A stretch of DNA of 64,000 nt. Origin: Aliiroseovarius sp. GTDB taxonomy: Bacteria > Pseudomonadota > Alphaproteobacteria > Rhodobacterales > Rhodobacteraceae. A program made the position numbers and the translations under genes. How positions within the stretch are numbered: the first letter of the stretch is position 1; every line of letters starts with the position of its first letter. The notes under the pieces are model-generated. The model was not told the origin of the DNA, made no database searches, and worked only from the letters and a program-made list of their open reading frames with translations. Of this stretch, positions 1-64,000 are shown one piece after another. The DNA lies in contig NZ_JASBTN010000081.1 in assembly GCF_030148435.1 (NCBI RefSeq), positions 1 through 64,000 on the forward strand. The letters are read 5' to 3'.

Positions 1-155
1 ACGATGCTGGTCGTGGCCAGCGCGACCAGAAACAGGATCACCCCCGCCGCCACCGGCGAGCCCAACCGCTGCCCCAGCGCCGCGTTCAGGGCGGCCAGGA
101 CCGGAATGCCGATGCCCGCGGCCAGCATGATCAGGGCGGAATTGGTGGATGTCAT
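1..155 (-). CDS. DMT/YdcZ (DUF606)-type membrane permease, N-terminal part only
   Basis: The gene runs off the left edge, so only the first 51 codons are present. The translation starts MTSTNSALIMLAAGIGIPVL and continues through AALNAALGQRLGSPVAAG, the N-terminal pattern of the small YdcZ/DUF606 inner-membrane proteins of the drug/metabolite transporter superfamily, including the conserved N-A-x-L-G segment. Two hydrophobic helices are visible. An AAAGGAG ribosome site lies about 6 nt upstream of the ATG, which supports this start. It is divergent from the D-amino acid transaminase gene across a 166-bp gap. Substrate unknown. Confidence 0.7.
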   Translation of the reverse strand, partial: MTSTNSALIMLAAGIGIPVLAALNAALGQRLGSPVAAGVILFLVALATTSI

Positions 156-321
156 GGGGCGCTCCTTTGTCACTGCGGCCAGCAAGCCGCAAAGCCCCGC
201 GCGGGTCAACGCAGAAGGTTGGTGCCTTCGCTTATCTTTTACTGCCGGTGGCCTCGTGGTTGATTGGCGCCCGAAACCCGACTATGCCCGAGCCCGGGCG
301 TCACACAGGAAAGGAACCGAA

Positions 322-1176
322 ATGAGCCGCATCGTTTACGTGAACGGAGAATACCTGCCGGAGGCGGACGCGAAGATCTCGATCTTCGACCGCGGCTTCC
401 TGTTTGCCGATGGTGTCTACGAAGTGACCTCGGTGCTGGACGGCAAGCTGATCGACTTCGACGGCCATGCGGTGCGGCTGGAACGCTCGTTGAACGAGCT
501 GGACATGCCCAACCCGATTTCCAAGGACGACCTGCTGGAGGTGCACCGCAAGCTGGTCGCCGACAATGGGATTGTCGAAGGGCTGGTCTATCTGCAAATC
601 ACCCGTGGCGCGCCAGCCGACCGTGATTTCGTCTTTCCGAACCCGGACGAGACCAGGCCGACCGTGGTGCTGTTTACCCAGAACAAGCCGGGCCTTGCCG
701 AGACCGTGAACCCGGTGAAGGTCATCTCGGTCGAGGACATCCGCTGGGGCCGTCGTGACATCAAGACGGTGCAGCTTCTGTACCCGTCGATGGGCAAGAT
801 GATGGCCAAGGCCGCCGGGGCTGACGACGCCTGGCTGGTCGAGGACGGTTATGTGACCGAAGGCACCTCGAACAACGCCTATATCGTCAAGGACGGCAAG
901 ATCATCACGCGGGCCCTGTCCACTGACATCCTGCACGGCATTACCCGCGCTGCCGTGCTGCGTTTCGCCAGGGAGGCGCAGATGGAAGTGGTCGAGCGGT
1001 CGTTCACCATCGCGGAAGCCCAGGCCGCCGACGAGGCCTTCTTTACCTCTGCCTCGGCTTTCGTCATGCCGGTGGTCGAGGTGGATGGCGCCCAACTGGG
1101 CGATGGGAACCCCGGCCCGGTCATGACCCGCCTGCGCGAGATCTATCTGGAAGAGAGCCTGAAAAAGGCGGTCTGA
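322..1176 (+). CDS. dat: D-amino acid transaminase (class IV PLP aminotransferase)
   Basis: 284-residue fold-type IV aminotransferase, the usual length for D-alanine/D-amino acid transaminase, which exchanges amino groups between D-amino acids and 2-oxo acids in the cytosol and can supply D-Glu/D-Ala for peptidoglycan. Seen: N-terminal VNGEYLPEADAKISIFDRGF, typical of DAT; DIKTVQLLYPSMGKMMAKA with the expected PLP lysine near residue 147; TEGTSNNAYIV phosphate-binding segment; C-terminal FFTSASAFVMPV. The ORF track opens at base 4, but the ATG at 322 has a purine-rich AGGAAAGG upstream and matches the family N-terminus, so the 106 extra codons are rejected. It ends just before a strong terminator. 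Confidence 0.9.
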   Translation: MSRIVYVNGEYLPEADAKISIFDRGFLFADGVYEVTSVLDGKLIDFDGHAVRLERSLNELDMPNPISKDDLLEVHRKLVADNGIVEGLVYLQITRGAPADRDFVFPNPDETRPTVVLFTQNKPGLAETVNPVKVISVEDIRWGRRDIKTVQLLYPSMGKMMAKAAGADDAWLVEDGYVTEGTSNNAYIVKDGKIITRALSTDILHGITRAAVLRFAREAQMEVVERSFTIAEAQAADEAFFTSASAFVMPVVEVDGAQLGDGNPGPVMTRLREIYLEESLKKAV

Positions 1177-1198
1177 TTCCGCCCCGCAGGTCGAAATG

Positions 1199-1230
1199 GA
1201 AACCCCGCGCCAGCACGCGCGGGGTTTTCG
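1199..1230. terminator. Bidirectional Rho-independent terminator
   Basis: CCCCGCGC/GCGCGGGG stem with a 5-nt loop, followed by TTTTCGTTT on the plus strand and TTTCCATTT on the minus strand. It sits between the convergent ends of dat and the minus-strand pseudopilin-like gene and probably serves both. Confidence 0.85.
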
Positions 1231-1232
1231 TT

Positions 1233-1637
1233 TCAGGGTCGGTAGTCGTAGCGGATGCAGCCACTTCCTGCGTCGAACTGGCCACCGCCAACCCAGGCCC
1301 TGTTCGCGTGGTCGTCACCCAGTTCAAGCGCCGGGCAGAGCTGGAAACTGCGCGCATCGAACTTTTCATAACCGACCGGCGCCCCGGTAAACGGGTCTTG
1401 CAGGCTGTCCCCGGGATCGCAGGCGGTCTGATCGGTCAGGGTTTCGGGCAGCGTGTCGCCAGTGGCACGGGCAAGGCAAAGCACGTGGTTGCGGGCCGTT
1501 TCGATCTGGCCAATCCTCAGCGCATCGCGCTGCTCCACCTTGCCGCGTCCGGGGCCACCGGCAACGGTCAGCCCGACAGCAACGGCAACCAGGGCCAGTC
1601 CGGCTATCGCACCGGGCAGGAGCAGCTCACGCGGCAT
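1233..1637 (-). CDS. Membrane-anchored pseudopilin-like small protein (paralogue of 2336-2719)
   Basis: About 134 residues: one hydrophobic N-terminal helix (LLLPGAIAGLALVAVAVGLTV) followed by a periplasmic-looking soluble domain with four cysteines. It contains DPFTGAPVGYEKFDARSFQLC, close to DPATGTPYGYRKINALTYEVC in the neighbour at 2336-2719, and both end in a G-x-F-D-x-S-x-GC-x-R segment, so the two are paralogues. The DP.TG.P.GY pattern resembles the C-terminal part of some pseudopilins, but there is no G-F-x4-E prepilin cleavage site. Start chosen at the second in-frame ATG (1637), with GGGAAGGG 6 nt upstream; an ATG at 1643 is possible. It overlaps the end of the DUF5671 gene. Function unknown. 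Confidence 0.7.
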   Translation of the reverse strand: MPRELLLPGAIAGLALVAVAVGLTVAGGPGRGKVEQRDALRIGQIETARNHVLCLARATGDTLPETLTDQTACDPGDSLQDPFTGAPVGYEKFDARSFQLCPALELGDDHANRAWVGGGQFDAGSGCIRYDYRP

Positions 1638-2262
1638 CGTCATCCCTTCCCACTTGGTCGCGGAAATAGGCAAAGATCGCCCCGGCCACCCCGGCCAGCA
1701 CGGCGGATTTCAGCGTGATCTGAAGGGTCAGGTCGCCGTCCAGCAAGCGATAGATCAGGTGCACCAGATCGCCCAACACCGTGGTTGCGGCCAGGAACAT
1801 GGCCAGATAGCCCAGCCATTTGCGCACCGGCGAGCGGCGTTTGCCCGGCGCGCGGGAGACGTCTCGGCTGACGCGCATGTGCAGCCACAGAAACAGCGGG
1901 GTTGTCACGATCAGCGAGGCAATCGAGAAGCGCATCCAGTCGCGCTCCCATCCGGTAAACTCGTCACCCGGTTTGGGCACCAGAACGTCCACCGCCTGGA
2001 ACAGCAGGCTGGTCACGTGCCAGGCGGTCCATCCCAGGGCGCCGAAGAGCAGCAGGTAGAAAAACGCCTCGCGCGCCGACAATTGCGGGCGCGGGCGGGG
2101 GATCGGCGGGGTAAAGGGTCTGTCGACCCAGGCCGCCAAAGCCTCCTCGACCTCGTTTCGCGCCCATCCCGCCTCGCAAAGCGCCTGGGAAATCTCGTCG
2201 CGGGACCGTCCCGCCTTCAAAGCCTCGCGGGCAAAATCCGCCAATTGATCCGATGGGCGCAT
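1627..2262 (-). CDS. DUF5671-type membrane protein
   Basis: 211-residue protein with an N-terminal UBA-like helical segment (ALKAGRSRDEISQALCEAGW, then EVEEALAAW) and four predicted membrane helices beginning AREAFFYLLLFGALGWTAWH, the pattern I associate with DUF5671. The ORF track begins at 2295, but ATG 2262 follows AGAGGAGGCTTCC, a near-ideal ribosome site, so the shorter form is preferred. It lies between two paralogous pseudopilin-like genes on the same strand and overlaps the downstream one, which implies co-expression and possibly a shared membrane complex. No catalytic motif seen. Confidence 0.7.
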   Translation of the reverse strand: MRPSDQLADFAREALKAGRSRDEISQALCEAGWARNEVEEALAAWVDRPFTPPIPRPRPQLSAREAFFYLLLFGALGWTAWHVTSLLFQAVDVLVPKPGDEFTGWERDWMRFSIASLIVTTPLFLWLHMRVSRDVSRAPGKRRSPVRKWLGYLAMFLAATTVLGDLVHLIYRLLDGDLTLQITLKSAVLAGVAGAIFAYFRDQVGRDDDAA

Positions 2263-2335
2263 GGAAGCCTCCTCTGCGTCTGCAATGGAGGTCATATGGG
2301 TTTTGAACGTTGTTCATTCAACCCGTGCCGCCGGA

Positions 2336-2719
2336 TCAGTCTCCGCGCCTTACCCTGGCGCAGCCGGTCGAGGGGTCGAACTCTCCGCGCCCGTACCATT
2401 GATCGGCCACCCGTTCGGGTCTGTCGAAGCTGGCACAGACCTCGTAGGTCAGCGCGTTGATCTTGCGATAGCCGTAGGGCGTTCCGGTGGCCGGATCGGC
2501 CAGGCGGGTGTCACGGCCACAGCGGTCGAACGGGGCCAGTTCGTCGGGCAGCGTGCCGTCGTTCAGGTCGGCGGTGCAATAGACGAATCCGGACAGGTCG
2601 CGCAGGTCGGCCATGCGCGCCTTGTCGCTGCCCGAGGCCCGGCCCGCGCTGTTCTGAGCCATCAGGAAGGCCACCAAAACGACCCCCACCAGCACAATGA
2701 CGATTTGGCGTGGCGACAT
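2336..2719 (-). CDS. Membrane-anchored pseudopilin-like small protein (paralogue of 1233-1637)
   Basis: 127 residues with one N-terminal membrane helix (IVIVLVGVVLVAFLM) and an exported-looking domain carrying four cysteines (YC, RC, VC, GC). The DPATGTPYGYRKINALTYEVC and FDPSTGCARVR segments align with the protein encoded at 1233-1637. The start ATG follows the DUF1244 stop by a single base, so translation is probably coupled. A 73-bp spacer separates it from the DUF5671 gene. Paired cysteines suggest disulfides in the periplasm (inference). Function unknown. Confidence 0.7.
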   Translation of the reverse strand: MSPRQIVIVLVGVVLVAFLMAQNSAGRASGSDKARMADLRDLSGFVYCTADLNDGTLPDELAPFDRCGRDTRLADPATGTPYGYRKINALTYEVCASFDRPERVADQWYGRGEFDPSTGCARVRRGD

Positions 2720-2720
2720 G

Positions 2721-2975
2721 TCAATCCTCGTCCTTCAGCACGTTTTCGCGGAAGGCGACTTCGAATTCCGCCTGTTTTTCGGGGCTTGCGCCGGTCTGGT
2801 GCTGCGCCTTCCACTCGGAATAGGGCATGCCGTAGAAGGCCGTGCGCCCCTCGTCCTTGTCCATCTCGATGCCGCGTTCATTGGCGGCCTCCTGGTACCA
2901 GCGCGACAGGCAGTTCCGGCAGAACCCCGTCAGGTTCATCATGTCGATATTCTGCACGTCCCTGCGGTCTTCCAT
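2721..2975 (-). CDS. DUF1244 family protein, N-terminus detached by a frameshift
   Basis: The 84-residue ORF carries the core of the DUF1244 family: DVQNIDMMNLTGFCRNCLSR with a C-x2-C pair, then KDEGRTAFYGMPYSEWKAQ. The usual N-terminus (MDD.TRIELEAAAFR...) is encoded immediately upstream in another frame (3028-2975). Insertion of a single C after the TTC codon would join the two into one normal-length protein. As it stands, the short upstream frame ends in TGA overlapping this ATG (TGATG), so reinitiation could still make the core. No separate ribosome site is visible for this ATG. Either a sequencing error, a decaying gene, or a coupled split gene. First gene of a minus-strand operon. Confidence 0.65.
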   Translation of the reverse strand: MEDRRDVQNIDMMNLTGFCRNCLSRWYQEAANERGIEMDKDEGRTAFYGMPYSEWKAQHQTGASPEKQAEFEVAFRENVLKDED

Positions 2976-3028
2976 CAGGTGTTTGCGAAGGCGGCGGCCT
3001 CAAGCTCGATGCGGGTCTGGTCGTCCAT
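2975..3028 (-). pseudogene. Detached 5' fragment of the DUF1244 gene
   Basis: Seventeen codons reading MDDQTRIELEAAAFANT then TGA. The first 14 residues fit the start of DUF1244 proteins; the last three are out of frame. A one-base deletion near TTCGC explains the break. The stop codon shares its A with the ATG of the downstream core ORF. Confidence 0.6.
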
Positions 3029-3153
3029 GGTCGGTCCTTGGCTGTGTTCGCGGGGTCGGGCGCATTGGACCGTGGGGCGCGGGGAAGGTCAAGCCGGGTG
3101 CGCCGGGTGTGTTGGGGCGTGATCCTTCACCGAAACCACGCTGAAACGGCCCT

Positions 3154-3894
3154 TCACAGCCCGGTGGCGTCCAGCACTTCCTCGAGGATCGGTGCCAGCC
3201 GCCTGGCCCAGGCATATTGCTGCGCGTCGGTCTCGATCAGGTCGTTGCGGATCTCGATCAGCACGTTGGCGCGGCCCGGCTTGATGGCGTGGCGGTCGAC
3301 GCTGTCGCCATCCAGATGCCCGCCATAGGGTTCGTTTTCACCGACGCAGAGATCCGGTTCCGCCTCCAGCCGGCGGATCAGCGGTTTCGCCAGCCGGTCG
3401 TCGCGCCCGTAAAGAATGCCCACATGCCAGGGCCGCGGCTGCCGCCCGCGCAGCTGGCGCGTGTAGCTGTGGATCGACAGCAGAACCGTGTCCTGCTGCC
3501 GTGCTGCCAGCCGGGCCTGCGCCTTGTGGTAAGGGCGGTAATAGGCCTCCAGCCGGCGTTCGCGTTCCTCCGGGCCCGCGTGTCGGTTGGCGGGAATGAT
3601 CGTGCCGTCATAAAGCTTCATCAGCACGGTCGGGTCATCCTCGCCCCGGTTCGGGTCGATCACCAGGCGCGAGAAATTGGACAGGATCGCCGGGGCGTTC
3701 AGCATCTCGGCCAGGGCCAGGGTTACGCCCGCCGCGCCCGGGTCGAAGGCAATGTGACGCGCCATATCTTCCGGCGAAAGCCCCAGGTCGCCGCCGTTTA
3801 CCTCCTGCGGCACCGTATTGGCCGCGTGGTCGCAGGTCACAAGCCAGCGGGCGGGGCGGTCTTCGCCGAAAACGTGAAAGGGCAGATATGTCAT
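3154..3894 (-). CDS. N-formylglutamate amidohydrolase family protein
   Basis: 246 residues matching the N-formylglutamate amidohydrolase family (metal-dependent hydrolysis of an N-formyl or related amide on glutamate). Seen: VTCDHAANTVP near residue 20, SRLVIDPNRGEDDPT, LLSIHSYTRQLRG, VGENEPY and IEIRNDLI, the metal and substrate signatures of the family in order. No hut genes are adjacent, so the role in histidine degradation is uncertain; in this clade such stand-alone copies are common. It starts 134 bp from pyk in divergent orientation. Confidence 0.85.
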   Translation of the reverse strand: MTYLPFHVFGEDRPARWLVTCDHAANTVPQEVNGGDLGLSPEDMARHIAFDPGAAGVTLALAEMLNAPAILSNFSRLVIDPNRGEDDPTVLMKLYDGTIIPANRHAGPEERERRLEAYYRPYHKAQARLAARQQDTVLLSIHSYTRQLRGRQPRPWHVGILYGRDDRLAKPLIRRLEAEPDLCVGENEPYGGHLDGDSVDRHAIKPGRANVLIEIRNDLIETDAQQYAWARRLAPILEEVLDATGL

Positions 3895-4028
3895 GGTCGT
3901 GTTTCACTCCGGGTTCAGACCCATTTATGCGAGCAAATCGGAAAGCGCCAGTTGTCACGTCGGGCGAATTGTTGCATAGAGCAGGTGGCCCACCGAAAAT
4001 GACGAATTGCAAAGGGGAGAAGTGCGCG

Positions 4029-5477
4029 ATGAGACGCCTTCGAAACGTCAAGATCGTGGCCACGCTGGGCCCCGCATCAAGCGACTATGACAGCATCCGG
4101 GCCCTGTTCGAGGCCGGCGCCGACGTGTTCCGCCTGAACATGTCCCACGGCACCCAGGACGAACAGCGTGCCCGCCATGACATCGTGCGCCAGGTCGAAA
4201 AGGACATGGGGCGCCCGATCGCCATCCTTGCCGACCTGCAGGGACCGAAACTGCGCTGCGGCACCTTTTCCGCCTCCGCCGCCGAACTGGACGAGGGCAA
4301 TCCGTTCCGCTTCGATCTGGACGAAACCCCGGGCGAAGGCCACCGGGTCTGCCTGCCGCATCCCGAGATCTTCGCGGCGCTGAAACCCGGTGCGACCCTG
4401 CTGGTGAACGACGGCAAGATCCGCCTGCGTGTTCAGGACTGCGGCCCCGACTTTGCCGATTGCATTGTCGAGGTGGGCGGGACCATCTCGGACCGCAAGG
4501 GCGTGAACGTGCCCGACGTGGTGCTGCCGCTGGCCGCCCTGTCGGACAAGGACCGCTCGGACCTGGAATTCGCCTGCCAGCTGGGTGTCGACTGGCTGGC
4601 GCTGTCCTTCGTGCAGCGCCGCCAGGACATGGACGAAGCGCGGCAACTGGCCCAGGGCCGTGCTGCGGTGCTGGCCAAGATCGAAAAACCCGCCGCTGTC
4701 GATGCCTTCCCGGAGATCCTGGATGCCTCGGACGGGATCATGGTCGCGCGCGGTGATCTGGGCGTCGAACTGCCGGTGCAGGCGGTCCCGCCGATCCAGA
4801 AACGCCTGATCCACAGCTGCCGCCGTGCCGGCAAGCCGGTGATCGTCGCCACCCAGATGCTGGAAAGCATGATCGAAAGCCCGGTGCCCACCCGTGCCGA
4901 GGTCTCGGACGTGGCCAACGCGATCTATGACGGGGCCGATGCGGTGATGCTGTCGGCGGAATCGGCCGCGGGCTCCTACCCGGTCGAGGCGGTCACAACC
5001 ATGGACAAGGTCGCGATCGAGGTCGAAAGCGACCCGACCTATCGTGAACAGATCGAGGCCAGCCGCGTGGCGAAACGCTCGACCGTCGCTGACGGTATCG
5101 TCGCCGCGGCACGCGAGATCGCCGAGACCACCGACATCAAGGCGATCTGCTGCTTTACCCAATCGGGCACCACCGCCGAACTGACCGCGCGCGAACGTCC
5201 CCGCGTGCCGATCATCGCGCTGACCCCGCTGGTGGGCACGGCGCGGCGCCTGTGCCTGTCCTGGGGCACCAACTGTTTCGTGACCGCCGGCGACGTGGAG
5301 CGGTTCAAGGCCGCCGTGGTTTCTGCGGCGCGGGCGGCCCGGTCGGGGGGCTTCGCCGAGGAGGCCGACCAGATCGTCGTCACCGCCGGCGTGCCCTTCA
5401 ATGTGCCCGGCACGACCAATATCCTCAGGGTTGCGCCCTGCGCGGAACGGTTGATTTACGCAACTGACCCGGAGTAA
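4029..5477 (+). CDS. pyk: Pyruvate kinase
   Basis: 482 residues, full length for a bacterial pyruvate kinase (PEP + ADP to pyruvate + ATP, last step of glycolysis). Seen: KIVATLGPAS at the N-terminus, RLNMSHG, LADLQGPKLR, LSFVQRRQDM, AKIEKPAAVD with the active-site lysine, MVARGDLGVE, VIVATQMLESMI, and DGADAVMLSAESA. The ORF track starts at 3888, but the ATG at 4029 gives the family N-terminus and has AAGGGGAG upstream. It is followed by a small membrane-protein gene 54 bp downstream. Confidence 0.97.
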   Translation: MRRLRNVKIVATLGPASSDYDSIRALFEAGADVFRLNMSHGTQDEQRARHDIVRQVEKDMGRPIAILADLQGPKLRCGTFSASAAELDEGNPFRFDLDETPGEGHRVCLPHPEIFAALKPGATLLVNDGKIRLRVQDCGPDFADCIVEVGGTISDRKGVNVPDVVLPLAALSDKDRSDLEFACQLGVDWLALSFVQRRQDMDEARQLAQGRAAVLAKIEKPAAVDAFPEILDASDGIMVARGDLGVELPVQAVPPIQKRLIHSCRRAGKPVIVATQMLESMIESPVPTRAEVSDVANAIYDGADAVMLSAESAAGSYPVEAVTTMDKVAIEVESDPTYREQIEASRVAKRSTVADGIVAAAREIAETTDIKAICCFTQSGTTAELTARERPRVPIIALTPLVGTARRLCLSWGTNCFVTAGDVERFKAAVVSAARAARSGGFAEEADQIVVTAGVPFNVPGTTNILRVAPCAERLIYATDPE

Positions 5478-5531
5478 ACTTCCTCGCATTCCCTTACCGG
5501 TTGTTTCCGGAATTCTGTAAAGGTTTTGCGA

Positions 5532-5756
5532 ATGACGAATGACCTGTATCTGGTGATCGGGGTCGTGGTGCTTGCGCTGTCGATCCCGCCTGTTCTGGGG
5601 GCGTTGCTGGACCACCGCGCGCCGCGCGTGCCTGCGATCATGATCCTGATCGGCGGCGGGCTGGTGACGCTGGCCGTGACCCAGCAGCCCGGCGGCTATA
5701 CGCTCGAGGATATTCCCAACGCCTTTGTCCGGGTGATCGGCCAGTTCATCCGCTGA
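5532..5756 (+). CDS. Small two-helix membrane protein
   Basis: 74 residues. Two hydrophobic helices ([21 protein letters not shown] and [15 protein letters not shown]) flank a short basic loop (DHRAPRVP), ending in a soluble tail. It lies 54 bp after pyk and 202 bp before rpmI. Start chosen at the ATG rather than the TTG two codons earlier; the upstream AAAGG is a modest ribosome site. I recognise no named family. Confidence 0.65.
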
Positions 5757-5958
5757 ATTCCCGGCCCGCTGGCTTGCGCGACCGGGCGGCACCGTTCATA
5801 GGGGCACTGGTGGCGCCGCGGTGGCCCTCCCGCAAGAATTCCCGCCCGAATCCCCTTGCCTGTGTCCCCGATCCCGACTATACGGCGCACTTCAACTGCG
5901 CGGCCGGCTCGAGAGGCATGCCGAGTCGCGTCTGTACCGAACTCAAGAGGAGACGGAA

Positions 5959-6159
5959 ATGCCCAAGATGAAGACCAAATCGAGCTGCAAGAAGCGGTTC
6001 AAGGTGACGGCGTCGGGCCGCGTGAAGGCCGGTCAGGCCGGCAAGCGCCACGGCATGATCAAACGCACCAACAAATTCCTGCGCAATGCGCGCGGCACCA
6101 CGCTGCTGTCGGCCCCTGACGAGAAAATCGTCAAGGGCATGATGCCCTATTCGCGCTAA
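5959..6159 (+). CDS. rpmI: 50S ribosomal protein L35
   Basis: 66-residue basic protein starting [20 protein letters not shown] and ending KGMMPYSR, diagnostic of L35. The ATG at 5959 follows AAGAGGAGAC and gives the family N-terminus; the ORF track start at 5821 is rejected. rplT starts 15 bp downstream, the standard rpmI-rplT pair. infC is not adjacent. Confidence 0.97.
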
Positions 6160-6174
6160 GCAGGAGGATCAGAC

Positions 6175-6537
6175 ATGTCCCGAGTTAAAGGCGGAACCAC
6201 CACCCACGCCCGTCACAAGAAGGTCGTCAAGGCCGCGAAAGGCTATTACGGCCGTCGCAAGAACACCTTCAAGGTTGCACGTCAGGCCGTCGACAAGGCC
6301 AACCAATACGCCACCCGTGACCGCAAGAACCGCAAGCGGAACTTCCGCGCTCTGTGGATCCAGCGCATCAACGCCGCCGTGCGTGCCCATGATGAAAGCC
6401 TGACCTACTCGCGCTTCATCAACGGCCTGAACACCGCCGGCATCGAAGTGGACCGCAAGGTCCTGGCCGACCTGGCCGTGCACGAGCCCGAAGCGTTTAC
6501 CGCCATCGTCGAAAAGGCGAAGGCCGCGCTCGCGTAA
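6175..6537 (+). CDS. rplT: 50S ribosomal protein L20
   Basis: 120 residues, normal length for L20. The N-terminus [20 protein letters not shown] and the segment [20 protein letters not shown] are family signatures. L20 is an early assembly protein binding 23S rRNA. It has AGGAGGATC upstream and is co-transcribed with rpmI. A palindromic repeat and a hairpin follow before pheS. Confidence 0.97.
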
Positions 6538-6560
6538 GCCCACCGGGCAAACGATATAGC

Positions 6561-6611
6561 GGAGCAATCCCAGGAAAAGTGGATACCGGTTTTCCGGTTC
6601 GGGATTGCGAC
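6561..6611. repeat. Dispersed alphaproteobacterial palindromic repeat
   Basis: GCAATCCC at the left arm and GGGATTGC at the right arm enclose GGAAAAGTGGATACCGG and TTTTCC, forming an imperfect cruciform. This is the short palindromic element with a GGAAAAGTGG..ACCGGTTTTCC core that I recall between genes in many Rhizobiales and Rhodobacterales genomes. It lies in the rplT-pheS gap. Confidence 0.7.
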
Positions 6612-6621
6612 CACTAGAAAT

Positions 6622-6658
6622 GAAGCCGCGGACCTTTACGGGTCTCGCGGCTTCTTGC
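6622..6658 (+). terminator. Probable terminator after rplT
   Basis: GAAGCCGCG and CGCGGCTTC form a 9-bp stem, extended by GACC/GGTC in the loop, followed by TTGCTT. The U-tract is poor, so it could be a partial terminator, letting some transcription continue into pheS. Confidence 0.55.
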
Positions 6659-6711
6659 TTATTTGCGCCTCATTTCGTAGCAGGGGCATGACGTAATCCA
6701 AGGGGGTCCAG

Positions 6712-7785
6712 ATGGACGATCTGAGGCAGAAATATATCGACGCGGTTGCCGGGGCGGCAGACGAAAGCGCGCTGGAGGACATCCGCGTGCAGGCCGTGGG
6801 CAAGAAGGGCGAAGTGGCCCTGAAAATGCGCGAACTGGGCAAGATGACGCCTGAGGAACGCCAAGTCATGGGCCCCAGGCTGAACGCGCTGAAGGACGAG
6901 ATCAACTCGGCCATCTCCGCCAAGAAATCCGCGCTGGCCGATGCCGCGCTGGATGAACGCCTGCGCACCGAATGGCTGGACGTGACCCTGTCCGGCCGGC
7001 CCGAGCGGCGCGGGACCATTCATCCGATTTCCCAGGTCACGGAAGAGATCACCGCGATCTTCGCCGACATGGGCTTTTCCGTCGCCGAAGGCCCGCAGAT
7101 CGAAAGCGACTGGTACAATTTCGATGCGCTGAACATCCCGCCGCACCACCCGGCCCGGCAGGAGTTTGACACGTTCTACATGCACCGCGACGCGGGCGAC
7201 GACCGCCCGCCCCACGTGCTGCGCACCCATACGTCACCTGTGCAGATCCGCGCGCTGGAGGCCCACGGCGCGCCGATCCGCGTGATCGCTCCGGGCCGCG
7301 TCTATCGCTCGGATTACGATCAGACCCACACGCCGATGTTCCACCAGGTCGAAGGGCTTGCGATCGACAAGGACATCTCGATGGCGAACCTGAAATGGTG
7401 CCTCGAAGAATTCTGCCGCGCCTTCTTCGAAGTGGACAATGTCGAACTGCGCTTCCGCGCCTCGCATTTCCCCTTCACCGAACCCTCCGCCGAGGTCGAC
7501 CTGCGCTGTTCCTGGGCGGGCGGCCAGCTGAAGGTCGGCGAGGGCGACGACTGGATGGAGATCCTGGGCTCCGGCATGGTGCACCCGAAAGTGCTGCAAT
7601 CGGCGGGCGTCGACCCCGACAAATGGCAGGGCTTCGCCTTCGGCCTCGGCATCGACCGGCTGGCCATGCTGAAATACGGCATCCCCGACCTGCGCGCCTT
7701 CTTCGACAGCGACCTGCGCTGGCTGCGCCACTACGGGTTCAGCGCGCTGGACGTCCCGACCATGCGCGGGGGGCTGTCACGCTAA
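6712..7785 (+). CDS. pheS: Phenylalanyl-tRNA synthetase alpha subunit
   Basis: 357 residues, typical PheS (catalytic subunit of the alpha2-beta2 enzyme charging tRNA-Phe). N-terminal coiled-coil, then class II motifs: [19 protein letters not shown], the [10 protein letters not shown] substrate segment, [20 protein letters not shown] (motif 2) and [20 protein letters not shown] (motif 3). Its stop TAA shares a base with the ATG of a small downstream gene. pheT, normally next, is displaced 790 bp by the small gene, a decayed pheT fragment and an ASCH gene. Confidence 0.97.
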
Positions 7786-7952
7786 TGCCGATCTGGATGA
7801 ATGTTAGTGTGGTCTTGCTGATGGCTCTGGTTGTCCTTTGGGGCGTCAGGGGCCTGATCCGGGAAATTGACCACTCGATGGAAAATTCGGACGCCGAAGA
7901 CGGCTCCGAACCGGAAGAAACGACCGCTGATGAGGATCGGGGCGACCGCTAG
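7785..7952 (+). CDS. Small single-helix membrane protein with acidic tail, coupled to pheS
   Basis: 55 residues missed as a separate entry in the ORF track because its frame is open further upstream. ATG overlaps the pheS stop (TAATG), so translation should be coupled. N-terminal helix VSVVLLMALVVLWGVRGLI is followed by REIDHSMENSDAEDGSEPEE, a strongly acidic tail ending RGDR. Topology is probably N-out, C-in (inference). No family recognised. Its position inside the pheS-pheT interval suggests it is either a native accessory or part of the inserted segment. Confidence 0.6.
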   Translation: MPIWMNVSVVLLMALVVLWGVRGLIREIDHSMENSDAEDGSEPEETTADEDRGDR

Positions 7953-7999
7953 GACGCGCGGCCCGGACCTCTGCCAACCAGCTGACCGAGGAAATGAAC

Positions 8000-8134
8000 A
8001 TGAGATTCACACCCTCCCGCCTGAAAGACCACCTCGACACCACGGCTTCGGTGGGTGAGATCGCCGAGGCGCCGACCGGTCCGGGCCTTTACGGTGTGAC
8101 CTTGACCAACGCCACCGGGCAACAGGGAGCCTGA
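8000..8134 (+). pseudogene. Decayed duplicate of the pheT 5' end
   Basis: Forty-four codons whose first 28 align with the start of pheT (8576): both contain LKDHLDTTASV and EIAEA, and the DNA is close to 90 percent identical over about 85 bp. Differences are mostly amino-acid changing (K2R, L5P, W7R, D19G, L25P, D27G, L28P). After GGGC it jumps to a CTTTACG segment that matches pheT about 46 bp further on, consistent with a deletion between CTGGGC repeats. It ends one base before the ASCH gene ATG. Probably non-functional, though an open frame remains that could be translated upstream of ASCH. Confidence 0.75.
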
Positions 8135-8135
8135 T

Positions 8136-8579
8136 ATGAACGACGACATGGAAGACCTGCAGGTCACATATCCCGGCGCGGGGACGTTCAAGTTTGGCGA
8201 TACGGCCAAGCTGTCGGCAAAGCTGCTCAAACGGGTGCGCGCGGGGCAGAAACGGGCGATCTCGGGCGCGCTTTCGGATTTCGCCGATGATCCGGCCTCG
8301 ATGCCCAAGGTTGGCCGCTGCGATATTGCCGCCAACTGGGATGGCACGCCTGCGCTGGTGATCCGAACGAAATCGGTCCAGCAGGTCCGGTTTTGCGACG
8401 TGACCGAGGAACTGGCCCAGGCCGAAGGCGAAACGCTGGAAGGCTGGCAGCGCGGCCACAAGGCCTATTTTGAACGCAACGGTGGGTTTGACCCCGAAAT
8501 GATGCTGCTTTTCGAGGTATTCGAAGTGGTTGAGGATCTGGCAAGCCGTCCGGCGATGCCGACGAAGGACAAGACATGA
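8136..8579 (+). CDS. ASCH domain-containing protein inserted between pheS and pheT
   Basis: 147 residues fitting the ASCH (PUA-like, RNA-associated) fold: TFKFGDTAKLSAKLLKRVRA at the front, AGQKRAISGAL where the family has GxKxAT/S, then ALVIRTKSVQQVRFCDV, EGETLEGWQRGHKAYFERN and a C-terminal LFEVFEVVEDL. Likely binds RNA or acts as a small hydrolase; substrate not inferable. Its TGA overlaps the pheT ATG (ATGA), so pheT translation may depend on it. It is flanked by a partial duplicate of the pheT start, which points to insertion at this spot. Confidence 0.85.
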   Translation: MNDDMEDLQVTYPGAGTFKFGDTAKLSAKLLKRVRAGQKRAISGALSDFADDPASMPKVGRCDIAANWDGTPALVIRTKSVQQVRFCDVTEELAQAEGETLEGWQRGHKAYFERNGGFDPEMMLLFEVFEVVEDLASRPAMPTKDKT

Positions 8580-10969
8580 AATTCACACTCTCCTGGCTGA
8601 AAGACCACCTCGACACCACCGCTTCGGTGGACGAGATCGCCGAGGCGCTGACCGATCTGGGCCTCGAGGTCGAGGACATCATCAACCCCGCCGAACGGCT
8701 GGGCGCCTTTACGCTGGCGAAAGTCACCTCGGCCTCTCAGCACCCCGATGCCGACCGGTTGCGCGTCTGCACCGTGGCCACCGACGAAGGCGACAAGCAG
8801 ATCGTCTGCGGCGCGCCCAATGCGCGCGAGGGCATTACCGTGGTGCTCGCCAAACCCGGCGACTACGTGCCCGGGATTGATGTGACGCTCTCCGTGGGCA
8901 AGATCCGCGGCGTGGAAAGCCACGGCATGATGGCGTCCGAGCGCGAGCTGGAGCTCTCGGACGAACACAACGGCATCATCGAGCTGCCCTCGGGCGAGAT
9001 CGGCCAGAAGTTCACCGACTGGCTGGCGGAAAACGACCCGGCCAAGGTCGATCCGGTGATCGACATCGCCATTACGCCGAACCGTCAGGACGCGCTGGGT
9101 GTGCGTGGCATCGCGCGCGACCTCGCGGCCCGTGGTATCGGAACGCTGAAACCCGCCCCCGAAGCCAAGGTTGAAGGCAGCTTTGACAGCCCGATCACCG
9201 TCACCATCGACGAGGATACGCGCGACGACGCCCATGTCTTCATGGGCCGCCTGATCCGTGGCGTGAAGAACGGCCCGTCGCCCCGGTGGCTGCAGGACCG
9301 CCTGCGCGCCATCGGGCTGCGGCCCATTTCGGCGCTTGTCGATATCACCAACTTCTTCACCTATGACCAGAACCGCCCGCTGCATGTGTTCGACGCGGAC
9401 AAGGTCAACGGCAACCTGCGGGTGCACCGCACCAAGGGCGGCGAAACGCTGGTGGGGCTGGACGAGAAGGAATACACCTTTCCCGAAGGCGCCGTGGTGA
9501 TTTCGGACGACCATGAGATTGAAAGCATCGCAGGCATCATGGGCGGTCTGCGCACCGGCTGTACCGAGGAGACCGTGAACGTCTTTCTCGAGGCCGCTGT
9601 CTGGGACACGATCCAGATCGCCAAGACCGGCCGCGCGCTGAAGATCAACTCGGACGCGCGGTATCGCAACGAACGCGGAATCGACCCGCAGTTCAACGCG
9701 CCCGCGATCGAGCTGGCGACCCGGATGATCCTGGACTTCTGCGGCGGCGAGGCCTCGCATGTCGTGACCGCTGGCGAAGTGCCTGACACGTCGCGTGCCT
9801 ACAAGCTCGACACCGATCGCGTGGTCAGCCTGGTCGGCATGGAGATCCCGGCGGATGAACAGCGCGCAACGCTGGAAGCCCTGGGGTTCGTGATGGACGG
9901 TGACATGGCCCGGGTGCCCAGCTGGCGCCCGGACGTGCAGGGCCCGGCCGACCTGGTCGAGGAGGTCGCGCGCGTGGCCTCGCTGACCAAACTGGTCGGC
10001 AAACCGCTGGCCCGTGTCGAGACCGGCGTGCCGAAACCGGTGCTGACCCCGATGCAGAAACGCGAAGGCATCGCGCGGCGCACCGTTGCCGCGCTGGGCT
10101 ACAATGAATGCGTGACCTACAGCTTCATCGACGAAGCCAATGCGGCGGCGTATGGGGGCGTGGACGCGAACCGGCTGGAAAACCCGATTTCCAGCGAGAT
10201 GAGCCATATGCGTCCCTCGCTTCTGCCCGGCCTGCTGGCCGCTGCTGCCCGCAACCAGGCGCGTGGCTTCATGGACCTGGCCCTGTTCGAGGTCGGCCCC
10301 GTCTTTCACGGCGCCGAACCGGATGAGCAGGAAACCCTCGTGACCGGCATCCTGGTCGGCCACACCGGGCCCAAGGACCGTTTCGGCGCGCGTCGTCCGG
10401 TCGACACGTTCGATGCCAAGGCGGATATCGAGGCGGTGCTGTCGGCGCTCGGCGCGCCGGCAAAACTGATGCACCTGCGCGACATGAACGCCTGGTGGCA
10501 CCCGGGCCGCTCGGCGAAACTGTCGCTCGGGCCGAAGAACGTGCTGGGCGCCTTTGGCGAGCTGCACCCGAAAGCCATCGAGGCCGCCGATGTGAAAGGC
10601 CCCGTCGTTGCCTTCGCGGTGCATATCGGCAAGATCCCCTTCCCCAAGAACAAGGGGGCCACGCGCGCCGCTCTGGGCGCCAGTGATCTGCAATCGGTCG
10701 AACGCGATTTCGCCTTCGTGGTGGACGCGGACGTCGAAGCGGTGAACCTGGTGAACGCCGCCCAAGGCGCCGACAAGGTGCTGATCGACGAGGTGCGCGT
10801 GTTTGACGAGTTTATCGGCGGCTCGCTGGGCGAAGGCAAGAAATCCCTTGCCATCACCGTGCGCCTGCAACCGCGCGACGCGACCCTGACCGAAAAGGAC
10901 ATCGAGGCGGTCAGCGCCAGGATCGTCCAGAAGGTCGAGAAAGCCACCGGCGGCATGCTGCGCGGCTGA
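8576..10969 (+). CDS. pheT: Phenylalanyl-tRNA synthetase beta subunit
   Basis: 797 residues, full-length PheT. Order of domains seen: N-terminal lobe (MKFTLSWLKDHLDTTASVDE), EMAP-like tRNA-binding domain (LRVCTVATDEGDKQIVCGAP), B3/B4 editing domain (SALVDITNFFTYDQNRPLHVFD and GIMGG), B5 domain, class II-like core (YNECVTYSFIDE, PSLLPGLLAAAARN) and a C-terminal FDX-ACB anticodon domain (VERDFAFVVDADV, SLAITVRLQPRDATLTEKDI). The real start is intact at 8576, with a second, degenerate copy of the first ~28 codons at 8000. A terminator follows. Confidence 0.97.
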   Translation: MKFTLSWLKDHLDTTASVDEIAEALTDLGLEVEDIINPAERLGAFTLAKVTSASQHPDADRLRVCTVATDEGDKQIVCGAPNAREGITVVLAKPGDYVPGIDVTLSVGKIRGVESHGMMASERELELSDEHNGIIELPSGEIGQKFTDWLAENDPAKVDPVIDIAITPNRQDALGVRGIARDLAARGIGTLKPAPEAKVEGSFDSPITVTIDEDTRDDAHVFMGRLIRGVKNGPSPRWLQDRLRAIGLRPISALVDITNFFTYDQNRPLHVFDADKVNGNLRVHRTKGGETLVGLDEKEYTFPEGAVVISDDHEIESIAGIMGGLRTGCTEETVNVFLEAAVWDTIQIAKTGRALKINSDARYRNERGIDPQFNAPAIELATRMILDFCGGEASHVVTAGEVPDTSRAYKLDTDRVVSLVGMEIPADEQRATLEALGFVMDGDMARVPSWRPDVQGPADLVEEVARVASLTKLVGKPLARVETGVPKPVLTPMQKREGIARRTVAALGYNECVTYSFIDEANAAAYGGVDANRLENPISSEMSHMRPSLLPGLLAAAARNQARGFMDLALFEVGPVFHGAEPDEQETLVTGILVGHTGPKDRFGARRPVDTFDAKADIEAVLSALGAPAKLMHLRDMNAWWHPGRSAKLSLGPKNVLGAFGELHPKAIEAADVKGPVVAFAVHIGKIPFPKNKGATRAALGASDLQSVERDFAFVVDADVEAVNLVNAAQGADKVLIDEVRVFDEFIGGSLGEGKKSLAITVRLQPRDATLTEKDIEAVSARIVQKVEKATGGMLRG

Positions 10970-10985
10970 CACATATTCTTTCCGA

Positions 10986-11012
10986 ACGCCCCGCCACCTG
11001 CGGGGCGTCTCC
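10986..11012 (+). terminator. Hairpin terminator after pheT
   Basis: ACGCCCCGC and GCGGGGCGT form a 9-bp stem around CACCT, followed by CTCC rather than a long U-tract. Placed 16 bp after the pheT stop and 15 bp before the ytoQ ATG. Probable but not ideal terminator. Confidence 0.6.
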
Positions 11013-11027
11013 ATCTGTGAGGTTCCC

Positions 11028-11477
11028 ATGACCCTGAACGTCTATCTTTCCGGCGAAATCCACACTGACTGGCGCGAGCAGATCATCGAAGGCGCCAAGG
11101 GGCTGGACGTCAGCTTTGCCGCGCCCGTCACGGACCATGACGCCTCGGACGATTGCGGCGTGGCGATCCTGGGCGCCGAGGACAACAAGTTCTGGCATGA
11201 CCACAAGGGCGCGAAAGTGAACGCCATCCGCACCCGCCGCCTGATCGAGCAGGCCGACGTGGTCGTGGTGCGGTTCGGCGACAAGTACAAGCAGTGGAAC
11301 GCGGCCTTCGACGCTGGCCAGGCGGCGGCGCTGGGCAAGTCGCTGATCGTCATGCACGGGCCCGACCACCAGCACGCGTTGAAAGAGGTCGATGCCGCCG
11401 CGCTTGCCGTGACCGAGACGCCGGAGCAGGTGGTGGAGATTTTGACCTACGTGCTGACCGGGGCGCTGCCGGGCTGA
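11028..11477 (+). CDS. ytoQ: YtoQ family protein
   Basis: 149 residues with the YtoQ signature: MTLNVYLSGEIHTDWREQI at the start, FAAPVTDHDASDDCG, RTRRLIEQADVVVVRFGDKY and KQWNAAFDAGQAAALGKSLI. The fold resembles nucleoside 2-deoxyribosyltransferase-like proteins; the biological role is not established. Stand-alone gene between pheT and a GMC oxidoreductase. Confidence 0.85.
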   Translation: MTLNVYLSGEIHTDWREQIIEGAKGLDVSFAAPVTDHDASDDCGVAILGAEDNKFWHDHKGAKVNAIRTRRLIEQADVVVVRFGDKYKQWNAAFDAGQAAALGKSLIVMHGPDHQHALKEVDAAALAVTETPEQVVEILTYVLTGALPG

Positions 11478-11571
11478 GGCAAACCGGTTTCTTCGAAAAA
11501 TTCCGGCACCACCAGTCGTTAACGCATGGTCAGCATTCCCTGCCGCGCTTTTCCCCGGCTAGGCTGCGGCC

Positions 11572-13158
11572 ATGGAATTCGATTACGTGATCGTGGGCGG
11601 CGGTTCGGGTGGGGCCACCCTGGCAGGCCGCCTGTCCGAAGACCCGAAAGTCACCGTCTGCCTGCTGGAGGCGGGCGGCAAGGGCGACGGGTTCCTGATC
11701 CGCGCGCCCGCCATGGTGGCGGCCATGGTGTCCGGCCGGCCACGGCTCAACAACTGGGCGCTGAAAACCACGCCGCAGCCCGGGTTGAACGAGCGGCGCG
11801 GGTTCCAGCCACGCGGCCGCGCGCTGGGCGGATCCTCGGCGATCAACGCGATGCTCTACGTGCGCGGGCACCGCAGGGATTACGACGAATGGGCCGCCCT
11901 TGGCGCCAGGGGCTGGGGCTGGGACGATGTGCTGCCCTGGTTCCGCAAGTCCGAGGGCAATGCGCGCGGCGCGGACGGGCTGCACGGGGCGGATGGCCCG
12001 CTGCAGGTCGGTGACATCTCCGAGCCCCATGCCATCAGCCCTGCCTTCGTTACCGCAGGGAAACAGTGCCAGCACCCGGAAAACACCGATTTCAACGGGT
12101 CTGCACAGGAGGGTGTCGGCCTCTACCAGGTCACACAGTTCGGTGACGGTCCCAAACGCGGCGAGCGCTGTTCGGCTGCCGCCGCCTACCTACTGCCGCA
12201 CCTGAACCGCCGCAATCTGCATGTGATCACCGGCACCCAGGCCCATCGAGTGCTCTTCGACGGGCACCGCGCGGCCGGCGTGATACATGACAGGGGCAGG
12301 CTGAGGGCCCGGCGCGAGGTGATCCTGTCGGCAGGAGCCTTCCAGACCCCGCAGCTGCTGATGCTCTCGGGGATCGGTCCCGCCGCCCACCTGCGGTCCC
12401 ACGGGATTGAGCTGCGTCACGACAGCCCCGAGGTCGGCCGGAATCTGCAGGACCACCTGGACCACGTGATCAGCTACCATTCCCTGCGCCCCGACACTGT
12501 CGGCCTGACCCCGCGCGGGATTTACAACATGGCGAAGGCCGGGGTGAAATGGGCGCGCACCGGGCAGGGGCTGTTTGCCACCCCCTTTGCCGAAGGCGCG
12601 GGGTTCCTGCGCTCCGAACCGGGGCTGGATCGCCCCGACCTGCAATTGCATTTCGTCGCAGGCATCGTCGACCAGCACATGCGCCGGCTGCATTTCCGCT
12701 TCGGCTATTCCTGCCATGTCTGCGTGCTGCGCCCGCATTCGCGCGGACAGGTCACGCTGAAATCCACCGACCCCCGGGCCACGCCGCGTATCGACCCGGG
12801 ATTTTTGTCGGACGGGCGTGACCTCGACCTGATGGTGAAAGGCGCGCGCCTGACCGAGACGATCCTGGAGGCCCCGGCGCTTGCCCCCTGGCGCGGCCGC
12901 AGGCTCTATCCCCATGACGGAACCGACGAGGCCATTCGCGAGGACATCCGCAACCGCGCCGACACGATCTATCACCCGGTTGGCACTGCCCGCATGGGTG
13001 GTCCCGACGCGCCCTGCGACCCGCAGGGGCGGGTGCGCGGGGTCGATGGTCTGCGCGTGGTCGATGCCTCGCTCATGCCGCGCCTGATCGGCGGCAATAC
13101 CAATGCGCCCATCATCATGATGGCCGAAAAGATTTCCGATGGGATGCGCGCAAATTGA
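11572..13158 (+). CDS. GMC family FAD-dependent oxidoreductase (choline/alcohol dehydrogenase type)
   Basis: 528 residues. FAD dinucleotide-binding loop DYVIVGGGSGGATLAGRL at the N-terminus; GMC signature 1 in RALGGSSAINAMLYVRGH and YDEWAALGARGWGWDDVLPW; GMC signature 2 in GAFQTPQLLMLSGIGP; catalytic histidine in YHPVGTARMGG and the C-terminal IGGNTNAPIIMMAEKISD with the Asn partner. Such proteins oxidise alcohols or choline-like substrates with transfer of electrons to oxygen or a quinone; the substrate cannot be told, and the sequence resembles AlkJ-type alcohol dehydrogenases as much as BetA. No betaine genes are nearby. Confidence 0.9.
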   Translation: MEFDYVIVGGGSGGATLAGRLSEDPKVTVCLLEAGGKGDGFLIRAPAMVAAMVSGRPRLNNWALKTTPQPGLNERRGFQPRGRALGGSSAINAMLYVRGHRRDYDEWAALGARGWGWDDVLPWFRKSEGNARGADGLHGADGPLQVGDISEPHAISPAFVTAGKQCQHPENTDFNGSAQEGVGLYQVTQFGDGPKRGERCSAAAAYLLPHLNRRNLHVITGTQAHRVLFDGHRAAGVIHDRGRLRARREVILSAGAFQTPQLLMLSGIGPAAHLRSHGIELRHDSPEVGRNLQDHLDHVISYHSLRPDTVGLTPRGIYNMAKAGVKWARTGQGLFATPFAEGAGFLRSEPGLDRPDLQLHFVAGIVDQHMRRLHFRFGYSCHVCVLRPHSRGQVTLKSTDPRATPRIDPGFLSDGRDLDLMVKGARLTETILEAPALAPWRGRRLYPHDGTDEAIREDIRNRADTIYHPVGTARMGGPDAPCDPQGRVRGVDGLRVVDASLMPRLIGGNTNAPIIMMAEKISDGMRAN

Positions 13159-13270
13159 GACCCCGGGCGGAATTTTCCCCTGAACGATCCGGGGCAAACA
13201 TGCCAATCTGAGGCAGGATCTGCGAACGAAGGCCATTCGCGAGCAGGCAGGACAGTAGAGGTGAGGACAC

Positions 13271-13711
13271 ATGCTGCAGGAATTCAAGGACTTCATCGCC
13301 AAGGGCAATGTCATGGACATGGCTGTCGGCATCATCATCGGCGCGGCCTTTACCGCGATCGTCAAATCCATGGTCGGCGACCTGATCAACCCGTTCGTGG
13401 GCCTGTTCATGGGAGGGGTGGATTTCACCAACCTCTATGTGGTGCTGTCGGGCGAGGTGGCCGCGGGCGCCAGCCTGGAGGCCGCGCGCGAGGCCGGGGC
13501 AGCGGTCTTCGCCTATGGCGCCTTCATCATGGCCGTGATCAACTTCCTGATCATCGCCTTCGTCGTTTTCATGCTGGTGCGCTACGTGAACAAGGTCAAG
13601 GAAGCGGCTGCCAAAAAGGAAGAAGAGGCCCCGGCCGAGGAAGAGGCCCCCGCCGGCCCCACCGAAGTCGAGCTGCTGACCGAGATCCGCGACGCCCTCG
13701 CGGCCAAGTGA
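13271..13711 (+). CDS. mscL: Large-conductance mechanosensitive channel
   Basis: 146 residues. N-terminal [20 protein letters not shown] is the MscL amphipathic helix and first membrane segment; [20 protein letters not shown] lines the pore; [20 protein letters not shown] is the second membrane helix; the cytoplasmic tail is rich in E/A/K and ends in a short helical bundle. Opens under membrane tension to release solutes during osmotic downshock. GAGGTGAGG precedes the ATG. The periplasmic loop ([15 protein letters not shown]) is somewhat longer than in E. coli. Confidence 0.97.
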
Positions 13712-13849
13712 AAATGCGCCCCTGCTGGGGTGCGCATCAGGGCCGGTGCCATGCGGCGCCAGCCCTTCCGGTTGCGTCCCGCTGACAGGGGCGGTGTTTT
13801 GTGCTATACTTATTTCATTGATATCCGGTCTGAAAATTGGAGATCAGTG

Positions 13850-14485
13850 ATGAGATTGCCATTTGCCTTCGCCATTCTTTGCGCCTCCATCGGCTCGGCG
13901 GCTCTTGCCGACGGGCCGCAGGATGTGATCGACCATGCAACTGCTGCCAGCCCCTATGCGCCCCTGCCCGGCAATGTCTACGACTGGAGCGGGCCCTATC
14001 TGGGCGGTCTGGCGGTCTATGGCGGTGGGAATATGCGATATGCCTCGCCGGATGCGCAGTTCCGGATCGAGGATGATGCGGGGTTTGGCGGCTTCGCCGG
14101 ATACAACTGGCAACGCGGCCAGGCTGTCTTTGGCGGCGAGCTGTCGGTGCTGGATTTCAACGCTGTGCCGCCTGCATCCCCGGGCGAGGATTTCGGCATG
14201 CTGATCGACCTCAAGGCCCGCGCGGGCGTGGCCGCCGGCCGGACACTGGTTTACGGGTTCCTTGGCTATTCCTTTGGCGGATACGAGAGGCCCGCGCCCT
14301 TCGGGAACTGGGACGTGGAGGGGCCGACCTACGGGTTGGGCGCCGATGTTGCCGTGTCCGACAATGCTTTCGTAGGGATCGAATATTCGCGCCGCGAGTT
14401 GGACGGGCTGGTCGGAAATGGCGGCGGCCAGACCCAGGCCATCGACCTGGACCTCCTGCAATTGCGCTTCGGCTGGCGGTTCTGA
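13850..14485 (+). CDS. Outer-membrane beta-barrel protein (OmpA/Omp25-like porin family)
   Basis: 211 residues with a signal peptide (FAFAILCASIGSAALAD) and an 8-stranded barrel pattern: YDWSGPYLGGLAVYGGG, GFGGFAGYNWQRGQAVFGGE, LKARAGVAAGRTLVYGFLGY, and a final strand LLQLRFGWRF ending in aromatic F, the BAM recognition signature. WSGPYLGG and GYNWQ are hallmarks of alphaproteobacterial Omp25/31-like proteins. Start taken at ATG 13850; the ORF track start (13730) would precede the signal peptide. The upstream 130 bp is AT-richer (CTATACTTATTTCATTGATAT) and likely holds its promoter. Confidence 0.85.
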   Translation: MRLPFAFAILCASIGSAALADGPQDVIDHATAASPYAPLPGNVYDWSGPYLGGLAVYGGGNMRYASPDAQFRIEDDAGFGGFAGYNWQRGQAVFGGELSVLDFNAVPPASPGEDFGMLIDLKARAGVAAGRTLVYGFLGYSFGGYERPAPFGNWDVEGPTYGLGADVAVSDNAFVGIEYSRRELDGLVGNGGGQTQAIDLDLLQLRFGWRF

Positions 14486-14547
14486 ACCCATTCCCCGCAC
14501 AGTTCGCCAGGCTACGCTTTTTTTGCCCGCAACAGGGTGTTTTTCGT

Positions 14548-14576
14548 TTGACACCGCCCCCGGTCGGCAATAAATC
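14548..14576 (+). promoter_or_regulatory. Sigma-70 promoter for tRNA-Met
   Basis: TTGACA at 14548-14553, a 17-bp spacer and TAAATC at 14571-14576. The predicted start of transcription falls about 8 bp before the tRNA. Confidence 0.65.
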
Positions 14577-14590
14577 AGCCTCCTGTGAAT

Positions 14591-14667
14591 GGCGTGGTAG
14601 CTCAGCTGGTTAGAGCACAGCACTCATAATGCTGGGGTCGGCGGTTCAAGTCCGCCCCACGCTACCA
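14591..14667 (+). tRNA. tRNA-Met (CAT), elongator type
   Basis: 77 nt including encoded CCA. Acceptor GGCGTGG pairs with CCACGCT (one G-U); D-arm GCTC/GAGC; anticodon stem CAGCA/TGCTG with loop CTCATAA giving anticodon CAT; T-arm GGCGG TTCAAGT CCGCC. The body resembles the alphaproteobacterial elongator tRNA-Met rather than initiator tRNA or tRNA-Ile2, although a lysidine-modified CAT tRNA cannot be wholly excluded by eye. Confidence 0.95.
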
Positions 14668-14697
14668 TTCACCTGCCGGGCCTGATGGCCGTGGACG

Positions 14698-14727
14698 ACC
14701 CCGCCTCTGGTGGGGTTTTCTTTTTTC
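14698..14727 (+). terminator. Rho-independent terminator of tRNA-Met
   Basis: CCCCGCC and GGTGGGG form a 7-bp stem (one G-U) with TCT loop, followed by TTTTCTTTTTT. It lies 31 bp after the tRNA. Confidence 0.9.
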
Positions 14728-14968
14728 GCGACAGGAAATCGGGCCGCACAATTCAGCCAACCCGCCAGCGTGATCCGGTCTGTTTTCGCCGCTCCGCGTG
14801 CCGGTCTCCTCGGCCCGGCGGACTGCGGGGCCACAGGGGATTTCGTGCCCGGACGGGCGATTGTGAACCGCCCGGTAAATTTTTTGGTGCAAATCGCCGC
14901 ATGCAAGCAATTGATTTTACGCGAAAACAATCCCTAATTGAATTATGTATGTGTGAAATATCGAAAAA

Positions 14969-14982
14969 TTGATCTGCGTCAA
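14969..14982 (+). promoter_or_regulatory. FNR/DNR-type binding site
   Basis: TTGATCTGCGTCAA: TTGAT-N4-GTCAA, matching the TTGAT-N4-ATCAA consensus except at one position in the right half. It is 57 bp before the start of a Crp/Fnr regulator gene, so autoregulation or oxygen/NO control is likely (inference). The surrounding 100 bp is AT-rich (TTAATTGAATTATGTATG-like), unlike the rest of the window. Confidence 0.75.
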
Positions 14983-15038
14983 AATGACCCAGGCATGAAC
15001 CGTCTAAGGTGGCAGACCTCAGCCAAGGAGGGTTCCAG

Positions 15039-15728
15039 ATGCTCGATATGTCGTCCTGCGCCACAACAGAGTTTCCATTGCTCCACCGCCTGTCCGACCA
15101 CGTTGCCCGCTGCCTTCTGTCGCGCGGGGTGGAGCGGCGATATGCCCGTGGCGAAGTGATCTGCCTGCAAAGCGAACCCGCCCACACGCTCAAACTGATC
15201 ACCGGGGGGTGGGTCAAGCTCTATCGCGTGACCTGCTCGGGCGACGAGGCCATCCTGGCCACGCTGAACCGCGGCGACAGTTTCGACGAGGTCGCCGCCC
15301 TGCGCGGTGGCAGCAGCAAGCTGTCGGTCGAGGCAATGACCGACTGCACGATCCTGCATTTCGACCTGAGTGCGATCTGTTCCTGCGCAGGGGCAGAGGC
15401 CGAAATTTCGGCGGCGGTGCTGCGGGCGGCTTCCGACAAGATGGACGAGTTGATCACCCAGCTTGAAGGGCTGAAGATCAAGACCGGGATCCAGCGGCTC
15501 TGCGAATTCCTGCTGGAGCTGGCCGGGGATACGCCCAAGGCTGCGCAGTTGGAACTGCCCTTCGACAAGATCATCCTGGCCGGCAAGCTGGGCATGCAGC
15601 CCGAAAGCCTGTCGCGCGCCTTCAAGAAGCTGAAGCCGCAGGGCGTGCAGAGCAACCGGCGCGACGTGCGTATCGACAATGTCACGGCGCTGCGCTGCTT
15701 TGTCGAGGATGAAGCCCTGGTGGCTTGA
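15039..15728 (+). CDS. Crp/Fnr family transcriptional regulator
   Basis: 229 residues: N-terminal cyclic-nucleotide-binding-like sensor domain (RYARGEVICLQSEPAHTLKL, LNRGDSFDEVAALRGG), dimer helix (ASDKMDELITQLEGLKIKTG) and C-terminal winged helix with LGMQPESLSRAFKKLKPQGV. The E-S-x-S-R pattern in the recognition helix is that of FNR/DNR proteins reading TTG-N8-CAA sites, and such a site lies upstream. It lacks the N-terminal three-cysteine cluster of FnrL, so a DNR/NnrR-like NO or haem sensor is a better guess than an Fe-S oxygen sensor. Start at ATG 15039 with AAGGAGGG upstream; the GTG at 15009 is rejected. Confidence 0.85.
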   Translation: MLDMSSCATTEFPLLHRLSDHVARCLLSRGVERRYARGEVICLQSEPAHTLKLITGGWVKLYRVTCSGDEAILATLNRGDSFDEVAALRGGSSKLSVEAMTDCTILHFDLSAICSCAGAEAEISAAVLRAASDKMDELITQLEGLKIKTGIQRLCEFLLELAGDTPKAAQLELPFDKIILAGKLGMQPESLSRAFKKLKPQGVQSNRRDVRIDNVTALRCFVEDEALVA

Positions 15729-15751
15729 CCCGGGCAAGCAACCACTTCCGA

Positions 15752-15783
15752 CAAGAAAAAAGCCCGAGGCGCAGGCCTCGGGC
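15752..15783 (-). terminator. Terminator of ald
   Basis: On the minus strand GCCCGAGGC, a short loop and GCCTCGGGC are followed by TTTTTTCTTGTC. It lies about 60 bp past the ald stop. No U-tract in the plus direction. Confidence 0.85.
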
Positions 15784-15843
15784 AGTCATGTCTCCGGGAG
15801 GAGGGATGCGACGCGCCGAAGGGACAGGCGCGCCGCGAGGAGG

Positions 15844-16962
15844 TTATTTCTTCAACGCCAACGCCGGCGAGATCACGTCAAGCCCCAGCGCCTTGCCGAC
15901 CGCGTAATAGGTCAGTTCGCCGGCATGCACGTTCAACCCGTTCAAGAGGTGCGGATCGTCCTCGCAGGCCTGTTTCCAGCCCTTGTCGGCCAGCGCCAGC
16001 ATGAAGGGCATCGTGGCGTTGCCCAGCGCAAGCGTCGAGGTGCGGGCCACCGCGCCGGGCATGTTGGCGACGCAGTAATGCATGATGCCGTCCACCTCGT
16101 AGACCGGATCGGCATGGGTGGTCGCGCGCGAGGTTTCGAAACAGCCGCCCTGGTCGATGGCCACGTCGACCAGCGCCGCGCCCGGCTTCATGGTCGACAG
16201 CTGTTCGCGGCTGACCAGCTTGGGCGCCTCGGCACCGGGGATCAGAACCGCACCGATCACCATGTCGGCGGTCTGGATCAACTCGGCGGTGGCACCGGCG
16301 GTCGAATACTGGTTCTTGAATTCACGCCCGAACACGTCGTCGAGGTACCGCAGACGCGGCAGCGACCGGTCGAGGATGGTCACGTCCGCGCCCATGCCCG
16401 CAGCCACCTTGGCCGCGTGGGTGCCGACCACGCCGCCGCCGATCACCACGACCTTGGCCGGGCCCACACCGGGCACGCCGCCCATCAGCACACCGCGGCC
16501 ACCGTTGGCCTTCTGCAGGGTCCAGGCGCCGACCTGCGGGGCCAGACGACCGGCCACCTCGGACATCGGGGCTAGCAGAGGCAACCCGCCGCGGTCATCG
16601 GTCACGGTCTCATAGGCAATCGCGGTGCAGCCGCTGTCCAGCAGGTCGCGGGTCTGCTCCGGGTCCGGGGCCAGGTGCAGATAGGTGAACAGAAGCTGGC
16701 CTTCGCGCAGCATCTTGCGTTCGACCGCCTGGGGTTCCTTCACCTTCACGATCATCTCGGCCTTGGCAAAGATCTCTTCCGCCGTGCCCAGCACCTCGGC
16801 GCCGATCGCGCGGTAGTCATCGTCCGAGAACCCGGCACCGGCGCCGGCGTTGGTCTCGACGATAACCTTGTGGCCGCGGGCAATGGCCTCGCCAGCCGCG
16901 TTCGGGGTCAGGCCGACCCGAAATTCCTGGGGTTTGATTTCCTTTGGGCATCCGATCAACAT
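15844..16962 (-). CDS. ald: Alanine dehydrogenase
   Basis: 372 residues, standard length (NAD-dependent L-alanine to pyruvate + ammonia). N-terminal [20 protein letters not shown]; substrate-site lysine and histidine in MIVKVKEPQ and [10 protein letters not shown]; Rossmann glycine-rich loop [21 protein letters not shown]-terminal [18 protein letters not shown]. Divergent from an Lrp/AsnC regulator across a 149-bp gap, the usual AldR arrangement in Rhodobacterales. Confidence 0.96.
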
Positions 16963-17017
16963 TTGCGCGCTCCGTTCCCTGTGTTTTCGTAAGCTGCCTC
17001 AATTTTGGGCAAGGCCG

Positions 17018-17093
17018 GGCGCAATTGCTTTGAATTCTTCGCGCAGGCTGCTAGGTCTTGTCGAAGGATTTCCCGCGTCCGGGAAGAATTGCG
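17018..17093. promoter_or_regulatory. Candidate AldR operator region between ald and the Lrp gene
   Basis: GCGCAATT at 17018-17025 and its complement AATTGCGC at 17086-17093 lie on either side of a GAATTCTTCGCGC / GAAGAATT-like pair. Such spaced inverted half-sites suit Lrp-family octamers that wrap DNA. Inference from symmetry and location only. Confidence 0.4.
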
Positions 17094-17111
17094 CAAGGAA
17101 CGTGTGCGGAC

Positions 17112-17570
17112 ATGGAGCTCGACAGCATAGATCGTCGCATCCTGGGGGTATTGCAGAAAGCCGGACGGATCTCGAATGCCGAGCTGTCCGACCGGGTGAA
17201 CCTGTCGCCCTCGGCCTGTCACCGCCGGGTGCAGCGGCTGGAGGCGGAGGGGTTCATCAAGGATTATGTCGCTTTGCTGGACGCGCGCAAGATGGGATGT
17301 CCGACGACCGTGTTCGTCGAGATCACCCTGTCCGGCCAGGCCGACGAGGTGCTGGAGGCGTTCGAGCGCGAGGTGGCGCTGGTGCCCGACGTGCTGGAAT
17401 GCCACCTGATGGCAGGCAAGTCGGACTATCTGTTGAAGGTCGTGGCCGAAAACACCGAGGATTTCGCCCGCATCCACCGCCAGTACCTGGCCCGCCTGCC
17501 CGGGGTGCAGGGCATGCAGTCGAGCTTTGCCCTGCGCACGGTGTTCAAGACCACCGCGCTGCCGGTCTAG
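17112..17570 (+). CDS. Lrp/AsnC family regulator (AldR-type)
   Basis: 152 residues. N-terminal helix-turn-helix (LDSIDRRILGVLQKAGRISN, LSPSACHRRVQRLEAEGFI) and C-terminal RAM ligand-binding/oligomerisation domain (TTVFVEITLSG, ALVPDVLECHLMAGKSDYLL, LPGVQGMQSSFALRTV). Divergent from ald, so the likely role is alanine-responsive activation of ald. Start at ATG 17112 (MELDSIDRR), the normal family N-terminus; the ORF track start at 17058 has no support. Followed by a repetitive hairpin cluster. Confidence 0.9.
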   Translation: MELDSIDRRILGVLQKAGRISNAELSDRVNLSPSACHRRVQRLEAEGFIKDYVALLDARKMGCPTTVFVEITLSGQADEVLEAFEREVALVPDVLECHLMAGKSDYLLKVVAENTEDFARIHRQYLARLPGVQGMQSSFALRTVFKTTALPV

Positions 17571-17695
17571 GGGGCGGGGGCTCCCGCCCGTCGTTGGGGC
17601 CTTCGGCCCCGCCTCCGGTTGGGCGTGGCCGCGCTTCGCGCGGCGGTTTCTTGCCTCCGGCGGGGATATTTTCGGAAAGATGAAAGGGGAAGGCG
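17571..17695 (+). repeat. Rhodobacterales-type intergenic hairpin cluster with GCGGGGATATTT tail
   Basis: Immediately after the lrp stop: GGGCGGGGGCTCCCGCCC, GGGGCCTTCGGCCCC (UUCG tetraloop) and GCCGCGCTTCGCGCGGC hairpins in series, then CCTCCGGCGGGGATATTTTC and GAAAGATGAAAGGGG. The last segment recurs inverted at 20201-20240. I recall this composite between genes in many roseobacters. It may double as a terminator for the regulator and the convergent MFS gene. Confidence 0.6.
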
Positions 17696-17696
17696 G

Positions 17697-18938
17697 TCAG
17701 GCTGGTCGCGCCGCCAGCGGCTGTTCCTTCACCGGCAGGTGCACGATGGCCGAGAAGGCGCCGACCCCCACGCCGATCCACCAGACCATCGTGTAATCGC
17801 CAAAGGCGTCATACATGCGGCCACCCAGCCAGACGCCCAGAAAGCTGCCCAGCTGGTGCGAGAAGAAGACGATGCCGTAGAGCGTGCCCATGTACCTGAG
17901 CCCGTAGATATGCGCGACCAGGCCTGAGGTCAGCGGCACCGTGGCCAGCCAGAGCGAGCCCATGGCGATGGAGAACAGGATCACCGACATCGGTGTGATC
18001 GGCATCAGGATGAACAGGGCGGCCACCAGCGTGCGCCCGGTATAGATCGCTGCCAGCAGATATTTCTTGGAATAGCGCTTGCCCAGGTAGCCCGCGTAGA
18101 GCGTGCCGGCGATGTTTGCCAGCCCGATGAGCGAGATCGACACCGCCCCCAGCGCCGAGGTGGTCGTGACCCCGATCGAGGCCAGAGGGCCCGAGGGGTC
18201 GATTGCGCCGCTCATCTCGGTCACGAAGGCGGGAAAATGCGCGGTGATGAAGCCCAGTTGGTAGCCGCAGGAGAAGAAGCCCAGGAAGATCAGCGAATAG
18301 GAAGGGTCGCGGAAGGCCTTTTTCAGGACCGCGCTCAGGCTTTCCTCCAGCTCTGCCCTGGTGGCGACGGTGTCGCTGCGCATCATCGGCAGAAGCAACA
18401 GAACCGCCAGGATCGCCACCGCAAACAGGCCGAAGACTGTCTGCCAGGGCATCAGCGTCAGCATCCATTCGGCCATCGGCGCGCCGAAGACCTGACCTGC
18501 CGAGCCCGCCGCGGTGGCAATCGCCAGCGCCATTGAGCGGTTATCGTCCGAGGCCGCGCGGCCGACCACCGCCAGGATCACGCCGAAGCCGGTGCCGGCG
18601 ATGCCGAAGCCCACCAGGATCTCCAGGACCTGATGCGCGCCGGGGGTGACGGCATAGCTCGAGGCCACCAGCCCTGCCGCATAGGTCAGAGCGCCCAGGA
18701 TGATCGCCTTGCGGTCGCCGATCTTCTCGGCGATGGCGCCGAAGATTGGCTGGCCGAGGCCCCAGGCCAGGTTCTGGATCGCGATGGCCAGGCTGAACTC
18801 GGCCCGCGCCCAGCCGAATTCTTCTGCGATGGGGATCTGGAACACGCCGAAACTGGCCCGGATCGCGAAGGACACGAGAATGATGATGCATCCGGCCATC
18901 AGGACCGGAGTGATGAGGGGCGCGCGCGTTTCGGTCAT
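17697..18938 (-). CDS. MFS transporter (monocarboxylate/oxalate-formate antiporter-like)
   Basis: 413 residues with 12 predicted membrane helices. First helix IIILVSFAIRASFGVFQIPI; the loop 2-3 motif appears as GAIAEKIGDRKAIILGAL; helix 4-5 GFGIAGTGFGVILAVVGRAA; central loop TRAELEESLSAVLKKAFRDP splits the two halves; GYQLGFITAHFPAFV starts the second half. The sequence type is close to MFS carriers of small organic acids. Divergent from zapE; convergent with the lrp gene. Substrate not determinable. Confidence 0.85.
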   Translation of the reverse strand: MTETRAPLITPVLMAGCIIILVSFAIRASFGVFQIPIAEEFGWARAEFSLAIAIQNLAWGLGQPIFGAIAEKIGDRKAIILGALTYAAGLVASSYAVTPGAHQVLEILVGFGIAGTGFGVILAVVGRAASDDNRSMALAIATAAGSAGQVFGAPMAEWMLTLMPWQTVFGLFAVAILAVLLLLPMMRSDTVATRAELEESLSAVLKKAFRDPSYSLIFLGFFSCGYQLGFITAHFPAFVTEMSGAIDPSGPLASIGVTTTSALGAVSISLIGLANIAGTLYAGYLGKRYSKKYLLAAIYTGRTLVAALFILMPITPMSVILFSIAMGSLWLATVPLTSGLVAHIYGLRYMGTLYGIVFFSHQLGSFLGVWLGGRMYDAFGDYTMVWWIGVGVGAFSAIVHLPVKEQPLAARPA

Positions 18939-19112
18939 GGCGCGCAGGGTCGCGCAAATCCGGCCAGACGGTCAAATCATTGTTTCTGATGTCTTGCACC
19001 ATGATTTCTTAACTGCGCGACAAGTGGGGCCACGTCGGACGGGGGAAGATGAATGTCCCGCCCCGTCGCACCCCCCCTTTTCTTAACCGCCGGGCCGGTC
19101 TATCCCATCCTC

Positions 19113-20198
19113 ATGAGCACGTTGAACAAGATCTATCACGACCGGGTCCGCGCCGGCGATATTCATGCCGATCCCGCGCAGGAATCCGTGCTTCCGATCC
19201 TGGAAGACATCCGCCACCACCTCGAAACCACCCGGCAGAAGAAACGCGGCATCCTCGGTGGCCTTTTCCACAAGCCCGAGGAAACGCCGATGGGCCTCTA
19301 CCTCTGGGGCGGGGTCGGGCGCGGCAAGAGCTTCCTGATGGACCTCTTCGTCGACAATATCGCGATCGAGGGCAAGCGCCGCGTGCATTTCCACGCGTTC
19401 ATGCAGGAGGTCCACGCGGGCATGCACGAAGCCCGCCAGCAGGGGGTGGATGACGCGCTGGCCCCGGTGGCGGCCGAGATCGCCAGGGACGTGCGTCTGT
19501 TTGCCTTTGACGAGATGCAGATCACCGACATCACCGACGCGATGATCGTCGGCCGCCTGTTCGAGCTTCTGATGGAAGCGGGCGTGGTCATCGTCACCAC
19601 CTCGAACCGCACTCCCGACGATCTCTACAAGGACGGGCTCAACCGCCAGCTCTTCCTGCCCTTCATCGACCTTTTGAAGGCGCGCATGGCGGTGCACGAG
19701 CTGATCAGCCCGAACGACTATCGCCAGAACCGTCTGGAGGGCGAGCAGGTCTATTTCACCCCCCCGAATGCCGAAGCCCGCGCGGCGGTGAACGCGATCT
19801 GGACCGATCTCACCGGTGGACAGGCCAAACCGCACACCATTACCGTCAAGGGCCGCGATGTCATCCTGCCCGCCTTCCACAACGGCGTGGCGCGGGCGGG
19901 GTTTCACGACCTCTGTGGCGCGATGCTGGGGCCGGGCGACTACCTGGCCATTGCCGAAACGGTAAAGGTGTTGATCCTCGACAACATCCCCGCGCTGTCA
20001 CGGTCGAATTTCAACGAGGCAAAGCGTTTCGTCACGCTGATCGACGCGCTTTACGAGGCCCGGGTGCGCCTGATCGCCAGCGCCGCCGCCCAGCCCGAAA
20101 TGCTCTATATCGAGGGCGCGGGGAGCTTCGAATTCGAACGCACCGCGTCGCGCCTGCGTGAAATGCAGGACAAGGATTGGGGCCGGGATACGGACTGA
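19113..20198 (+). CDS. zapE: Cell division protein ZapE / AFG1-like ATPase
   Basis: 361 residues. Walker A GLYLWGGVGRGKSFLMDLF, Walker B VRLFAFDEMQITDITDAM, sensor region VVIVTTSNRTPDDLYKDGLN, and arginine-containing LFLPFIDLL; C-terminal AHYIVETVK-like region replaced by YLAIAETVKVLILDNIPALS. ZapE/AFG1 ATPases associate with the Z-ring in bacteria and with mitochondrial protein turnover in eukaryotes. The ATG at 19113 (MSTLNKIYHDRV) fits the family; the ORF track start at 19053 adds an unlikely leader. The usual neighbour mdh is not adjacent. Confidence 0.9.
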   Translation: MSTLNKIYHDRVRAGDIHADPAQESVLPILEDIRHHLETTRQKKRGILGGLFHKPEETPMGLYLWGGVGRGKSFLMDLFVDNIAIEGKRRVHFHAFMQEVHAGMHEARQQGVDDALAPVAAEIARDVRLFAFDEMQITDITDAMIVGRLFELLMEAGVVIVTTSNRTPDDLYKDGLNRQLFLPFIDLLKARMAVHELISPNDYRQNRLEGEQVYFTPPNAEARAAVNAIWTDLTGGQAKPHTITVKGRDVILPAFHNGVARAGFHDLCGAMLGPGDYLAIAETVKVLILDNIPALSRSNFNEAKRFVTLIDALYEARVRLIASAAAQPEMLYIEGAGSFEFERTASRLREMQDKDWGRDTD

Positions 20199-20200
20199 CC

Positions 20201-20240
20201 CCCCCTTTTCATCTTTCCCCAAATGTCCCCGCCGGAGCCG
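20201..20240 (-). repeat. Second copy of the GCGGGGA-ATTT..GAAAGATGAAA repeat
   Basis: Read on the minus strand: CTCCGGCGGGGACATTTGGG then GAAAGATGAAAAGGGG. It aligns with 17653-17690 with only a few differences. It begins 3 bp after the zapE stop, the typical placement for this element. Confidence 0.65.
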
Positions 20241-20285
20241 AAGCCGAGAGATCGAGCGCGCCGCAGGCGCCCCTTTTGACAACAA

Positions 20286-20317
20286 CGCAAAAGAAAGGGC
20301 CGCCCGGTGGGCGACCC
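20286..20317 (-). terminator. Minus-strand terminator downstream of folC
   Basis: On the minus strand GGGTCGCCC, ACC, GGGCGGCCC (one mismatch) is followed by TTTCTTTTGC. It lies about 300 bp after the folC stop, so either folC has a long 3' UTR or there is an unrecognised transcript in the gap. Confidence 0.6.
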
Positions 20318-20612
20318 CTTCCTGCCTCGACTGGTGCGGACGCGCCGGGCTGTTCCTGAATACCCGTGTCACGTGAAGGTCAACTGCTCGTATTTCCACT
20401 ATATATTGAGCCATCATGCGGAATTCGTCAATATTCAGTAGCGTTTCATAGGGGCACCCGGAGTGGGCGGAAAAAGTGAGTCCTTTCCGCAGCTTGAGTC
20501 GGCCACGAGGGGGTCTTGCGTGGGGAGGGCCGAAAAATCTTTGCTCGACCGGTGGTAAAAAGGCGGGGAAGGGGCAAATCACCCCCGTCACCAAGGCACG
20601 GGTGAACCCCTG
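20318..20612. other. Intergenic stretch between zapE and folC with no recognised gene
   Basis: This 295-bp stretch is the rest of the zapE-folC gap beyond the repeat and minus-strand terminator. It includes an AT-rich patch near 20390-20440 (ACTATATATTGAGCC, GTCAATATTCAG). Open frames cross it on the minus strand but have no ribosome site and no recognisable protein pattern. An sRNA cannot be excluded. Confidence 0.4.
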
Positions 20613-21887
20613 TCAGCCGTTTTGTTTCAGCACGTCGCCCGCCAGGTAAAGCGAGCCGCAGATCAGGATGCGCGCGCCGGGGTGGTCGGCGGTGATCTTG
20701 CGAATGGCAGCCTCCACATCCGGGGCGGTGGTGGCGCCCAGGCGCACTTGCTGGGCGAATTCCGCCGTATCCTCGGCCGGGATCGTATTGGGCTCCCCCG
20801 GGATCGACACGGCCGTGAGACTGTCGGCCACCGCCGCCAGCGGGCGCATATAGCCGGTCACATCTTTGGTGTTCAGCATGCCGCAGATCAGGTGGGTCGG
20901 TTTCGGCGGTAGCCCGGCCAATACATCGGCCAGCATTTCGCCGGCCGCCGGGTTGTGCCCGCCATCCAGCCACAGTTCGGCCTCGCCTGCCGCCGCGACC
21001 AGCGGGCCGGTCTTCAGCCGTTGCATGCGGGCGGGCCAGGTGACGTTTTCCATTGCCGCCACGCAGGCTTCCTCGCCGTATCCCAGAGCGCGCAGGGCGA
21101 CCACGGCAGCGGCGGCGTTTTCCATCTGGTGACGGCCGATCAGCGCCGGTTTCGGCAGATCGAGAAGCCCGGTTTCATCCTGCACCACCAGACGGCCGCG
21201 TTCCTCGTGAAAATGCCAATGCTGCCCATGCACCAGCAACGGCGCACCCAGCCGGGCCGCGCGCGCCTCGATCACGTCCAGCGCCTCGTCGGGCTGCGGG
21301 CCAACCACGCAGGGCACGCCGCGCTTCAGGATCCCGGCCTTTTCGCCGGCGATCTTCGCCAGCGTGTCGCCCAGGAACTGCACATGGTCGATCGAGATCG
21401 GCGTGATCACCGTCAGCGCCGGTTGGTCCACCACATTGGTGGCGTCCAGTCGGCCACCCAATCCGGTCTCCAGCAGGGTATAATCCGCAGGCGTTTCCGC
21501 GAAAGCCAGCAGGGCCGCGACCGTGGTGATCTCGAAATAGGTAATGTTCTCGCCGCCATTGGCCCTGTAGCAGCGGTCCAGCACCTCGGTCAGGGCCGGT
21601 TCCGAGATCAGCGCGCCCGCCAGGCGGATACGCTCGTGAAACCGCGCCAGATGCGGCGAGGTATAGGCATGCACGGATTTGCCCGCGCCTTCCAGCCCCG
21701 CGCGGATCATCGCCTGGGTCGAGCCCTTGCCATTGGTGCCCGCCAGGTGGATCACGCCGGGCAGGCGGCGCTCGGGATGGTCCAGAGCGGCCAGAAGGCG
21801 CCAGACCCGGTCCAGCGTCAGGTCGATGATCTTCGGGTGCAGCGCCATCATCCGGTCGAGGATGACGTCCGATGTCGGCGCGCTCAC
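20613..21887 (-). CDS. folC: Bifunctional folylpolyglutamate synthase/dihydrofolate synthase
   Basis: 424 residues. Mur-ligase-like signatures: [20 protein letters not shown] (P-loop), [67 protein letters not shown], and [13 protein letters not shown]. Adds glutamates to folates and converts dihydropteroate to dihydrofolate. Start codon is GTG, overlapping the accD stop (GTGA), so it is translationally coupled to accD, a pairing common in alphaproteobacteria. Confidence 0.95.
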
Positions 21888-22828
21888 GCCTTTTCGGCCT
21901 TCTCGGCGGGGTCCGCCGGGGCTTCGACAGGGGTCTCTTCCACCATTTCCGGCGCGGGCAGGTCGCCCTTTACCGCGGGCGGCTGGCCGGTCAGCATGCG
22001 CAGGATCGTCACCAGCTCGTCCTTCATGTCGCGCCGGTGGGTGACGCGGTCCAGCATGCCGTGGTCCAGCAGGTATTCGGCGCGCTGGAACCCTTCGGGC
22101 AGTTTCTCGCGAATGGTCTGTTCGATCACGCGCGGGCCTGCAAAGCAGATCAGCGCGTTGGGCTCGGCGATATGCACGTCGCCCAGCATCGCGTAGGAGG
22201 CCGTGACGCCCCCGGTGGTCGGATGGGTCAGGACGACAATGTACGGCAGCCCGGCCTCTTTCAGCATCTGCACGGCCACGGTGGTGCGCGGCATCTGCAT
22301 GAGGCTCAGGATGCCTTCCTGCATGCGCGCGCCACCGGCGGCGGAAAACAGCACCAGCGGGCGGCGCGTCTGAACCGCCCGCTCGGCGGCGGCGATGATC
22401 GCATTGCCCACATACATGCCCATGGAGCCGCCCATGAAGCTGAAATCCTGTGCCGCGGCCACGATGGGCGTGCGGCCGATCTCGCCTTCCGCCACCAGCA
22501 TCGCCTCACGCTCGCCGGTTCCCTTGCGGGCGGTTTTCATGCGGTCGGGGTATTTCTTCTGGTCCTTGAAGCTCAGCGGGTCATCGACCGGTGCGGGGAC
22601 CTCGACCTCGGTAAAGATGCCGCCATCGAACAGCGCGCCGAAACGCTCACGCGGGGTGATCGCCATGTGGTGGTCGCAGCTGGTGCAGACATTCAGGTTC
22701 TCGGCCAGTTCGCGATGAAACAGCATGGTGCCGCATTTATTGCACTTGGTCCAAAGGTTCTCGGGCACTTCGCGGCGCGAGAAAAGCGAGTTGATCCGGG
22801 GGCGGACGTAGTTGGAAATCCAGTTCAT
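21884..22828 (-). CDS. accD: Acetyl-CoA carboxylase carboxyltransferase beta subunit
   Basis: 314 residues. N-terminal zinc ribbon ([10 protein letters not shown] and CTSCDHHM), carboxyltransferase core with [60 protein letters not shown] and [20 protein letters not shown]. Pairs with AccA to make malonyl-CoA. The last 30 residues are a low-complexity P/E/A tail ([12 protein letters not shown]). Operon with folC. The upstream gap contains a tandem hairpin repeat that any readthrough transcript from the CPBP gene would carry. Confidence 0.97.
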
Positions 22829-22895
22829 CGCCGAGTCCTTGGTTTACGTTGCGCAACTATCTATGCCTCAGCGGCAGGATTTGCAATCGGCCCGT

Positions 22896-22989
22896 GGCGG
22901 TTCTTGACCGCCACCTGGTTCTATAGTGTGGCGGTTCTTGACCGCCACCCGGTTCGATAGTGGGGCGGTTCTTAACCGGCACCCGGTTC
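22896..22989 (-). repeat. Tandem 34-bp repeat with internal hairpins (about 2.8 copies)
   Basis: Units start at 22896, 22930 and 22964 with a strict 34-bp period. The first two differ at 3 positions; the third matches over about 26 bp and overlaps the last codons and stop of the CPBP protease gene. Copies 1 and 2 contain GGCGGTTCTTGACCGCC, a 6-bp inverted repeat with 5-nt loop. It appears to be an expansion of the 3' end of the CPBP gene, with the TAA changed to TCA in copies 1 and 2. It lies 67 bp before the accD ATG. Confidence 0.85.
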
Positions 22990-23874
22990 GGGCGTCTTGC
23001 GGTCCATCCAGCGCCACCAGGCAATGAAAATTCCGACGCTCAGCACGATGACAACGGTAAAGGACCAGGTCATGTAGCCACTTTTCGGCGTCACCACGAG
23101 GGCAAAGAGCGTCAGCCCCGCCATCTCGCCCTTTACCCCCATCACCAGAGCCAGCAGGTTGTTGGCGAAATGCAAGCCCGCCGCGGCTCCCAGATTTCCG
23201 GTGCGCAGAGTGACCATGCAGGCGATCACCCCCACCAGCGTCGTATTCAGCACATACATGTAGGCGTTCACGCCCCAGGTGGCCGGGGCGAAATGCAGCA
23301 CCCCGAACAGGGCCGAAGGCAGGACGGCCGCAATCCAGAGCGAGCGGAACCTTGCCCGGAGCTGGCCCAGCAGGTAGCCGCGAAAGACCAGTTCCTCGGC
23401 GAGGCTCTGCATGAAGACGACCGGGATCACCAGCGGCAGCCAGAGCAACCATTCCCCCAGCGGGCGCAGCTGCACGATCTCCGGCGCGCCCGGCCACAGG
23501 ATCTGCTCCAGCCCCGTCACCAGGAATCCGGCCAGGGCCAGCACTCCGATGGCGGCCATGCCATGGCGGAAATGGCGCAGGTTCAGGCGCAGGCTGGGGC
23601 CGAACAGGCTGCGGTATCCGCGCCGGTGCAGCAGCGGCAGCACCAGCGCCAGGCCGATGTGCAATCCCAGGAATGGCAGGAAGATCATCAGGGCGGTTGT
23701 CGGCGTGGCGGCCAGGGCGATCCCCTGGCGGGTCAGGCCGAACACCGCCACCATGACGATGATCAGCCCCATGGCGACCAGGGCGAAGATGGCCCAGGTC
23801 AGGACCAGCCCCAACAGGGTGCGCCAGAGCTGTGGCCGCGCAAGGGCCGGTTGCCAGAACGGAGGCTGTGTCAC
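22972..23874 (-). CDS. CPBP family intramembrane metalloprotease (CAAX-like)
   Basis: 300 residues, eight or so membrane helices, with the CPBP/Abi motifs: QSLAEELVFRGYLLGQL (EExxxR) and ALFGVLHFAP (FxxxH), and a third histidine in LHFANN. These are glutamic-type intramembrane proteases. Start is GTG at 23874 with CAGGAG 6-7 nt upstream; the long ORF starting at 24624 is a shadow of the lipoprotein gene on the other strand. The C-terminus (PEPGAG) lies within the third copy of a tandem repeat. Confidence 0.85.
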   Translation of the reverse strand: MTQPPFWQPALARPQLWRTLLGLVLTWAIFALVAMGLIIVMVAVFGLTRQGIALAATPTTALMIFLPFLGLHIGLALVLPLLHRRGYRSLFGPSLRLNLRHFRHGMAAIGVLALAGFLVTGLEQILWPGAPEIVQLRPLGEWLLWLPLVIPVVFMQSLAEELVFRGYLLGQLRARFRSLWIAAVLPSALFGVLHFAPATWGVNAYMYVLNTTLVGVIACMVTLRTGNLGAAAGLHFANNLLALVMGVKGEMAGLTLFALVVTPKSGYMTWSFTVVIVLSVGIFIAWWRWMDRKTPEPGAG

Positions 23875-23991
23875 GCGAAACTCCTGTGTCGTTTCCGCAC
23901 CTTGGCCCTTCCGCGCTGCGCTGTCCACCAGTCGCCCTGCTTGTCTGGCCCGGCCCGCCCGGCTATGTCGTGGCCAAGGGAGACGGCAGAC

Positions 23992-24786
23992 GTGATTTCC
24001 AGGTATCAAACGCGGGCGGCGCTTTGGGCCGTCGTCATGGGGGTGAGCCTCGCAGGCTGTGTGGGCACGGGCATGTTGCCGTCCCTGGGCGGCACACAGG
24101 GCGCGCGGGCCGCGCAGAGCATGATGGTGGCCGGCGGGACGCTGCGTGTGAAGGGGCCCGAGGGCTATTGCGTGGACACCGGTGCCAGCCGGACGGGCGA
24201 GGCGGACGGCTTTGTCCTGCTGGGTTCGTGCCGGGCGATCTCCCATCATCCCCGCGATCCGCATCCGGAGCGGCCGATGGTGCTGACCGTTGCGGTTTCC
24301 GCCCGGGCCGGTCAAGCCCCGGCCGATCCCGAGGCGCCCCCCGCGCGTGACCTGGCCGGGCTCGAAACCTATCTGCGCTCCGACACCGGCCGCCAGGCGC
24401 TCAGCCGCACGGGGGATGCGGACAGCGTGCAGATCGCCCGTGCCCTGCAACAGGATGGCGTGCTTTACCTGCACATCACCGACGACAGCCCGAACCCGAT
24501 GGGCGCCGTGACCGGAGCCTATTGGCGCGCCTTCTTTGATCTGCGGGGCGCGGCGGTCTCCGTGACCGTGACCGCGCTGGCCAGCCAGCCGGTTGATGAA
24601 GGCACCGCCCTGGCCCAGATCCAAAGGGCCGTCGCCGCCCTGCGCGCGGCCAACCCCGAGCGTGGAACAACCGCGGGAAGGGCCCTTGCAGGCCTGGCTG
24701 ATCGTTTCCTTGGGCGAAACAACTCCGGGGCCGGGCCGGCGGACACCCCCGCGCCGATCCCGGGGGCATCCGCCGCAGCACGTTGA
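23992..24786 (+). CDS. Putative lipoprotein, unknown function
   Basis: 264 residues. Start taken as GTG 23992, which follows AAGGGAGACGGCAGAC; the resulting N-terminus has basic residues, a hydrophobic stretch (AALWAVVMGVSLAGC) and a lipobox LAGC, so it should be lipidated. The mature part begins with a G/S-rich linker, then a small alpha/beta-looking domain containing EGYCVDTGASRTGEADGFVL and a C-terminal helical region (TALAQIQRAVAALRAANPE). Divergent from the CPBP gene. No named family recognised; similar proteins seem limited to Rhodobacterales (impression, not tested). Confidence 0.65.
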   Translation: MISRYQTRAALWAVVMGVSLAGCVGTGMLPSLGGTQGARAAQSMMVAGGTLRVKGPEGYCVDTGASRTGEADGFVLLGSCRAISHHPRDPHPERPMVLTVAVSARAGQAPADPEAPPARDLAGLETYLRSDTGRQALSRTGDADSVQIARALQQDGVLYLHITDDSPNPMGAVTGAYWRAFFDLRGAAVSVTVTALASQPVDEGTALAQIQRAVAALRAANPERGTTAGRALAGLADRFLGRNNSGAGPADTPAPIPGASAAAR

Positions 24787-24851
24787 TTTCCGGCGAAAAT
24801 GCGAGATTTCTTAATTCAATCGCAGGAAAAAACCCACTAAGACTGGAAACA

Positions 24852-25661
24852 ATGGACACCTCGAAGGCGACTGGTTACAGGCATCCCATGGCAAAAGGCG
24901 TAAACGGCATTCTGGATCGTATCCTGCATCGGCGGGTCATGCGCCGCTGGGCCAGGGTGGGGGATCGCGCGGCCACGCTGGACCTGGCCACGCTGCGCCA
25001 GCTGCGCGCCCGTGCCCGGGGGCTCCGGCGCCAGATCGACCGGCTGCTCCATGTTGCCGATGGCCGTCTGACCCTGCCGCTGGTCGGCTCCAACGCCTTT
25101 CAGAAACCCCTGCATTCCGACTGGGGCTGGCGCCCGCAGCTCTGGCGCGGCCCGATTTCGCCGCCAGGCGCCTCGGCGGTCGAGACCAAGGCGATGTTCG
25201 GCGACGAGGTCACGCTGTTTCACGACTGCCGGATTTCCGAACTCACCGTGCGCCAGCTGCGCAACACCCGCGCGCAGGATCTGGCCCCCTTCGGGCTGCG
25301 GATGGACGTGTTCCGCTTCGACGGTTCCTTCCTTTCCCTGGTGATCGACCTGCCGGACGAGGCGGTGGCGGGGCTGAAACGCAAACACCTGGTGCGGCTG
25401 TCCACCGTGGTCGAGCTGGAAAAGCCGCTGGAAATCTTTGCACGGCTCAACATCAGGCACGGGCCCAACACCGAACAGGTGGTGCGCGAACTGCCTCTGG
25501 ACGAGGACGAGGTCATGGTCGAGTTCGACCTGGCCTATACCAAGATGAATGAAAAGCGTGTCGAAAGCGCCTGGGTCGACCTGATCTTCGAAAACCCGGA
25601 GATGAGCCAGGTCGTGCTGCGCGACGTGACATTCAGCCGCCGCCCGCGCGCGGAAGTGTGA
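24852..25661 (+). CDS. DUF6478 family protein
   Basis: 269 residues (257 if the ATG at 24888, MAKGVNGILDRI, is used; neither start has a strong ribosome site). N-terminal basic helical region (LHRRVMRRW, LRQLRARARGLRRQIDRLLH), then a beta-rich domain with DEVTLFHDCRISELTVRQLR, FRFDGSFLSLVIDLPDEA, ARLNIRHGPNTEQVVRELPL and a C-terminal LRDVTFSRRPRAEV. This matches my memory of DUF6478, a Rhodobacterales family of unknown function. Followed closely by a small companion gene and a sigma factor gene. Confidence 0.7.
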   Translation: MDTSKATGYRHPMAKGVNGILDRILHRRVMRRWARVGDRAATLDLATLRQLRARARGLRRQIDRLLHVADGRLTLPLVGSNAFQKPLHSDWGWRPQLWRGPISPPGASAVETKAMFGDEVTLFHDCRISELTVRQLRNTRAQDLAPFGLRMDVFRFDGSFLSLVIDLPDEAVAGLKRKHLVRLSTVVELEKPLEIFARLNIRHGPNTEQVVRELPLDEDEVMVEFDLAYTKMNEKRVESAWVDLIFENPEMSQVVLRDVTFSRRPRAEV

Positions 25662-25685
25662 AGTGCAAAGTGTGAGGAGGGCCTG

Positions 25686-26066
25686 ATGAGCACCGAACTG
25701 ACCCTGACGAAAACCCGCATCCAGGCCGGTGTCTGGGAAGGCGAACTGCGGGTTGCGGGCACGCGCACCGAACCGCGGATCGAGGTCAGCCACCTGACCC
25801 AGCCGATCGACGGTGTCGAGATCGCCGAGGACCCCGAAACACCCGGCCGCTTCATCCTGCGCGTGCCGATCCCGCGTGAGGTGCTCTATGACGGGGTGCA
25901 GAGCTTCGTGATCACCGAGGCGGTGTCCGGTGAAAAACTGGGCAGTTTCACCATAGTGACCGGCCAGCCGCTGGAGGATGACGTGCGCGCGGAAATGGCG
26001 CTCCTGCGCGAAGAGCTCGACATGCTCAAACGCGCCTTCCGCCGCCACTGCCTGGAAACCACCTGA
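25686..26066 (+). CDS. Conserved hypothetical, companion of DUF6478
   Basis: 126 residues with no signal peptide. A beta-rich first part (TKTRIQAGVWEGELRVAG, RFILRVPIPREVLYDGVQSF) is followed by a C-terminal coiled-coil segment (DDVRAEMALLREELDMLKRA). GTGAGGAGGGCCTG upstream is a strong ribosome site. It is 24 bp after the DUF6478 gene and 12 bp before the sigma factor gene, so the three are probably co-transcribed. Function unknown. Confidence 0.7.
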   Translation: MSTELTLTKTRIQAGVWEGELRVAGTRTEPRIEVSHLTQPIDGVEIAEDPETPGRFILRVPIPREVLYDGVQSFVITEAVSGEKLGSFTIVTGQPLEDDVRAEMALLREELDMLKRAFRRHCLETT

Positions 26067-26078
26067 CGGGGGCGGGAA

Positions 26079-26618
26079 ATGCGGCTTGAGGACATCTGGA
26101 AGGACTACAGCGCTGGCCTGCGTCGCTATCTCTCGGCCCATCTGGCCGACCCGGATGATGTCGAGGACGTGCTGCAGACCGTGCTGATCAAGACCCATGC
26201 CAATCTTGACCGGCTGGGCGAGGTCGCCAACCTGCGCGGCTGGCTCACCCGGGTTGCCCGCAACGCCGCCGTGGATTTTCACCGCCGCAAGGGCCGGGTG
26301 GTGCCGCATCCCGACGACCTCTGGTACACGGATGACGAGACGCCCGACGACTCCAGCCTGGACCGCTGCGTGCACCCGTTCCTTGACGCGCTGCCCGCCA
26401 GTCAGGCCGCGCTGCTGCGCGCAATCGACCTTGAGGGGCAAAGCCAGAAAGTCTATGCCGCCGAACACGGCCTGGTCTATTCCACAGTCAAATCCCGCGT
26501 GCAGGCCGCCCGCGCTGCCCTGCGCCGCGTGTTCGAAACCTGTTGCGCGCTGAAGATCGACGCCCGCGGGCGGGTCATCGAAACCACTCGCAAATCAGGC
26601 TTTTGCGGCGATTGTTGA
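26079..26618 (+). CDS. SigZ-like ECF sigma-70 family factor
   Basis: 179 residues. Region 2: YLSAHLADPDDVEDVLQTVL and RGWLTRVARNAAVDFHRRKG; region 4: ALPASQAALLRAIDLEGQSQ and AEHGLVYSTVKSRVQAARAA. The C-terminal extension CCALKIDARGRVIETTRKSG ending CGDC is typical of SigZ-type factors, where a cysteine-rich tail may replace a separate anti-sigma factor as redox or metal sensor (inference). No anti-sigma gene is adjacent. The next gene is a glutathione transferase. Confidence 0.85.
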   Translation: MRLEDIWKDYSAGLRRYLSAHLADPDDVEDVLQTVLIKTHANLDRLGEVANLRGWLTRVARNAAVDFHRRKGRVVPHPDDLWYTDDETPDDSSLDRCVHPFLDALPASQAALLRAIDLEGQSQKVYAAEHGLVYSTVKSRVQAARAALRRVFETCCALKIDARGRVIETTRKSGFCGDC

Positions 26619-26683
26619 AAAAATCTCGTCCCTCTCAGGCCCCCTGCGTCTTTTCTGTGTAACCGTCAGAAAGGACAAACTCG

Positions 26684-27397
26684 ATGATCAAAGTCATCTC
26701 CTTCACCATCTGCCCCTTCGTCCAGCGCGTCACCGCCTTGCTCGAGGCCAAGCAGCTCTCCTATCAGGTCGAGTTCATTTCGCTCTCGAACAAGCCCGGC
26801 TGGTTCCTCGACATCTCGCCCAACGGGCAGGTGCCGGTTCTGGTGACAGAAGGCGGCGTGGCCCTGTTCGAAAGCGATGCCATCGTTGAATATCTCGAAG
26901 AGGCCTACCCGCCGCTGATCCCCGGCCTTGCCCCGGAACAGAAGGCGCAGGACCGCGCCTGGGCGTATCTCGCGACCAAGAATTACCTGGTGCAATGCGG
27001 TGCGCAGCGCAGCGCCGATCTGACCACGCTGAAGGAACGCGGCGCGAGGTTGGGCACGGCCTTCGACAAGATCGAAGCGGCGCTGGCCGACCGGCCCGGC
27101 CCGTTCTTCGCGGGCGACACGCCGGGTCTGGTGGACCTCGCCTGGCTTGTGCTCCTGCACCGCGCGGCAATCATCGAGGCGCGTTCGGGCTACGATTTCA
27201 TCGGCGGGGCACGGCCTCGGGTCAAGGCCTGGCAGGCGGCGCTGATGGGCACCGGTCTGGCCGAGGCCTCGGTCGCGCCGGAGTTCGATGCGGCCTTCAC
27301 CGGCTTCTACCTGTCGGATCAGACCTACCTCGGTCGCGGCTGCGACGCGGACAGCGATTGCGCTGATCAGGCCTGCGGTTCGGGCGGCTGCTGCTGA
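26684..27397 (+). CDS. Glutathione S-transferase family protein with Cys-rich tail
   Basis: 237 residues. N-terminal thioredoxin-like GST domain: KVISFTICPFVQRVTALLEA, with a C-P-F-x-x-R motif, then ISPNGQVPVLVTEGG with the cis-proline and ALFESDAIVEYLEEAYP. Helical C-terminal domain ends around residue 215 and is followed by GRGCDADSDCADQACGSGGC, an unusual tail with five cysteines including a terminal CC. It follows a SigZ-like sigma factor gene by 65 bp. A C-P-F active site suggests omega/beta-like thiol transferase activity rather than detoxification by conjugation. Confidence 0.8.
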   Translation: MIKVISFTICPFVQRVTALLEAKQLSYQVEFISLSNKPGWFLDISPNGQVPVLVTEGGVALFESDAIVEYLEEAYPPLIPGLAPEQKAQDRAWAYLATKNYLVQCGAQRSADLTTLKERGARLGTAFDKIEAALADRPGPFFAGDTPGLVDLAWLVLLHRAAIIEARSGYDFIGGARPRVKAWQAALMGTGLAEASVAPEFDAAFTGFYLSDQTYLGRGCDADSDCADQACGSGGCC

Positions 27398-27404
27398 TCG
27401 CGGC

Positions 27405-27434
27405 GGGGCGGTGTTTTTCGCGCCGCCCCCCTTT
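27405..27434 (+). terminator. Hairpin terminator after the GST gene
   Basis: GGGGCGG and CCGCCCC pair across an 11-nt loop (TGTTTTTCGCG), followed by CCTTTAAC. The stem is GC-rich but the T-tract is short. Confidence 0.5.
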
Positions 27435-27511
27435 AACATCTTTAAAATCGGCCCCCGCGCCCGGCTGGAAACTTTAAAGTATGTGGCGTTTGACCCTTTA
27501 AACCTTTTAAC
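27431..27511. promoter_or_regulatory. Cluster of CTTTAAA-type motifs upstream of the FadH-like gene
   Basis: Within 81 bp: CTTTAAC, CTTTAAA, the perfect palindrome ACTTTAAAGT (27471-27480), CTTTAAA and CTTTTAAC. This is striking in GC-rich DNA and may be operator sites or an AT-rich promoter element for the reductase gene 110 bp downstream. Regulator unknown. Confidence 0.4.
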
Positions 27512-27554
27512 ATTCCGTGACGCGACGTTCTTTACGCGCACGTCACCTTGTTGA

Positions 27555-29648
<2,094 letters not shown>

Positions 29649-29686
29649 ACCTTGCGCCCCGCCCCCCGGCGCGATACGGGGGCCTC

Positions 29687-30598
29687 ATGGTATTTGCGGC
29701 GATCCTTCTGGGCCTACTGCCCTCGTTCCTGATGGTCGGCCTGGGGGGCCTGGTGCGCAAGCGTCTGTCGGCCAATGCCTGGCAGGGGCTGGACAAGCTC
29801 AACTTCGAGATCCTGTTTCCCGCGCTGATCTTCGTCGCGGCCTCGTCGCGACCCATTGAACTTGCGGATATGGCGCGGATCGGACCGATGGTCTGGGCGG
29901 TGTTGGGGCTGGGCTTTGCCTTGGGCTGGCTCACCCGCCGCGTGGGGCCCGCGCGCTTCCTGTACTTTGCCGGAGCCTGGCAGACCGCCTGGCGCTTCAA
30001 CACGGCGCTGGCCTTTGTCGCCATTGCGACCCTGCCCGGCGCTGACGTCGGCCAATTGGCTGTCGCCGTGGGCATGGCCATTCCGGTGGCCAACATCCTT
30101 GCGGTCTCGGCCCTGTCTCGTGGACAGGCGATGGGGCTGGGCGCGACGCTGAAAAAGGTCGCGCTGAACCCGTTTCTGCTGGCGTCCCTGAGCGGCGTGA
30201 CCGTCGGCCTGTCGGGGCTGGTGATCCCCGGCCCGGTGATGGCACCGCTGGAAATGCTGTCCAAGGCGGCCATTCCCATCGCGCTTCTTTCGATCGGGGC
30301 AACGATGAACTGGGGCGCTCTGGCACGGCTGGACCGGTTCATGGGCGCGCTGAATGCCATCCGCCTGGTGATCCTGCCCGCGCTGACAATTGCCGCCTGC
30401 CTTGCGCTGGGTGTCGGCGGATCTCTGGCGCAGGTTCTGGTGCTGTTTGCGGCACTTCCCACCGCCTCGGCGGCCCATGTTCTGGCCGCCGGGTTCGGTG
30501 CCGACCGCGAGCTGGTCGCCACGCTGATCGCGCAGATGACCCTGCTGGCCGCTGTGACGCTGCCTTTGTGGATCACGGCCGCTACCCTGGCTTTCTGA
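29687..30598 (+). CDS. AEC family transporter
   Basis: 303 residues, about ten membrane helices in two halves as in auxin-efflux-carrier/malonate permease-like proteins. First helix ILLGLLPSFLMVGLGGLVRK; LNFEILFPALIFVAASSRP; second half starts VALNPFLLASLSGVTVGLSG and includes SKAAIPIALLSIGATMNWG; final FAALPTASAAHVLAAGFGAD is a family signature. Likely moves small organic acids or amino acids outward; substrate unknown. Confidence 0.85.
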   Translation: MVFAAILLGLLPSFLMVGLGGLVRKRLSANAWQGLDKLNFEILFPALIFVAASSRPIELADMARIGPMVWAVLGLGFALGWLTRRVGPARFLYFAGAWQTAWRFNTALAFVAIATLPGADVGQLAVAVGMAIPVANILAVSALSRGQAMGLGATLKKVALNPFLLASLSGVTVGLSGLVIPGPVMAPLEMLSKAAIPIALLSIGATMNWGALARLDRFMGALNAIRLVILPALTIAACLALGVGGSLAQVLVLFAALPTASAAHVLAAGFGADRELVATLIAQMTLLAAVTLPLWITAATLAF

Positions 30599-30743
30599 GG
30601 CCGGAAACACAGCGTTCCTGCGTTTCCCAGCCAAAAACGATTCGCCAATTACCCCGGTATTGTCGGCATCCTTCCACAGTGCTGCCCCAATTGAACGCGA
30701 TACAATCCAGACCGAGGGGCGTGGACTGTAGAAAGAACAAGAC

Positions 30744-31649
30744 ATGGATCGTTTGACTGAAATGGAAGCTTTTGCCATGGTCGTTGACCAGGGTGGCTTC
30801 ACCGACGCTGCGAAGAAGATGGGGATTTCCAAATCCGCGGTCTCCAAGCATGTGTCCTCGCTCGAGGCCCGCCTTGGCGCGCGGCTTCTGAACCGCACCA
30901 CCCGCCGCGTCAGCCCGACCGAGATCGGCCTGGCCTATTATGACCGGGCGCGGCGCGTGCTGAACGACGCGGGCGAAGCGGACGCGCTGGTGACGTCGAT
31001 GCAGTCGGCCCCGTCCGGCCTGTTGCGCATCAGTGTGGCAACTGATTTCGGCGTGAACCACCTGAGCCCGGTTCTGGGTGAATTCCTGCAGGAATTTCCT
31101 GACATTACGGTAAATATGGTGCTGAACAACCGCTATGTGGAGCTGATATCCGAAGGGTTCGACATGGCGATTCGGGTAGGCGAACTCGAAGACAGTTCCC
31201 TGCGGGCCCGCAAGTTGACCGAGACCACACGCCGCATGGTTGGCTCACCCGGCTATTTCCAGAAATACGGCCGCCCGACGCGGATCGACGATCTGAACGA
31301 ACACAAGCTTCTGCACTATTCCAGCCAGTCATCGGGCAATGTCTGGAAAGTGCCCGCCCCCTCGGGCGAGGTGCGCCAGGTGCGCACCGCGGGCTGGCTG
31401 TCGGTGAACGACGGGCAAAGCCTTCTGAACGCCGCGATTGCCGGGCTCGGCATCGCCTATCTGCCCAGCTTCCTCTATGCCGACGCGCTGGAACAAGGGC
31501 TGATCGAGGACGCGATTCCGGAGCTGCCGGAAGACCGTCAGGGCATCTACGCGGTCTATCCGCCGGGCCGCTTCACCCAGCCGAAAGTGCGTGCTTTCAT
31601 CGACTTCCTGGTCCACGCCTTCGCCGACAAGGGGCCGAACATCTGGTAA
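30744..31649 (+). CDS. LysR family transcriptional regulator (CrgA-like)
   Basis: 301 residues. Winged HTH: MEAFAMVVDQGGFTDAAKKM, SKSAVSKHVSSLEARLGARL, NRTTRRVSPTEIGLAYYDRA. C-terminal periplasmic-binding-protein-like effector domain of the CrgA type: GLLRISVATDFGVNHLSPVL, DMAIRVGELEDSSLRARKL, SVNDGQSLLNAAIAGLGIAY. It follows the AEC gene on the same strand across a 145-bp gap; the OmpA operon is convergent. Target and ligand not inferable. Strong terminator downstream. Confidence 0.9.
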   Translation: MDRLTEMEAFAMVVDQGGFTDAAKKMGISKSAVSKHVSSLEARLGARLLNRTTRRVSPTEIGLAYYDRARRVLNDAGEADALVTSMQSAPSGLLRISVATDFGVNHLSPVLGEFLQEFPDITVNMVLNNRYVELISEGFDMAIRVGELEDSSLRARKLTETTRRMVGSPGYFQKYGRPTRIDDLNEHKLLHYSSQSSGNVWKVPAPSGEVRQVRTAGWLSVNDGQSLLNAAIAGLGIAYLPSFLYADALEQGLIEDAIPELPEDRQGIYAVYPPGRFTQPKVRAFIDFLVHAFADKGPNIW

Positions 31650-31680
31650 GATTTCCTGATCCACTGTCTTGGGATTGACT

Positions 31681-31716
31681 GGGTGCCCTCCGATGCGGAG
31701 TGGCACCCTTTTTTGT
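31681..31716 (+). terminator. Rho-independent terminator of the LysR gene
   Basis: GGGTGCC-CTCCG and CGGAG-T-GGCACCC form a 12-bp stem with an ATG loop, followed by TTTTTTGTTG. Confidence 0.92.
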
Positions 31717-31740
31717 TGTCCCGCTGAACTTCCGAGCCAT

Positions 31741-32676
31741 TCATTCGGTCGTGGTCAGGATCACCTCGACCCGGCGGTTGGCCTCGCGGCCCTCTTCGGT
31801 CTGGTTCGAGGCCACGGGGGACAGGAACCCGACCCCGTCCGCCGCCACCTGGCCCGCGCCTGCGCCATAGCGGTCGATCAGCGTCTGTCGCACCGATGCC
31901 GCGCGTTCGCGGGAGAGGGCGATGTTGTTTTCCAGGCTGCCCACCGCATCCGTGTGACCCACCAGTGTCACGCGCTTGTCGGGATTGGCGGCTAGGTAGC
32001 CTGCCAGCTCGGCAAGAGAGGCAAAATCGGCATCACCCAGAGCGGAGGAGCCGGTCTGGAATGTCAGATCGGACAGCACCGCAAAGCCCGCCTGTTCCAT
32101 CTGGATGCCAAGGCCCACGGGTGTCACCGCCTCTTCGGAGGCGGGGAAGCCGACCACGGGCGGGGTGCCGGTCATGTCCGACCCCGTGGTGAGCGGCGGG
32201 AGCTCTTGTCCCGGCCCCACGCGCAGCACCTGCACATAGCCTGCGCCGGGGCTGCGGCTGACAAGCAGGGCGATGTGGCTGCCCTCCTTGCTGGCGGCAA
32301 GATAACGGTAGTCGCCAAGGTCCACATGCATGACGGGTTCGCCGAAGACCAGCGTGGCGAAGCGGAAATCGAATCCGCCACACGTGACCTCCTGGCAATC
32401 GAATGTCACCCGCCAGCCGTCTTCGCTGAGCTGTGAGCGGAATTGCTGCATCAACTGGGCGGTGGTCAGGCCCGTGCCCGGCAGGCGCCAGGCCTGACGG
32501 ATCACCGCGCCATCCACCGAATGGGTCGGCACAGAGCCGTCGACAAATGGCCCGGTGGCGATGGCCAGACTGCCGCGGCGGTCGTTGTCCTCGCCGGTCA
32601 TGACCGCACCTGCCGGCAGTTCCAGCGCAAGCGCCGGACCGGCCAGAAGGAGCGATATGACGGCGGGGCGCAGCAT
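31741..32676 (-). CDS. OmpA family protein
   Basis: 311 residues: signal peptide (AVISLLLAGPALALE), an N-terminal domain of about 180 residues without recognised family, and a C-terminal OmpA peptidoglycan-binding domain: VLSDLTFQTGSSALGDADFA, KRVTLVGHTDAVGSLENNIA, LSRERAASVRQTLIDRYG, GREANRRVEVILTT. Attaches envelope structures to peptidoglycan. Its ATG overlaps the stop of the AhpD-like gene (TGATG). Last gene of a four-gene coupled operon. Confidence 0.88.
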   Translation of the reverse strand: MLRPAVISLLLAGPALALELPAGAVMTGEDNDRRGSLAIATGPFVDGSVPTHSVDGAVIRQAWRLPGTGLTTAQLMQQFRSQLSEDGWRVTFDCQEVTCGGFDFRFATLVFGEPVMHVDLGDYRYLAASKEGSHIALLVSRSPGAGYVQVLRVGPGQELPPLTTGSDMTGTPPVVGFPASEEAVTPVGLGIQMEQAGFAVLSDLTFQTGSSALGDADFASLAELAGYLAANPDKRVTLVGHTDAVGSLENNIALSRERAASVRQTLIDRYGAGAGQVAADGVGFLSPVASNQTEEGREANRRVEVILTTTE

Positions 32677-33242
32677 CAGCGGGCCTGCGCGTGGTATTCC
32701 GGGTTGGGCACCATGCCCACGGCCGAGGCCATGCGGTTGGACATCGAATAGAACCCGACCGTGGCGGCAATATCCCAGATGTCGCGGTCGCTGAAACCCG
32801 CATCGCGCAGCGCCTGGCGATCTGCCTCGCCGGTCTCGCTCGACGCCTTGGCAACCTGTTCGGAAAACACCAGCATGGCGGTCTGGCGGGCGTCCAGCGG
32901 CGCGGCGCGCCAGTTCATCACCATCGCCTCGCCCAGGGCCGGATCGCCGGACAGCGCGCGCACCGCGGCACCATGGGCGACCTGGCAGTACCAGCAGTTG
33001 TTGATCGAACTGACCACCACCGCGATCATCTCGCGCTCCAGTTTGGACAGGCCGCTGTCGCCCAGCATCAACTCGTTATACATCGCCATAAACGGGCGCA
33101 GCTTTTCCATGTCGAAGGCATAGGCCTTCAGCACGTTCGGCACGAGCCCCAGCTTTTCCTCGCAGATGTCGAAGTATTTCCGGATGTCCTCGGGCAGGGG
33201 ATCGACCATCGGCAGGTCGAGTTTGGTGACGGGCTCGCTCAT
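32676..33242 (-). CDS. Peroxidase-related protein, AhpD/carboxymuconolactone decarboxylase family
   Basis: 188 residues with the AhpD-like helical fold: LGLVPNVLKAYAFDMEKLRP, LSKLEREMIAVVVSSINNCW, then CWYCQVAHGAAV with the redox C-x2-C and the proton-relay histidine. Ends GFYSMSNRMASAVGMVPNPE, the hallmark of the peroxidase-related (TIGR01926) subgroup. Coupled to the upstream GNAT gene by ATGA and to ompA by TGATG. Confidence 0.88.
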   Translation of the reverse strand: MSEPVTKLDLPMVDPLPEDIRKYFDICEEKLGLVPNVLKAYAFDMEKLRPFMAMYNELMLGDSGLSKLEREMIAVVVSSINNCWYCQVAHGAAVRALSGDPALGEAMVMNWRAAPLDARQTAMLVFSEQVAKASSETGEADRQALRDAGFSDRDIWDIAATVGFYSMSNRMASAVGMVPNPEYHAQAR

Positions 33243-33976
33243 GTGTCTCCTCCCTTGATGCGATAATGGTAATGACCCACCAATTGCATACCAAGGGAAG
33301 CGTAGAGAGGGTTGGCCGCCAGATTACCCTGCGTCACGATCAGGCTGAGCACCTTCGCGCCCTCGGCCTTGGCCCAGTGGGCGGCGGTCAGGATCATGTG
33401 ACGCCCTGTGCCCATGCGGCGCAGCGCCGGGTCCACATGCAGGGCGTGGATCATCGCGACGCCATCATGGATGGCGACGAACCCGGCCCCGGCGGGAGTG
33501 TCATCGGTGCGGCCCAGGATGCCTGTTTTCGGGGTGCAGGCACGTTCCATTACCGCGCGGCGCCGGGCATGGACACCGCCCTGTTCCCAAAGCTCGGTCA
33601 TGATGTTCAGGGGCGGCCAGACCGCAAAGCCCGACACCGGCGGCGCGGTCTCGCGGGTGATCTTGTCGACCGCGACGGCCCAGATGTTCACCGGATCGAT
33701 GATGTCGTAACCATGAGCCCCCAGCATCTTGTCCAGCGCCTCGTCGCCCGGGCGGATCTGGAACAGGAGCGGCTGTTTCAGATCACGCATTGCCGCTTCG
33801 GCCTGTTTCAAGTCCGCTTCGGTGGTCGGAAAGTTTTCGGTCGTGGCCGAGGCGCGTTTGCCGCCGCCCGCCCCGTCGCGCACGGTCCAGGCCCCTTTCA
33901 ACTCGCGTTTGGCCGGCGGCCAGGTGGCCTCGCAGACCTCCATCAGGGTTTCGACCGAGGGCAGGGGGGTGATCAT
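33239..33976 (-). CDS. GNAT family N-acetyltransferase
   Basis: 245 residues. The N-terminal half is divergent (TLMEVCEATWPPAKRELKGA). The C-terminal half has the acetyl-CoA-binding GNAT fold: GFVAIHDGVAMIHALHVDPA, RRMGTGRHMILTAAHWAKAE (Q/R-x-x-G-x-G/A), LIVTQGNLAANPLYASLGMQ. Start at ATG 33976, after GGAGGATAC; the ORF track start at 34456 runs through the cinA-like gene. Both ends overlap neighbours by 4 bp. Confidence 0.85.
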   Translation of the reverse strand: MITPLPSVETLMEVCEATWPPAKRELKGAWTVRDGAGGGKRASATTENFPTTEADLKQAEAAMRDLKQPLLFQIRPGDEALDKMLGAHGYDIIDPVNIWAVAVDKITRETAPPVSGFAVWPPLNIMTELWEQGGVHARRRAVMERACTPKTGILGRTDDTPAGAGFVAIHDGVAMIHALHVDPALRRMGTGRHMILTAAHWAKAEGAKVLSLIVTQGNLAANPLYASLGMQLVGHYHYRIKGGDT

Positions 33977-34710
33977 GTATCCTCCGCAAAGAGCTGAGAC
34001 AGAGCGGTCATGGCGGCATCCACCCGGGCGGCATCGGTGCCGCGAATGATGATGTCCGCGCCATAGGCACCGTTGAGTTGGAACGGGTAGGAGCCGACCG
34101 ACAGGTCGTCGAACTCGGCCGCCAGGCCGCGCAACGGACCGGCGATGTCGCCCTCGCCACGCTGCACGCGCAGGCTTTGCGACAGAAGCGGCGCGCCGCC
34201 GGTGAGCATCGGCAGAACGCTGGCCACCATGGCCTGAAAGACCGCGGGAACGCCAGCCATGACATGCACGTTGCGAATGGTGAAACCGGGCGCGATGGAG
34301 ACCGGATTGTCGATCAGGGTCGCCGTGTCGGGAATACGCGCCATGCGCTGGCGTGCTTCGTTGAACTCGCGCCCGGAGGCGGCGTAGTGGTCGCCCAGCA
34401 ACTTTGCCGCATCCGCGCGCACGTCGATATGGGCGCCAAAGGCCTCGGCCACGCAATCGGCGGTAATGTCATCATGGGTCGGGCCGATGCCCCCCGAGGT
34501 AAAGACCTGGTCAAACCCGCCCGACAGGGCACGCACCGCGGCGACGATGGCCGGCGCGTCGTCCGAGACCACCCGCACCTCTTTCAGGTCAATGCCTGCA
34601 GAGGCCAGTTCTCCGGCCAGGTAGTACATGTTGGCATCGCGGGTCCGGCCGGACAGGATTTCGTCGCCGATGACCAGCATGGCGGCGGTTGGATTGCGCT
34701 GTGCTCCCAT
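33973..34710 (-). CDS. CinA-like molybdopterin-binding domain protein
   Basis: 245 residues covering only the MoCF/MoaB-like N-terminal domain of CinA: AAMLVIGDEILSGRTRDANM, VFTSGGIGPTHDDITADCVA, and SIAPGFTIRNVHVMAGVPAV. Stand-alone proteins of this length are common in alphaproteobacteria; roles in pyridine nucleotide clean-up or molybdopterin binding have been proposed for the family. Start at ATG 34710 (MGAQRNPT) matches the domain edge. First gene of the operon; divergent from sfsA. Confidence 0.88.
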   Translation of the reverse strand: MGAQRNPTAAMLVIGDEILSGRTRDANMYYLAGELASAGIDLKEVRVVSDDAPAIVAAVRALSGGFDQVFTSGGIGPTHDDITADCVAEAFGAHIDVRADAAKLLGDHYAASGREFNEARQRMARIPDTATLIDNPVSIAPGFTIRNVHVMAGVPAVFQAMVASVLPMLTGGAPLLSQSLRVQRGEGDIAGPLRGLAAEFDDLSVGSYPFQLNGAYGADIIIRGTDAARVDAAMTALSQLFAEDT

Positions 34711-34838
34711 GGTCGACCCTCTGTGTGTCCCAGCGCGGCTGTCCGTTTCCTGCAACGAAAACTGTCCGGAATCGTCAAGAAATCCGGGTCCGCCCGCGAG
34801 GGCTGTTTCTTTCCCTGTTCCCGGTATATGCCTCACTC

Positions 34839-35534
34839 ATGCGATTTCCCACCCCCCTTGTCCCTGCGGTCCTGATCCGGCGCTACAAACGTTTCCTGGC
34901 CGATTGCCGGTTGGAGGACGGGCGCGAGGTCACGGCCCATTGCGCCAATCCCGGCTCGATGATGGGGTTGAAGGACGAGGGGCTGCGCATCTGGCTGGAG
35001 CCCAATGACGATCCGAAGAAAAAGCTGAAATACGGCTGGCGGCTGGTTGAACATGAAGGCGGGCATTTCACCGGCGTTGATACCTCCGTGCCCAATCGGG
35101 CGCTGCGGGCGGCTCTGAAAACCGGCGATATCCCCGAGCTGGTCGCGCCTTCCGTGCAGGCCGAGGTCAAATACGGCGAGAACTCTCGTATCGACTTCCT
35201 GCTGACCGGTGCCGGGCCGGACAGCTATGTCGAGGTGAAATCGGTCACACTGCGCCGGACGCCCGGCCTGGCGGAGTTCCCCGACAGCGTGACGGCGCGT
35301 GGGACAAAACACATGGGTGAACTGGCCGACATGGCCCGCCGGGGCCACCGTGCCGTGGTCTTTTTCCTTGTTCAGCGCACCGATTGCGAACGGGTGACGA
35401 TCGCGCGTGATCTCGATCCGACCTATGCCCGGGCCTTCGATGCTGCGCGCGCCGCCGGGGTCGAAGCGATCGCCTATGATACGCGGATCACTCCAGAGGG
35501 CGTTTGGTTGGGGCAGCGGCGTCCGGTCGTGTGA
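34839..35534 (+). CDS. sfsA: Sugar fermentation stimulation protein homologue SfsA
   Basis: 231 residues. N-terminal OB-like segment LIRRYKRFLADCRLEDGREV, AHCANPGSMMGLKDEG, then a nuclease-like domain: EVKYGENSRIDFLLTGAG, VEVKSVTLRRTPGLAEFPDS, VTARGTKHMGELADMARRGH and AVVFFLVQRTDCERV. SfsA proteins bind DNA and have a PD-(D/E)xK-like core. ATG 34839 (MRFPTPL) chosen over the earlier track start. map follows 126 bp downstream. Confidence 0.93.
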   Translation: MRFPTPLVPAVLIRRYKRFLADCRLEDGREVTAHCANPGSMMGLKDEGLRIWLEPNDDPKKKLKYGWRLVEHEGGHFTGVDTSVPNRALRAALKTGDIPELVAPSVQAEVKYGENSRIDFLLTGAGPDSYVEVKSVTLRRTPGLAEFPDSVTARGTKHMGELADMARRGHRAVVFFLVQRTDCERVTIARDLDPTYARAFDAARAAGVEAIAYDTRITPEGVWLGQRRPVV

Positions 35535-35660
35535 TGGATTGGGGGTAGCATCCCCGCATCCGTGCGATCTGCGCCGATGCCTGTCCCGAGCCGCGCGCAC
35601 CCTCTGGCGTCTTGGCCCCGCATGGCCTATCTAGGGCCAAAGACAAGAAGGATTGGGCCC

Positions 35661-36470
35661 TTGGACGACACCCGTGGACGCACCACGCGCGATGGCATTC
35701 GCATCTACGAGCCCGGCGACTATGCCGGCATGCACAAGGCAGGTGCTCTGGCCGCCGACATCCTGGACCGCGTCGCGCCCATGGTGCAGCCCGGCGTGAC
35801 GACCGGTGAACTGGACGCGGCGATCGAGGCGATGGTGGACGACGCGGGCGCCGTGTCCGCGACCATCGGCTACAAGGGCTACAAACATGCCAGCTGTATC
35901 TCGCTGAACCATGTCGTGTGTCACGGCATCCCGGGCGAGAAGAAGATCAAGGATGGCGATATCCTGAATATCGACGTGACCGTGATCGTCGACGGTTGGT
36001 ACGGCGACACCTCGCGCATGTATGTGGCCGGCAAGCTGTCGCGCAAGGCCGAGCGTCTGATCCAGGTCACGCACGACGCCCTGTTCGAAGGGATCAAGGC
36101 GGTCAAGCCCGGCAATACGTTCGGCGACATCGGCCACGCGATCCAGAAATACGTTGAAAGCCATCGCATGTCCGTGGTGCGCGACTTTTGCGGTCACGGG
36201 CTGGGGCGCGTATTCCACGCCCCGCCAAACGTGCTGCACTATGGCCGCCCGGGCACCGGCCCGATGCTGGAAGAAGGCATGTTCTTCACCATCGAGCCGA
36301 TGGTGAATCTGGGCCGCCCGGAAACCAAGGTGCTGTCCGACGACTGGACCGCCGTGACCCGTGACAAATCGCTGTCTGCGCAGTTCGAACATTCGGTCGG
36401 CGTGACGGCGGATGGAGTCGATATCTTTACCCTGTCGCCTGCGGGCAAGTACCACCCGACCTGGGGGTAG
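35661..36470 (+). CDS. map: Methionine aminopeptidase, type I
   Basis: 269 residues from the TTG at 35661, which has AAGAAGGA 8 nt upstream; an ATG at 35622 would add 13 residues but has no ribosome site. Removes N-terminal Met from nascent proteins. Metal ligands are present in order: DVTVIVDGWYGDTSRM (two Asp), CGHGLGRVFHAPPN (His), FFTIEPMVNLG (Glu) and SAQFEHSVGVT (Glu). YKHASCISLNHVVCHGIPG is the substrate-side signature. Confidence 0.93.
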   Translation: MDDTRGRTTRDGIRIYEPGDYAGMHKAGALAADILDRVAPMVQPGVTTGELDAAIEAMVDDAGAVSATIGYKGYKHASCISLNHVVCHGIPGEKKIKDGDILNIDVTVIVDGWYGDTSRMYVAGKLSRKAERLIQVTHDALFEGIKAVKPGNTFGDIGHAIQKYVESHRMSVVRDFCGHGLGRVFHAPPNVLHYGRPGTGPMLEEGMFFTIEPMVNLGRPETKVLSDDWTAVTRDKSLSAQFEHSVGVTADGVDIFTLSPAGKYHPTWG

Positions 36471-36506
36471 GCGACTGAACCCGCAGGCGCGTCAGGATCA
36501 GAGGTT

Positions 36507-36857
36507 TTAACGTCTGGGCCTTGAGGGGAGCGGTTCCGCTTCGGTCAGATCCCAGCAATCGTAGGCTTCGTTGTGCTGCGGTTCATGCGGGACAGGTTGC
36601 ACAACGATGCCGCCGAAGCGGGCCGCGCTGACCATTACTGGCTGCCCACGAACAAGGCATCGGACGGAAATGCAGTCGGTCCATTCCCCGGCGTCGCCAT
36701 ACCGCCAGGCCAGGCCACCGGAAAGGCTGGTGTTGGAAAAGGTAATCCGCCTCCCGGTCCCATCGGTGGTGTGCGTCGCGCATTCATGGCAGAAAAGCCA
36801 AGAATTGCGTCCGGCGTGTTCTATGAGCTTCCCACAGCCAGGGCAGAAATGGTCCAT
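36507..36857 (-). CDS. Small zinc-ribbon-like protein downstream of rsmD
   Basis: 116 residues. N-terminal CPGCGKLIEHAGRNSWLFC then HEC gives a C-x2-C-x15-C-x2-C zinc ribbon; the rest contains two more cysteines and a YDCWDLTEAEPLPSRPRR tail. Start at ATG 36857, two bases after the rsmD stop, with AAAGGGATTGAGC upstream. Convergent with map. No named family recognised; a nucleic-acid or protein-binding role is only a guess. Confidence 0.65.
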   Translation of the reverse strand: MDHFCPGCGKLIEHAGRNSWLFCHECATHTTDGTGRRITFSNTSLSGGLAWRYGDAGEWTDCISVRCLVRGQPVMVSAARFGGIVVQPVPHEPQHNEAYDCWDLTEAEPLPSRPRR

Positions 36858-36859
36858 GC

Positions 36860-37426
36860 TCAATCCCTTTCGAGAAAAGATATCCTCGTATCCCCGAACT
36901 TGCGGCTGTCCAGCAGGCTCACACCCTCGGGCGGGGTGATGGGGGCGCTGTCTTCCCAGACGATGAAGGCCTCGGGGGCCACCCAGCCGCCCGCCAGGGC
37001 GGCGGCCAGCGCCGTTTCTCCCAGCCTCTTGCCATAGGGCGGGTCGAGGAAGATCAGGTCATGAGGCTCGCCATCCCCGGTGAATGGGCCCAGCCGGGTT
37101 GCGTCGCGGCGCACGATCCGGGTCCGCTCCTGCACCCGGCACTTGGTAATGTTCTCGCGGATGAGGCTTAGCGCCTTGCGCCCGTCATCGACGAAAGTGA
37201 CTGACGCGGCCCCGCGTGACAGTGCCTCGAGCCCCAGCGCACCGGTGCCCGCGAAAAGGTCCAGCACGCGGGCACCCGTCACCGGGTCGCCGAAACGCCC
37301 GCCCGAAAGGATCGAAAACAGGCTTTCGCGCACGCGATCCGTGGTCGGGCGCAGATGCGCGCCCGCGTCGCCCTTGCCGACGGATGCCAGCGCGAGCCCG
37401 CGATATTTCCCCGCGATGATACGCAT
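36860..37426 (-). CDS. rsmD: 16S rRNA (guanine(966)-N(2))-methyltransferase
   Basis: 188 residues. MRIIAGKYRGLALASVGKGD start; RPTTDRVRESLFSIL; SAM-binding VLDLFAGTGALGLEALSRGA; catalytic LIFLDPPYGKRL (DPPY of N2-guanine methyltransferases). Methylates G966 of 16S rRNA in the 30S subunit. Starts directly after the stop of the upstream reductase gene (TAAATG). Confidence 0.95.
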   Translation of the reverse strand: MRIIAGKYRGLALASVGKGDAGAHLRPTTDRVRESLFSILSGGRFGDPVTGARVLDLFAGTGALGLEALSRGAASVTFVDDGRKALSLIRENITKCRVQERTRIVRRDATRLGPFTGDGEPHDLIFLDPPYGKRLGETALAAALAGGWVAPEAFIVWEDSAPITPPEGVSLLDSRKFGDTRISFLERD

Positions 37427-38632
37427 TTACATGAGCGATTTCAGGTCGACGGATGTGTCCGCGACAGAGACCCTGTCCGGGCTTTTACCGCCCTCGATCA
37501 GGCGCTTTCCGATCATGTAGGCGCGCGGGTCGTTGGCAGCGTCCACTGCCAGCAGCTCGTCGCCCCTGTAGTACCAGAAGCTCACCGACCCATCCCTGTC
37601 GCCCGGACGCGTGACCACCGTGTCATAGCCCGCGTTCAACCCGGCGATCTGCAGTTTCACGTCATACTGATCCGACCAGAACCACGGTTTGGCCACGTAA
37701 TCCACGCCCTCGCCCATCATGTTGCGCGCGACCACCTCGGCCTGGTCGATCGCGTTGGGCACGCTTTCCAGCCGGATGCGGCTGCCGCGATAGGGGAAGG
37801 AGGCGCAGTCGCCCGCCGCAAAGATCGACGGGTCCGAAGTTCGGCCCCGCGCGTCGGTCCTGATGCCGTTGTCCAGCTCCAGCCCGGCGGCTTCGGCCAG
37901 GGCCGTGCCCGGGGCGATGCCCACGCCGACCACGACGAAATCAACCGCCAGCGCGGTGCCATCGGTCAATTTCGCCCCGGTGACGCGGGTCTTGCCGGTC
38001 AGGTGGTCCAGGCCCACGCCTTCGAGGATTCTGACTCCGTGCGAGCTGTGCAAGTTTCGGAAATAATTCGAAGTCTCCGGCGCGGCCACCCTTTGCAGGA
38101 TGCGGTCGGCCATTTCGACCAGGGTCACGTCCAGCCCTTTCTTGGCGGCAACTGCCGCGGCTTCCAACCCGATATAACCACCGCCGACGATCAGCACGCG
38201 GCGACCCTCGGCAAACTCGGGCTCCATTGCGTCCACGTCGTCCAGGCCGCGCACCACGTGCACGCCCTCCAGCGCGCCGCCAATGGCGGCGGGCAGGCGG
38301 CGCGGGGTCGATCCCGTGGTCAGCGCCAGCATGTCGTAGTTCAGCGCCTCACCGCCGATGCTTACCGTCTTGGCCGCAGGGTCGATCGCATCTACCCGGG
38401 TGTCCAGCCGCAAGGCAATGTCGTTTTCGGCGTAAAAACTCTCGGGCCGCAGGAAAAGGCGCTCCAGTTCCATCTCGCCCAGCAGGTAGGCCTTGGACAG
38501 AGGCGGGCGCTGGTAGGGCGGGGCTTTTTCCTCGCCGATCAGAGTCACCTGACCGTCAAAACCCGAGTTGCGCAGCTTGGCCACCAGGGAGGCCCCGGCC
38601 TGGCCGGCGCCGATGACGACGATATGGGTCAT
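37427..38632 (-). CDS. FAD/NAD(P)H-dependent oxidoreductase, ferredoxin reductase type
   Basis: 401 residues like putidaredoxin/rhodocoxin reductases: HIVVIGAGQAGASLVAKLR (FAD loop), YQRPPLSKAYLLGEM, LALTTGSTPRRLP, RRVLIVGGGYIGLEAAAVAA (NAD loop), DPSIFAAGDCASFPY and the C-terminal reductase domain with WFWSDQYDVKLQIAGLN. Delivers electrons from NAD(P)H to a 2Fe-2S ferredoxin or oxygenase; no partner gene is adjacent. Start at ATG 38632 (MTHIVVIG); the 29 extra upstream codons in the ORF track lack family similarity. Confidence 0.92.
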   Translation of the reverse strand: MTHIVVIGAGQAGASLVAKLRNSGFDGQVTLIGEEKAPPYQRPPLSKAYLLGEMELERLFLRPESFYAENDIALRLDTRVDAIDPAAKTVSIGGEALNYDMLALTTGSTPRRLPAAIGGALEGVHVVRGLDDVDAMEPEFAEGRRVLIVGGGYIGLEAAAVAAKKGLDVTLVEMADRILQRVAAPETSNYFRNLHSSHGVRILEGVGLDHLTGKTRVTGAKLTDGTALAVDFVVVGVGIAPGTALAEAAGLELDNGIRTDARGRTSDPSIFAAGDCASFPYRGSRIRLESVPNAIDQAEVVARNMMGEGVDYVAKPWFWSDQYDVKLQIAGLNAGYDTVVTRPGDRDGSVSFWYYRGDELLAVDAANDPRAYMIGKRLIEGGKSPDRVSVADTSVDLKSLM

Positions 38633-38814
38633 GAAGAGCGTTCCTTCCTGTTTCCGGGCGAGCCTAGACCGTTTCGCAGGCGAAGCGAAACAGGAAAAAG
38701 CCGGGCAGGGCTTCGGCAAAAACGAACCTGTGAACAGGGCGCGCAGAAAGCGGTTTGCAAGCGCCCCGGGGCTTGGGCAATCTGGGAGCGACCAAGCAGG
38801 TAGGAGAGACGAAG

Positions 38815-39297
38815 ATGGCCATTGAAACCGGGCAGCGCCTGCCCGATGCCGTGTTTACCGAAAAGGATGCAGAGGGCATTCACCCGGTCGAGCTGGGCCC
38901 GAAACTGGCCGGGCGCAAGGTTGTGATCTTCGGTGTGCCGGGGGCCTTTACCCCGACCTGCGACAGCGCTCATCTGCCGGGGTTCATCCGCAACCTCGAT
39001 GCGTTGAAGGCGAAGGGTGTGGACGAGGTGATCTGCGTCTCCGTCAACGACCCCCATGTCATGCGGGCCTGGGCCGAGGCGCAGGGGGCCGAGGGGATCA
39101 CCATGCTGGCCGATGCCGAATGCGCCTTTACCGAAGCGATCGGCATGCGGTTCGACGCGCCGCCGGTCGGGCTGATTGCGCGGTCGATCCGCTACACGAT
39201 GGTGGTCGAGGACGGGGTAGTCACGCACCTGAACACAGAGGCGCAGCGGGGGGTCTGCGAGTTGACCGCTGCGGAGGCGCTTCTGGATCAGCTCTGA
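38815..39297 (+). CDS. Peroxiredoxin (Prx5/AhpE-like redoxin)
   Basis: 160 residues. VPGAFTPTCDSAHLPGF contains the peroxidatic cysteine (residue 49) in the Prx5 motif; IGMRFDAPPVGLIARSIRYT and VEDGVVTHLNTE follow. Reduces peroxides with thiols, often glutathione or glutaredoxin for this subgroup. Second cysteines at VICVSVN and GVCELT. Ribosome site TAGGAGAG; ATG 38815. The 3' end overlaps the convergent FemAB-like gene by 10 bp. Confidence 0.93.
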   Translation: MAIETGQRLPDAVFTEKDAEGIHPVELGPKLAGRKVVIFGVPGAFTPTCDSAHLPGFIRNLDALKAKGVDEVICVSVNDPHVMRAWAEAQGAEGITMLADAECAFTEAIGMRFDAPPVGLIARSIRYTMVVEDGVVTHLNTEAQRGVCELTAAEALLDQL

Positions 39298-40469
39298 CCC
39301 GGGCGGCGGAACGGACCCATATTGGCGAGGATCTCGATATCCTCGCCGATGGCCTCGGCCTCGCGGGTGACGAAGTCCTCCACCGCCCCGCGAAATCCAG
39401 GATCTGCGATCCAATGCAGCGAATGCGTGGGCACCGGCATGTAGCCGCGCGCGAGCTTGTGGTCGCCTTGCGCACCCGCTTCGACGCGGCCCAGCCCCAT
39501 CGCCAGGGCGTGGTCGATGGCCTGGTAGTAACAGAGCTCGAAATGCAGACAGGGATGGTGCTCATTCGCGCCCCAGTACCGGCCATAGAGCGTGTCCCGA
39601 CCGATGAAATTGAGCGCTCCCGCGATGGGTTCGCCACTGCGTTCGGCCATGATCAGCAGGATGTCGTCCGCCATGGTGCGGTGGACCTCGTCAAAGAACT
39701 CCCGCGTCAGGTAAGGGCTGCCCCATTTGCGCGCGCCGGTGTCCTGATAGAAGCTCCAGAAGGCGTCCCAATGGGTGTCGTCCAGAGCGTCGCCGGTCAG
39801 GGCAATGATCTCTCCACCGAAGCTCTGCGCGGTGGCACGTTCCTTGCGGATGTTCTTGCGTTTGCGGGAACTCAGGCTGGCGAGGAACCCGTCAAAATCC
39901 GCGTAGCCATTGTTTTCCCAGTGGTATTGCTGACCGAGCCGGTGGATCAGTCCGATTTTTCCGCCCGCGATTGCTTCGGCCTCGGTGCAGAAGGTCACGT
40001 GCAGGGAGGACAGCCCGTTGTCCGCCCCCACCTGCACCGCGCCTTGAACAAGGGCGGCCAGCCCCTGTGCCTCATACCCCGGCCGGGTCAGGAACCGGCG
40101 GCCGGTCACGGGGGTAAATGGCACGGCGATCTGCAGTTTCGGATAGTACCGCCCGCCCGCGCGTTCCAGGGCATGGGCCCAGGAGTGGTCGAACACATAT
40201 TCGCCCTGGCTGTGCCCCTTGGCATAAAGCGGGGCGCAGGCGATCATCAGCCCATCGTGGTGCGCGGTCAGGTAATGTGGCTCCCACCCGGCGCCCTTGC
40301 CAACGCTGCCCGAGGCTTCCAGCGCATGCAGGAACCGATAGGTGGTAAATGGATCAACCGGTCGGGCGCTGCCCCCAAGCTGTGTCTCGGGGCAGGCGCA
40401 GCCATCCCAGTCTTCGGGCGCAATGGCCTCCAGGCTGTCATGCAGCCGTATCTCGATCCTGTCGTCCAT
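39288..40469 (-). CDS. GNAT family protein, FemAB-like (peptidogalycan biosynthesis, PF04339 type)
   Basis: 393 residues. Contains WEPHYLTAHHDGLMIACAPL, YVFDHSWAHALERAGGRYYP, KLQIAVPFTPVTGRRFL, LASLSSRKRKNIRKERATAQ and NEHHPCLHFELCYYQAIDHA, HKLARGYMPVPTHSLHWI, the ordered signatures of this alphaproteobacterial family, which has a FemABX-like acyltransferase fold. The actual reaction is unproved; the historic name peptidogalycan biosynthesis protein is a label only. Start at ATG 40469. Confidence 0.88.
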   Translation of the reverse strand: MDDRIEIRLHDSLEAIAPEDWDGCACPETQLGGSARPVDPFTTYRFLHALEASGSVGKGAGWEPHYLTAHHDGLMIACAPLYAKGHSQGEYVFDHSWAHALERAGGRYYPKLQIAVPFTPVTGRRFLTRPGYEAQGLAALVQGAVQVGADNGLSSLHVTFCTEAEAIAGGKIGLIHRLGQQYHWENNGYADFDGFLASLSSRKRKNIRKERATAQSFGGEIIALTGDALDDTHWDAFWSFYQDTGARKWGSPYLTREFFDEVHRTMADDILLIMAERSGEPIAGALNFIGRDTLYGRYWGANEHHPCLHFELCYYQAIDHALAMGLGRVEAGAQGDHKLARGYMPVPTHSLHWIADPGFRGAVEDFVTREAEAIGEDIEILANMGPFRRPGQS

Positions 40470-40499
40470 GGTCTGAAGCTAGGGCGTGAGGGCACGCGG

Positions 40500-41252
40500 T
40501 CAAGCCGCGTAGCCCTCGAAGGTCACATTGTCCGCGACCTTGCGGGCGCGGGTCTCTTCCTCGGGCGAGCGGATGGTCCAGCAGAGGATCGACAGGCCCT
40601 GTGATTTCAGCTCGGCGACGCGGGGGTTGGCAAGGTCGCGGTGGTCGTGGCTGATGAAACTGGCGCCAACCCGGTCCACATCGGGAATTGTGCGCAGGGT
40701 GCGGCAGGTGTCGGCTGGCAGGAGCTTCCAGTCGGCCTCGTCAAAGCCGCTCGTGGTCAGCCCGACCGGTAGGCCGGTGCCCCGGGCGGCGAAGGCCGCG
40801 ACCGAATGCGGGTTGAAGGACATGACGGCGGCGGGGCCGGTGTAATCCGCCAGGGCCGCAGCGGCGGCCTGTTCCAGCGGGCCCACGGCGGGGCCCATTG
40901 CGCCGTCCTGGTCCTTGATCTCGATCAGCAGGGGCACGCGGCCCGAGACCAGTTCCAGAACCTCGGCAAATCCCGGGATCGTCCCCTCCCCACCCGTAAG
41001 CGGAATGGCGGCAAGCTCGGCCGCCCGACGCTGGCGAACCGGGCCATCGGCTGCGGTCAGGCGTTCCAGCCCATAGTCGTGAAACACCATGGCCTGCCCG
41101 TCTGCGGACAGTTGCAGGTCGATCTCTATCCCGTAGCCGCCCGCGATCGCCGCCTCGATTGCGGCGCGGGAGTTTTCGGGCCGCCCCGCTGTCACATCAT
41201 GCAGGGCACGATGCGCGATGGGGCGGTCCAGGAAGGCCGCGGGGAGGGTCAT
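40500..41252 (-). CDS. Glycerophosphodiester phosphodiesterase
   Basis: 250 residues with a TIM-barrel GDPD: IAHRALHDVTAGRPENSRAA (His and E-N-T/S), YGIEIDLQLSADGQAMVFHD (E-x-D...H), LLIEIKDQDG, and the C-terminal GLSILCWTIRSPEE (W-T/V). Hydrolyses glycerophosphodiesters to sn-glycerol-3-phosphate. No signal peptide, so cytosolic UgpQ-like. Coupled to the upstream RidA gene by ATGA. Confidence 0.93.
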   Translation of the reverse strand: MTLPAAFLDRPIAHRALHDVTAGRPENSRAAIEAAIAGGYGIEIDLQLSADGQAMVFHDYGLERLTAADGPVRQRRAAELAAIPLTGGEGTIPGFAEVLELVSGRVPLLIEIKDQDGAMGPAVGPLEQAAAAALADYTGPAAVMSFNPHSVAAFAARGTGLPVGLTTSGFDEADWKLLPADTCRTLRTIPDVDRVGASFISHDHRDLANPRVAELKSQGLSILCWTIRSPEEETRARKVADNVTFEGYAA

Positions 41253-41710
41253 TTGACCTGAAAAACTCCTTCGATTTCAACGGCAACGCCGAAGGGCAGC
41301 GACGCGGCTGAAACGGCGGAGCGGGCGTGACGCCCGGCATCGCCCAGGGCCTCGACCATGAAGTCCGAAGCGCCGTTGATCACCTTGGGCTGGTCGCCAA
41401 ACCCGGCGGTGGAGTTCACGAAGCCCACCAGTTTCACCACGCGCACCAGCCGGTCGAGATCCCCGCCACAGGCCGCCTTGACCTGGGCCAGCAGGCTGAT
41501 GGCGCAGGATCGGGCAGCGGCGGCGCCGGCCTCGGCATCCATGTCCTCGCCCAGTTTGCCCTTGATGAATTCACCCTCTGCCATGCTGATCTGTCCCGAG
41601 ACATGCACAAGGTCGCCGACCTGTACATAGGGCACGTAGTTGGCTGCGGGAGCCGGGGCGTCGGGAAGGGTGACGCCCAGCTCGGCCAGGCGCGATTCGT
41701 AAGCGCTCAT
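41249..41710 (-). CDS. RidA family protein
   Basis: 153 residues of the YjgF/YER057c/UK114 family (longer subgroup): YVPYVQVGDLVHVSGQISMA, CAISLLAQVKAACGGDLDRL, RVVKLVGFVNSTAGFGDQPK, and GRHARSAVSAASLPFGVAVE with the conserved R-x-x-V arginine that binds enamine/imine substrates. Deaminates reactive 2-aminoacrylate-type intermediates. Upstream is a 363-bp divergent gap facing mlaA. Confidence 0.93.
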   Translation of the reverse strand: MSAYESRLAELGVTLPDAPAPAANYVPYVQVGDLVHVSGQISMAEGEFIKGKLGEDMDAEAGAAAARSCAISLLAQVKAACGGDLDRLVRVVKLVGFVNSTAGFGDQPKVINGASDFMVEALGDAGRHARSAVSAASLPFGVAVEIEGVFQVK

Positions 41711-42073
41711 ATCAGGGTCCTTTCCTGTTCACTCGCGCGGACGCTAGCGGTGAAAGGGGCGGTTGGAAAGCCTCAGTTTTCGCGAAGGGCCCTGTTGGAA
41801 CGATCCGTCGAGCGCCCGCAGGACCGGGGTGCCGAACAGCGCTGGCGCCGACCCCCGTGAAACTCTTTCGGCCCCTTTTCGCGCTCACCCGCCCTCGTCT
41901 TGGCAGAATGCCTTTCCGTTCGCACCTAACGCTTGTATCATGGCCGTTCGGCAGGATGCCGCGTGCAATTGTTCCCATTTGGCCACATATCGGAGCTGCC
42001 AACCGGTAAATGGCTGGGCAACCCGTCCTCATCGGTTATGGGAAACCGGACCTGGGCGGAAAGGATGTTTGTT
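41711..42073. other. Divergent intergenic region between ridA and mlaA
   Basis: The 363-bp gap has no supported gene: its ORFs lack ribosome sites and run antisense or through both neighbours. The 100 bp nearest mlaA are AT-richer (TTGTTCCCATTTGGCCACAT) and probably hold its promoter, but no clear -35/-10 pair was identified. Confidence 0.5.
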
Positions 42074-42811
42074 GTGAACTCGATTGGTGTACGAATTGTT
42101 GTGACCGCGTCGGCGCTGGTTTTGACCGCATGTGCGCAGGCGCCCGTGCCCGAGGCTGTGTTTGATCCCAATGAAGCCTCCAATCGGAAAATGTTCGCCT
42201 TCAACCAGAAACTGGATCGGGCCCTGCTGGCGCCGGCCTCCAGCGCCTATGGCGAAGGGCTTCCGCCCGGCGTACGGCGCGGGGTAAGCAACTTTTCCGA
42301 CAATGTCGATTTGCCGGGCACGGTGGTCAACAAGATCCTTCAGGGCGAGTTCGAGGATGCGATGCACAACACGGTGCGTTTTGCCTTCAACTCGACCTTC
42401 GGTCTCCTGGGGCTATTCGACGTGGCCACCGGCATCGGGTTGGAGGAACGCGACACCGATTTCGGCGAAACCCTGCATCGCTGGGGCATAGCCGAAGGCC
42501 GTTATGTGGTGCTGCCGGTCTTTGGTCCGTCAACAGACCGTGACGCGGCCGGGATCGTAGTTGATTTCGTGCTGAACCCGCTTAGCTATGTGGTTCCAAG
42601 CCCGGAAAGCAACGTACTGCCCGTGGCGAATGTGGTTTCGCGGCTGGGGGACCGGTATGAGTTCGGCGGGACGATCGACGCGGTCCTGCATGAGGGGGAG
42701 GATCCCTATGCAAGCGCTCGTTTGTTCTATCTGGATGCGCGGCGCTATGATCTGGGCGTCGAAGTGGCTGAAGAGGATCTGTATGACCTGTATGAGGAAG
42801 CCTATGAGTGA
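42074..42811 (+). CDS. mlaA: MlaA/VacJ family outer-membrane lipoprotein
   Basis: 245 residues from GTG 42074 (ATG 42065 is the alternative; the AAAGGA ribosome site sits 8 nt before the GTG but abuts the ATG). Signal peptide with lipobox LTAC, then DPNEASNRKMFAFNQKLDRA, VRRGVSNFSDNVDLPGTVVN, LGLFDVATGIGLEERDTDFG, HRWGIAEGRYVVLPVFGPST and RDAAGIVVDFVLNPLSYV. MlaA removes mislocalised phospholipids from the outer leaflet of the outer membrane and hands them to MlaC, encoded by the overlapping next gene. Confidence 0.95.
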   Translation: MNSIGVRIVVTASALVLTACAQAPVPEAVFDPNEASNRKMFAFNQKLDRALLAPASSAYGEGLPPGVRRGVSNFSDNVDLPGTVVNKILQGEFEDAMHNTVRFAFNSTFGLLGLFDVATGIGLEERDTDFGETLHRWGIAEGRYVVLPVFGPSTDRDAAGIVVDFVLNPLSYVVPSPESNVLPVANVVSRLGDRYEFGGTIDAVLHEGEDPYASARLFYLDARRYDLGVEVAEEDLYDLYEEAYE

Positions 42812-43406
42812 ATTTTCGACAACGCGTCGTGTGGCCATGGCGGGTCTGGCTGGCGTGGTGGCCCTGGCGGCGCTTCCGGGGCGGGCTCTGGCCTTTACCA
42901 CGGCTGAGGCCGAGGCGCTGATCGACAAGGTCGTGCGCGACATCAACAGGATCATCAGCAGCGGCAAGTCCGAGGCCGCGATGATCCGCGACTTCGAGAA
43001 GATCTTCGTCGACTACGCCGATGTGGCGCGCATCGCGCTTCTGGTTCTTGGCCCGGATGGGCGCGCGGCCTCGGCCTCGCAGAAAAGCGCCTTTACCCGG
43101 GCGTTCCAGGGTTATGTCGGGCGCAAATACGGCAAGCGTTTCCGCGAGTTCATCGGTGGCCGGGTCGAGGTAAAGAGCGCCAGGCCGGTCAAGAGCTTCT
43201 ACGAAGTGCGCACGATCACCACGATCAAGGGCTACGCGCCCTTCGAGGTGGTCTTTGTCGTGTCGGCACGGAACGGCCGGTTCATCGACATGAAGATCGA
43301 GGGCATCAGCCTGGTGAAATCCGAACGCAGCGAGATCGGCGCGATGCTGGACCGGCGCCGCGGAGACCTGAACAAGCTGATCGCCGATCTCAAGACCATC
43401 GGCTGA
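42804..43406 (+). CDS. mlaC: MlaC/Ttg2D family phospholipid-binding protein
   Basis: 200 residues. N-terminal signal sequence TTRRVAMAGLAGVVALAALP with a twin-arginine-like start, then the MlaC fold: AEALIDKVVRDINRIISSGK, FEKIFVDYADVARIALLVLG, FTRAFQGYVGRKYGKRFREF and IDMKIEGISLVKSERSEIGA. Periplasmic carrier that takes lipids from MlaA toward the inner-membrane MlaFEDB complex, whose genes are not in the window. Overlaps mlaA by 8 bp. Confidence 0.92.
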   Translation: MSEFSTTRRVAMAGLAGVVALAALPGRALAFTTAEAEALIDKVVRDINRIISSGKSEAAMIRDFEKIFVDYADVARIALLVLGPDGRAASASQKSAFTRAFQGYVGRKYGKRFREFIGGRVEVKSARPVKSFYEVRTITTIKGYAPFEVVFVVSARNGRFIDMKIEGISLVKSERSEIGAMLDRRRGDLNKLIADLKTIG

Positions 43407-43451
43407 CCGCGACCCCGGGCCCGTGGCGCGGGGGCGGGGCAACACCGGGTC

Positions 43452-44321
43452 TCACCCCGCGCTGTGGGCCCAGTCCCAGTACATTTCGCGCACCCGGCGG
43501 GTCATCGGCCCGTGTTGATACATGGTGCCTTCGAACTCGGTTACAGGGGTGACTTTGGACATGTTTCCGGACAGGAAAACCTCGTCGGCGGCACGTACGT
43601 CGTCGAAGCTCAGCACACACTCATGCACCTTGACTCCGTCCGCGGTCAGGTTCGCGATATGCCGCGCGCGGGTAATGCCGGACAGGAATGTGCCATTGGC
43701 GATCGGGGTAAAGACCTCGCCGTCACGCACGATAAAGACATTGGCGGTGGCGCTTTCGGCGACATTTCCCAGGGCGTCGGCGACCAGGGCGTTCTTGTAG
43801 CCCTTGGCGCGGGCTTCGACCAGCATGCGGGCGTTGTTCGGATAGAGACAGCCCGCCTTGGCGTTCACCACCGAGCTTTCCAGAACCGGACGGCGGAAAC
43901 GGGTGGTGGCGAGCGTCGTGCTGGCCTTGGCGTCCGCCATGCCGATCGCTTCGAGACTGATCGCAAAGCCGGTTGTTTCACCCGAAGGCGGGATCGCGCC
44001 GGCACGCATGTCGGCGTCGATTCCCCAATACATCGGTCGGATATAGACCGCCTGATCGGTGCCGAAGCCCTTGAGCCCCTCGCGCACGATCTCGACCATG
44101 TCCCCGGTCGTGACCGTGGGCGTCAGCATCAGCGCAGCAGCCGACCGGTTTACCCGCGCGCAATGGGCGTCGAGGTCGGGGGCGATCCCTTCGAACCAGC
44201 GGGCGCCGTCAAACACGGTGGTGCCCAGCCAGGCGCCGTGATCTGCGGCGTTCATCACCGGGATGTCGCCCTCGTGCCAGCTGTCGTTGAACCAGGTGCG
44301 AATTTTGCTGCCGAATGCCAT
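43452..44321 (-). CDS. ilvE: Branched-chain amino acid aminotransferase
   Basis: 289 residues, fold-type IV PLP enzyme: WFNDSWHEGDIPVMNAADHG, VFDGARWFEG, YIRPMYWG, VVNAKAGCLYPNNARMLVEA with the PLP lysine, NVAESATANVFIVRDGEVFT and GITRARHIANL. Catalyses the last step of Val/Leu/Ile synthesis and first of their breakdown. Start at ATG 44321 after AAGGAGGATCCAGC; the 83 upstream codons in the ORF track are not supported. A second fold-IV enzyme (dat) is at the other end of the window. Confidence 0.92.
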   Translation of the reverse strand: MAFGSKIRTWFNDSWHEGDIPVMNAADHGAWLGTTVFDGARWFEGIAPDLDAHCARVNRSAAALMLTPTVTTGDMVEIVREGLKGFGTDQAVYIRPMYWGIDADMRAGAIPPSGETTGFAISLEAIGMADAKASTTLATTRFRRPVLESSVVNAKAGCLYPNNARMLVEARAKGYKNALVADALGNVAESATANVFIVRDGEVFTPIANGTFLSGITRARHIANLTADGVKVHECVLSFDDVRAADEVFLSGNMSKVTPVTEFEGTMYQHGPMTRRVREMYWDWAHSAG

Positions 44322-44536
44322 GCTGGATCCTCCTTGGCGCGGACTGTACCAGCGCTGCGGGCGCTGTCCAGAGCACCTGTTGTCCCATCGGCGGGCAAGG
44401 GCGCCAACCGCGCGGAGCCCCCTGTCCGCCCTCGGGTCTCGTCGTGCGGATGTCCGGTGATCCCGCAAGGCGCGGAGAACTGGAACCGAACCCCGGAAGT
44501 GCCTATGTTCCCGGTAAGGATTAGAGGAGCAGGCGA

Positions 44537-45952
44537 TTGGGGCTGGGTGATCTTGCCGACGGAATTGCACGTCAGATCGAAGCGGTCGGCGATGCCACGC
44601 ATGAGGCGCTGTTCGAACCGGTGATCCGGCTGGGTGTCACGGGCCTGTCACGGGCGGGCAAGACGGTATTCATCACCTCGCTGGTGGCCAATCTGATGAA
44701 CCGCAGCCGCATGGTTCAACTGGTTGCCGCCGCCGACGGGCGTATCCACACGGCGTTCTTGCAACCGCAACCCAACGACACCGTGGCCCGTTTCGAATTC
44801 GAGGAACATCTGGCCGCCGTGACCGGACCCGCCCCGCACTGGCCCGAAGGCACCCGCGCGGTCAGCGAGCTGCGCCTGTCCTTCCGGGTGCAGCCCACGG
44901 GGGTGCTGGGCGGAATGCGTGGTCCGCGCACGGTGCATCTGGATATCGTCGACTACCCGGGCGAATGGCTTCTGGATCTGGGCCTGCTGGACTTGAGCTA
45001 TACCGATTGGTCGGCGCAGGTACTGTCGCGCATTGCCCATCGGCCCCAGGCTGCCGGGTTTCTGTCCCTCGCCGATCATGCGGACGCCGAAGCCCCGTTC
45101 GAGGAACCCGCCGCCAAACCGGTGGCCGAGGCATTTGCCGCCTATCTGAGGGACGCACGAAAGGCGGGGTATTACGACTGTACGCCGGGACGGTTCCTTC
45201 TGCCCGGTGACATGGCGGGCAGCCCGGCCCTGACCTTCGCCCCGCTGCCGAAACCCGCCTCCGCCCCGCGCCGCAGTCTGTGGCGCGAGATGGAGCGGCG
45301 TTTTGAAGCCTACAAGTCCCGCGTGGTGAAACCCTTCTTTCGCGATCATTTCGCCCGGATCGACCGGCAGGTGGTGCTGGTCGATGTGCTGGGCGCGATC
45401 AATGCGGGGCCTGCCGCGCTGGACGATCTGCGCCGCGCCATGGCCGAGATCCTGTCGGCTTTCCGCCCGGGGCGAAACGCCTTTCTCAGCCAGCTCCTGC
45501 TGGGCAAGCGCATCGATCGCATCCTGTTCGCCGCAACCAAGGCCGACCACCTGCACCACAGCCAGCACCCGCGCCTGACCGCCATAACCGAGGCGCTGCT
45601 GCGCGAGGCGCGCGACCGGGCGGATTTTGCGGGCGCCAGGACCGCGGCCATGTCGATTGCCGCCCTGCGCACCACCACCGAGGATACGCTGGACCACAAG
45701 GGGCGCCGCCTGGACTGCGTGCGCGGCACCCTGCTGGACACTGGAAAGTCCGCTGCCTTCTATCCGGGGGATCTGCCCGAAGATCCGGCCCGCCTGCTGG
45801 CGCCCGCCCGGGAGGGGGCGGAGGCCTGGCTCAACGCGGACTATCGCGTCATGCGGTTTGCGCCCGCCCGGATCAGCCTGAAACCCGGCGAGGGGCCGCC
45901 GCATATCCGGCTCGACAAGGCGGCTGAATTCCTGATCGGAGACCGGCTGTGA
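44537..45952 (+). CDS. ycjX: YcjX family P-loop protein
   Basis: 471 residues starting at TTG 44537, with GAGGAG 8 nt upstream. Walker A GVTGLSRAGKTVFITSLVAN, followed by VARFEFEEHLAAVTG, VHLDIVDYPGEWLLDLGLLD (Walker B-like, D-x-P-G), QVVLVDVLGAINAGPAALDD and ILFAATKADHLHHSQHPRLT (T-K-A-D). This is the YcjX/DUF463 GTPase-like family, in E. coli linked to the phage-shock regulon. Followed by a GNAT gene and ycjF with 4-bp overlaps. Confidence 0.93.
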   Translation: MGLGDLADGIARQIEAVGDATHEALFEPVIRLGVTGLSRAGKTVFITSLVANLMNRSRMVQLVAAADGRIHTAFLQPQPNDTVARFEFEEHLAAVTGPAPHWPEGTRAVSELRLSFRVQPTGVLGGMRGPRTVHLDIVDYPGEWLLDLGLLDLSYTDWSAQVLSRIAHRPQAAGFLSLADHADAEAPFEEPAAKPVAEAFAAYLRDARKAGYYDCTPGRFLLPGDMAGSPALTFAPLPKPASAPRRSLWREMERRFEAYKSRVVKPFFRDHFARIDRQVVLVDVLGAINAGPAALDDLRRAMAEILSAFRPGRNAFLSQLLLGKRIDRILFAATKADHLHHSQHPRLTAITEALLREARDRADFAGARTAAMSIAALRTTTEDTLDHKGRRLDCVRGTLLDTGKSAAFYPGDLPEDPARLLAPAREGAEAWLNADYRVMRFAPARISLKPGEGPPHIRLDKAAEFLIGDRL

Positions 45953-46395
45953 TCACGACGCTCACCCCGGTTCCCGCCGCCCCTGAGGACGCCCCGGCCA
46001 TCGCCCGGATCCTGTCCGACTGGATCGACGCCACCCCCTGGATGCCACGGGTTCACACCCGTGAAGAGGATCAGGGGTTCGGTCGCATGTTGGTCACACG
46101 GGGCTGGACCCAGGTTGTGCGAGCGGGAGGCAACGCCGTTGGCTTTCTGTCGCGCGACGGGGCCGAGGTGCATGCGCTCTATGTCGCGCGGACCGCGCGG
46201 GGGCGGGGCGTGGGCAAGGCGCTGCTGGACCAGGCGAAAGCCGCGGCGCCCCTCCTGCAACTCTACACGTTCCAGGCCAACACCGCCGCGCAGCGGTTCT
46301 ATCTGCGCGAAGGCTTTGTCGAGATCAGCCGCACGGATGGTGCCGGCAATGACGAACACCTGCCCGACATCCGCTATGAATGGAGGCACGCATGA
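45949..46395 (+). CDS. GNAT family acetyltransferase between ycjX and ycjF
   Basis: 148 residues, start GTG overlapping the ycjX stop (GTGA). N-terminal EDAPAIARILSDWIDATPWM, acetyl-CoA-binding VHALYVARTARGRGVGKALL (R-x-x-G-x-G/A), YTFQANTAAQRFYLREGFVE and a C-terminal DIRYEW. A ribosomal RimI-like or small-molecule acetyltransferase; substrate unknown. Its insertion between two genes that normally pair is the interesting part. Confidence 0.88.
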   Translation: MITTLTPVPAAPEDAPAIARILSDWIDATPWMPRVHTREEDQGFGRMLVTRGWTQVVRAGGNAVGFLSRDGAEVHALYVARTARGRGVGKALLDQAKAAAPLLQLYTFQANTAAQRFYLREGFVEISRTDGAGNDEHLPDIRYEWRHA

Positions 46396-47387
46396 GTGAC
46401 GAAAAGGGACCGGTCCTGATCGAGCTGGACAGCCCGGGTACGGACACGCCGGCCTCCGCGCCGCCGGTGCCCGACCCCGAGGCGCCGGTGCCCACGGGGC
46501 AGGCGATGCAGACCGTCGCCACCCTGGCCGCGCGTCCGCCCAACCGGCTGCTGCGTTGGGTTCTGTCGTTGGGCGTGGCGTTGGTGGGCTTCGTGGCCAG
46601 CGTGGCGGCCTATGATTTCGTGACCGGGCTGATTGCCCGCTCGCCCGCCCTGGGGGCGACGGCCATGGTGCTGACCCTGGCCTTCGTATTGGCCCTGCTG
46701 GGGCTGGCCCTTCGCGAATGGATCGGCTTTGTCCGCCTGCGCCGGGTCGATGGGCTGCACCGCAAGGCCGAAGCGGCCTTGTCGCACAACTCCCTGCCCG
46801 AGGCCCGCGATGTTGTGGCCGGGCTGAAACGGCTCTATTCCGGGCGTGACGACGTGAAATGGGGGCTGAGCCGGTTTGCGGACCACGCCGGGGAACAGTT
46901 CGAGGCCGAAGACCTGCTGGCGCTCGCCGAGGTCGAAATCCTCGCGCCCCTTGACGCGCAGGCCCGCACCGAGGTCGAGGCGGCCGCGCGCCAGGTCGCC
47001 ACGGTAACGGCTCTGGTGCCGCTTGCGCTGGCCGATGTGGTCACGGCGCTGACCGCCAATATCCGCATGATCCGCCGGGTGGCGGAGATCTATGGCGGTC
47101 GTTCGGGCACCCTGGGCAGCTGGCGCCTGACCCGTGCCGTGATGACCCACCTGGTGGCCACCGGTGCGGTGGCGGCGGGCGATGACCTGATCGGCTCGCT
47201 GGCCGGGGGCGGTGTGCTGTCGAAGCTCTCGCGCCGCTTTGGCGAGGGCGTGGTGAATGGCGCGCTGACCGCCCGTGTCGGTGTGGCCGCGATGGAGGTC
47301 TGCCGCCCGTTGCCCTTCCGCCGCAAAACACGGCCCTCGGTTTCTGCTTTGGTCAGCCGCGCGCTGGCGGGGTTGTTCGGGCGTTGA
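46392..47387 (+). CDS. ycjF: YcjF/TIGR01620 family membrane protein
   Basis: 331 residues. Proline/aspartate-rich N-terminus, two adjacent membrane helices (VLSLGVALVGFVASVAAYDF and MVLTLAFVLALLGLALREWI), then a DUF697-type C-terminal domain: TALVPLALADVVTALTANIR, RMIRRVAEIYGGRSGTLGSW, RLTRAVMTHLVATGAVAAGD and RFGEGVVNGALTARVGVAAM. Works with YcjX in E. coli operons. Start ATG 46392 overlaps the GNAT stop (ATGA) and has GGAGG upstream; the ORF track start at 46380 is rejected. Confidence 0.9.
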   Translation: MSDEKGPVLIELDSPGTDTPASAPPVPDPEAPVPTGQAMQTVATLAARPPNRLLRWVLSLGVALVGFVASVAAYDFVTGLIARSPALGATAMVLTLAFVLALLGLALREWIGFVRLRRVDGLHRKAEAALSHNSLPEARDVVAGLKRLYSGRDDVKWGLSRFADHAGEQFEAEDLLALAEVEILAPLDAQARTEVEAAARQVATVTALVPLALADVVTALTANIRMIRRVAEIYGGRSGTLGSWRLTRAVMTHLVATGAVAAGDDLIGSLAGGGVLSKLSRRFGEGVVNGALTARVGVAAMEVCRPLPFRRKTRPSVSALVSRALAGLFGR

Positions 47388-47507
47388 CGCGGCACCGGTT
47401 CCGCCGCGAGCCGGTTCGCCCATCGTCCTGCGGACCCCGCGGCCGATCCGGCGGGCAGGGCAGGGGAAAACCCGCGCACTGGACGGCGCCTGCCCCCCGG
47501 CCTATAA

Positions 47508-47582
47508 GGCGCTCATGATGTTTGCTCAGGCCATCATTATTCGAATTATCAGCCCGGCGCTCTGACGATACGAGCCGCCGGG
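47508..47582 (+). promoter_or_regulatory. Candidate ileS attenuator: alternative hairpins over a leader ORF
   Basis: GGCGCTC occurs at 47508-47514 (just before the leader ATG) and again at 47556-47562 (end of the leader ORF). Both can pair with GAG-C-CGCC at 47572-47579, so the pairings exclude each other. The downstream pairing is extended by CCC/GGG to a 10-bp stem (47553-47562 with 47572-47582, one bulged C). No U-tract follows, so control of elongation or of ribosome access rather than classical termination is more likely (inference). Confidence 0.5.
47515..47565 (+). CDS. Isoleucine-rich leader peptide upstream of ileS
   Basis: Sixteen codons, MMFAQAIIIRIISPAL, with five Ile codons within six (ATC ATT ATT CGA ATT ATC). 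An AAGG lies 5 nt before the ATG. The ORF ends 84 bp before the ileS start and overlaps the hairpin region. Ribosome stalling on the Ile run when Ile-tRNA is scarce would change the folding of the mRNA leader, as in other amino-acid attenuators. Short ORFs occur by chance, but the local density of rare-for-this-genome ATT codons and the location argue for function. Confidence 0.55.
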   Translation: MMFAQAIIIRIISPAL

Positions 47583-47649
47583 ACAAGGCGTATGGAAAAC
47601 CGCGTCGCCCCATCCAAAGTCAAGAATTCCCCTGAAAAGGACCGGACAG

Positions 47650-50550
47650 ATGTGTTCCGACACCCCCGACTACAAAGATACTCTGAGCCTGCCTCAGACC
47701 GATTTTCCCATGCGCGCGGGCCTGCCCAAACGCGAGCCCGAATGGCTGGAGCGCTGGGAGAAGATCGGCGTCTATGACCGCCTGCGCGAGAAAGAGGGCC
47801 GCGCGCCCTTTACCCTGCACGACGGCCCGCCCTACGCCAACGGCCACCTGCATATCGGCCACGCGCTGAACAAGGTGCTGAAGGACATGATCGTGCGCGC
47901 GCACCAGATGATGGGCTTCGACGCGCGCTATGTGCCCGGTTGGGACTGCCACGGTCTGCCGATCGAATGGAAGATCGAGGAACAGTATCGCAAGAAGGGC
48001 CGCAACAAGGACGAGGTCAATGTCGTCGATTTCCGCCAGGAATGCCGCAAGTTCGCGGAAGGCTGGGTCGACATCCAGCGTGAGGAATTCAAGCGCCTGG
48101 GCGTGACCGGAAACTGGCCCGATCCCTACCTGACGATGGATTTCCACGCTGAACGTGTGATCGCCGAGGAATTCATGAAGTTCCTGATGAACGGCACGCT
48201 CTACCAGGGCTCCAAACCCGTGATGTGGTCGCCGGTCGAAAAGACCGCGCTGGCCGAGGCCGAGATCGAATATCACGACCACAAGAGCCACACGATCTGG
48301 GTGCCGTTTTCGTTTGCCAATGCCGGAGGCGACCTGACTGACGCCCGCGTGGTGATCTGGACCACGACCCCCTGGACCATCCCGTCGAACAAGGCGGTGG
48401 CCTTCAACAACAAGGTGGCCTACGGGCTCTACCGCGTGGAGGCGACCGAGGAGGAAAGCTGGACCAAACCGGGTGATCTGTACCTCTTCGCCGACACCCT
48501 GGCCGAGGACGCGCTGCGCAAGTCGCGCGTGACCGGGTTCACCCGGGTGCGCGACGTGGCCGCGTCCGAATTCGAAGGGCTGGTTTGCAAACACCCGTTC
48601 CACGGGCTCGACGGCGCGGACGGCTTCTGGGACTACGACGTGCCGATGATCGACGGCGACCACGTGACCGATGACGCGGGCACGGGTTTCGTGCACACCG
48701 CGCCCAGCCACGGTGCCGACGACTACGAAGCCTTTGTCGCGCGCAACTGGATCGACCGCATGACCCACAATGTGGGCGAGGAAAGCGAGTTCCTGCCCCA
48801 CGTGCCCTTCTTCGCAGGGCTTCAGGTCTTTGACCGCAAGGGCAAGGAAGGCAAGGCGAACAATGCCGTGATCGCCAAGCTGGTCGAGGCCGGCGGCATC
48901 ATCGCGCGCGGGCGGGTGACGCACAGCTACCCGCACAGCTGGCGCTCGAAGGCGCCGATCGTGTTCCGCAATACGCCACAGTGGTTTGCCAGCGTGGATC
49001 GCGAGGTCGGCGACGGTCAGGACGATCTGGGCAAGACGATCCGGGAACGGGCCCTGACCGCCATCGACCAGCAGGTCAAATGGCATCCGCAGACCGGTCG
49101 CAACCGGCTCTACAGCATGATCGAGGCACGCCCGGATTGGGTGCTGTCGCGTCAACGCGCCTGGGGCGTGCCGCTGACCTGTTTCGTGAAGAAAGGCCTG
49201 CTGCCGACGGATGAAGGCTTCCTGCTGCGCGACCCGGACGTGAACGCCCGCATCGCCGAGGCTTTCGAGGCCGAGGGCGCCGATTGCTGGTATGAGGATG
49301 GCGCCAAGGAACGCTTCCTGGGCAATGGCTACAACGCCGATGAGTGGGAACAGGTCTTTGACGTGCTGGACGTGTGGTTCGACTCAGGCTCGACCCACGC
49401 CTTCGTGCTGCGCGACCGCGCGGACGGGACCGAGGACGGCGTGGCCGATGTCTATCTGGAAGGCACCGACCAGCACCGCGGCTGGTTCCATTCGTCGCTG
49501 TTGCAGGCTTGCGGCACCAAGGGTCGCGCGCCCTACAAGAACGTGGTGACGCACGGGTTCACGCTGGACGAGAAGGGCATGAAAATGTCCAAGTCGCTCG
49601 GCAATACCGTCGCGCCGGAGCAGGTGATCAAGCAGTACGGCGCGGATATCCTGCGCCTCTGGGTGGCGCAGTCGGATTACTCGGTCGATCTGCGCATCGG
49701 GCCGGAGATCCTGAAAGGGGTGGCCGACAGCTACCGCCGGTTGCGCAACACCATGCGCTTCATGCTGGGCAACCTGGACGGGTTCGCGGATGCCGAGCGG
49801 GTCGAACCCGCCGACATGCCCGAGCTGGAGCGCTGGGTGCTGCATCGCCTGGCCGAACTGGATCACGTGGTGCGCGACGGCTATGCCAAGTTCGACTTCC
49901 AGGGCGTGTTCTCGGCCGTGTTCAACTTTGCCACCGTGGATCTGTCGAGCTTCTATTTCGACATCCGCAAGGACGCTCTGTACTGCGACGGGGCAGACAG
50001 CCTCGAGCGCCGTTCGGCCCGCACGGTGCTGGACGTGCTGTTCCACCGCCTGACCACCTGGCTGGCACCGGTTCTGTGTTTCACCATGGAAGATGTCTGG
50101 CTGGATCGCTTCCCGGGCGAGGGCAGTTCGGTGCACCTGGTCGATTTCCCGGTTACGCCTGCCGACTGGCTGGACGAGCCCCTGGCGGCCAAATGGGTGG
50201 GTATCCGCCAGGCGCGCCGCGTTGTCACCGCAGCCCTGGAAATCCAGCGCCGCGACAAGGTGATCGGCGCCTCGCTGGAGGCCGCGCCGGTCGTGCATGT
50301 GCGCGACGCCGGGGTTCTGGACGCGCTGAAATCGGTGAACTTCGCCGATGTCTCGATCACCTCGCAGGTGGTGCTGACCGGCGATCCGATGCCCGCCGAG
50401 GCCTTCCGCCTGCCCGAGGTCGAAGGCGTGGGCGTGGTGTTCGAGAAGGCCGCAGGCGACAAGTGTCAGCGCTGCTGGAAGATCCTGCCCGACGTGGGCA
50501 GCCACGATCACGCCGGCACCTGTGGCCGTTGCGACGACGCTCTGGGCTGA
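47650..50550 (+). CDS. ileS: Isoleucyl-tRNA synthetase
   Basis: 966 residues, full-length class Ia synthetase. HIGH motif in PPYANGHLHIGHALNKVL; editing (CP1) domain with WTTTPWTIPSNKAVAF and GTGFVHTAPSHGADDYEAF; VLDVWFDSGSTHAF; KMSKS in GMKMSKSLGNTVAPEQ; C-terminal zinc site CQRCWKILPDVGS then CGRC. Charges tRNA-Ile. Preceded by a candidate Ile-rich leader peptide. Followed by a strong terminator. Confidence 0.97.
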   Translation: MCSDTPDYKDTLSLPQTDFPMRAGLPKREPEWLERWEKIGVYDRLREKEGRAPFTLHDGPPYANGHLHIGHALNKVLKDMIVRAHQMMGFDARYVPGWDCHGLPIEWKIEEQYRKKGRNKDEVNVVDFRQECRKFAEGWVDIQREEFKRLGVTGNWPDPYLTMDFHAERVIAEEFMKFLMNGTLYQGSKPVMWSPVEKTALAEAEIEYHDHKSHTIWVPFSFANAGGDLTDARVVIWTTTPWTIPSNKAVAFNNKVAYGLYRVEATEEESWTKPGDLYLFADTLAEDALRKSRVTGFTRVRDVAASEFEGLVCKHPFHGLDGADGFWDYDVPMIDGDHVTDDAGTGFVHTAPSHGADDYEAFVARNWIDRMTHNVGEESEFLPHVPFFAGLQVFDRKGKEGKANNAVIAKLVEAGGIIARGRVTHSYPHSWRSKAPIVFRNTPQWFASVDREVGDGQDDLGKTIRERALTAIDQQVKWHPQTGRNRLYSMIEARPDWVLSRQRAWGVPLTCFVKKGLLPTDEGFLLRDPDVNARIAEAFEAEGADCWYEDGAKERFLGNGYNADEWEQVFDVLDVWFDSGSTHAFVLRDRADGTEDGVADVYLEGTDQHRGWFHSSLLQACGTKGRAPYKNVVTHGFTLDEKGMKMSKSLGNTVAPEQVIKQYGADILRLWVAQSDYSVDLRIGPEILKGVADSYRRLRNTMRFMLGNLDGFADAERVEPADMPELERWVLHRLAELDHVVRDGYAKFDFQGVFSAVFNFATVDLSSFYFDIRKDALYCDGADSLERRSARTVLDVLFHRLTTWLAPVLCFTMEDVWLDRFPGEGSSVHLVDFPVTPADWLDEPLAAKWVGIRQARRVVTAALEIQRRDKVIGASLEAAPVVHVRDAGVLDALKSVNFADVSITSQVVLTGDPMPAEAFRLPEVEGVGVVFEKAAGDKCQRCWKILPDVGSHDHAGTCGRCDDALG

Positions 50551-50574
50551 TCTGCCCGAAAGCGCGGGAAATGG

Positions 50575-50611
50575 AACGCCCCGGTGGTTTGCACCGGGGC
50601 GTTTCGTGTTT
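50575..50611 (+). terminator. Rho-independent terminator after ileS
   Basis: AACGCCCCGGTG and CACCGGGGCGTT form a 12-bp perfect stem with GTTTG loop, then TTCGTGTTT. Confidence 0.88.
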
Positions 50612-50622
50612 AGGCTCGCCCC

Positions 50623-51081
50623 ATGATAGTTGCGGTTCTGGATACGCCCGTGGGGCGGCTGGGCGTGCGGGAGGACGCAGGTGCGATCACCCGTCTGACC
50701 TGGGACATGGAGGCGGAGGGAGAGGTGACACCCCTGCTTTCCGAGGCACTGTCCCAGCTCGCGGCTTATTTCGACGGGCGGCTCCGGGATTTCGACCTGC
50801 CCCTGCGGGTCGGCGGGTCCGATTTTCAGCGCGCGGTCTGTGCGGCCATGTCCGCCATCCCCCTTGGCGAGACACGGACCTATGGTGAAATCGCCAGGGC
50901 GGTAGGCCGACCGGCCCAGGCGGTGGGGTCGGCTTGCGGAGGCAATCCGATCCCGATCATAATTCCCTGTCACCGGGTCCTGGGCGCGGGGGGCAAGATG
51001 GTTGGATTCTCGGGCGCCGGCGGTGTTGAAACCAAGGTATGGCTCTTGCGCCACGAAGGCGCGGCAGGGTTGTTGATATGA
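50623..51081 (+). CDS. ogt: Methylated-DNA-[protein]-cysteine S-methyltransferase
   Basis: 152 residues. Active-site PIIIPCHRVLGAGG with the methyl-accepting cysteine; RTYGEIARAVGRPAQAVGSA is the DNA-binding HTH with the arginine finger region; GGVETKVWLLRHEG closes the domain. Repairs O6-methylguanine. The N-terminal domain is shortened, as in Ogt-type proteins. Coupled to the following EamA gene (ATGA). Confidence 0.93.
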   Translation: MIVAVLDTPVGRLGVREDAGAITRLTWDMEAEGEVTPLLSEALSQLAAYFDGRLRDFDLPLRVGGSDFQRAVCAAMSAIPLGETRTYGEIARAVGRPAQAVGSACGGNPIPIIIPCHRVLGAGGKMVGFSGAGGVETKVWLLRHEGAAGLLI

Positions 51082-51914
51082 GCTTGATCACCTTGCTGGC
51101 CGTGCTGGGGGCGGCCCTTCTGCATGCCAGTTGGAACGCGCTGATCAAGACCGGGGGCGACAAGCAGATTGCGATGCTGATGCTGACCCTGGGCCACGCC
51201 GCGATCGGCGCAATGGTCGTACTGTTTCGCCCCTTTCCCGCGACCGAGGTCTGGCCCTGGCTGATCGCCTCGGGGGCCATTCACACGGCCTATCAGCTGT
51301 TCCTGGCCTATGCGTATGAACACGGCGATCTCAGCCGGGTCTATCCGATTGCGCGCGGGGGCGCCCCGCTGATCGTGGCGCTGGTCGGGGCAGTGGTCCT
51401 GGCCGATGTGATCGCTGCAATGGAATACCTTGGGGTATTGGTGCTGGGATTGGGTATCCTGCTGATGGCGCGGGGGGTGTTTCAAGATGGTGAAAGCCGG
51501 CGATTGTTGCCCTTCGCGCTGGGCTCGGCGGTGGCCACGGCGGGATACTCTCTGGTCGACGGGATGGGCGCGCGACTGTCCGGTGACGCGGTGGGGTTCG
51601 TGGCCTGGCTGCTGATCATGTCGGCCCTGTTCTATACCCCCGTGGTGCTGGTGCAGAAGGGGACGAAGGTGCTGCGCGCCCCGGCGAAGTCCTGGGCTTT
51701 CGGAGCCGTTGCCTCGGCGGCGTCCTATCTGGCCTATGCGGTGGTGGTCTGGGCGATGACACAGGCGCCGATCGCCCTGGTCACGGCCCTGCGCGAGACC
51801 TCGATCCTGTTCGCGGTGCTGATCGGGCGCCTGTTCTTTGGCGAGCCTTTGCAGAATGGCAAGCTGCTGGCGGTGGGGCTGATCGTCACCGGTGTCGTTC
51901 TGACCCGCCTGTAG
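51078..51914 (+). CDS. EamA/DMT family transporter
   Basis: 278 residues, ten predicted membrane helices in two EamA repeats: LLAVLGAALLHASWNALIKT in the first and GSAVATAGYSLVDGMGARLS in the second; ends LLAVGLIVTGVVLTRL. AYEHGDLSRVYPIARGGAPL and ALRETSILFAVLIGRLFFGE are the family helix 4 and 9 patterns. Substrate unknown. Starts within the ogt stop and is convergent with pcs. Confidence 0.88.
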   Translation: MSLITLLAVLGAALLHASWNALIKTGGDKQIAMLMLTLGHAAIGAMVVLFRPFPATEVWPWLIASGAIHTAYQLFLAYAYEHGDLSRVYPIARGGAPLIVALVGAVVLADVIAAMEYLGVLVLGLGILLMARGVFQDGESRRLLPFALGSAVATAGYSLVDGMGARLSGDAVGFVAWLLIMSALFYTPVVLVQKGTKVLRAPAKSWAFGAVASAASYLAYAVVVWAMTQAPIALVTALRETSILFAVLIGRLFFGEPLQNGKLLAVGLIVTGVVLTRL

Positions 51915-51922
51915 GCGGGGCG

Positions 51923-52621
51923 TCACTCTTGTGAGCGGGCCGGGACGATCTGCTGCGCAATGCCTGCCAGAAGCAAGTAGACCGAGGTTGCCGTCAGCCC
52001 CCAAAGCGCCCAGCTTTCCGGGTGGAATTCGACCCAGGCCGCCCAGCCGGCGAAGCTGGTCCAGGCAAGTGCCACGGGCAGCGAGACCGCGCGCCAGCGC
52101 TCGGTGCGCACCGGGTGGATGAACTTCAGTGGCGTGAACATGGCCACGGCCAGGGCCACGACGATTCCCAGCATCAACCAGAAATTGGGTTCGGTGGCAA
52201 ACAGCACGATGATCACCATGTTCCAGCAGCCTGGAAAGCCGGAAAATGAATTGTCCTTTGTTTTCATCCGTGTGTCGGCGAAGTAGATGACACTTGCATA
52301 GGTGATGACGATGATCGCCACCCAACCCGTCCAGCCGGGCAGAAGTCCCGACTTGAACAGGGCATAGGCCGGAATGAATACATATGTCAGGTAGTCGATG
52401 ATCAGGTCCATCAGGACGCCATCGAATTGCGCGGCGTTGGTCTTGACGTGATAGCGGCGTGCCAGCGGCCCGTCGATTCCGTCGACAACGAAGGCGACGA
52501 CCAGCCAGACGAACATGAGCCCCCATTTCTCTTCCACTGCGGCGAGCGTGGCCAGCATGGCAAAAACGGCGCCGGTCGCGGTGAAGAGATGGACGGCCAA
52601 AGCTTTCGTCTGAATGTTCAT
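51923..52621 (-). CDS. pcs: Phosphatidylcholine synthase
   Basis: 232 residues, about eight membrane helices, with the CDP-alcohol phosphotransferase motif D-x2-D-G-x2-A-R in VDGIDGPLARRY followed by G-x3-D-x3-D in DGVLMDLIIDYLTY. Subsequent FADTRMKTKDNSFSGFPGCW is typical of Pcs, which joins choline to CDP-diacylglycerol to make phosphatidylcholine in the inner membrane. Start at ATG 52621 (MNIQTKAL); the 19 upstream codons are unsupported. Implies phosphatidylcholine-containing membranes. Confidence 0.93.
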   Translation of the reverse strand: MNIQTKALAVHLFTATGAVFAMLATLAAVEEKWGLMFVWLVVAFVVDGIDGPLARRYHVKTNAAQFDGVLMDLIIDYLTYVFIPAYALFKSGLLPGWTGWVAIIVITYASVIYFADTRMKTKDNSFSGFPGCWNMVIIVLFATEPNFWLMLGIVVALAVAMFTPLKFIHPVRTERWRAVSLPVALAWTSFAGWAAWVEFHPESWALWGLTATSVYLLLAGIAQQIVPARSQE

Positions 52622-52723
52622 CCCGGCTTTCTGCCGTAAATCCGGTCCGGGGGAAAGCGAAAACCCGGAGGCGGCCACGCGCCGGGATCACATGCGGTCC
52701 GCGAGGACCGAAGCTCCAGCCGG

Positions 52724-53668
52724 TCAGTCTGCCCGGGACTTCGTCCTGGCGCGGGGATGGGCGGCGTCGTAAATGTCCATCAGGCGGGCGGCATCCACGG
52801 CGGTATAGGCCTGTGTGGTCGACAGGCTGGCATGCCCCAACAGCTCCTGAATCGCGCGCAGGTCGCCACCGGCGTTCAGCAGGTGGGTGGCGAAACTGTG
52901 GCGCATCGCGTGCGGTGTCGCCGAGGCAGGCAGGCCCAGTTGCAACCGGCTTGCTTCGACCGCCTTCTGCACCTGTCGCGCGCCCAGCGCACCGCCGCGC
53001 ACACCCCGAAACAGCGCCACGTCGGCCTCCATCGGGTGGGGGCAGAGCGAGACATAGGCCTCGACCGCTTCACGCGCGACAGGCAGGACCGGAACCATCC
53101 GCACCTTGCCCCCTTTGCCGGTAATGCGCAGGACCTCGGGCAGGGGCATGTCTGCGCCGGTCAGACCCAGCGCTTCCGAGACCCGCAGCCCGCAGCCGTA
53201 CATCAGAGTTACCACCGCCATGTCGCGCGCGCCGACCCAATCCTGGCGCGCCTGCACGCCGGTGGTCTCGATCACGCGCATGGCGGCATCGGCGGCCAAC
53301 GGACGGGGCAGCTTGTTGGTGAATTTCGGGGCGCGGGTGGACAGGACGGCGGTGGCGTCGAAATCATCGTGGTCCGACAGCCAGCGGTAGAAGTTCTTCA
53401 CCGCCGAGAGCTTGCGCGCCAGGGTGCGGGCCGAGCTTCCCGCCGCACGTTCATGGGCCATCCAGGCGCGCATATCCCTCAGAACAACGCCAGCCAGCGC
53501 CCCGCGCCCCTGGGGACCGCCCAGGTGCTCCCCCAGGAAGGTCAGAAAGCCAACCAGATCGGTCTGATAGGCCTTGAGCGTATTCTCGGCGGCGTTGTCC
53601 AGCGCGCGCATATGGTCGATCCACGCGGAAAGGGCCGCGCGGGCCCCGTCCGAGATCGCCAGGCTCAC
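52724..53668 (-). CDS. xerC: Tyrosine recombinase XerC
   Basis: 314 residues. N-terminal SAM-like core-binding domain (AWIDHMRALDNAAENTLKAY) and catalytic domain with the R-K-H-R-H-Y set: GCGLRVSEALGL, RITGKGGKVRMVPV, TPHAMRHSFATHLLNAGGDL and ELLGHASLSTTQAYTAVDAA. Works with XerD at dif to resolve chromosome dimers. Part of the DUF484-xerC pair with a 4-bp overlap, so a housekeeping gene rather than a mobile-element integrase. Confidence 0.94.
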   Translation of the reverse strand: MSLAISDGARAALSAWIDHMRALDNAAENTLKAYQTDLVGFLTFLGEHLGGPQGRGALAGVVLRDMRAWMAHERAAGSSARTLARKLSAVKNFYRWLSDHDDFDATAVLSTRAPKFTNKLPRPLAADAAMRVIETTGVQARQDWVGARDMAVVTLMYGCGLRVSEALGLTGADMPLPEVLRITGKGGKVRMVPVLPVAREAVEAYVSLCPHPMEADVALFRGVRGGALGARQVQKAVEASRLQLGLPASATPHAMRHSFATHLLNAGGDLRAIQELLGHASLSTTQAYTAVDAARLMDIYDAAHPRARTKSRAD

Positions 53669-54369
53669 GACAGCCAGCGGCGCATCGCGCGTTCGAATAC
53701 GCCGCCGAAAAAGGCCAGAAGGTCGGTGCCCTGGCCCGGTTTGAATTGATGCGGATCCTCGGCGCCCATGACCAGCATGCCGGGCAGGCGGCCGTCGCCC
53801 AGATCAAGGCGCAGGCAGGCTTCGGAGCGGACCCAGAACGGGGTTTCGCCATAGATGCGCCGCTCGGGTTCCTGCACCTGGCGCAGAGTGACCGGACGGG
53901 CAAAATCACGGCTCTGGGTAAGGTATTCGTCGATGAAACCGGGTTCGGCGGTCGCCAGCACCGCGCCCAGGTTGCGCACCGCCGGGTTGTTTTCGGTCTG
54001 CACGGTTTCCAGCACCAGCCGCACGCAATCGACGCGCAGGATCTCGGCCACTTCGCCGTCCAGGTCCTTGAGGAAGTCAGCGAAATCCGCCGGGTCCATC
54101 ATGCGCAGGATCGCCTTGTGGATCAGATTCATCCCGGCGAGGTTTTCATAGGCTGCGGCGATGACGCTGCGGTGGGTTTCTTCAAGCCGGTCGAGCCGCG
54201 CCTCGAGCCGCTCCATCGCCAGTCCCCGCATGTCCACGATATTGGTACCCATGGATTTGTCATTGGCGGTGATCAGGGCGTGCATCAGCTCCTGATCGTC
54301 GAGGATCAGTTCCGGCTGGGTCTTGATCTTGTCACGCAGATCGCTGCCGATCGGGGCGGGAATGCTCAT
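53665..54369 (-). CDS. DUF484 family protein (GAF-like)
   Basis: 234 residues. N-terminal LRDKIKTQPELILDDQELMH, coiled-coil ERLEARLDRLEETHRSVIAA, then a GAF-like domain ending RLPGMLVMGAEDPHQFKPGQ and DLLAFFGGVFERAMRRWL, all as in DUF484. Genetically linked to xerC across proteobacteria. In related genomes I expect fsa-priA next door; here the mer island separates them. Confidence 0.9.
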   Translation of the reverse strand: MSIPAPIGSDLRDKIKTQPELILDDQELMHALITANDKSMGTNIVDMRGLAMERLEARLDRLEETHRSVIAAAYENLAGMNLIHKAILRMMDPADFADFLKDLDGEVAEILRVDCVRLVLETVQTENNPAVRNLGAVLATAEPGFIDEYLTQSRDFARPVTLRQVQEPERRIYGETPFWVRSEACLRLDLGDGRLPGMLVMGAEDPHQFKPGQGTDLLAFFGGVFERAMRRWLS

Positions 54370-54655
54370 GTCTGCCTCGGATGTTTTTTGTTTGTTGTCG
54401 GACAGTATAGCGGGGGTCGAGCGGGAATTCAGCAGCTTTTTGGCAACAGACGAGGGGGAAACCGCTCGTCAGGCGCATGCGATGGCGCCGATCCACGCCC
54501 CGCCGGGCTCACGGCCAAAGGAAAGCCCCCACGCCGGATCGTGGCTCACTCCGGAATATGGGACATAGGATGGCCCTGCCGATTTTTTCCGCGGGGCCTC
54601 TTGATTGATTTGGGCAAAAAAGTGGTGGCCGCCCCTGAAAGAGCTTGGCGGTTTC
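54370..54655. other. Left flank of the mer island, no recognised gene
   Basis: The 286 bp between the DUF484 start and the merR stop hold no convincing ORF. The first 100 bp have host-like composition; from about 54540 the sequence shifts (GGGACATAGGATGGCC, CGATTTTTTCCGCGGGG). CGATTTTTTCCG is the only T-run; no inverted repeat or transposase end could be matched to the right flank by eye. Confidence 0.4.
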
Positions 54656-55093
54656 TCATGTCTTTGGATCCACTCCATCCATCTCAAACAGGCTTTCGAT
54701 GATTGGGCAATCAGGCACGTCGCCCTTGGCGCACTCGGAAGCCATATCCTGAAGCGCGCGTTCAAGAACCTGAAGGTGAGTAATCTTGGCGCGCACTGTG
54801 CCCAAATGCTGCATCGTCAGGCGATGGACATCGCCGCAGCACACATCCTTCTGATCGACCATGCTGAGCAATGCCCTGATTTCGTGAATGCTGAATCCCA
54901 GATCACGGCTGTGCCGGATGAAAGATAGTCGCTTGAGATGGTCTTGTGAGTATTGACGATTGCCGCCCGAAGTGCGCCCGGGGTCCGGCATCAAGCCGAT
55001 TTTCTCATAATATCTGATGGTTTCGATAATGACCCCGGTTTCCCGCGACATTGCTCCGATGCCATAGGCTCGCGTGTTCGTGATCCCGGTCAT
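54656..55093 (-). CDS. merR: MerR family mercury-responsive regulator
   Basis: 145 residues from ATG 55093, which follows AAGGAAGATTTGGC. N-terminal winged HTH: YGIGAMSRETGVIIETIRYY, EKIGLMPDPGRTSGGNRQYS; dimerisation helix THLQVLERALQDMASE. Metal-site cysteines: CC at 85-86, C121 and C129 (C-x7-C), followed by PIIESL. Classical Hg(II) MerR has C-x8-C, and Cu(I) sensors of the CueR type have C-x7-C with PIIENL, so the pattern is mixed; the divergent merTPFA genes make Hg(II) the likely inducer. Transcribed away from a shared promoter containing a perfect dyad. Confidence 0.88.
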   Translation of the reverse strand: MTGITNTRAYGIGAMSRETGVIIETIRYYEKIGLMPDPGRTSGGNRQYSQDHLKRLSFIRHSRDLGFSIHEIRALLSMVDQKDVCCGDVHRLTMQHLGTVRAKITHLQVLERALQDMASECAKGDVPDCPIIESLFEMDGVDPKT

Positions 55094-55105
55094 GCCAAAT
55101 CTTCC

Positions 55106-55136
55106 TTGCATCTGTAGCCACTACAGATCCCAGATT
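55106..55136 (+). promoter_or_regulatory. MerR-type promoter with operator dyad
   Basis: ATCTGTAG-CCA-CTACAGAT (55110-55128) is a perfect 8-bp inverted repeat. It fills the spacer between TTGCAT (-35, 55106-55111) and CAGATT (-10, 55131-55136), a 19-bp spacing typical of promoters that MerR-family activators untwist. The half-site resembles CadR/PbrR-class operators (CTATAG-like) more than the GTAC half-sites of classical mer operons. Confidence 0.8.
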
Positions 55137-55168
55137 ATCAATCATCAGACAACGAAACGAGGGTTTTC

Positions 55169-55564
55169 ATGGCCGAGACCGTTGAACATGTTGCGAGCGA
55201 TGACCGCAAAACCGCCGGGTTGATGGCCCTGGGCGGTGTCCTTGGCGCGATCGGAGCATCTACTTGCTGCATCGTGCCGCTGATCCTGTTCAGCCTCGGT
55301 GTGTCTGGTGCCTGGGTTGGCAACCTGACGGCCATGGAACCCTACAAGCCGATCTTCATCATCTTCACGCTCGGATTTCTCGGCTATGGCTACTGGATGG
55401 TCTATCGCAAACCAAAGGCCTGCGCCGAAGGCGAGGCTTGCGCGCGCGCCCTTCCCAACCGGCTGGTGAAGTCCGCTCTTTGGGTTTCGACCGTCCTGAT
55501 CCTCATCGCACTCTTCTGGAACTGGATCGCCCCTGTTGTGGCCCCGATCCTGCTTGGACTTTGA
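55169..55564 (+). CDS. merT: Mercuric ion transporter MerT
   Basis: 131 residues, three membrane helices. First helix LGAIGASTCCIVPLILFSLG with the Hg-binding CC (33-34), second IFIIFTLGFLGYGYWMVYRK, cytoplasmic loop KACAEGEACARAL with the second Cys pair, third helix ALWVSTVLILIALFWNWIAP. Imports Hg(II) received from MerP toward MerA. First gene of the mer operon, 32 bp after the -10 element. Confidence 0.93.
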   Translation: MAETVEHVASDDRKTAGLMALGGVLGAIGASTCCIVPLILFSLGVSGAWVGNLTAMEPYKPIFIIFTLGFLGYGYWMVYRKPKACAEGEACARALPNRLVKSALWVSTVLILIALFWNWIAPVVAPILLGL

Positions 55565-55574
55565 AAGGAATGAC

Positions 55575-55871
55575 ATGCAACTGAAACCCCTTCTTGTTGG
55601 CGTGATGCTGGCCGCTTTTTCGCCACCCGCATTTGCCGCCGAGCAAACGGCCACTTTTTCAGTGCCGGGAATGAACTGCGCCAGTTGCCCCTTCATCGTG
55701 CAATCGGCCATGTCCGCTGTTGAGGGTGTGCAATCGGTTGAGACAAGTCTTGAGGACCGCACCGCTCGTGTTGTTTTTGACGACGCGCTGACTGCGGCCG
55801 ATGCAATTGCCCTTGCTTCAACCAATGCCGGATATGCGGCTGAGTTGATCGAAAACGGCGGCGACTCCTGA
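55575..55871 (+). CDS. merP: Periplasmic mercury-binding protein MerP
   Basis: 98 residues: signal peptide ending SPPAFAA, then a heavy-metal-associated domain with VPGMNCASCPFIVQSAMSAV (C35/C38) and GVQSVETSLEDRTARVVFDD. Binds Hg(II) in the periplasm and passes it to MerT/MerF. ATG 55575 is preceded by GAAAGGAATGAC; the ORF track start at 55536 lies inside merT. Confidence 0.93.
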   Translation: MQLKPLLVGVMLAAFSPPAFAAEQTATFSVPGMNCASCPFIVQSAMSAVEGVQSVETSLEDRTARVVFDDALTAADAIALASTNAGYAAELIENGGDS

Positions 55872-55880
55872 GAGCTGGCC

Positions 55881-56126
55881 TTGTCGCGCAGATCCTCCAG
55901 CAAACTGCTGACCACCGGCATCGTCGGCACGGTGGTTGCCGCTGTTTGCTGTTTCACTCCTGTGTTGGGCGTGTTGCTGGGCGCGGTTGGGCTGTCCGCA
56001 TTGTTGGGATTTCTGGATTTTGTCCTGATCCCGGCGCTTCTTGCCTTCTTCGGCATCACGATCTTCGCCCTGGTTCGCCGACCAAATATCAGTTCCCCAC
56101 CAAAAAGCGGCTCCAAAGAAAGCTGA
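55881..56126 (+). CDS. merF: Mercury transporter MerF-like
   Basis: 81 residues with two membrane helices: GIVGTVVAAVCCFTPVLGVL with the CC pair (23-24), and LDFVLIPALLAFFGITIFAL. Start is TTG at 55881, 9 bp after merP. In MerF of other bacteria a second vicinal Cys pair follows the second helix; here the tail VRRPNISSPPKSGSKES has none. Imports Hg(II). merA starts 4 bp downstream. Confidence 0.85.
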   Translation: MSRRSSSKLLTTGIVGTVVAAVCCFTPVLGVLLGAVGLSALLGFLDFVLIPALLAFFGITIFALVRRPNISSPPKSGSKES

Positions 56127-56130
56127 CCTC

Positions 56131-57558
56131 ATGTCCGATTGCTGTTCCTCAGGCCCGACCGACACATTTGACCTCGCCGTCATCGGCGCAGGGTCTGCCG
56201 GGTTTTCCGCCGCGATCACTGCTGCGGATCAGGGCGCGCGTGTGGCCTTGATCGGGGGTGGGACGATCGGCGGCACCTGTGTCAATGTCGGCTGCGTTCC
56301 CTCAAAGACGATGATCCGGGCTATGGAAGCGGTGCATTCGGCGGCCGCAGCGCGTCGGTTCGACGGCATCGAGGTATCCTCTCGGATCACCGACTGGGGC
56401 GCAGTCGTTCGCCAGAAACAGGCGCTGGTCGAAGAATTGCGGGCGGCCAAATACACGGATGTCCTGCCAAACTACAACGCCATTTCCTACATGGAGGGCG
56501 CTGCCGCGTTTTCCGATGATGGCGGTTTGTCTGTAGCTGGCAAGGCGGTGCAGGCGCGCAAGACCATCATCGCAACCGGCTCGCGCCCGCATGTTCCGGG
56601 TATTCCGGGTCTGGACGGCGTACCCTTCCACGACAGCACGTCGATCCTTGAGCTTGAGGCGCTCCCCGCTTCGCTCATCGTCATGGGTGGCGGCTATATC
56701 GGCGCGGAGCTGGCCCAGGTGTTTGCCCGTGCTGGTGTGAAGGTGATGATCGTCTCCCGGCGCGGCCTTCTGCCAGAGGCTGAGCCCGAGATTGCCACCG
56801 CTCTGACCTCGTATTTCGAAGCAGAGGGCATCGTTGTTCGCTCGCAGCTGCAATACGAACGCGCTGATCAAGACGGCGACGGCGTGGCCCTTAGGATTTC
56901 CGCCCCCGCAGGCAAGGAAATCCTTCGCGCCGAGGCATTGCTCTTGGCGACTGGCCGAGTGCCCAATACGCAGGGTCTGAACCTTGATAGGGCCGGTGTG
57001 CGGACCAACGCAAATGGCGGCATCCATGTCGATGCAGCACTCATGACCAGCCGCGAAGGCGTCTATGCGGTGGGAGATGTCACCGGACGCGACCAGTTCG
57101 TCTATATGGCCGCCTACGGCGCCAAGCTGGCGGCGCAAAACGCCCTGAATGGCAACACGCTGTCCTACGACAATTCCGCCATGCCTGCGGTGGTGTTCAG
57201 CGATCCGCAGGTGGCCAGTGTGGGCATGACGGAAGCGCAGGCCATTGCTGCGGGACACAGGGTGAAAACCTCTGTACTGCCGCTTGAGCATGTGCCGCGC
57301 GCCCTCGCTGCAAGAGACACGCGCGGCCTGATCAAGCTTGTCGCGGATGGCGCAACCAGGCGGCTTCTGGGCGCGCACATTCTTGCACCGGAAGGCGCCG
57401 ACAGCATCCAGACCGCCGCGATGGCCATTCGCGCGAGGATGACATACGAGGAGTTGGGCGCGATGATCTTTCCCTACCTGACGACTGTCGAGGGCCTGAA
57501 GCTGGCAGCACAGACCTTTGAGCAGGATGTAACGAAACTGTCTTGCTGCGCTGGGTGA
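56131..57558 (+). CDS. merA: Mercuric reductase MerA (short form)
   Basis: 475 residues. FAD loop LAVIGAGSAGFSAAITAADQ; redox-active GGTCVNVGCVPSK (C50/C55); NAD loop LIVMGGGYIGAELAQVFARA; FAD-binding GVYAVGDVTGRDQFVYMAA; C-terminal dimer interface with SCCAG, the vicinal cysteine pair that distinguishes MerA from other pyridine nucleotide-disulfide reductases. Reduces Hg(II) to Hg(0). It lacks the N-terminal MerP-like NmerA domain, but has an extra CC at residues 4-5. Confidence 0.95.
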   Translation: MSDCCSSGPTDTFDLAVIGAGSAGFSAAITAADQGARVALIGGGTIGGTCVNVGCVPSKTMIRAMEAVHSAAAARRFDGIEVSSRITDWGAVVRQKQALVEELRAAKYTDVLPNYNAISYMEGAAAFSDDGGLSVAGKAVQARKTIIATGSRPHVPGIPGLDGVPFHDSTSILELEALPASLIVMGGGYIGAELAQVFARAGVKVMIVSRRGLLPEAEPEIATALTSYFEAEGIVVRSQLQYERADQDGDGVALRISAPAGKEILRAEALLLATGRVPNTQGLNLDRAGVRTNANGGIHVDAALMTSREGVYAVGDVTGRDQFVYMAAYGAKLAAQNALNGNTLSYDNSAMPAVVFSDPQVASVGMTEAQAIAAGHRVKTSVLPLEHVPRALAARDTRGLIKLVADGATRRLLGAHILAPEGADSIQTAAMAIRARMTYEELGAMIFPYLTTVEGLKLAAQTFEQDVTKLSCCAG

Positions 57559-57931
57559 ATATTTTGCAAAATCAAAGCCTTTGGTGGGATTCCTGGTTCA
57601 GATATCGCGTCTCGAACTTCCCCCACACCTGCACGAAATCGTCGGTGCCGGTAAGCTGCCATCTTCCTCTGCTGTGCTCCCGGTCCCTTGAAAGTCGGCA
57701 ATGAGAAATCCGCGCCACACTGAAGTTCCCACGATCCGGATCACCACAGGCGTTCAGGTCATTTTGGATGAAATGGGAGGATACACTCCCTCCAACGACA
57801 GTTTCGGAATACTCTTGACCATCAGACCTTCCCGTTCTGTGAGCCATCAAGATGGCCTCAGTGAGCCGACTGTTGTACTGGCCAAAGCTGGGAAATCCGA
57901 AGCTCTGGCATGCATTTTTTCCGAAAGTGTT
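57559..57931. other. Right part of the mer island, unassigned
   Basis: 373 bp between merA and the terminator hairpins. A plus-strand ORF (57701-58054) and a minus-strand ORF (57572-57850) cross it; neither has a ribosome site or recognised motif. The minus frame contains RGRWQLTGTDDFVQVWGKFE, which vaguely recalls the end of an SnoaL/DUF4440-type domain, so a truncated gene remnant is possible. Lower GC than the neighbours. Confidence 0.35.
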
Positions 57932-57955
57932 TCCGAGGGATTTTTCTCCCTCGGA
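57932..57955 (+). terminator. Hairpin downstream of the mer operon
   Basis: TCCGAGGGA and TCCCTCGGA form a 9-bp perfect stem with a TTTTTC loop. There is little U-tract after it, so termination efficiency is uncertain. Confidence 0.5.
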
Positions 57956-57984
57956 TTCCGCCCGTTCTCTAACTTTTTTCTTCC

Positions 57985-58025
57985 CGAAAAATCAAACGCC
58001 TACCGAGAAAAAATCTCGATAGGCG
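57985..58025 (-). terminator. Rho-independent terminator of fsa
   Basis: On the minus strand CGCCTA-CGAGA pairs with TCTCG-TAGGCG across one mismatch and an A/T loop, followed by TTTGATTTTT. About 80 bp after the fsa stop. Confidence 0.85.
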
Positions 58026-58103
58026 CGTTCTTTATGTCCCGCTTTCCGGAATGAGCCAGCCGGATCGACGCGGGGGCTTCAGTTCTCGGGAAAGGCGTGG
58101 TCC

Positions 58104-58757
58104 TTACAGGATCTTGATATCCGCAGCGGCGATGTCCGCCAGGAAGGCATCCAGGCCCTTGTCGGTCAGCACATGCTTGGCCATGGCCTGGATCACCGAC
58201 GGCGGCGCGGTGGCCACGTCGGCGCCGATCAGGGCCACGTCCTTCATGTGGTTCACGGTGCGGATCGAGGCGGCAAGAATTTCGGTCTCGTAGCCGTAGT
58301 TGTCATAGATGGTGCGAATGTCGGCGATCAGCTCGGCGCCATCGAGGTTGATGTCGTCCAGGCGGCCGATGAAGGGCGAGATGAAGGTCGCGCCGGCCTT
58401 GGCCGCCAGCAGCGCCTGGTTGGCCGAGAAGCAGAGCGTTACATTGACCATGGTGCCGTCATCCGACAGCGCCTTGCAGGCCTTCAGGCCGTCCCAGGTC
58501 AGCGGCACTTTCACGGCGATCTTGTCGTCGATCCTGGCCAGCTTGCGACCCTCGGCGATCATGGTTTCGGCGTCGGTGGCGGTCACTTCGGCGCTCACCG
58601 GCCCATCGACCAGATCGCAGATTTCCTTGGTGACTTCCAGGATGTCACGCCCGGATTTCTTGATCAGCGAGGGGTTGGTGGTGACGCCATCGACCATGCC
58701 AAGGGCGTTCAGCTCGGCAATGGCTTCGATATCGGCAGTATCGGCGAAGAATTTCAT
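58104..58757 (-). CDS. fsa: Fructose-6-phosphate aldolase / transaldolase-like
   Basis: 217 residues, the short (subfamily 3B) transaldolase/FSA type: [57 protein letters not shown] with the Schiff-base lysine (83), [30 protein letters not shown] and [20 protein letters not shown]. Either transaldolase (pentose phosphate pathway) or F6P aldolase activity; the sequence alone does not decide. Divergent from priA across 84 bp. Confidence 0.93.
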
Positions 58758-58841
58758 GGCAGCGGTCCTGTGTCAGACGGGTTCATGTTGGCGGTCTCAT
58801 AGCCTAAACAGGTTCCAGCAGAAACCCCAAAGGAGTCGCCC

Positions 58842-61034
58842 GTGAGCGTCAGGTTCTACAATGCAGGGGAGCGGGTGGGGGTGCTGACCACCCAGCCGCT
58901 GGACCGCATCCTGACCTATCGCGCGCCGGAAGGCGGCTGTTGGCAGGGCGCCTATGTCGAGGTGCCGCTGGGGCCGCGCAAGGTGATGGGCGTGGTCTGG
59001 GGACCGGGCGAAGGGGGCTTTGACGCCTCGAAACTGCGCAGCGTGATCCGGGTGCTGGACCTGGCGCCGATGCGGCCCGAGATGGCCGAGTTCCTGACCC
59101 GCGTGGGCGACTATACCCTGACCCCGATGGAGCAGATGCTGCGTCTGGCCACACGCGCACCGGGTCTGACCGACCCCCCCGGCATGCGCAAGATCTACCG
59201 CCCGGGCGGGCCGCGCCCGAACAAGATGACCGATGCGCGGGTGCGCGTGATGGATGCGCTGGACAGCTACGGCGGGCTTGGCTTCACGTTGAAGGAGCTT
59301 TCCGACCTCGCCGGGGCGTCCCCCTCTGTCGTGAAGGGGCTGGTGAAGCTGGGGGCGATCCGGGAGGAAGATACGCCACGCGACGTGGGCTATCCCCATC
59401 TGGACGCCGCGCTGCCCGGAAACGAGTTGACCGAAGACCAGCAGGCTGCGGCGCAGGTGCTGCGCGACGGTGTGCGGTCGCGCAAATACGGCACCACGCT
59501 GCTGCGCGGCGTGACCGGGTCGGGCAAAACCGAGGTCTATATGGAGGCTGTCGCCGAATGCCTGAAACAGGGGCGCCAGGCGCTGGTGCTGCTGCCGGAG
59601 ATCGCCCTGACCTCGGAGTTCCTGAAACGGGTCGAGGCGCGGTTCGGCGCCCGTCCCGCCGAATGGCACTCCGGCGTGACCATGACCGAACGGCGCCGCT
59701 GCTGGCGCATGGTGGGAGAGGGCGAGGCCTCGTTGGTGGTTGGCGCCCGGTCCGCGCTCTATCTGCCCTTCCGCGAGCTGGGTCTGGTGGTCGTGGATGA
59801 GGAACACGACAGTTCCTACAAGCAGGAGGACGGGGTTTTGTACTCCGCCCGCGACATGGCGGTGATGCGCGCAAGCCTGTGTGACGCGCAGGTGGTGCTG
59901 GCCTCGGCCACGCCGTCGCTGGAGACCTGGGCCAATGCGGAGGCCGGGAAATACAAGAGGCTGGAGTTGAAAAGCCGGTTCGGCCCGGCGGTTCTGCCGG
60001 AAATGCGCACGATCGACATGCGCGCGCAGGAGCTGCCGTCGAACCGCTGGATCTCGCACACGCTTCGCCGCGCGGTGAATGAGCGGATCGAGAGGGGCGA
60101 GCAGAGCCTCCTGTTCCTCAATCGTCGCGGCTACGCCCCGGTGACTGTCTGCCGCGCCTGCGGGCACCAGATCGGTTGTGACCACTGCGACGCGCGCATG
60201 GTGGAACACCGGTTCCTGAAACGGCTGGTCTGTCACCAGTGCGGCGAAACGAAACCCATTCCGGACGCCTGCCCGAGCTGCGAGGCCGAGGGCAGGCTTG
60301 CTCCGGTCGGGCCCGGCGTGGAGCGTCTGGACGAAGAGGTGCGCGAGACCTTTCCCGATGCGCGGGTGGCGGTGCTGTCCTCGGACCTGTTCGGATCGGC
60401 GCGGGCGCTGAAGGAGCAGGTCGAGCTGATCGCCGCCGGCGGCGCGGATATCATCATCGGCACGCAGATGGTGGCCAAGGGGCACAACTTTCCTCTGCTG
60501 ACGCTGGTGGGCGTGATCGACGCGGATCTTGGCCTGCAGGGGTCCGACCTGCGTGCCGCCGAACGGACCTTTCAGCTGATCCGGCAGGTGGCCGGTCGGG
60601 CCGGTCGGGCCGAGGTGCCCGGGGTGGCGCTTTTGCAGACCTGCCAGCCGGAACATCCGGTCATCCGCGCGATCGTGGCGGGCGACGAGGAAGCCTTCTG
60701 GCGCGCCGAGGCGATGGAAAGACGCGGCGCGGGTGTGCCGCCCTACGGTCGGCTTGCGGGGATTGTTCTGAGTTCGCCGGATGTGCAGGAGGTGTTCGAC
60801 CTTGGCAACGCCATGGTCCGCAACGATGGTCCCTTGCGCCAGATCGGCGCGCAGCTCTTCGGCCCGGCGCCTGCGCCGATTGCCCGCATCCGGGGGCGGC
60901 ATCGCGTGAGGCTACTGGTCAAGGCCGACAAGGGCGCGCCGTTGCAGCCAGCCCTGGCGCGCTGGCTCAGGCAGTTTCCGGTGAAAGGCGAGCTGCGGAT
61001 CTCGGTCGATATCGACCCTCAGAGTTTCTATTGA
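58842..61034 (+). CDS. priA: Primosomal protein N' (replication restart helicase PriA)
   Basis: 730 residues from GTG 58842, after CCAAAGGAGTCGCCC. N-terminal 3'-end-binding domain (VGVLTTQPLDRILTYRAPEG), winged helix, helicase core with Walker A LLRGVTGSGKTEVYMEAVAE, DEEH box in VVVDEEHDSSYKQEDG, zinc fingers (CRACGHQIGCDHC, CHQCGETKPIPDACPSC), motif V/VI in IIGTQMVAKGHNFPLLTLVG and RQVAGRAGRAEVPG. Reloads the replisome at stalled forks. Confidence 0.96.
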   Translation: MSVRFYNAGERVGVLTTQPLDRILTYRAPEGGCWQGAYVEVPLGPRKVMGVVWGPGEGGFDASKLRSVIRVLDLAPMRPEMAEFLTRVGDYTLTPMEQMLRLATRAPGLTDPPGMRKIYRPGGPRPNKMTDARVRVMDALDSYGGLGFTLKELSDLAGASPSVVKGLVKLGAIREEDTPRDVGYPHLDAALPGNELTEDQQAAAQVLRDGVRSRKYGTTLLRGVTGSGKTEVYMEAVAECLKQGRQALVLLPEIALTSEFLKRVEARFGARPAEWHSGVTMTERRRCWRMVGEGEASLVVGARSALYLPFRELGLVVVDEEHDSSYKQEDGVLYSARDMAVMRASLCDAQVVLASATPSLETWANAEAGKYKRLELKSRFGPAVLPEMRTIDMRAQELPSNRWISHTLRRAVNERIERGEQSLLFLNRRGYAPVTVCRACGHQIGCDHCDARMVEHRFLKRLVCHQCGETKPIPDACPSCEAEGRLAPVGPGVERLDEEVRETFPDARVAVLSSDLFGSARALKEQVELIAAGGADIIIGTQMVAKGHNFPLLTLVGVIDADLGLQGSDLRAAERTFQLIRQVAGRAGRAEVPGVALLQTCQPEHPVIRAIVAGDEEAFWRAEAMERRGAGVPPYGRLAGIVLSSPDVQEVFDLGNAMVRNDGPLRQIGAQLFGPAPAPIARIRGRHRVRLLVKADKGAPLQPALARWLRQFPVKGELRISVDIDPQSFY

Positions 61035-61232
61035 ACATTCCCGTAGTGAGTACCTGCGGCAGACTTGATGTCTCGCCGGGCGGTGGCCCGGGTCGGGATT
61101 GGTGCATGCGGCGGGTGATACGCGCGAGGGGGTACGGGTTGGACGGGTTGGGCTGATTTTCTGAAACGTGGCCGAACGGCAATCGTACCGCTCAATACAC
61201 CCTGCTCAATTTGGGGCTGATCCACCCCCGCC

Positions 61233-62297
61233 TCACACGGTGGCGGGTTGGCCCTTGCGTTGATCCACCAGCGCATCCGTCACAATCGCGCCGATCCACA
61301 TGCAGATCAGCGCCACCCACGCCGTGCCGACGAAGATCGAACCGCCGGTGACGCCCGCGCCAATCGCGCAGCCGCCGGCCAGCATGCCGCCAAAGCCCAT
61401 CAACACCGCGCCAGTCATCGAACGGCGCATCATCGCTTCGCCCTCGAACCCCTGCCATCTGAACTCGCGCGACAGGTAGCTTGCGGCAAAGGCGCCGATC
61501 ACCACGCCGGGGACCAGGCCGATGTCGAACTCCAGCACCGGGTCGGGGATCAGGAAGAACATCAGCGTATTGGCCGAGGGGCCGGTAAAGGTGGCCGAGG
61601 TCACGGTGATCGGATCAAATGCCACCTGGGAGAGGTTGTAGGTCAGCACCCAGCCAAGGGCGACGGCAAATCCCACGCCGGAACCGAACACCAGCCGTTT
61701 CGCCCCCAGCTCCGCCTTGCGGGCGATCAGCAACGCCAGCACCGCGCAGACCACGCCCAGGGCCAATCCGCCCCAGTCCGGCAGGTTCAGCGCAGTCAGC
61801 AGGTTCACGTTGGTCCCGCCACCGGTCATCCACAGTCGCGCCAGCCAGTCGCGGGTGGGGGCGAGCCATCCATGCAGGCTCATCTGCGCGACCACGGCAA
61901 AGATCATGCCCGACACGACCGAGCGCAGGTTGCCGGTCGCCGCCAGCACCAAAAGCCGCCCGGAACAGCCCCGCGCCAGCACCATGCCGGCGCCGAAGAT
62001 CAACCCGCCGATGATCGCGCCCGACCAGCTGCCGGTCACGGCCATCATGCGCGCATCCTCGGGCCGCATCAGCCCCAAGAGCGATGCCCCCTGCACCCAG
62101 ACCAGCGCGGTCGAGAAACACAGAAGCCAGACCGCGACCGAACTGTCGAGCATGCGGCGGGCGAACTCCACCGTCGCCGCGCGCAGGCAGAACCGCGACT
62201 TTTGCGCTGCCACGCCGAAGACCACGCCGGTGATCAGGCCGAACAGAGCATTGGACGGGGCTTCGCCGATCCGCTCCACGATGGGCAGAATATCCAT
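61233..62297 (-). CDS. YeeE/YedE family sulfur transporter
   Basis: 354 residues, nine to ten membrane helices, with the conserved cysteines of TsuA-like thiosulfate/sulfur carriers: AAQKSRFCLRAATVEFARRM, GMVLARGCSGRLLVLAATGN and GMLAGGCAIGAGVTGGSIFV. Single long form combining both halves. Start ATG 62297 after AGGGAGGAGAGAC; the long ORF to 62807 is antisense to the MFS gene. Divergent from the MFS gene with an FNR-type box between them. Confidence 0.9.
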   Translation of the reverse strand: MDILPIVERIGEAPSNALFGLITGVVFGVAAQKSRFCLRAATVEFARRMLDSSVAVWLLCFSTALVWVQGASLLGLMRPEDARMMAVTGSWSGAIIGGLIFGAGMVLARGCSGRLLVLAATGNLRSVVSGMIFAVVAQMSLHGWLAPTRDWLARLWMTGGGTNVNLLTALNLPDWGGLALGVVCAVLALLIARKAELGAKRLVFGSGVGFAVALGWVLTYNLSQVAFDPITVTSATFTGPSANTLMFFLIPDPVLEFDIGLVPGVVIGAFAASYLSREFRWQGFEGEAMMRRSMTGAVLMGFGGMLAGGCAIGAGVTGGSIFVGTAWVALICMWIGAIVTDALVDQRKGQPATV

Positions 62298-62376
62298 GTC
62301 TCTCCTCCCTGCGTCCCCCGCCCGCGCAAGCCGTGCAGGTTTGCCGGGCATTCTCGCACGCCCGGCGGGCTGATCC

Positions 62377-62390
62377 TTGATATAAATCAT
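62377..62390. promoter_or_regulatory. FNR-type box between yedE and the MFS gene
   Basis: TTGATATAAATCAT matches TTGAT-N4-ATCAA in nine of ten defined positions. It is 80 bp from each start codon in a divergent, AT-rich intergenic region (AAATCATATCATATCG), so it could control both genes in response to oxygen. Confidence 0.75.
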
Positions 62391-62457
62391 ATCATATCGA
62401 AATGCATGCATATGTTTTGCTCTCGCCCCGGAAGCAAATGAAGCGTATGGCGAAGTC

Positions 62458-63699
62458 ATGACCACGCGACACCACATCCTGACCCTGGCCGAGGCCAAGG
62501 GACTGCCGCTCTGGCGCCGCCCGATCACCCTTTTGCTGCTGATGGCAGTGGCGATGCCGATTGCCTTCTCGACCTGGTCGGCGCTTCTGAACAACTGGGT
62601 CATCGAGATGGTGGACTTCACCGGGGTCGAGATCGGCTGGCTGCACACGGTGCGCGAGATTCCCGGCTTTCTGGCCATTGGCGTGATTGCCCTGATGATG
62701 CTGATGCGCGAGCAGGTGTTGGGCGTGGTCGCCCTGGGCCTTTTGGGCGTGGCCACGGCGCTGACCGCGCAATTCCCCAGCCTGGGCGGGATCCTGACCC
62801 TGACCATGCTGAGCTCGATCGGGTTTCATTACTACGAGACCGTGAACCAGTCGCTGCAGCTTCAGTGGATCGAGAAATCCAAGGCGCCGCAGGTGCTGGG
62901 CTGGATCACCGCGGTGGGCTCGGGCGCGTCGCTGTTGGCCTATGGTCTGCTGGTGCTGACCTGGAAGACGATGGGGCTGAGCTACAACACCGTCTACATG
63001 ATCGCCGGTGGCATCACCGCGCTGATCGCTGCCTTCTGTTTCTTCGCCTATCCGCAATTCGAAAGCCCCGAGCCGCAGTTGAAGCAGTTCGTGCTGCGCC
63101 GCCGCTACTGGCTCTATTACGCGCTGCAGGCCATGTCGGGTGCACGGCGACAGATCTTTACCGTTTTCGCCGCCTTCATGATGGTCGAACGCTTCGGCTT
63201 CGAAGTGCACGAAGTCACGGGGCTATTCATTGCGAACTTCATCGCCAACATGATCTTCGCCCCGCTGATGGGCAAGGCGGTGGCGCGCTGGGGGGAACGG
63301 CGTGCGCTGGCCTTCGAATATGTCGGGCTGGTGGTGGTTTTCCTGGCCTATGGCGGGATCTACTATTTCGGCTGGGGCGTGGTGCTGGCCGCCGCGCTCT
63401 ATGTCATCGACCACCTGTTCTTTGCCCTGGCCTTCGCACTGAAAACCTATTTCCAGAAAATCGCCGACCCGCAGGACATCGCGCCCACGGCGGCGGTGGC
63501 CTTTACCATCAACCATATTGCGGCGGTATTCCTGCCGGCGGCGCTGGGCTACCTCTGGGTGGTCTCTCCCGGGGCGGTTTTTGGCCTTGCTGCCGGCATG
63601 GCGGGAGTGTCGCTGTCGCTGGCCCTGATGATCCCACGTCACCCGGAAAAGGGGAACGAAACGGTATTCTCACGATTTGTTGCACAGGCGGCCGTGTAG
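62458..63699 (+). CDS. MFS transporter
   Basis: 413 residues with 12 predicted membrane helices. ITLLLLMAVAMPIAFSTWSA is helix 1; VEIGWLHTVREIPGFLAIGV helix 2; EYVGLVVVFLAYGGIYYFG and DHLFFALAFALKTYFQKIAD in the second half; ends SLALMIPRHPEKGNETVF. Central loop FAYPQFESPEPQLKQFVLRR. Divergent from the sulfur transporter and probably oxygen-regulated by the shared box. Substrate unknown. Confidence 0.85.
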   Translation: MTTRHHILTLAEAKGLPLWRRPITLLLLMAVAMPIAFSTWSALLNNWVIEMVDFTGVEIGWLHTVREIPGFLAIGVIALMMLMREQVLGVVALGLLGVATALTAQFPSLGGILTLTMLSSIGFHYYETVNQSLQLQWIEKSKAPQVLGWITAVGSGASLLAYGLLVLTWKTMGLSYNTVYMIAGGITALIAAFCFFAYPQFESPEPQLKQFVLRRRYWLYYALQAMSGARRQIFTVFAAFMMVERFGFEVHEVTGLFIANFIANMIFAPLMGKAVARWGERRALAFEYVGLVVVFLAYGGIYYFGWGVVLAAALYVIDHLFFALAFALKTYFQKIADPQDIAPTAAVAFTINHIAAVFLPAALGYLWVVSPGAVFGLAAGMAGVSLSLALMIPRHPEKGNETVFSRFVAQAAV

Positions 63700-63750
63700 A
63701 AAACCCGACCGCGGGCCGCTATCTTTTTTCCAGCGAACAGGGAGGCGCAG

Positions 63751-64000
63751 ATGTTCTTTGCCAGGAAGAAAACGGAAATGGTGACGCAGGACAGGGCACT
63801 GCCCGGGCGTGAGGCGACGATTGATTACGGGACAACCCACCATGTTTTTGGCCGTGCCCTGACGCTGGACGTGCCGGAGGGCCATGAGGTCGTGCTGTTC
63901 GGCATGGGCTGCTACTGGGGTGTCGAACGCATCTTCTGGCAGCAGCCCGGCGTCTGGCTGACCATGGTCGGCAATGCGGGCGGGTTCACGCCGAACCCGA
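63751..64000 (+). CDS. msrA: Peptide methionine sulfoxide reductase MsrA, 5' part
   Basis: Runs off the right edge; 83 codons visible. FGMGCYWGVERIFWQQPGVW contains the MsrA active-site cysteine in GCYWG (usual G-C-F-W), followed by VGNAGGFTPNP where the family has V-G-Y-A-G-G. Repairs Met-S-sulfoxide in proteins. ATG 63751 has GGGAGGCGCAG upstream. N-terminal extension of about 40 residues is usual in this clade. Confidence 0.9.
   Translation, partial: MFFARKKTEMVTQDRALPGREATIDYGTTHHVFGRALTLDVPEGHEVVLFGMGCYWGVERIFWQQPGVWLTMVGNAGGFTPNP

Follow-up and report, generated by a model that had tools for sequence, protein, structure and literature searches.

The window analysed here is a stretch of 64,000 nt from the genome of an Aliiroseovarius species of the Rhodobacteraceae (contig NZ_JASBTN010000081.1). 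It contains the operon that encodes both subunits of an essential tRNA synthetase, in which the genes on the plus strand are in the order pheS, X, a 44-codon ORF, ASCH and pheT. The left edge of the variable interval is formed by pheS (6712..7785; PF01409, 5.9e-99), whose TAA is overlapped by the ATG of X (7785..7952), a 55-aa ORF with one hydrophobic stretch. The 44-codon ORF (8000-8134) encloses pheT' (8000..8132), a decaying copy of pheT nt 1-133, which is 89% identical to pheT in nt 1-89 and 57% identical in nt 90-133. This ORF stops 1 nt short of the start of the ASCH-domain gene (8136..8579; 147 aa; PF04266, 7.7e-18), the final cassette gene before the intact pheT (8576..10969), whose product has the B3/4, B5, FDX-ACB and tRNA_bind domains. 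As stated in a first-pass annotation made from the sequence alone, the ASCH ORF follows the copy and its TGA overlaps the ATG of pheT at position 8576 in the form ATGA.

A decaying copy of the pheT start

Alignment of the two pheT starts revealed an ungapped direct repeat of 135 nt with 79% identity (7998-8132 and 8574-8708). A recurrence of the first ~85 bp of pheT with about 90% identity had been noted before, and indeed 79 of 89 positions are identical between pheT nt 1-89 and 8000-8088. The similarity survives proper alignment and even extends to pheT nt 133: in the same register and with no gap, nt 90-133 are identical at 25 of 44 positions. This weaker part is above chance (p = 1e-4 against shuffles; none of 719 same-phase pheT windows was equally good), and the drop in identity between the two parts is significant (Fisher p = 8e-5). 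Thus, pheT' corresponds to pheT codons 1-44 and nearly fills the 44-codon ORF. The internal deletion between CTGGGC repeats proposed in the first-pass annotation had to be given up, since an alignment that includes it does not exceed shuffles (p = 0.12) and the colinear match suffices. A possible remnant of the pheS end at 8086-8135 (best p 0.03-0.1) was also replaced by the colinear pheT match, and the pheS match at the junction of the window pheT' is not significant.

Profiles of the pheT head and the pheS tail were run against all intervals collected from relatives, with reversed intervals, which gave zero matches, as a control. The pheT-head profile recovered the window copy with E = 2e-16, and the best match of this copy among 179 sequences is its own pheT. 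Given the divergence of 12-43%, an assembly fault is an unlikely source of the duplication. The divergence between copy and pheT steps from 11% to 43% at nt 89, which is the endpoint of the copies in two related genomes, L061 and L063, described below.

The drift of the copy is mainly amino-acid-changing, as had been suggested: in the first 30 codons there are seven amino-acid differences and two silent-only ones. With a dN of 0.125 and a dS of 0.123, the two rates are equal, and therefore the window pheT' evolves neutrally, without constraint. This bears on the idea that the 44-codon ORF is a functional leader, which would lend the pheT translation start to ASCH and couple the expression of ASCH and pheT. 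The ORF is open and ends immediately before the ASCH ATG, and a 32-codon ORF in L061 and L063 ends with ATGA on ASCH. However, such a role is at odds with the equal dN and dS; moreover, most ASCH genes in the family have no pheT', L062 has lost all of it except the final ~25 nt, and in the region neither a promoter-like site was found in a promoter scan nor a match in an Rfam scan. We regard the leader as very improbable, and a regulatory arrangement, which was considered in the first-pass annotation, left no sign in a copy that is free of constraint.

The ASCH gene and its relatives

The ASCH protein of the window scores 65.5 bits with the profile PF04266, for which the curated cut-off is 21.2, and thus belongs to this family. 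Its closest solved structures, 3s9x and 1t62, are both of unknown function. Lys39 is invariant in 50 ASCH family members. In the N4-acetylcytidine amidohydrolase YqfB, the catalytic residues are Lys21, Thr24 and Glu74 together with Arg26, and the Lys, Thr and Arg are each essential (PMC6972931). Residue 42 (8259-8261), three residues past Lys39, matches the YqfB nucleophile Thr24 by position; it is Thr in most relatives and Ile in the window. Because of Ile42 in place of Thr, the window ASCH should not, judged from its residues, be classed as a YqfB-type amidohydrolase. Another family member, ZmASCH, cleaves single-stranded RNA in a Mg-dependent manner and relies on Tyr47, Lys53 and Ser128 (PMC5615036); by analogy, RNA binding or RNase activity is possible for the window ASCH. 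Its predicted role is probably that of an ordinary RNA-binding or RNA-processing accessory gene.

Relatives of the ASCH gene were found in 70 of 298 Rhodobacteraceae genomes (one genome per genus). In many of these 70, the gene lies between pheS and pheT, usually without a pheT duplicate, and in several its start directly overlaps the pheS stop. ASCH is thus not the novel part of the locus, and its position before pheT is far commoner than the duplication. Consequently, the proposal that ASCH was captured by the duplication event is not supported: many relatives have ASCH and no copy, one of them (G399, locus L112) has the order pheS-X-ASCH-pheT, and copies of the pheT start also occur beside unrelated cargo. 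Relatives with ASCH and no duplicate, which had been named in advance as speaking against the ASCH-specific story, are largely what we observed. In addition, among 11 ASCH loci away from pheS and pheT, where a search for duplicated gene starts had been suggested, no direct repeat was clearly above shuffles.

In three Aliiroseovarius genomes (L061-L063), the ASCH gene is ~90% identical to that of the window. In L061 and L063, pheT' lies directly 5' of ASCH, in the same place and with the same junction as in the window, and spans pheT nt 1-89, while in L062 it is gone except for the final ~25 nt. The divergence between the pheT' of L061 and L063 is 0.389, and the species dS is 0.36-0.44, as fits neutral decay. 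Comparison of the window ASCH with L061-L063 yielded a dN/dS of 0.07-0.08, which corresponds to purifying selection, and a dS of 0.72-0.81, which is similar to the dS of pheS and pheT. Therefore, the idea that ASCH had entered the window recently by horizontal transfer, which had been raised by the 90% protein identity to L061-L063, was dropped.

The pheS-pheT interval as a hot spot of small genes

Other alphaproteobacterial families represent the empty site: in five of the seven sampled, pheS and pheT overlap by 4 nt, and in the remaining two they are separated by 2 and 108 nt; each of the seven outgroup loci has a single pheT start. The gap in Rhodobacteraceae mostly measures 0.4-1.2 kb (median 0.7-0.9 kb across sets) and contains one to a few changing genes. 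Prevalence was determined from 119 intervals chosen by pheT, since loci found by the ASCH search inflate the share of ASCH in the full set of 179; two of the 119 had been picked for showing a second pheT match. The median length in this set is 727 bp, 11 intervals are shorter than 100 bp, and nine contain ASCH. The sample of ~180 relatives comprises mostly one species per genus, and the controls are simple shuffles. Most of the sampled Rhodobacteraceae genera have cargo at the site, and in 74 of 94 intervals the G+C content is below that of pheS.

The 179 intervals contain 277 ORFs of at least 70 aa, which fall into 113 clusters, 88 of them singletons. Among the cargo families are aquaporin, dimethylargininase, BLUF, Rieske oxygenase, YrhK, DUF2513, MazF/PemK, Doc and HepT. 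In 25 of 92 occupied intervals, the stop of the cargo overlaps the pheT start by 4 nt (ATGA). Across the family, the interval represents a hot spot of many changing small genes and is not specific for ASCH. In 86 cargo representatives, only four weak PADLOC models were matched, which does not correspond to a defence hot spot; one of these representatives matched PycTM (9.9e-5). A search of plasmids for similar DNA gave one weak match and nothing else.

The presence of toxin-antitoxin-type genes (MazF/PemK, Doc, HepT) at the site could be taken as a hint that ASCH is a selfish or addictive gene that has captured an essential operon, as considered in the first-pass annotation. Against this, ASCH is absent from most intervals of relatives (found in nine of the 119) and is missing in the sister genome G266, no partner gene of an addiction-type pair was found for it, and the threonine that is catalytic in YqfB is replaced. 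We found no evidence for a selfish role, as the gene is under purifying selection and its divergence keeps pace with that of pheS and pheT, and hardly any credence is left for this reading.

Truncated pheT starts are present in five further genera, next to other cargo: G401 (pheT nt 1-99), G411 (locus L247; nt 2-88), G165 (L145; nt 1-73) and, on closer inspection, G231 (33 codons; its intact pheT is on a different contig) and G090 (L206), where the copy is longer and frameshifted and lies near transposase genes. Except for G090, the pheT' copies begin at pheT nt 1 or 2, while their right ends scatter (73, 82-88, 89, 99, 133 and beyond). In G401, G411 and G165, the cargo to the left of pheT' is unrelated to that on the right. 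In L061, L063 and G165, pheT' is overlapped by the stop of its left neighbour in the form ATGA, just as the real pheT is by cargo, and pheT' is therefore read, at the level of sequence, as marking the former right edge of the interval. Second pheT matches in G085 and G207 were left out because the copies run off contig ends, and G421, a congener of G165, had to be discarded as a before/after pair, since it has a different interval and no copy.

Several of these loci show additional features. In G231 (contigs C1, ~15.9 kb, and C49, ~39.7 kb), pheS, X and pheT' are located on one contig and the intact pheT deep inside the other; therefore pheS and pheT have parted, leaving pheT' stranded. In L206 (2569-4400), transposase-like ORFs adjoin the long decayed pheT copy upstream of pheT. 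The loci L145 and L247 share a related protein of ~172 aa with hydrophobic stretches, encoded immediately in front of pheT and to the right of pheT'. A second, weak pheT-head-like stretch at ~1112 in L247 (E 4e-4) is the start of a 177-aa cargo ORF.

Mirror scars, that is truncated pheS ends, were detected in three genera. In G323 (L239), a pheS end of 121 nt with 92% identity (interval nt 315-435) recurs past a 98-aa ORF, 315 nt downstream of pheS, and is a young mirror-image event. G296 has a pheS tail of 31 nt with 90% identity. In G411 (L247; interval nt 507-680), a truncated pheS tail is fused directly behind pheT', as would be expected if pheT-head and pheS-tail ends were joined.

That all copies but one begin at pheT nt 1 or 2 and that pheT is intact each time is reminiscent of site-specific mobile elements, which would use the 5' end of pheT as attachment site and restore pheT, like islands at tRNA or prfC ends. 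But the right ends scatter, which disfavours a site-specific recombinase, and the scars on pheS are not accounted for. Furthermore, a search of the 86 cargo representatives revealed no integrase family and one REP-associated transposase only, and thus the interval does not resemble an integrase-driven island. Such an element appears highly unlikely.

Origin of the copy and its meaning

Truncated pheT starts and pheS ends recur beside differing cargo, and the copy in the window decays neutrally. We consider it likely that 8000-8132 is a fossil pheT start, left behind by recombination that was unequal and in part illegitimate, at the place between the two genes where cassettes turn over. In an ancestor of the Aliiroseovarius-like clade, the order would have been pheS-...-ASCH-pheT. 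An ASCH-pheT 5' segment may then have been joined a second time before pheT, either by tandem duplication or as allelic DNA from a relative, by recombination that was presumably homologous within pheT and illegitimate at the opposite end. By this, the inner pheT start would have become pheT', and the outer ASCH would have been lost afterwards, when the left cassette (X) turned over. Short copies might persist because they are poor substrates for loop-out, and the operon would stay in phase because cargo commonly ends in ATGA at pheT, so that insertions do not sever pheT. The history of insertion or duplication outlined in the first-pass annotation thus stands as far as a partial duplication with the old pheT start upstream and the intact pheT downstream is concerned, but not in the new capture of ASCH at that time.

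Of the two origins offered there, insertion and tandem duplication, the latter fits the window clade best. In this clade, foreign entry accounts slightly less well for the data than a tandem duplication of ASCH-pheT 5' after which the outer ASCH disappeared, because an ASCH-like end is found upstream of the L061 pheT' and X is immediately followed by ASCH in G399. For the 18 nt upstream of the L061 pheT', the eight best matches among 179 pheT-upstream sequences are ASCH-bearing loci, mostly of the window clade, the matched sequences being ASCH 3' ends (13/18 identical, mean 5.9). Directly upstream of the window pheT', nothing significant was found when a remnant of an outer ASCH was looked for (p = 0.14). 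In G399, a homologue of X abuts ASCH and no pheT copy is present; the two X ORFs match with E 0.002 over 33 aa in tblastn and with a nucleotide score of 82 (shuffle maximum 56). The gene right after pheS differs in all four Aliiroseovarius-like genomes and G266.

Alternatively, a foreign cassette may have entered by homology-facilitated illegitimate recombination. One side of ASCH-pheT DNA from a relative would have paired with the resident pheT, and its other side would have been linked by an illegitimate joint to a point within the resident pheT start, which thereby became pheT'; the transfer could be by gene transfer agent (GTA) or transformation. For the other genera, foreign DNA is favoured because of the unrelated cargo to the left and right of pheT', and the direct junction between pheT' and the pheS tail in G411 points in the same direction. 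G266, the nearest relative by pheS (96.6%), has another ORF in the interval, no ASCH and one pheT start; therefore ASCH may have disappeared from the window lineage and come back later, a course that would favour foreign entry, as does the closeness of the window pheT' to its own pheT. A vehicle exists, since the genome has a gene for a GTA-like tail protein (PF13550) and GTAs are well conserved in Rhodobacterales (PMC9836097), but nothing ties this vehicle to the pheS-pheT locus. The mechanism itself has been described for T6SS arrays (PMC5361080) and small variable segments (PMC2884548). On the other hand, the synteny of X and ASCH in G399, the ASCH-like end in L061 and the ASCH dS, which argues against recent transfer, all speak against foreign entry in the window clade. 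Altogether, we regard it as a serious possibility, though with the odds against it. Direction and donor are inferred, since the genomes compared offered no before/after pair of a single species.

One observation is not easily reconciled with the fossil described above. Nt 1-89 of the window copy differ from pheT by 11%, while the species dS is 0.5-0.8. An event common to the window and L061-L063 should have left them more diverged, unless gene conversion or independent events took place; the sequences used for this dating are short. The low divergence, together with the own pheT as best match, suggests either that gene conversion by pheT took place or that the copy stems from its own, more recent event. 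In the former case, pheT may have renewed a portion of nt 1-89.

It is tempting to speculate further that the pheT/pheS end serves as a homology-based docking site, at which pheT'-cargo-pheT cassettes move between relatives, for example by GTAs, entering by recombination in the short pheT head and leaving by a loop-out that restores pheT exactly. We consider this rather improbable; if true, it would mean that an essential operon anchors an integrase-free exchange system, in which gene conversion maintains the short head in a usable state.

By analogy, the process is of the same kind as in three known systems, and the statement in the first-pass annotation that no case had been described was too strong. 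The long target duplications of Helicobacter pylori (Nobusato et al. 2000, as described in PMC1643837 and PMC3154945) also place a gene between direct repeats of the target, one copy keeping the gene intact. Likewise, the window has a confirmed direct repeat, and G266 and the seven outgroup loci have a single pheT start. According to these descriptions, the H. pylori case concerns mostly restriction-modification genes in two compared strains, while at pheS-pheT many gene families, one locus and old, decaying scars on both flanking genes are involved. As to the arrival of the insert relative to the duplication, ASCH occurs without duplication in many relatives. In the T6SS displacement arrays of Vibrio cholerae, attributed to homology-facilitated illegitimate recombination, new modules enter with one-sided homology by a conserved anchor and remnants of former occupants are kept; there the remnants are functional immunity genes (PMC5361080), whereas here they are neutral start fragments of an essential gene. 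Small variable segments or microdiversity loci are short, integrase-free variable DNA between core genes, ascribed to illegitimate recombination with or without homology. They are described within species with a median below 100 bp (PMC2884548), in contrast to the whole genes that occupy the pheS-pheT interval almost always and family-wide.

Variable genes also gather, without one mobile element, by the same conserved translation genes in Pseudomonas aeruginosa, where the core defense hotspot cDHS1 has pheS, pheT and rplT in its left flank (PMC10250203). This hotspot lies beyond ihfA, merR and tRNA-Pro and is rich in defence systems, while the Rhodobacteraceae cargo lies inside pheS-pheT and is poor in known defence genes. 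A literature search, to which most subscription journals were outside the scope, found nothing on pheS/pheT interrupted by inserts or used as a cassette site.

The findings are important for several reasons. They point to a cassette-turnover site within an operon that encodes the two subunits of an essential tRNA synthetase, where scars record past swaps. Further, a single conserved locus, simple to align and present in a GTA-carrying group, allows the integrase-free entry and exit of single genes to be tested. Last, genes between pheS and pheT should not be read as functionally tied to the synthetase.

Follow-up and report, generated by a model that had tools for sequence, protein, structure and literature searches.

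Attenuators of the trp, his and ilv type share a common layout, in which a short leader ORF with codons for the relevant amino acid is followed by RNA hairpins. Among alphaproteobacterial attenuators, the transcript of the S. meliloti trpL leader begins at its own ATG, that of a 14-aa leader ORF (PMC7298713), and leaderless mRNAs are common in Alphaproteobacteria, with 375 in Caulobacter (PMC4117421). In the Caulobacter crescentus ilvBN leader, which serves the branched-chain pathway, Ile and Val codons stand in tandem and a Rho-independent terminator is present, according to the same paper (PMC4117421). In Actinobacteria, ileS is the target of a T-box with tRNA-Ile charging as the signal (PMC1262725); elements of this class recognise tRNA by direct binding, for which an ORF is not required. 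Closest of all is an ‘ileS leader CDS (CCNA_03934)’ in C. crescentus, which emerged from ribosome profiling and served in that study only as a negative control (Schrader et al. 2014, PMC4117421); the text of the paper gives no sequence, structure, regulation or wider distribution for it.

Little has otherwise been described of how aminoacyl-tRNA synthetase genes are controlled in Alphaproteobacteria, and the literature that we searched for an ileS leader peptide in this class yielded none. As far as searchable papers go, an ileS leader is known in one alphaproteobacterium, whereas its family, structure, geometry and other target genes apparently are not. Part of the finding could already be contained in two studies said to be comparative, that of Lopatovskaya et al. 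2010, reportedly on attenuation of aminoacyl-tRNA operons (as cited in PMC4833913), and that of Vitreschak et al. 2004 (as cited in PMC1273637). A first-pass annotation of the locus described here had regarded an Ile leader for ileS in an alphaproteobacterium as new, a view that has to be tempered given the Caulobacter CDS.

The leader analysed here lies ahead of ileS in an Aliiroseovarius sp. contig, of which a stretch of 64,000 nucleotides (the window) was examined. It resembles the trp, his and ilv attenuators in its layout, but has no U-run terminator and no supported antiterminator, is predicted to be leaderless, precedes an aminoacyl-tRNA synthetase gene and contains a CGA-AUU unit at a fixed distance from its first hairpin. 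It differs from S. meliloti trpL, which concerns Trp and trpE(G), in sequence as well as target; with the C. crescentus ilvBN leader it has Ile codons in common but not the tandem Val codons or the terminator. With the actinobacterial T-box it shares the target gene and the proposed signal, but it has no T-box match.

Results

The leader region in the window comprises the following features, all on the forward strand:

47480-47485, + strand: -35 element TGGACG, separated from the -10 element by a 17-nt spacer
47503-47508, + strand: -10 element TATAAG, with TATAA conserved
47515, + strand: predicted (leaderless) transcription start, the A of the leader ATG, from the -10 spacing in 81 loci
47515-47565, + strand: leader ORF, MMFAQAIIIRIISPAL followed by a stop codon
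47533-47541, + strand: Ile run ATC ATT ATT, with synonymous third-base variation, an elaboration of Rhodobacteraceae
47542-47548, + strand: core CGAATTA, that is codons CGA and ATT plus the first base of the next codon
47553-47582, + strand: hairpin P1, 47553-47562 with 47572-47582, with one bulged C and the leader stop codon in its loop
47587-47606, + strand: hairpin P2, 47587-47591 and 47594-47595 with 47600-47606, defined by covariation in Rhodobacteraceae
47607-47634, + strand: C-rich, G-poor linker, rut-like, with a putative function
47635-47641, + strand: ileS Shine-Dalgarno sequence AAAAGGA (consensus AAAGGAC)
47650-50550, + strand: ileS, isoleucyl-tRNA synthetase, 966 aa

The leader ORF begins 135 nt upstream of ileS and, as the first-pass annotation had it, contains five Ile codons in six (ATC ATT ATT CGA ATT ATC, 47533-47550). 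The comparison of ileS 5' regions that it had proposed as a check was made on 81 Rhodobacteraceae loci, the window and 80 fetched from named genomes of the family; as related genomes are not independent, counts over these loci overstate the number of events. An ORF lies at the same place ahead of ileS in 80/80 of the related loci, which also keep the core and the first hairpin, while the Ile run is present in most of them and both stems covary. The ORF is in frame and 14-20 codons long in all 81 loci, carries 3-7 Ile codons in 75/81 and stops 70-100 nt short of ileS. Its C-terminal end, A-I-I-I-R-I-(I/T/S/M)-x-P-A-L, is kept, whereas the N-terminal half is variable. By this comparative evidence the leader ORF ahead of ileS is real and conserved. 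Two traits of amino-acid attenuators are thereby present in Rhodobacteraceae, namely a short ORF just ahead of the gene, the translation of which has been reported for Caulobacter only, and enrichment in codons for the amino acid of the downstream gene.

The three positions before CGA speak for isoleucine. Among the 203 codons starting with AT at these positions in the 81 loci, the third base is T in 103, C in 88, A in 12 and G in none; since G would give Met, the absence of ATG in GC-rich genomes argues for Ile. The codon after CGA-ATT is not restricted in this way, being ATN in 46 loci and ACN or AGY in 35. The core itself is fixed at the nucleotide level, with CGA in 79/81 loci and both ATT and the following A in 81/81. 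Four bases separate this A from P1 in the Rhodobacteraceae loci. For comparison, CGA accounts for 7/189 Arg codons and ATT for 8/86 Ile codons in six genes of the window. The use of CGA only among the Arg codons, together with the invariant A after AUU, looks like a constraint on the RNA beside that on the peptide. Two AT-richer metagenome-assembled genomes of the family (L042 and L063) have CTA or CCA in place of CGA, keep ATT ATT and P1, and have lost P2.

Folding of the window leader by itself gave an energy no better than that of shuffled sequences (z = -0.54), and the case for structure therefore rests on covariation. In the Rhodobacteraceae alignment, 98% of the P1 cells are paired and five of its pairs show two-sided changes. 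P2 is present in most loci and has two-sided changes at 4/7 pairs, although it is weak in the predicted ensemble of the window sequence itself. Taken jointly over 74 sequences, 94.7% of P1 and P2 cells are paired, nine pairs change on both sides, and the 63 two-sided cells compare with 17.9 in shuffles, none of 500 shuffles reaching as high; sliding the partners abolishes the signal. RNAalifold alone gave P1 but not P2; the latter was traced by inspection of that alignment and tested afterwards. The two-sided changes seen in P2, with C-G replaced by U-A in 19 sequences and a split of 29 to 23 between A-U and G-C, are independent of that tracing. Of the mutually exclusive pairings of a classical attenuator, 1:2 (P1) and 3:4 (P2) thus covary, whereas the 2:3 antiterminator is not supported, with no two-sided change in the alignment and a mean probability of at most 0.09, despite 0.94 in the window.

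The promoter appears to sit directly against the ORF. A -35-like element of the CTTTAC/CTGGAC type is recognised in 76/81 loci, with a spacer of 17 in 69 and of 18 in seven, and the first base of the -10 lies 12-13 nt from the leader start codon in 68/81 loci and 14-16 nt in the remainder. Given this fixed spacing, transcription most likely starts at about 47515, on the A of the leader ATG, leaving the ORF leaderless. The AAGG site of the first-pass annotation overlaps the -10 box TATAAG, and the promoter geometry does not support reading it as a Shine-Dalgarno sequence. The two GGCGCTC copies pointed out in the same annotation (47508-47514 and 47556-47562) and their common downstream GAGC-CGCC arm (47572-47582) do occur in the window. 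The first copy is probably not transcribed, because it follows the -10 box and lies upstream of the predicted start; it is exact in the window only (1/81 loci) and within one mismatch in 6/81.

The first-pass annotation had taken the lack of a U-tract to suggest an outcome other than termination; the + strand contains no U-run intrinsic terminator, and the sequence after P2 is C-rich in the alignment. Across 74 loci this linker has a C content of 0.38, a G content of 0.15 and a median C/G of 2.4, against a control value of 1.0 at the 27 other gene starts of the window. A C-rich, G-poor untranslated stretch is a trait of Rho-dependent attenuators, but C-richness by itself is no proof of Rho use. 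We also folded the leader with the ribosome represented by a mask that covers 15 nt counted from the P site. The mean probability of P1 is 0.92 in the absence of a ribosome and 0.91 when one stalls on the first Ile codon; it falls to 0.17 once AUU occupies the A site and to 0.00 when the ribosome has reached the stop, so that in this model the invariant AUU is the first tested stall position that opens P1. A stall at the upstream Ile run, which a starved ribosome meets first in Rhodobacteraceae, leaves P1 foldable. In Rhodobacteraceae the Shine-Dalgarno region has a mean unpaired probability of 0.46-0.49 wherever the ribosome is placed, and sequestration of this site was dropped as a candidate output since its accessibility does not change.

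A covariance model of the leader (R1) matches 146/160 Rhodobacteraceae genera at E up to 1, and 145 of them at E below 0.01. There is as a rule one match per genome, generally directly ahead of ileS, as checked against ileS matches in genomes where both could be compared; the few extra matches are weak. In a class-wide search of 385 genomes, R1 recovered Rhodobacteraceae plus four weak matches and missed the distant relatives. These four (L117-L120; E 0.001-0.006) belong to other families, and the one in G239 is on a contig other than that of ileS. Searches with Rfam models gave no match to the leader region even at E 10 and none to distant relatives at E 1; in particular, no T-box model matched either the window region or the distant relatives.

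The distant relatives were found instead by reading ileS upstream regions. About 20 of 68 such regions from other families contain CGAATTA, four bases and a CCCGG hairpin, and the core ends an in-frame ORF, R-I-(I/T/S)-x-P-(A/V)-L, usually without an Ile run, so that Ile is typically confined to one or two codons of the core. What these other families retain of the leader is the core (R-I-x-x-P-[AV]-L) together with P1. The CGAATTA-N4-CCC spacing is four in 36/37 distant loci, although these were chosen for having the core, and the conservation of core and spacing is in part a product of that selection. P1 covaries independently in the 37 loci, with 28 two-sided cells against 8.3 in shuffles and 0/1000 shuffles as high; its 3' arm was positioned where it pairs best and the paired share is accordingly raised, but the shuffle test compares only the matching of changes. 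Many of the genomes read that have a ribF-ileS operon show no element ahead of ileS, and in one (L235) it lies ahead of ribF.

Caulobacteraceae were recognised with C. crescentus MipZ (PDB 2xj4), to which the MipZ of genome G635 is 100% identical. The ileS leader of G635 (L209) reads MSSVRKISRIIRPA followed by a stop codon and contains the CGAATTA core and a CCCGGCG hairpin arm. It therefore shares core and hairpin arm with the Rhodobacteraceae leader but not the Ile run, and we infer that it is the same CDS as CCNA_03934. By eye, CCCGGCG can pair with either a close CGCCG or a distal CGCCGGG in the Caulobacteraceae loci L203-L216, L218 and L219; these alternatives are possibly a mutually exclusive pair.

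A sequence-only model of the core (R2) has matches away from ileS as well. Sixteen of the 20 places read (L229-L234, L236, L238, L240-L243 and L245-L248) precede a gene for a protein of about 100 aa with one common pattern, CFSVxAxAxPGxLxRVLExFAKRGLVP..., in other alphaproteobacterial families; 15 of these proteins were aligned. The family has no solid Pfam match and no Pfam or NCBIfam name. A profile of it, searched against PDB with E up to 10 allowed, matched just five sequences, all of them small or regulatory subunits of acetolactate synthase, each match being weak alone (best E 0.014). The protein thus resembles, in sequence, the small subunit of acetohydroxyacid synthase (AHAS) with its ACT domain. 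One further place (L244) precedes a threonine-ammonia-lyase-like gene, which scores below curated cut-offs; one is the ribF locus mentioned above, with ileS next; and two adjoin unrelated genes and may be chance matches. Acetolactate synthase and threonine ammonia-lyase catalyse steps of isoleucine synthesis. The presence of the core ahead of isoleucine-related genes other than ileS points to isoleucine independently of ileS, and these targets are the best evidence that it reads this amino acid.

Several of these loci have features of their own. A gene for a protein of about 280 aa follows the ACT-like gene in several of them (a DUF4743-NUDIX protein in L232). In four ACT-type loci (L233, L241, L245 and L247) and in the ribF-type locus L235, the leader frame extends across P1 and stops a short way into the downstream gene, out of frame with it, which suggests translational coupling there rather than attenuation. 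In L230 a single ACT-like gene is preceded by two tandem core matches (G192:C1:64971 and 65171), and in L246 CGAATTA is doubled within one leader.

Discussion

We consider it probable that the leader is a ribosome-dependent, cis-acting isoleucine attenuator of ileS. The attenuation proposed in the first-pass annotation is upheld as to the conserved Ile leader ORF and a covarying stem, and gains from the Ile-related targets; its GGCGCTC switch and the Shine-Dalgarno reading find no support. As we picture it, transcription would begin at the leader ATG and ribosomes would load directly on the leaderless ORF, pass the Ile run and arrive at CGA-AUU. Under a shortage of charged tRNA-Ile, the ribosome would stall with AUU in the A site and its front edge would open P1, because P1 starts exactly five bases after AUU. 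With ample charged tRNA-Ile, the ribosome would go on to the stop codon, which lies in the loop of P1, and leave, and P1 would fold, as would P2 in most Rhodobacteraceae. The C-rich untranslated linker could then serve as a loading site for Rho, and less ileS mRNA would be completed.

The direction of regulation, in which shortage would raise ileS, is a guess, as is its output, where a Rho-type mechanism through the linker is the leading but unproven one. The model is weakest at the Ile run: judging by the mask folding, the run and AUU may have opposite effects, or the run may do no more than prolong the delay. Further points against the model are the one or two core Ile codons of other families, the lack of an intrinsic terminator and of a supported 2:3 pairing, and the signs of constraint on the RNA beside the peptide.

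Among other explanations, the one that fares best is that a protein, IleRS or another RNA-binding protein, recognises CGAAUUA and P1, with the ORF incidental or secondary. The fixation of CGAAUUA beyond codon needs and its fixed spacing to P1 are what such a site would display. A hairpin preceded at a constant short interval by an unpaired motif, however, fits the geometry of a ribosome, and a protein site leaves aside that the frame is open in every Rhodobacteraceae locus read, that Ile is kept synonymously with no ATG in 203 codons, that the start codon lies at the promoter-defined 5' end and that the Caulobacter ileS leader CDS is translated (PMC4117421). We hold this explanation to be unlikely.

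Somewhat less likely still is translational control, in which the leader or its hairpins change access to the ileS Shine-Dalgarno sequence or ribosomes reinitiate from the leader. Leader ORFs alone have been proposed to raise expression through reinitiation (PMC4833913), and the overlapping frames of the four ACT-type leaders would suit such coupling. At ileS of Rhodobacteraceae, however, the unpaired probability of the Shine-Dalgarno region is constant, and the distance from leader stop to ileS is far above the 10-13 nt favoured for reinitiation (PMC4833913).

It is improbable that the leader mainly yields a trans-acting small RNA or peptide. S. meliloti trpL sets the precedent, as its leaderless transcript rnTrpL and peptide peTrpL both act in trans (PMC7298713), but the N-terminal half of the ileS leader peptide is not conserved and the element stays fixed to Ile-related genes, pointing to cis action; an extra trans role beside it would be compatible with this linkage. 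A classic switch, in which GAGC-CGCC would pair either with the GGCGCTC copy that covers the leader start or with the one that covers the leader stop, has all its parts in the window but is very improbable in view of a first copy that is probably untranscribed and hardly found elsewhere.

The ribosome-dependent attenuator may extend beyond Rhodobacteraceae. More tentatively, and with rather less confidence than we attach to the ileS attenuator itself, we suggest a class-wide and undescribed architecture that does without an intrinsic terminator. A leaderless ORF would present one fixed sensor unit, with CGA occupying the P site while AUU occupies the A site, at a constant short interval before a hairpin, and would control an isoleucine set in Alphaproteobacteria: ileS, ribF-ileS, the AHAS-small-subunit-like ACT protein and the threonine-ammonia-lyase-like enzyme. 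If this is true, the rare CGA together with the hairpin would render a single AUU, in place of a run of codons, hypersensitive to Ile-tRNA. The invariant CGA-AUU at its fixed hairpin distance amounts to a testable statement on a single codon as sensor.

The leader family also singles out the gene for a small unannotated ACT-like protein as one that probably belongs to branched-chain amino-acid metabolism. An isoleucine gauge of this kind is probably widespread in alphaproteobacteria and almost undescribed and, if the proposal holds, nearly every genus of Rhodobacteraceae, and scattered other families, would possess a ribosome-read counterpart to the Gram-positive ileS T-box.
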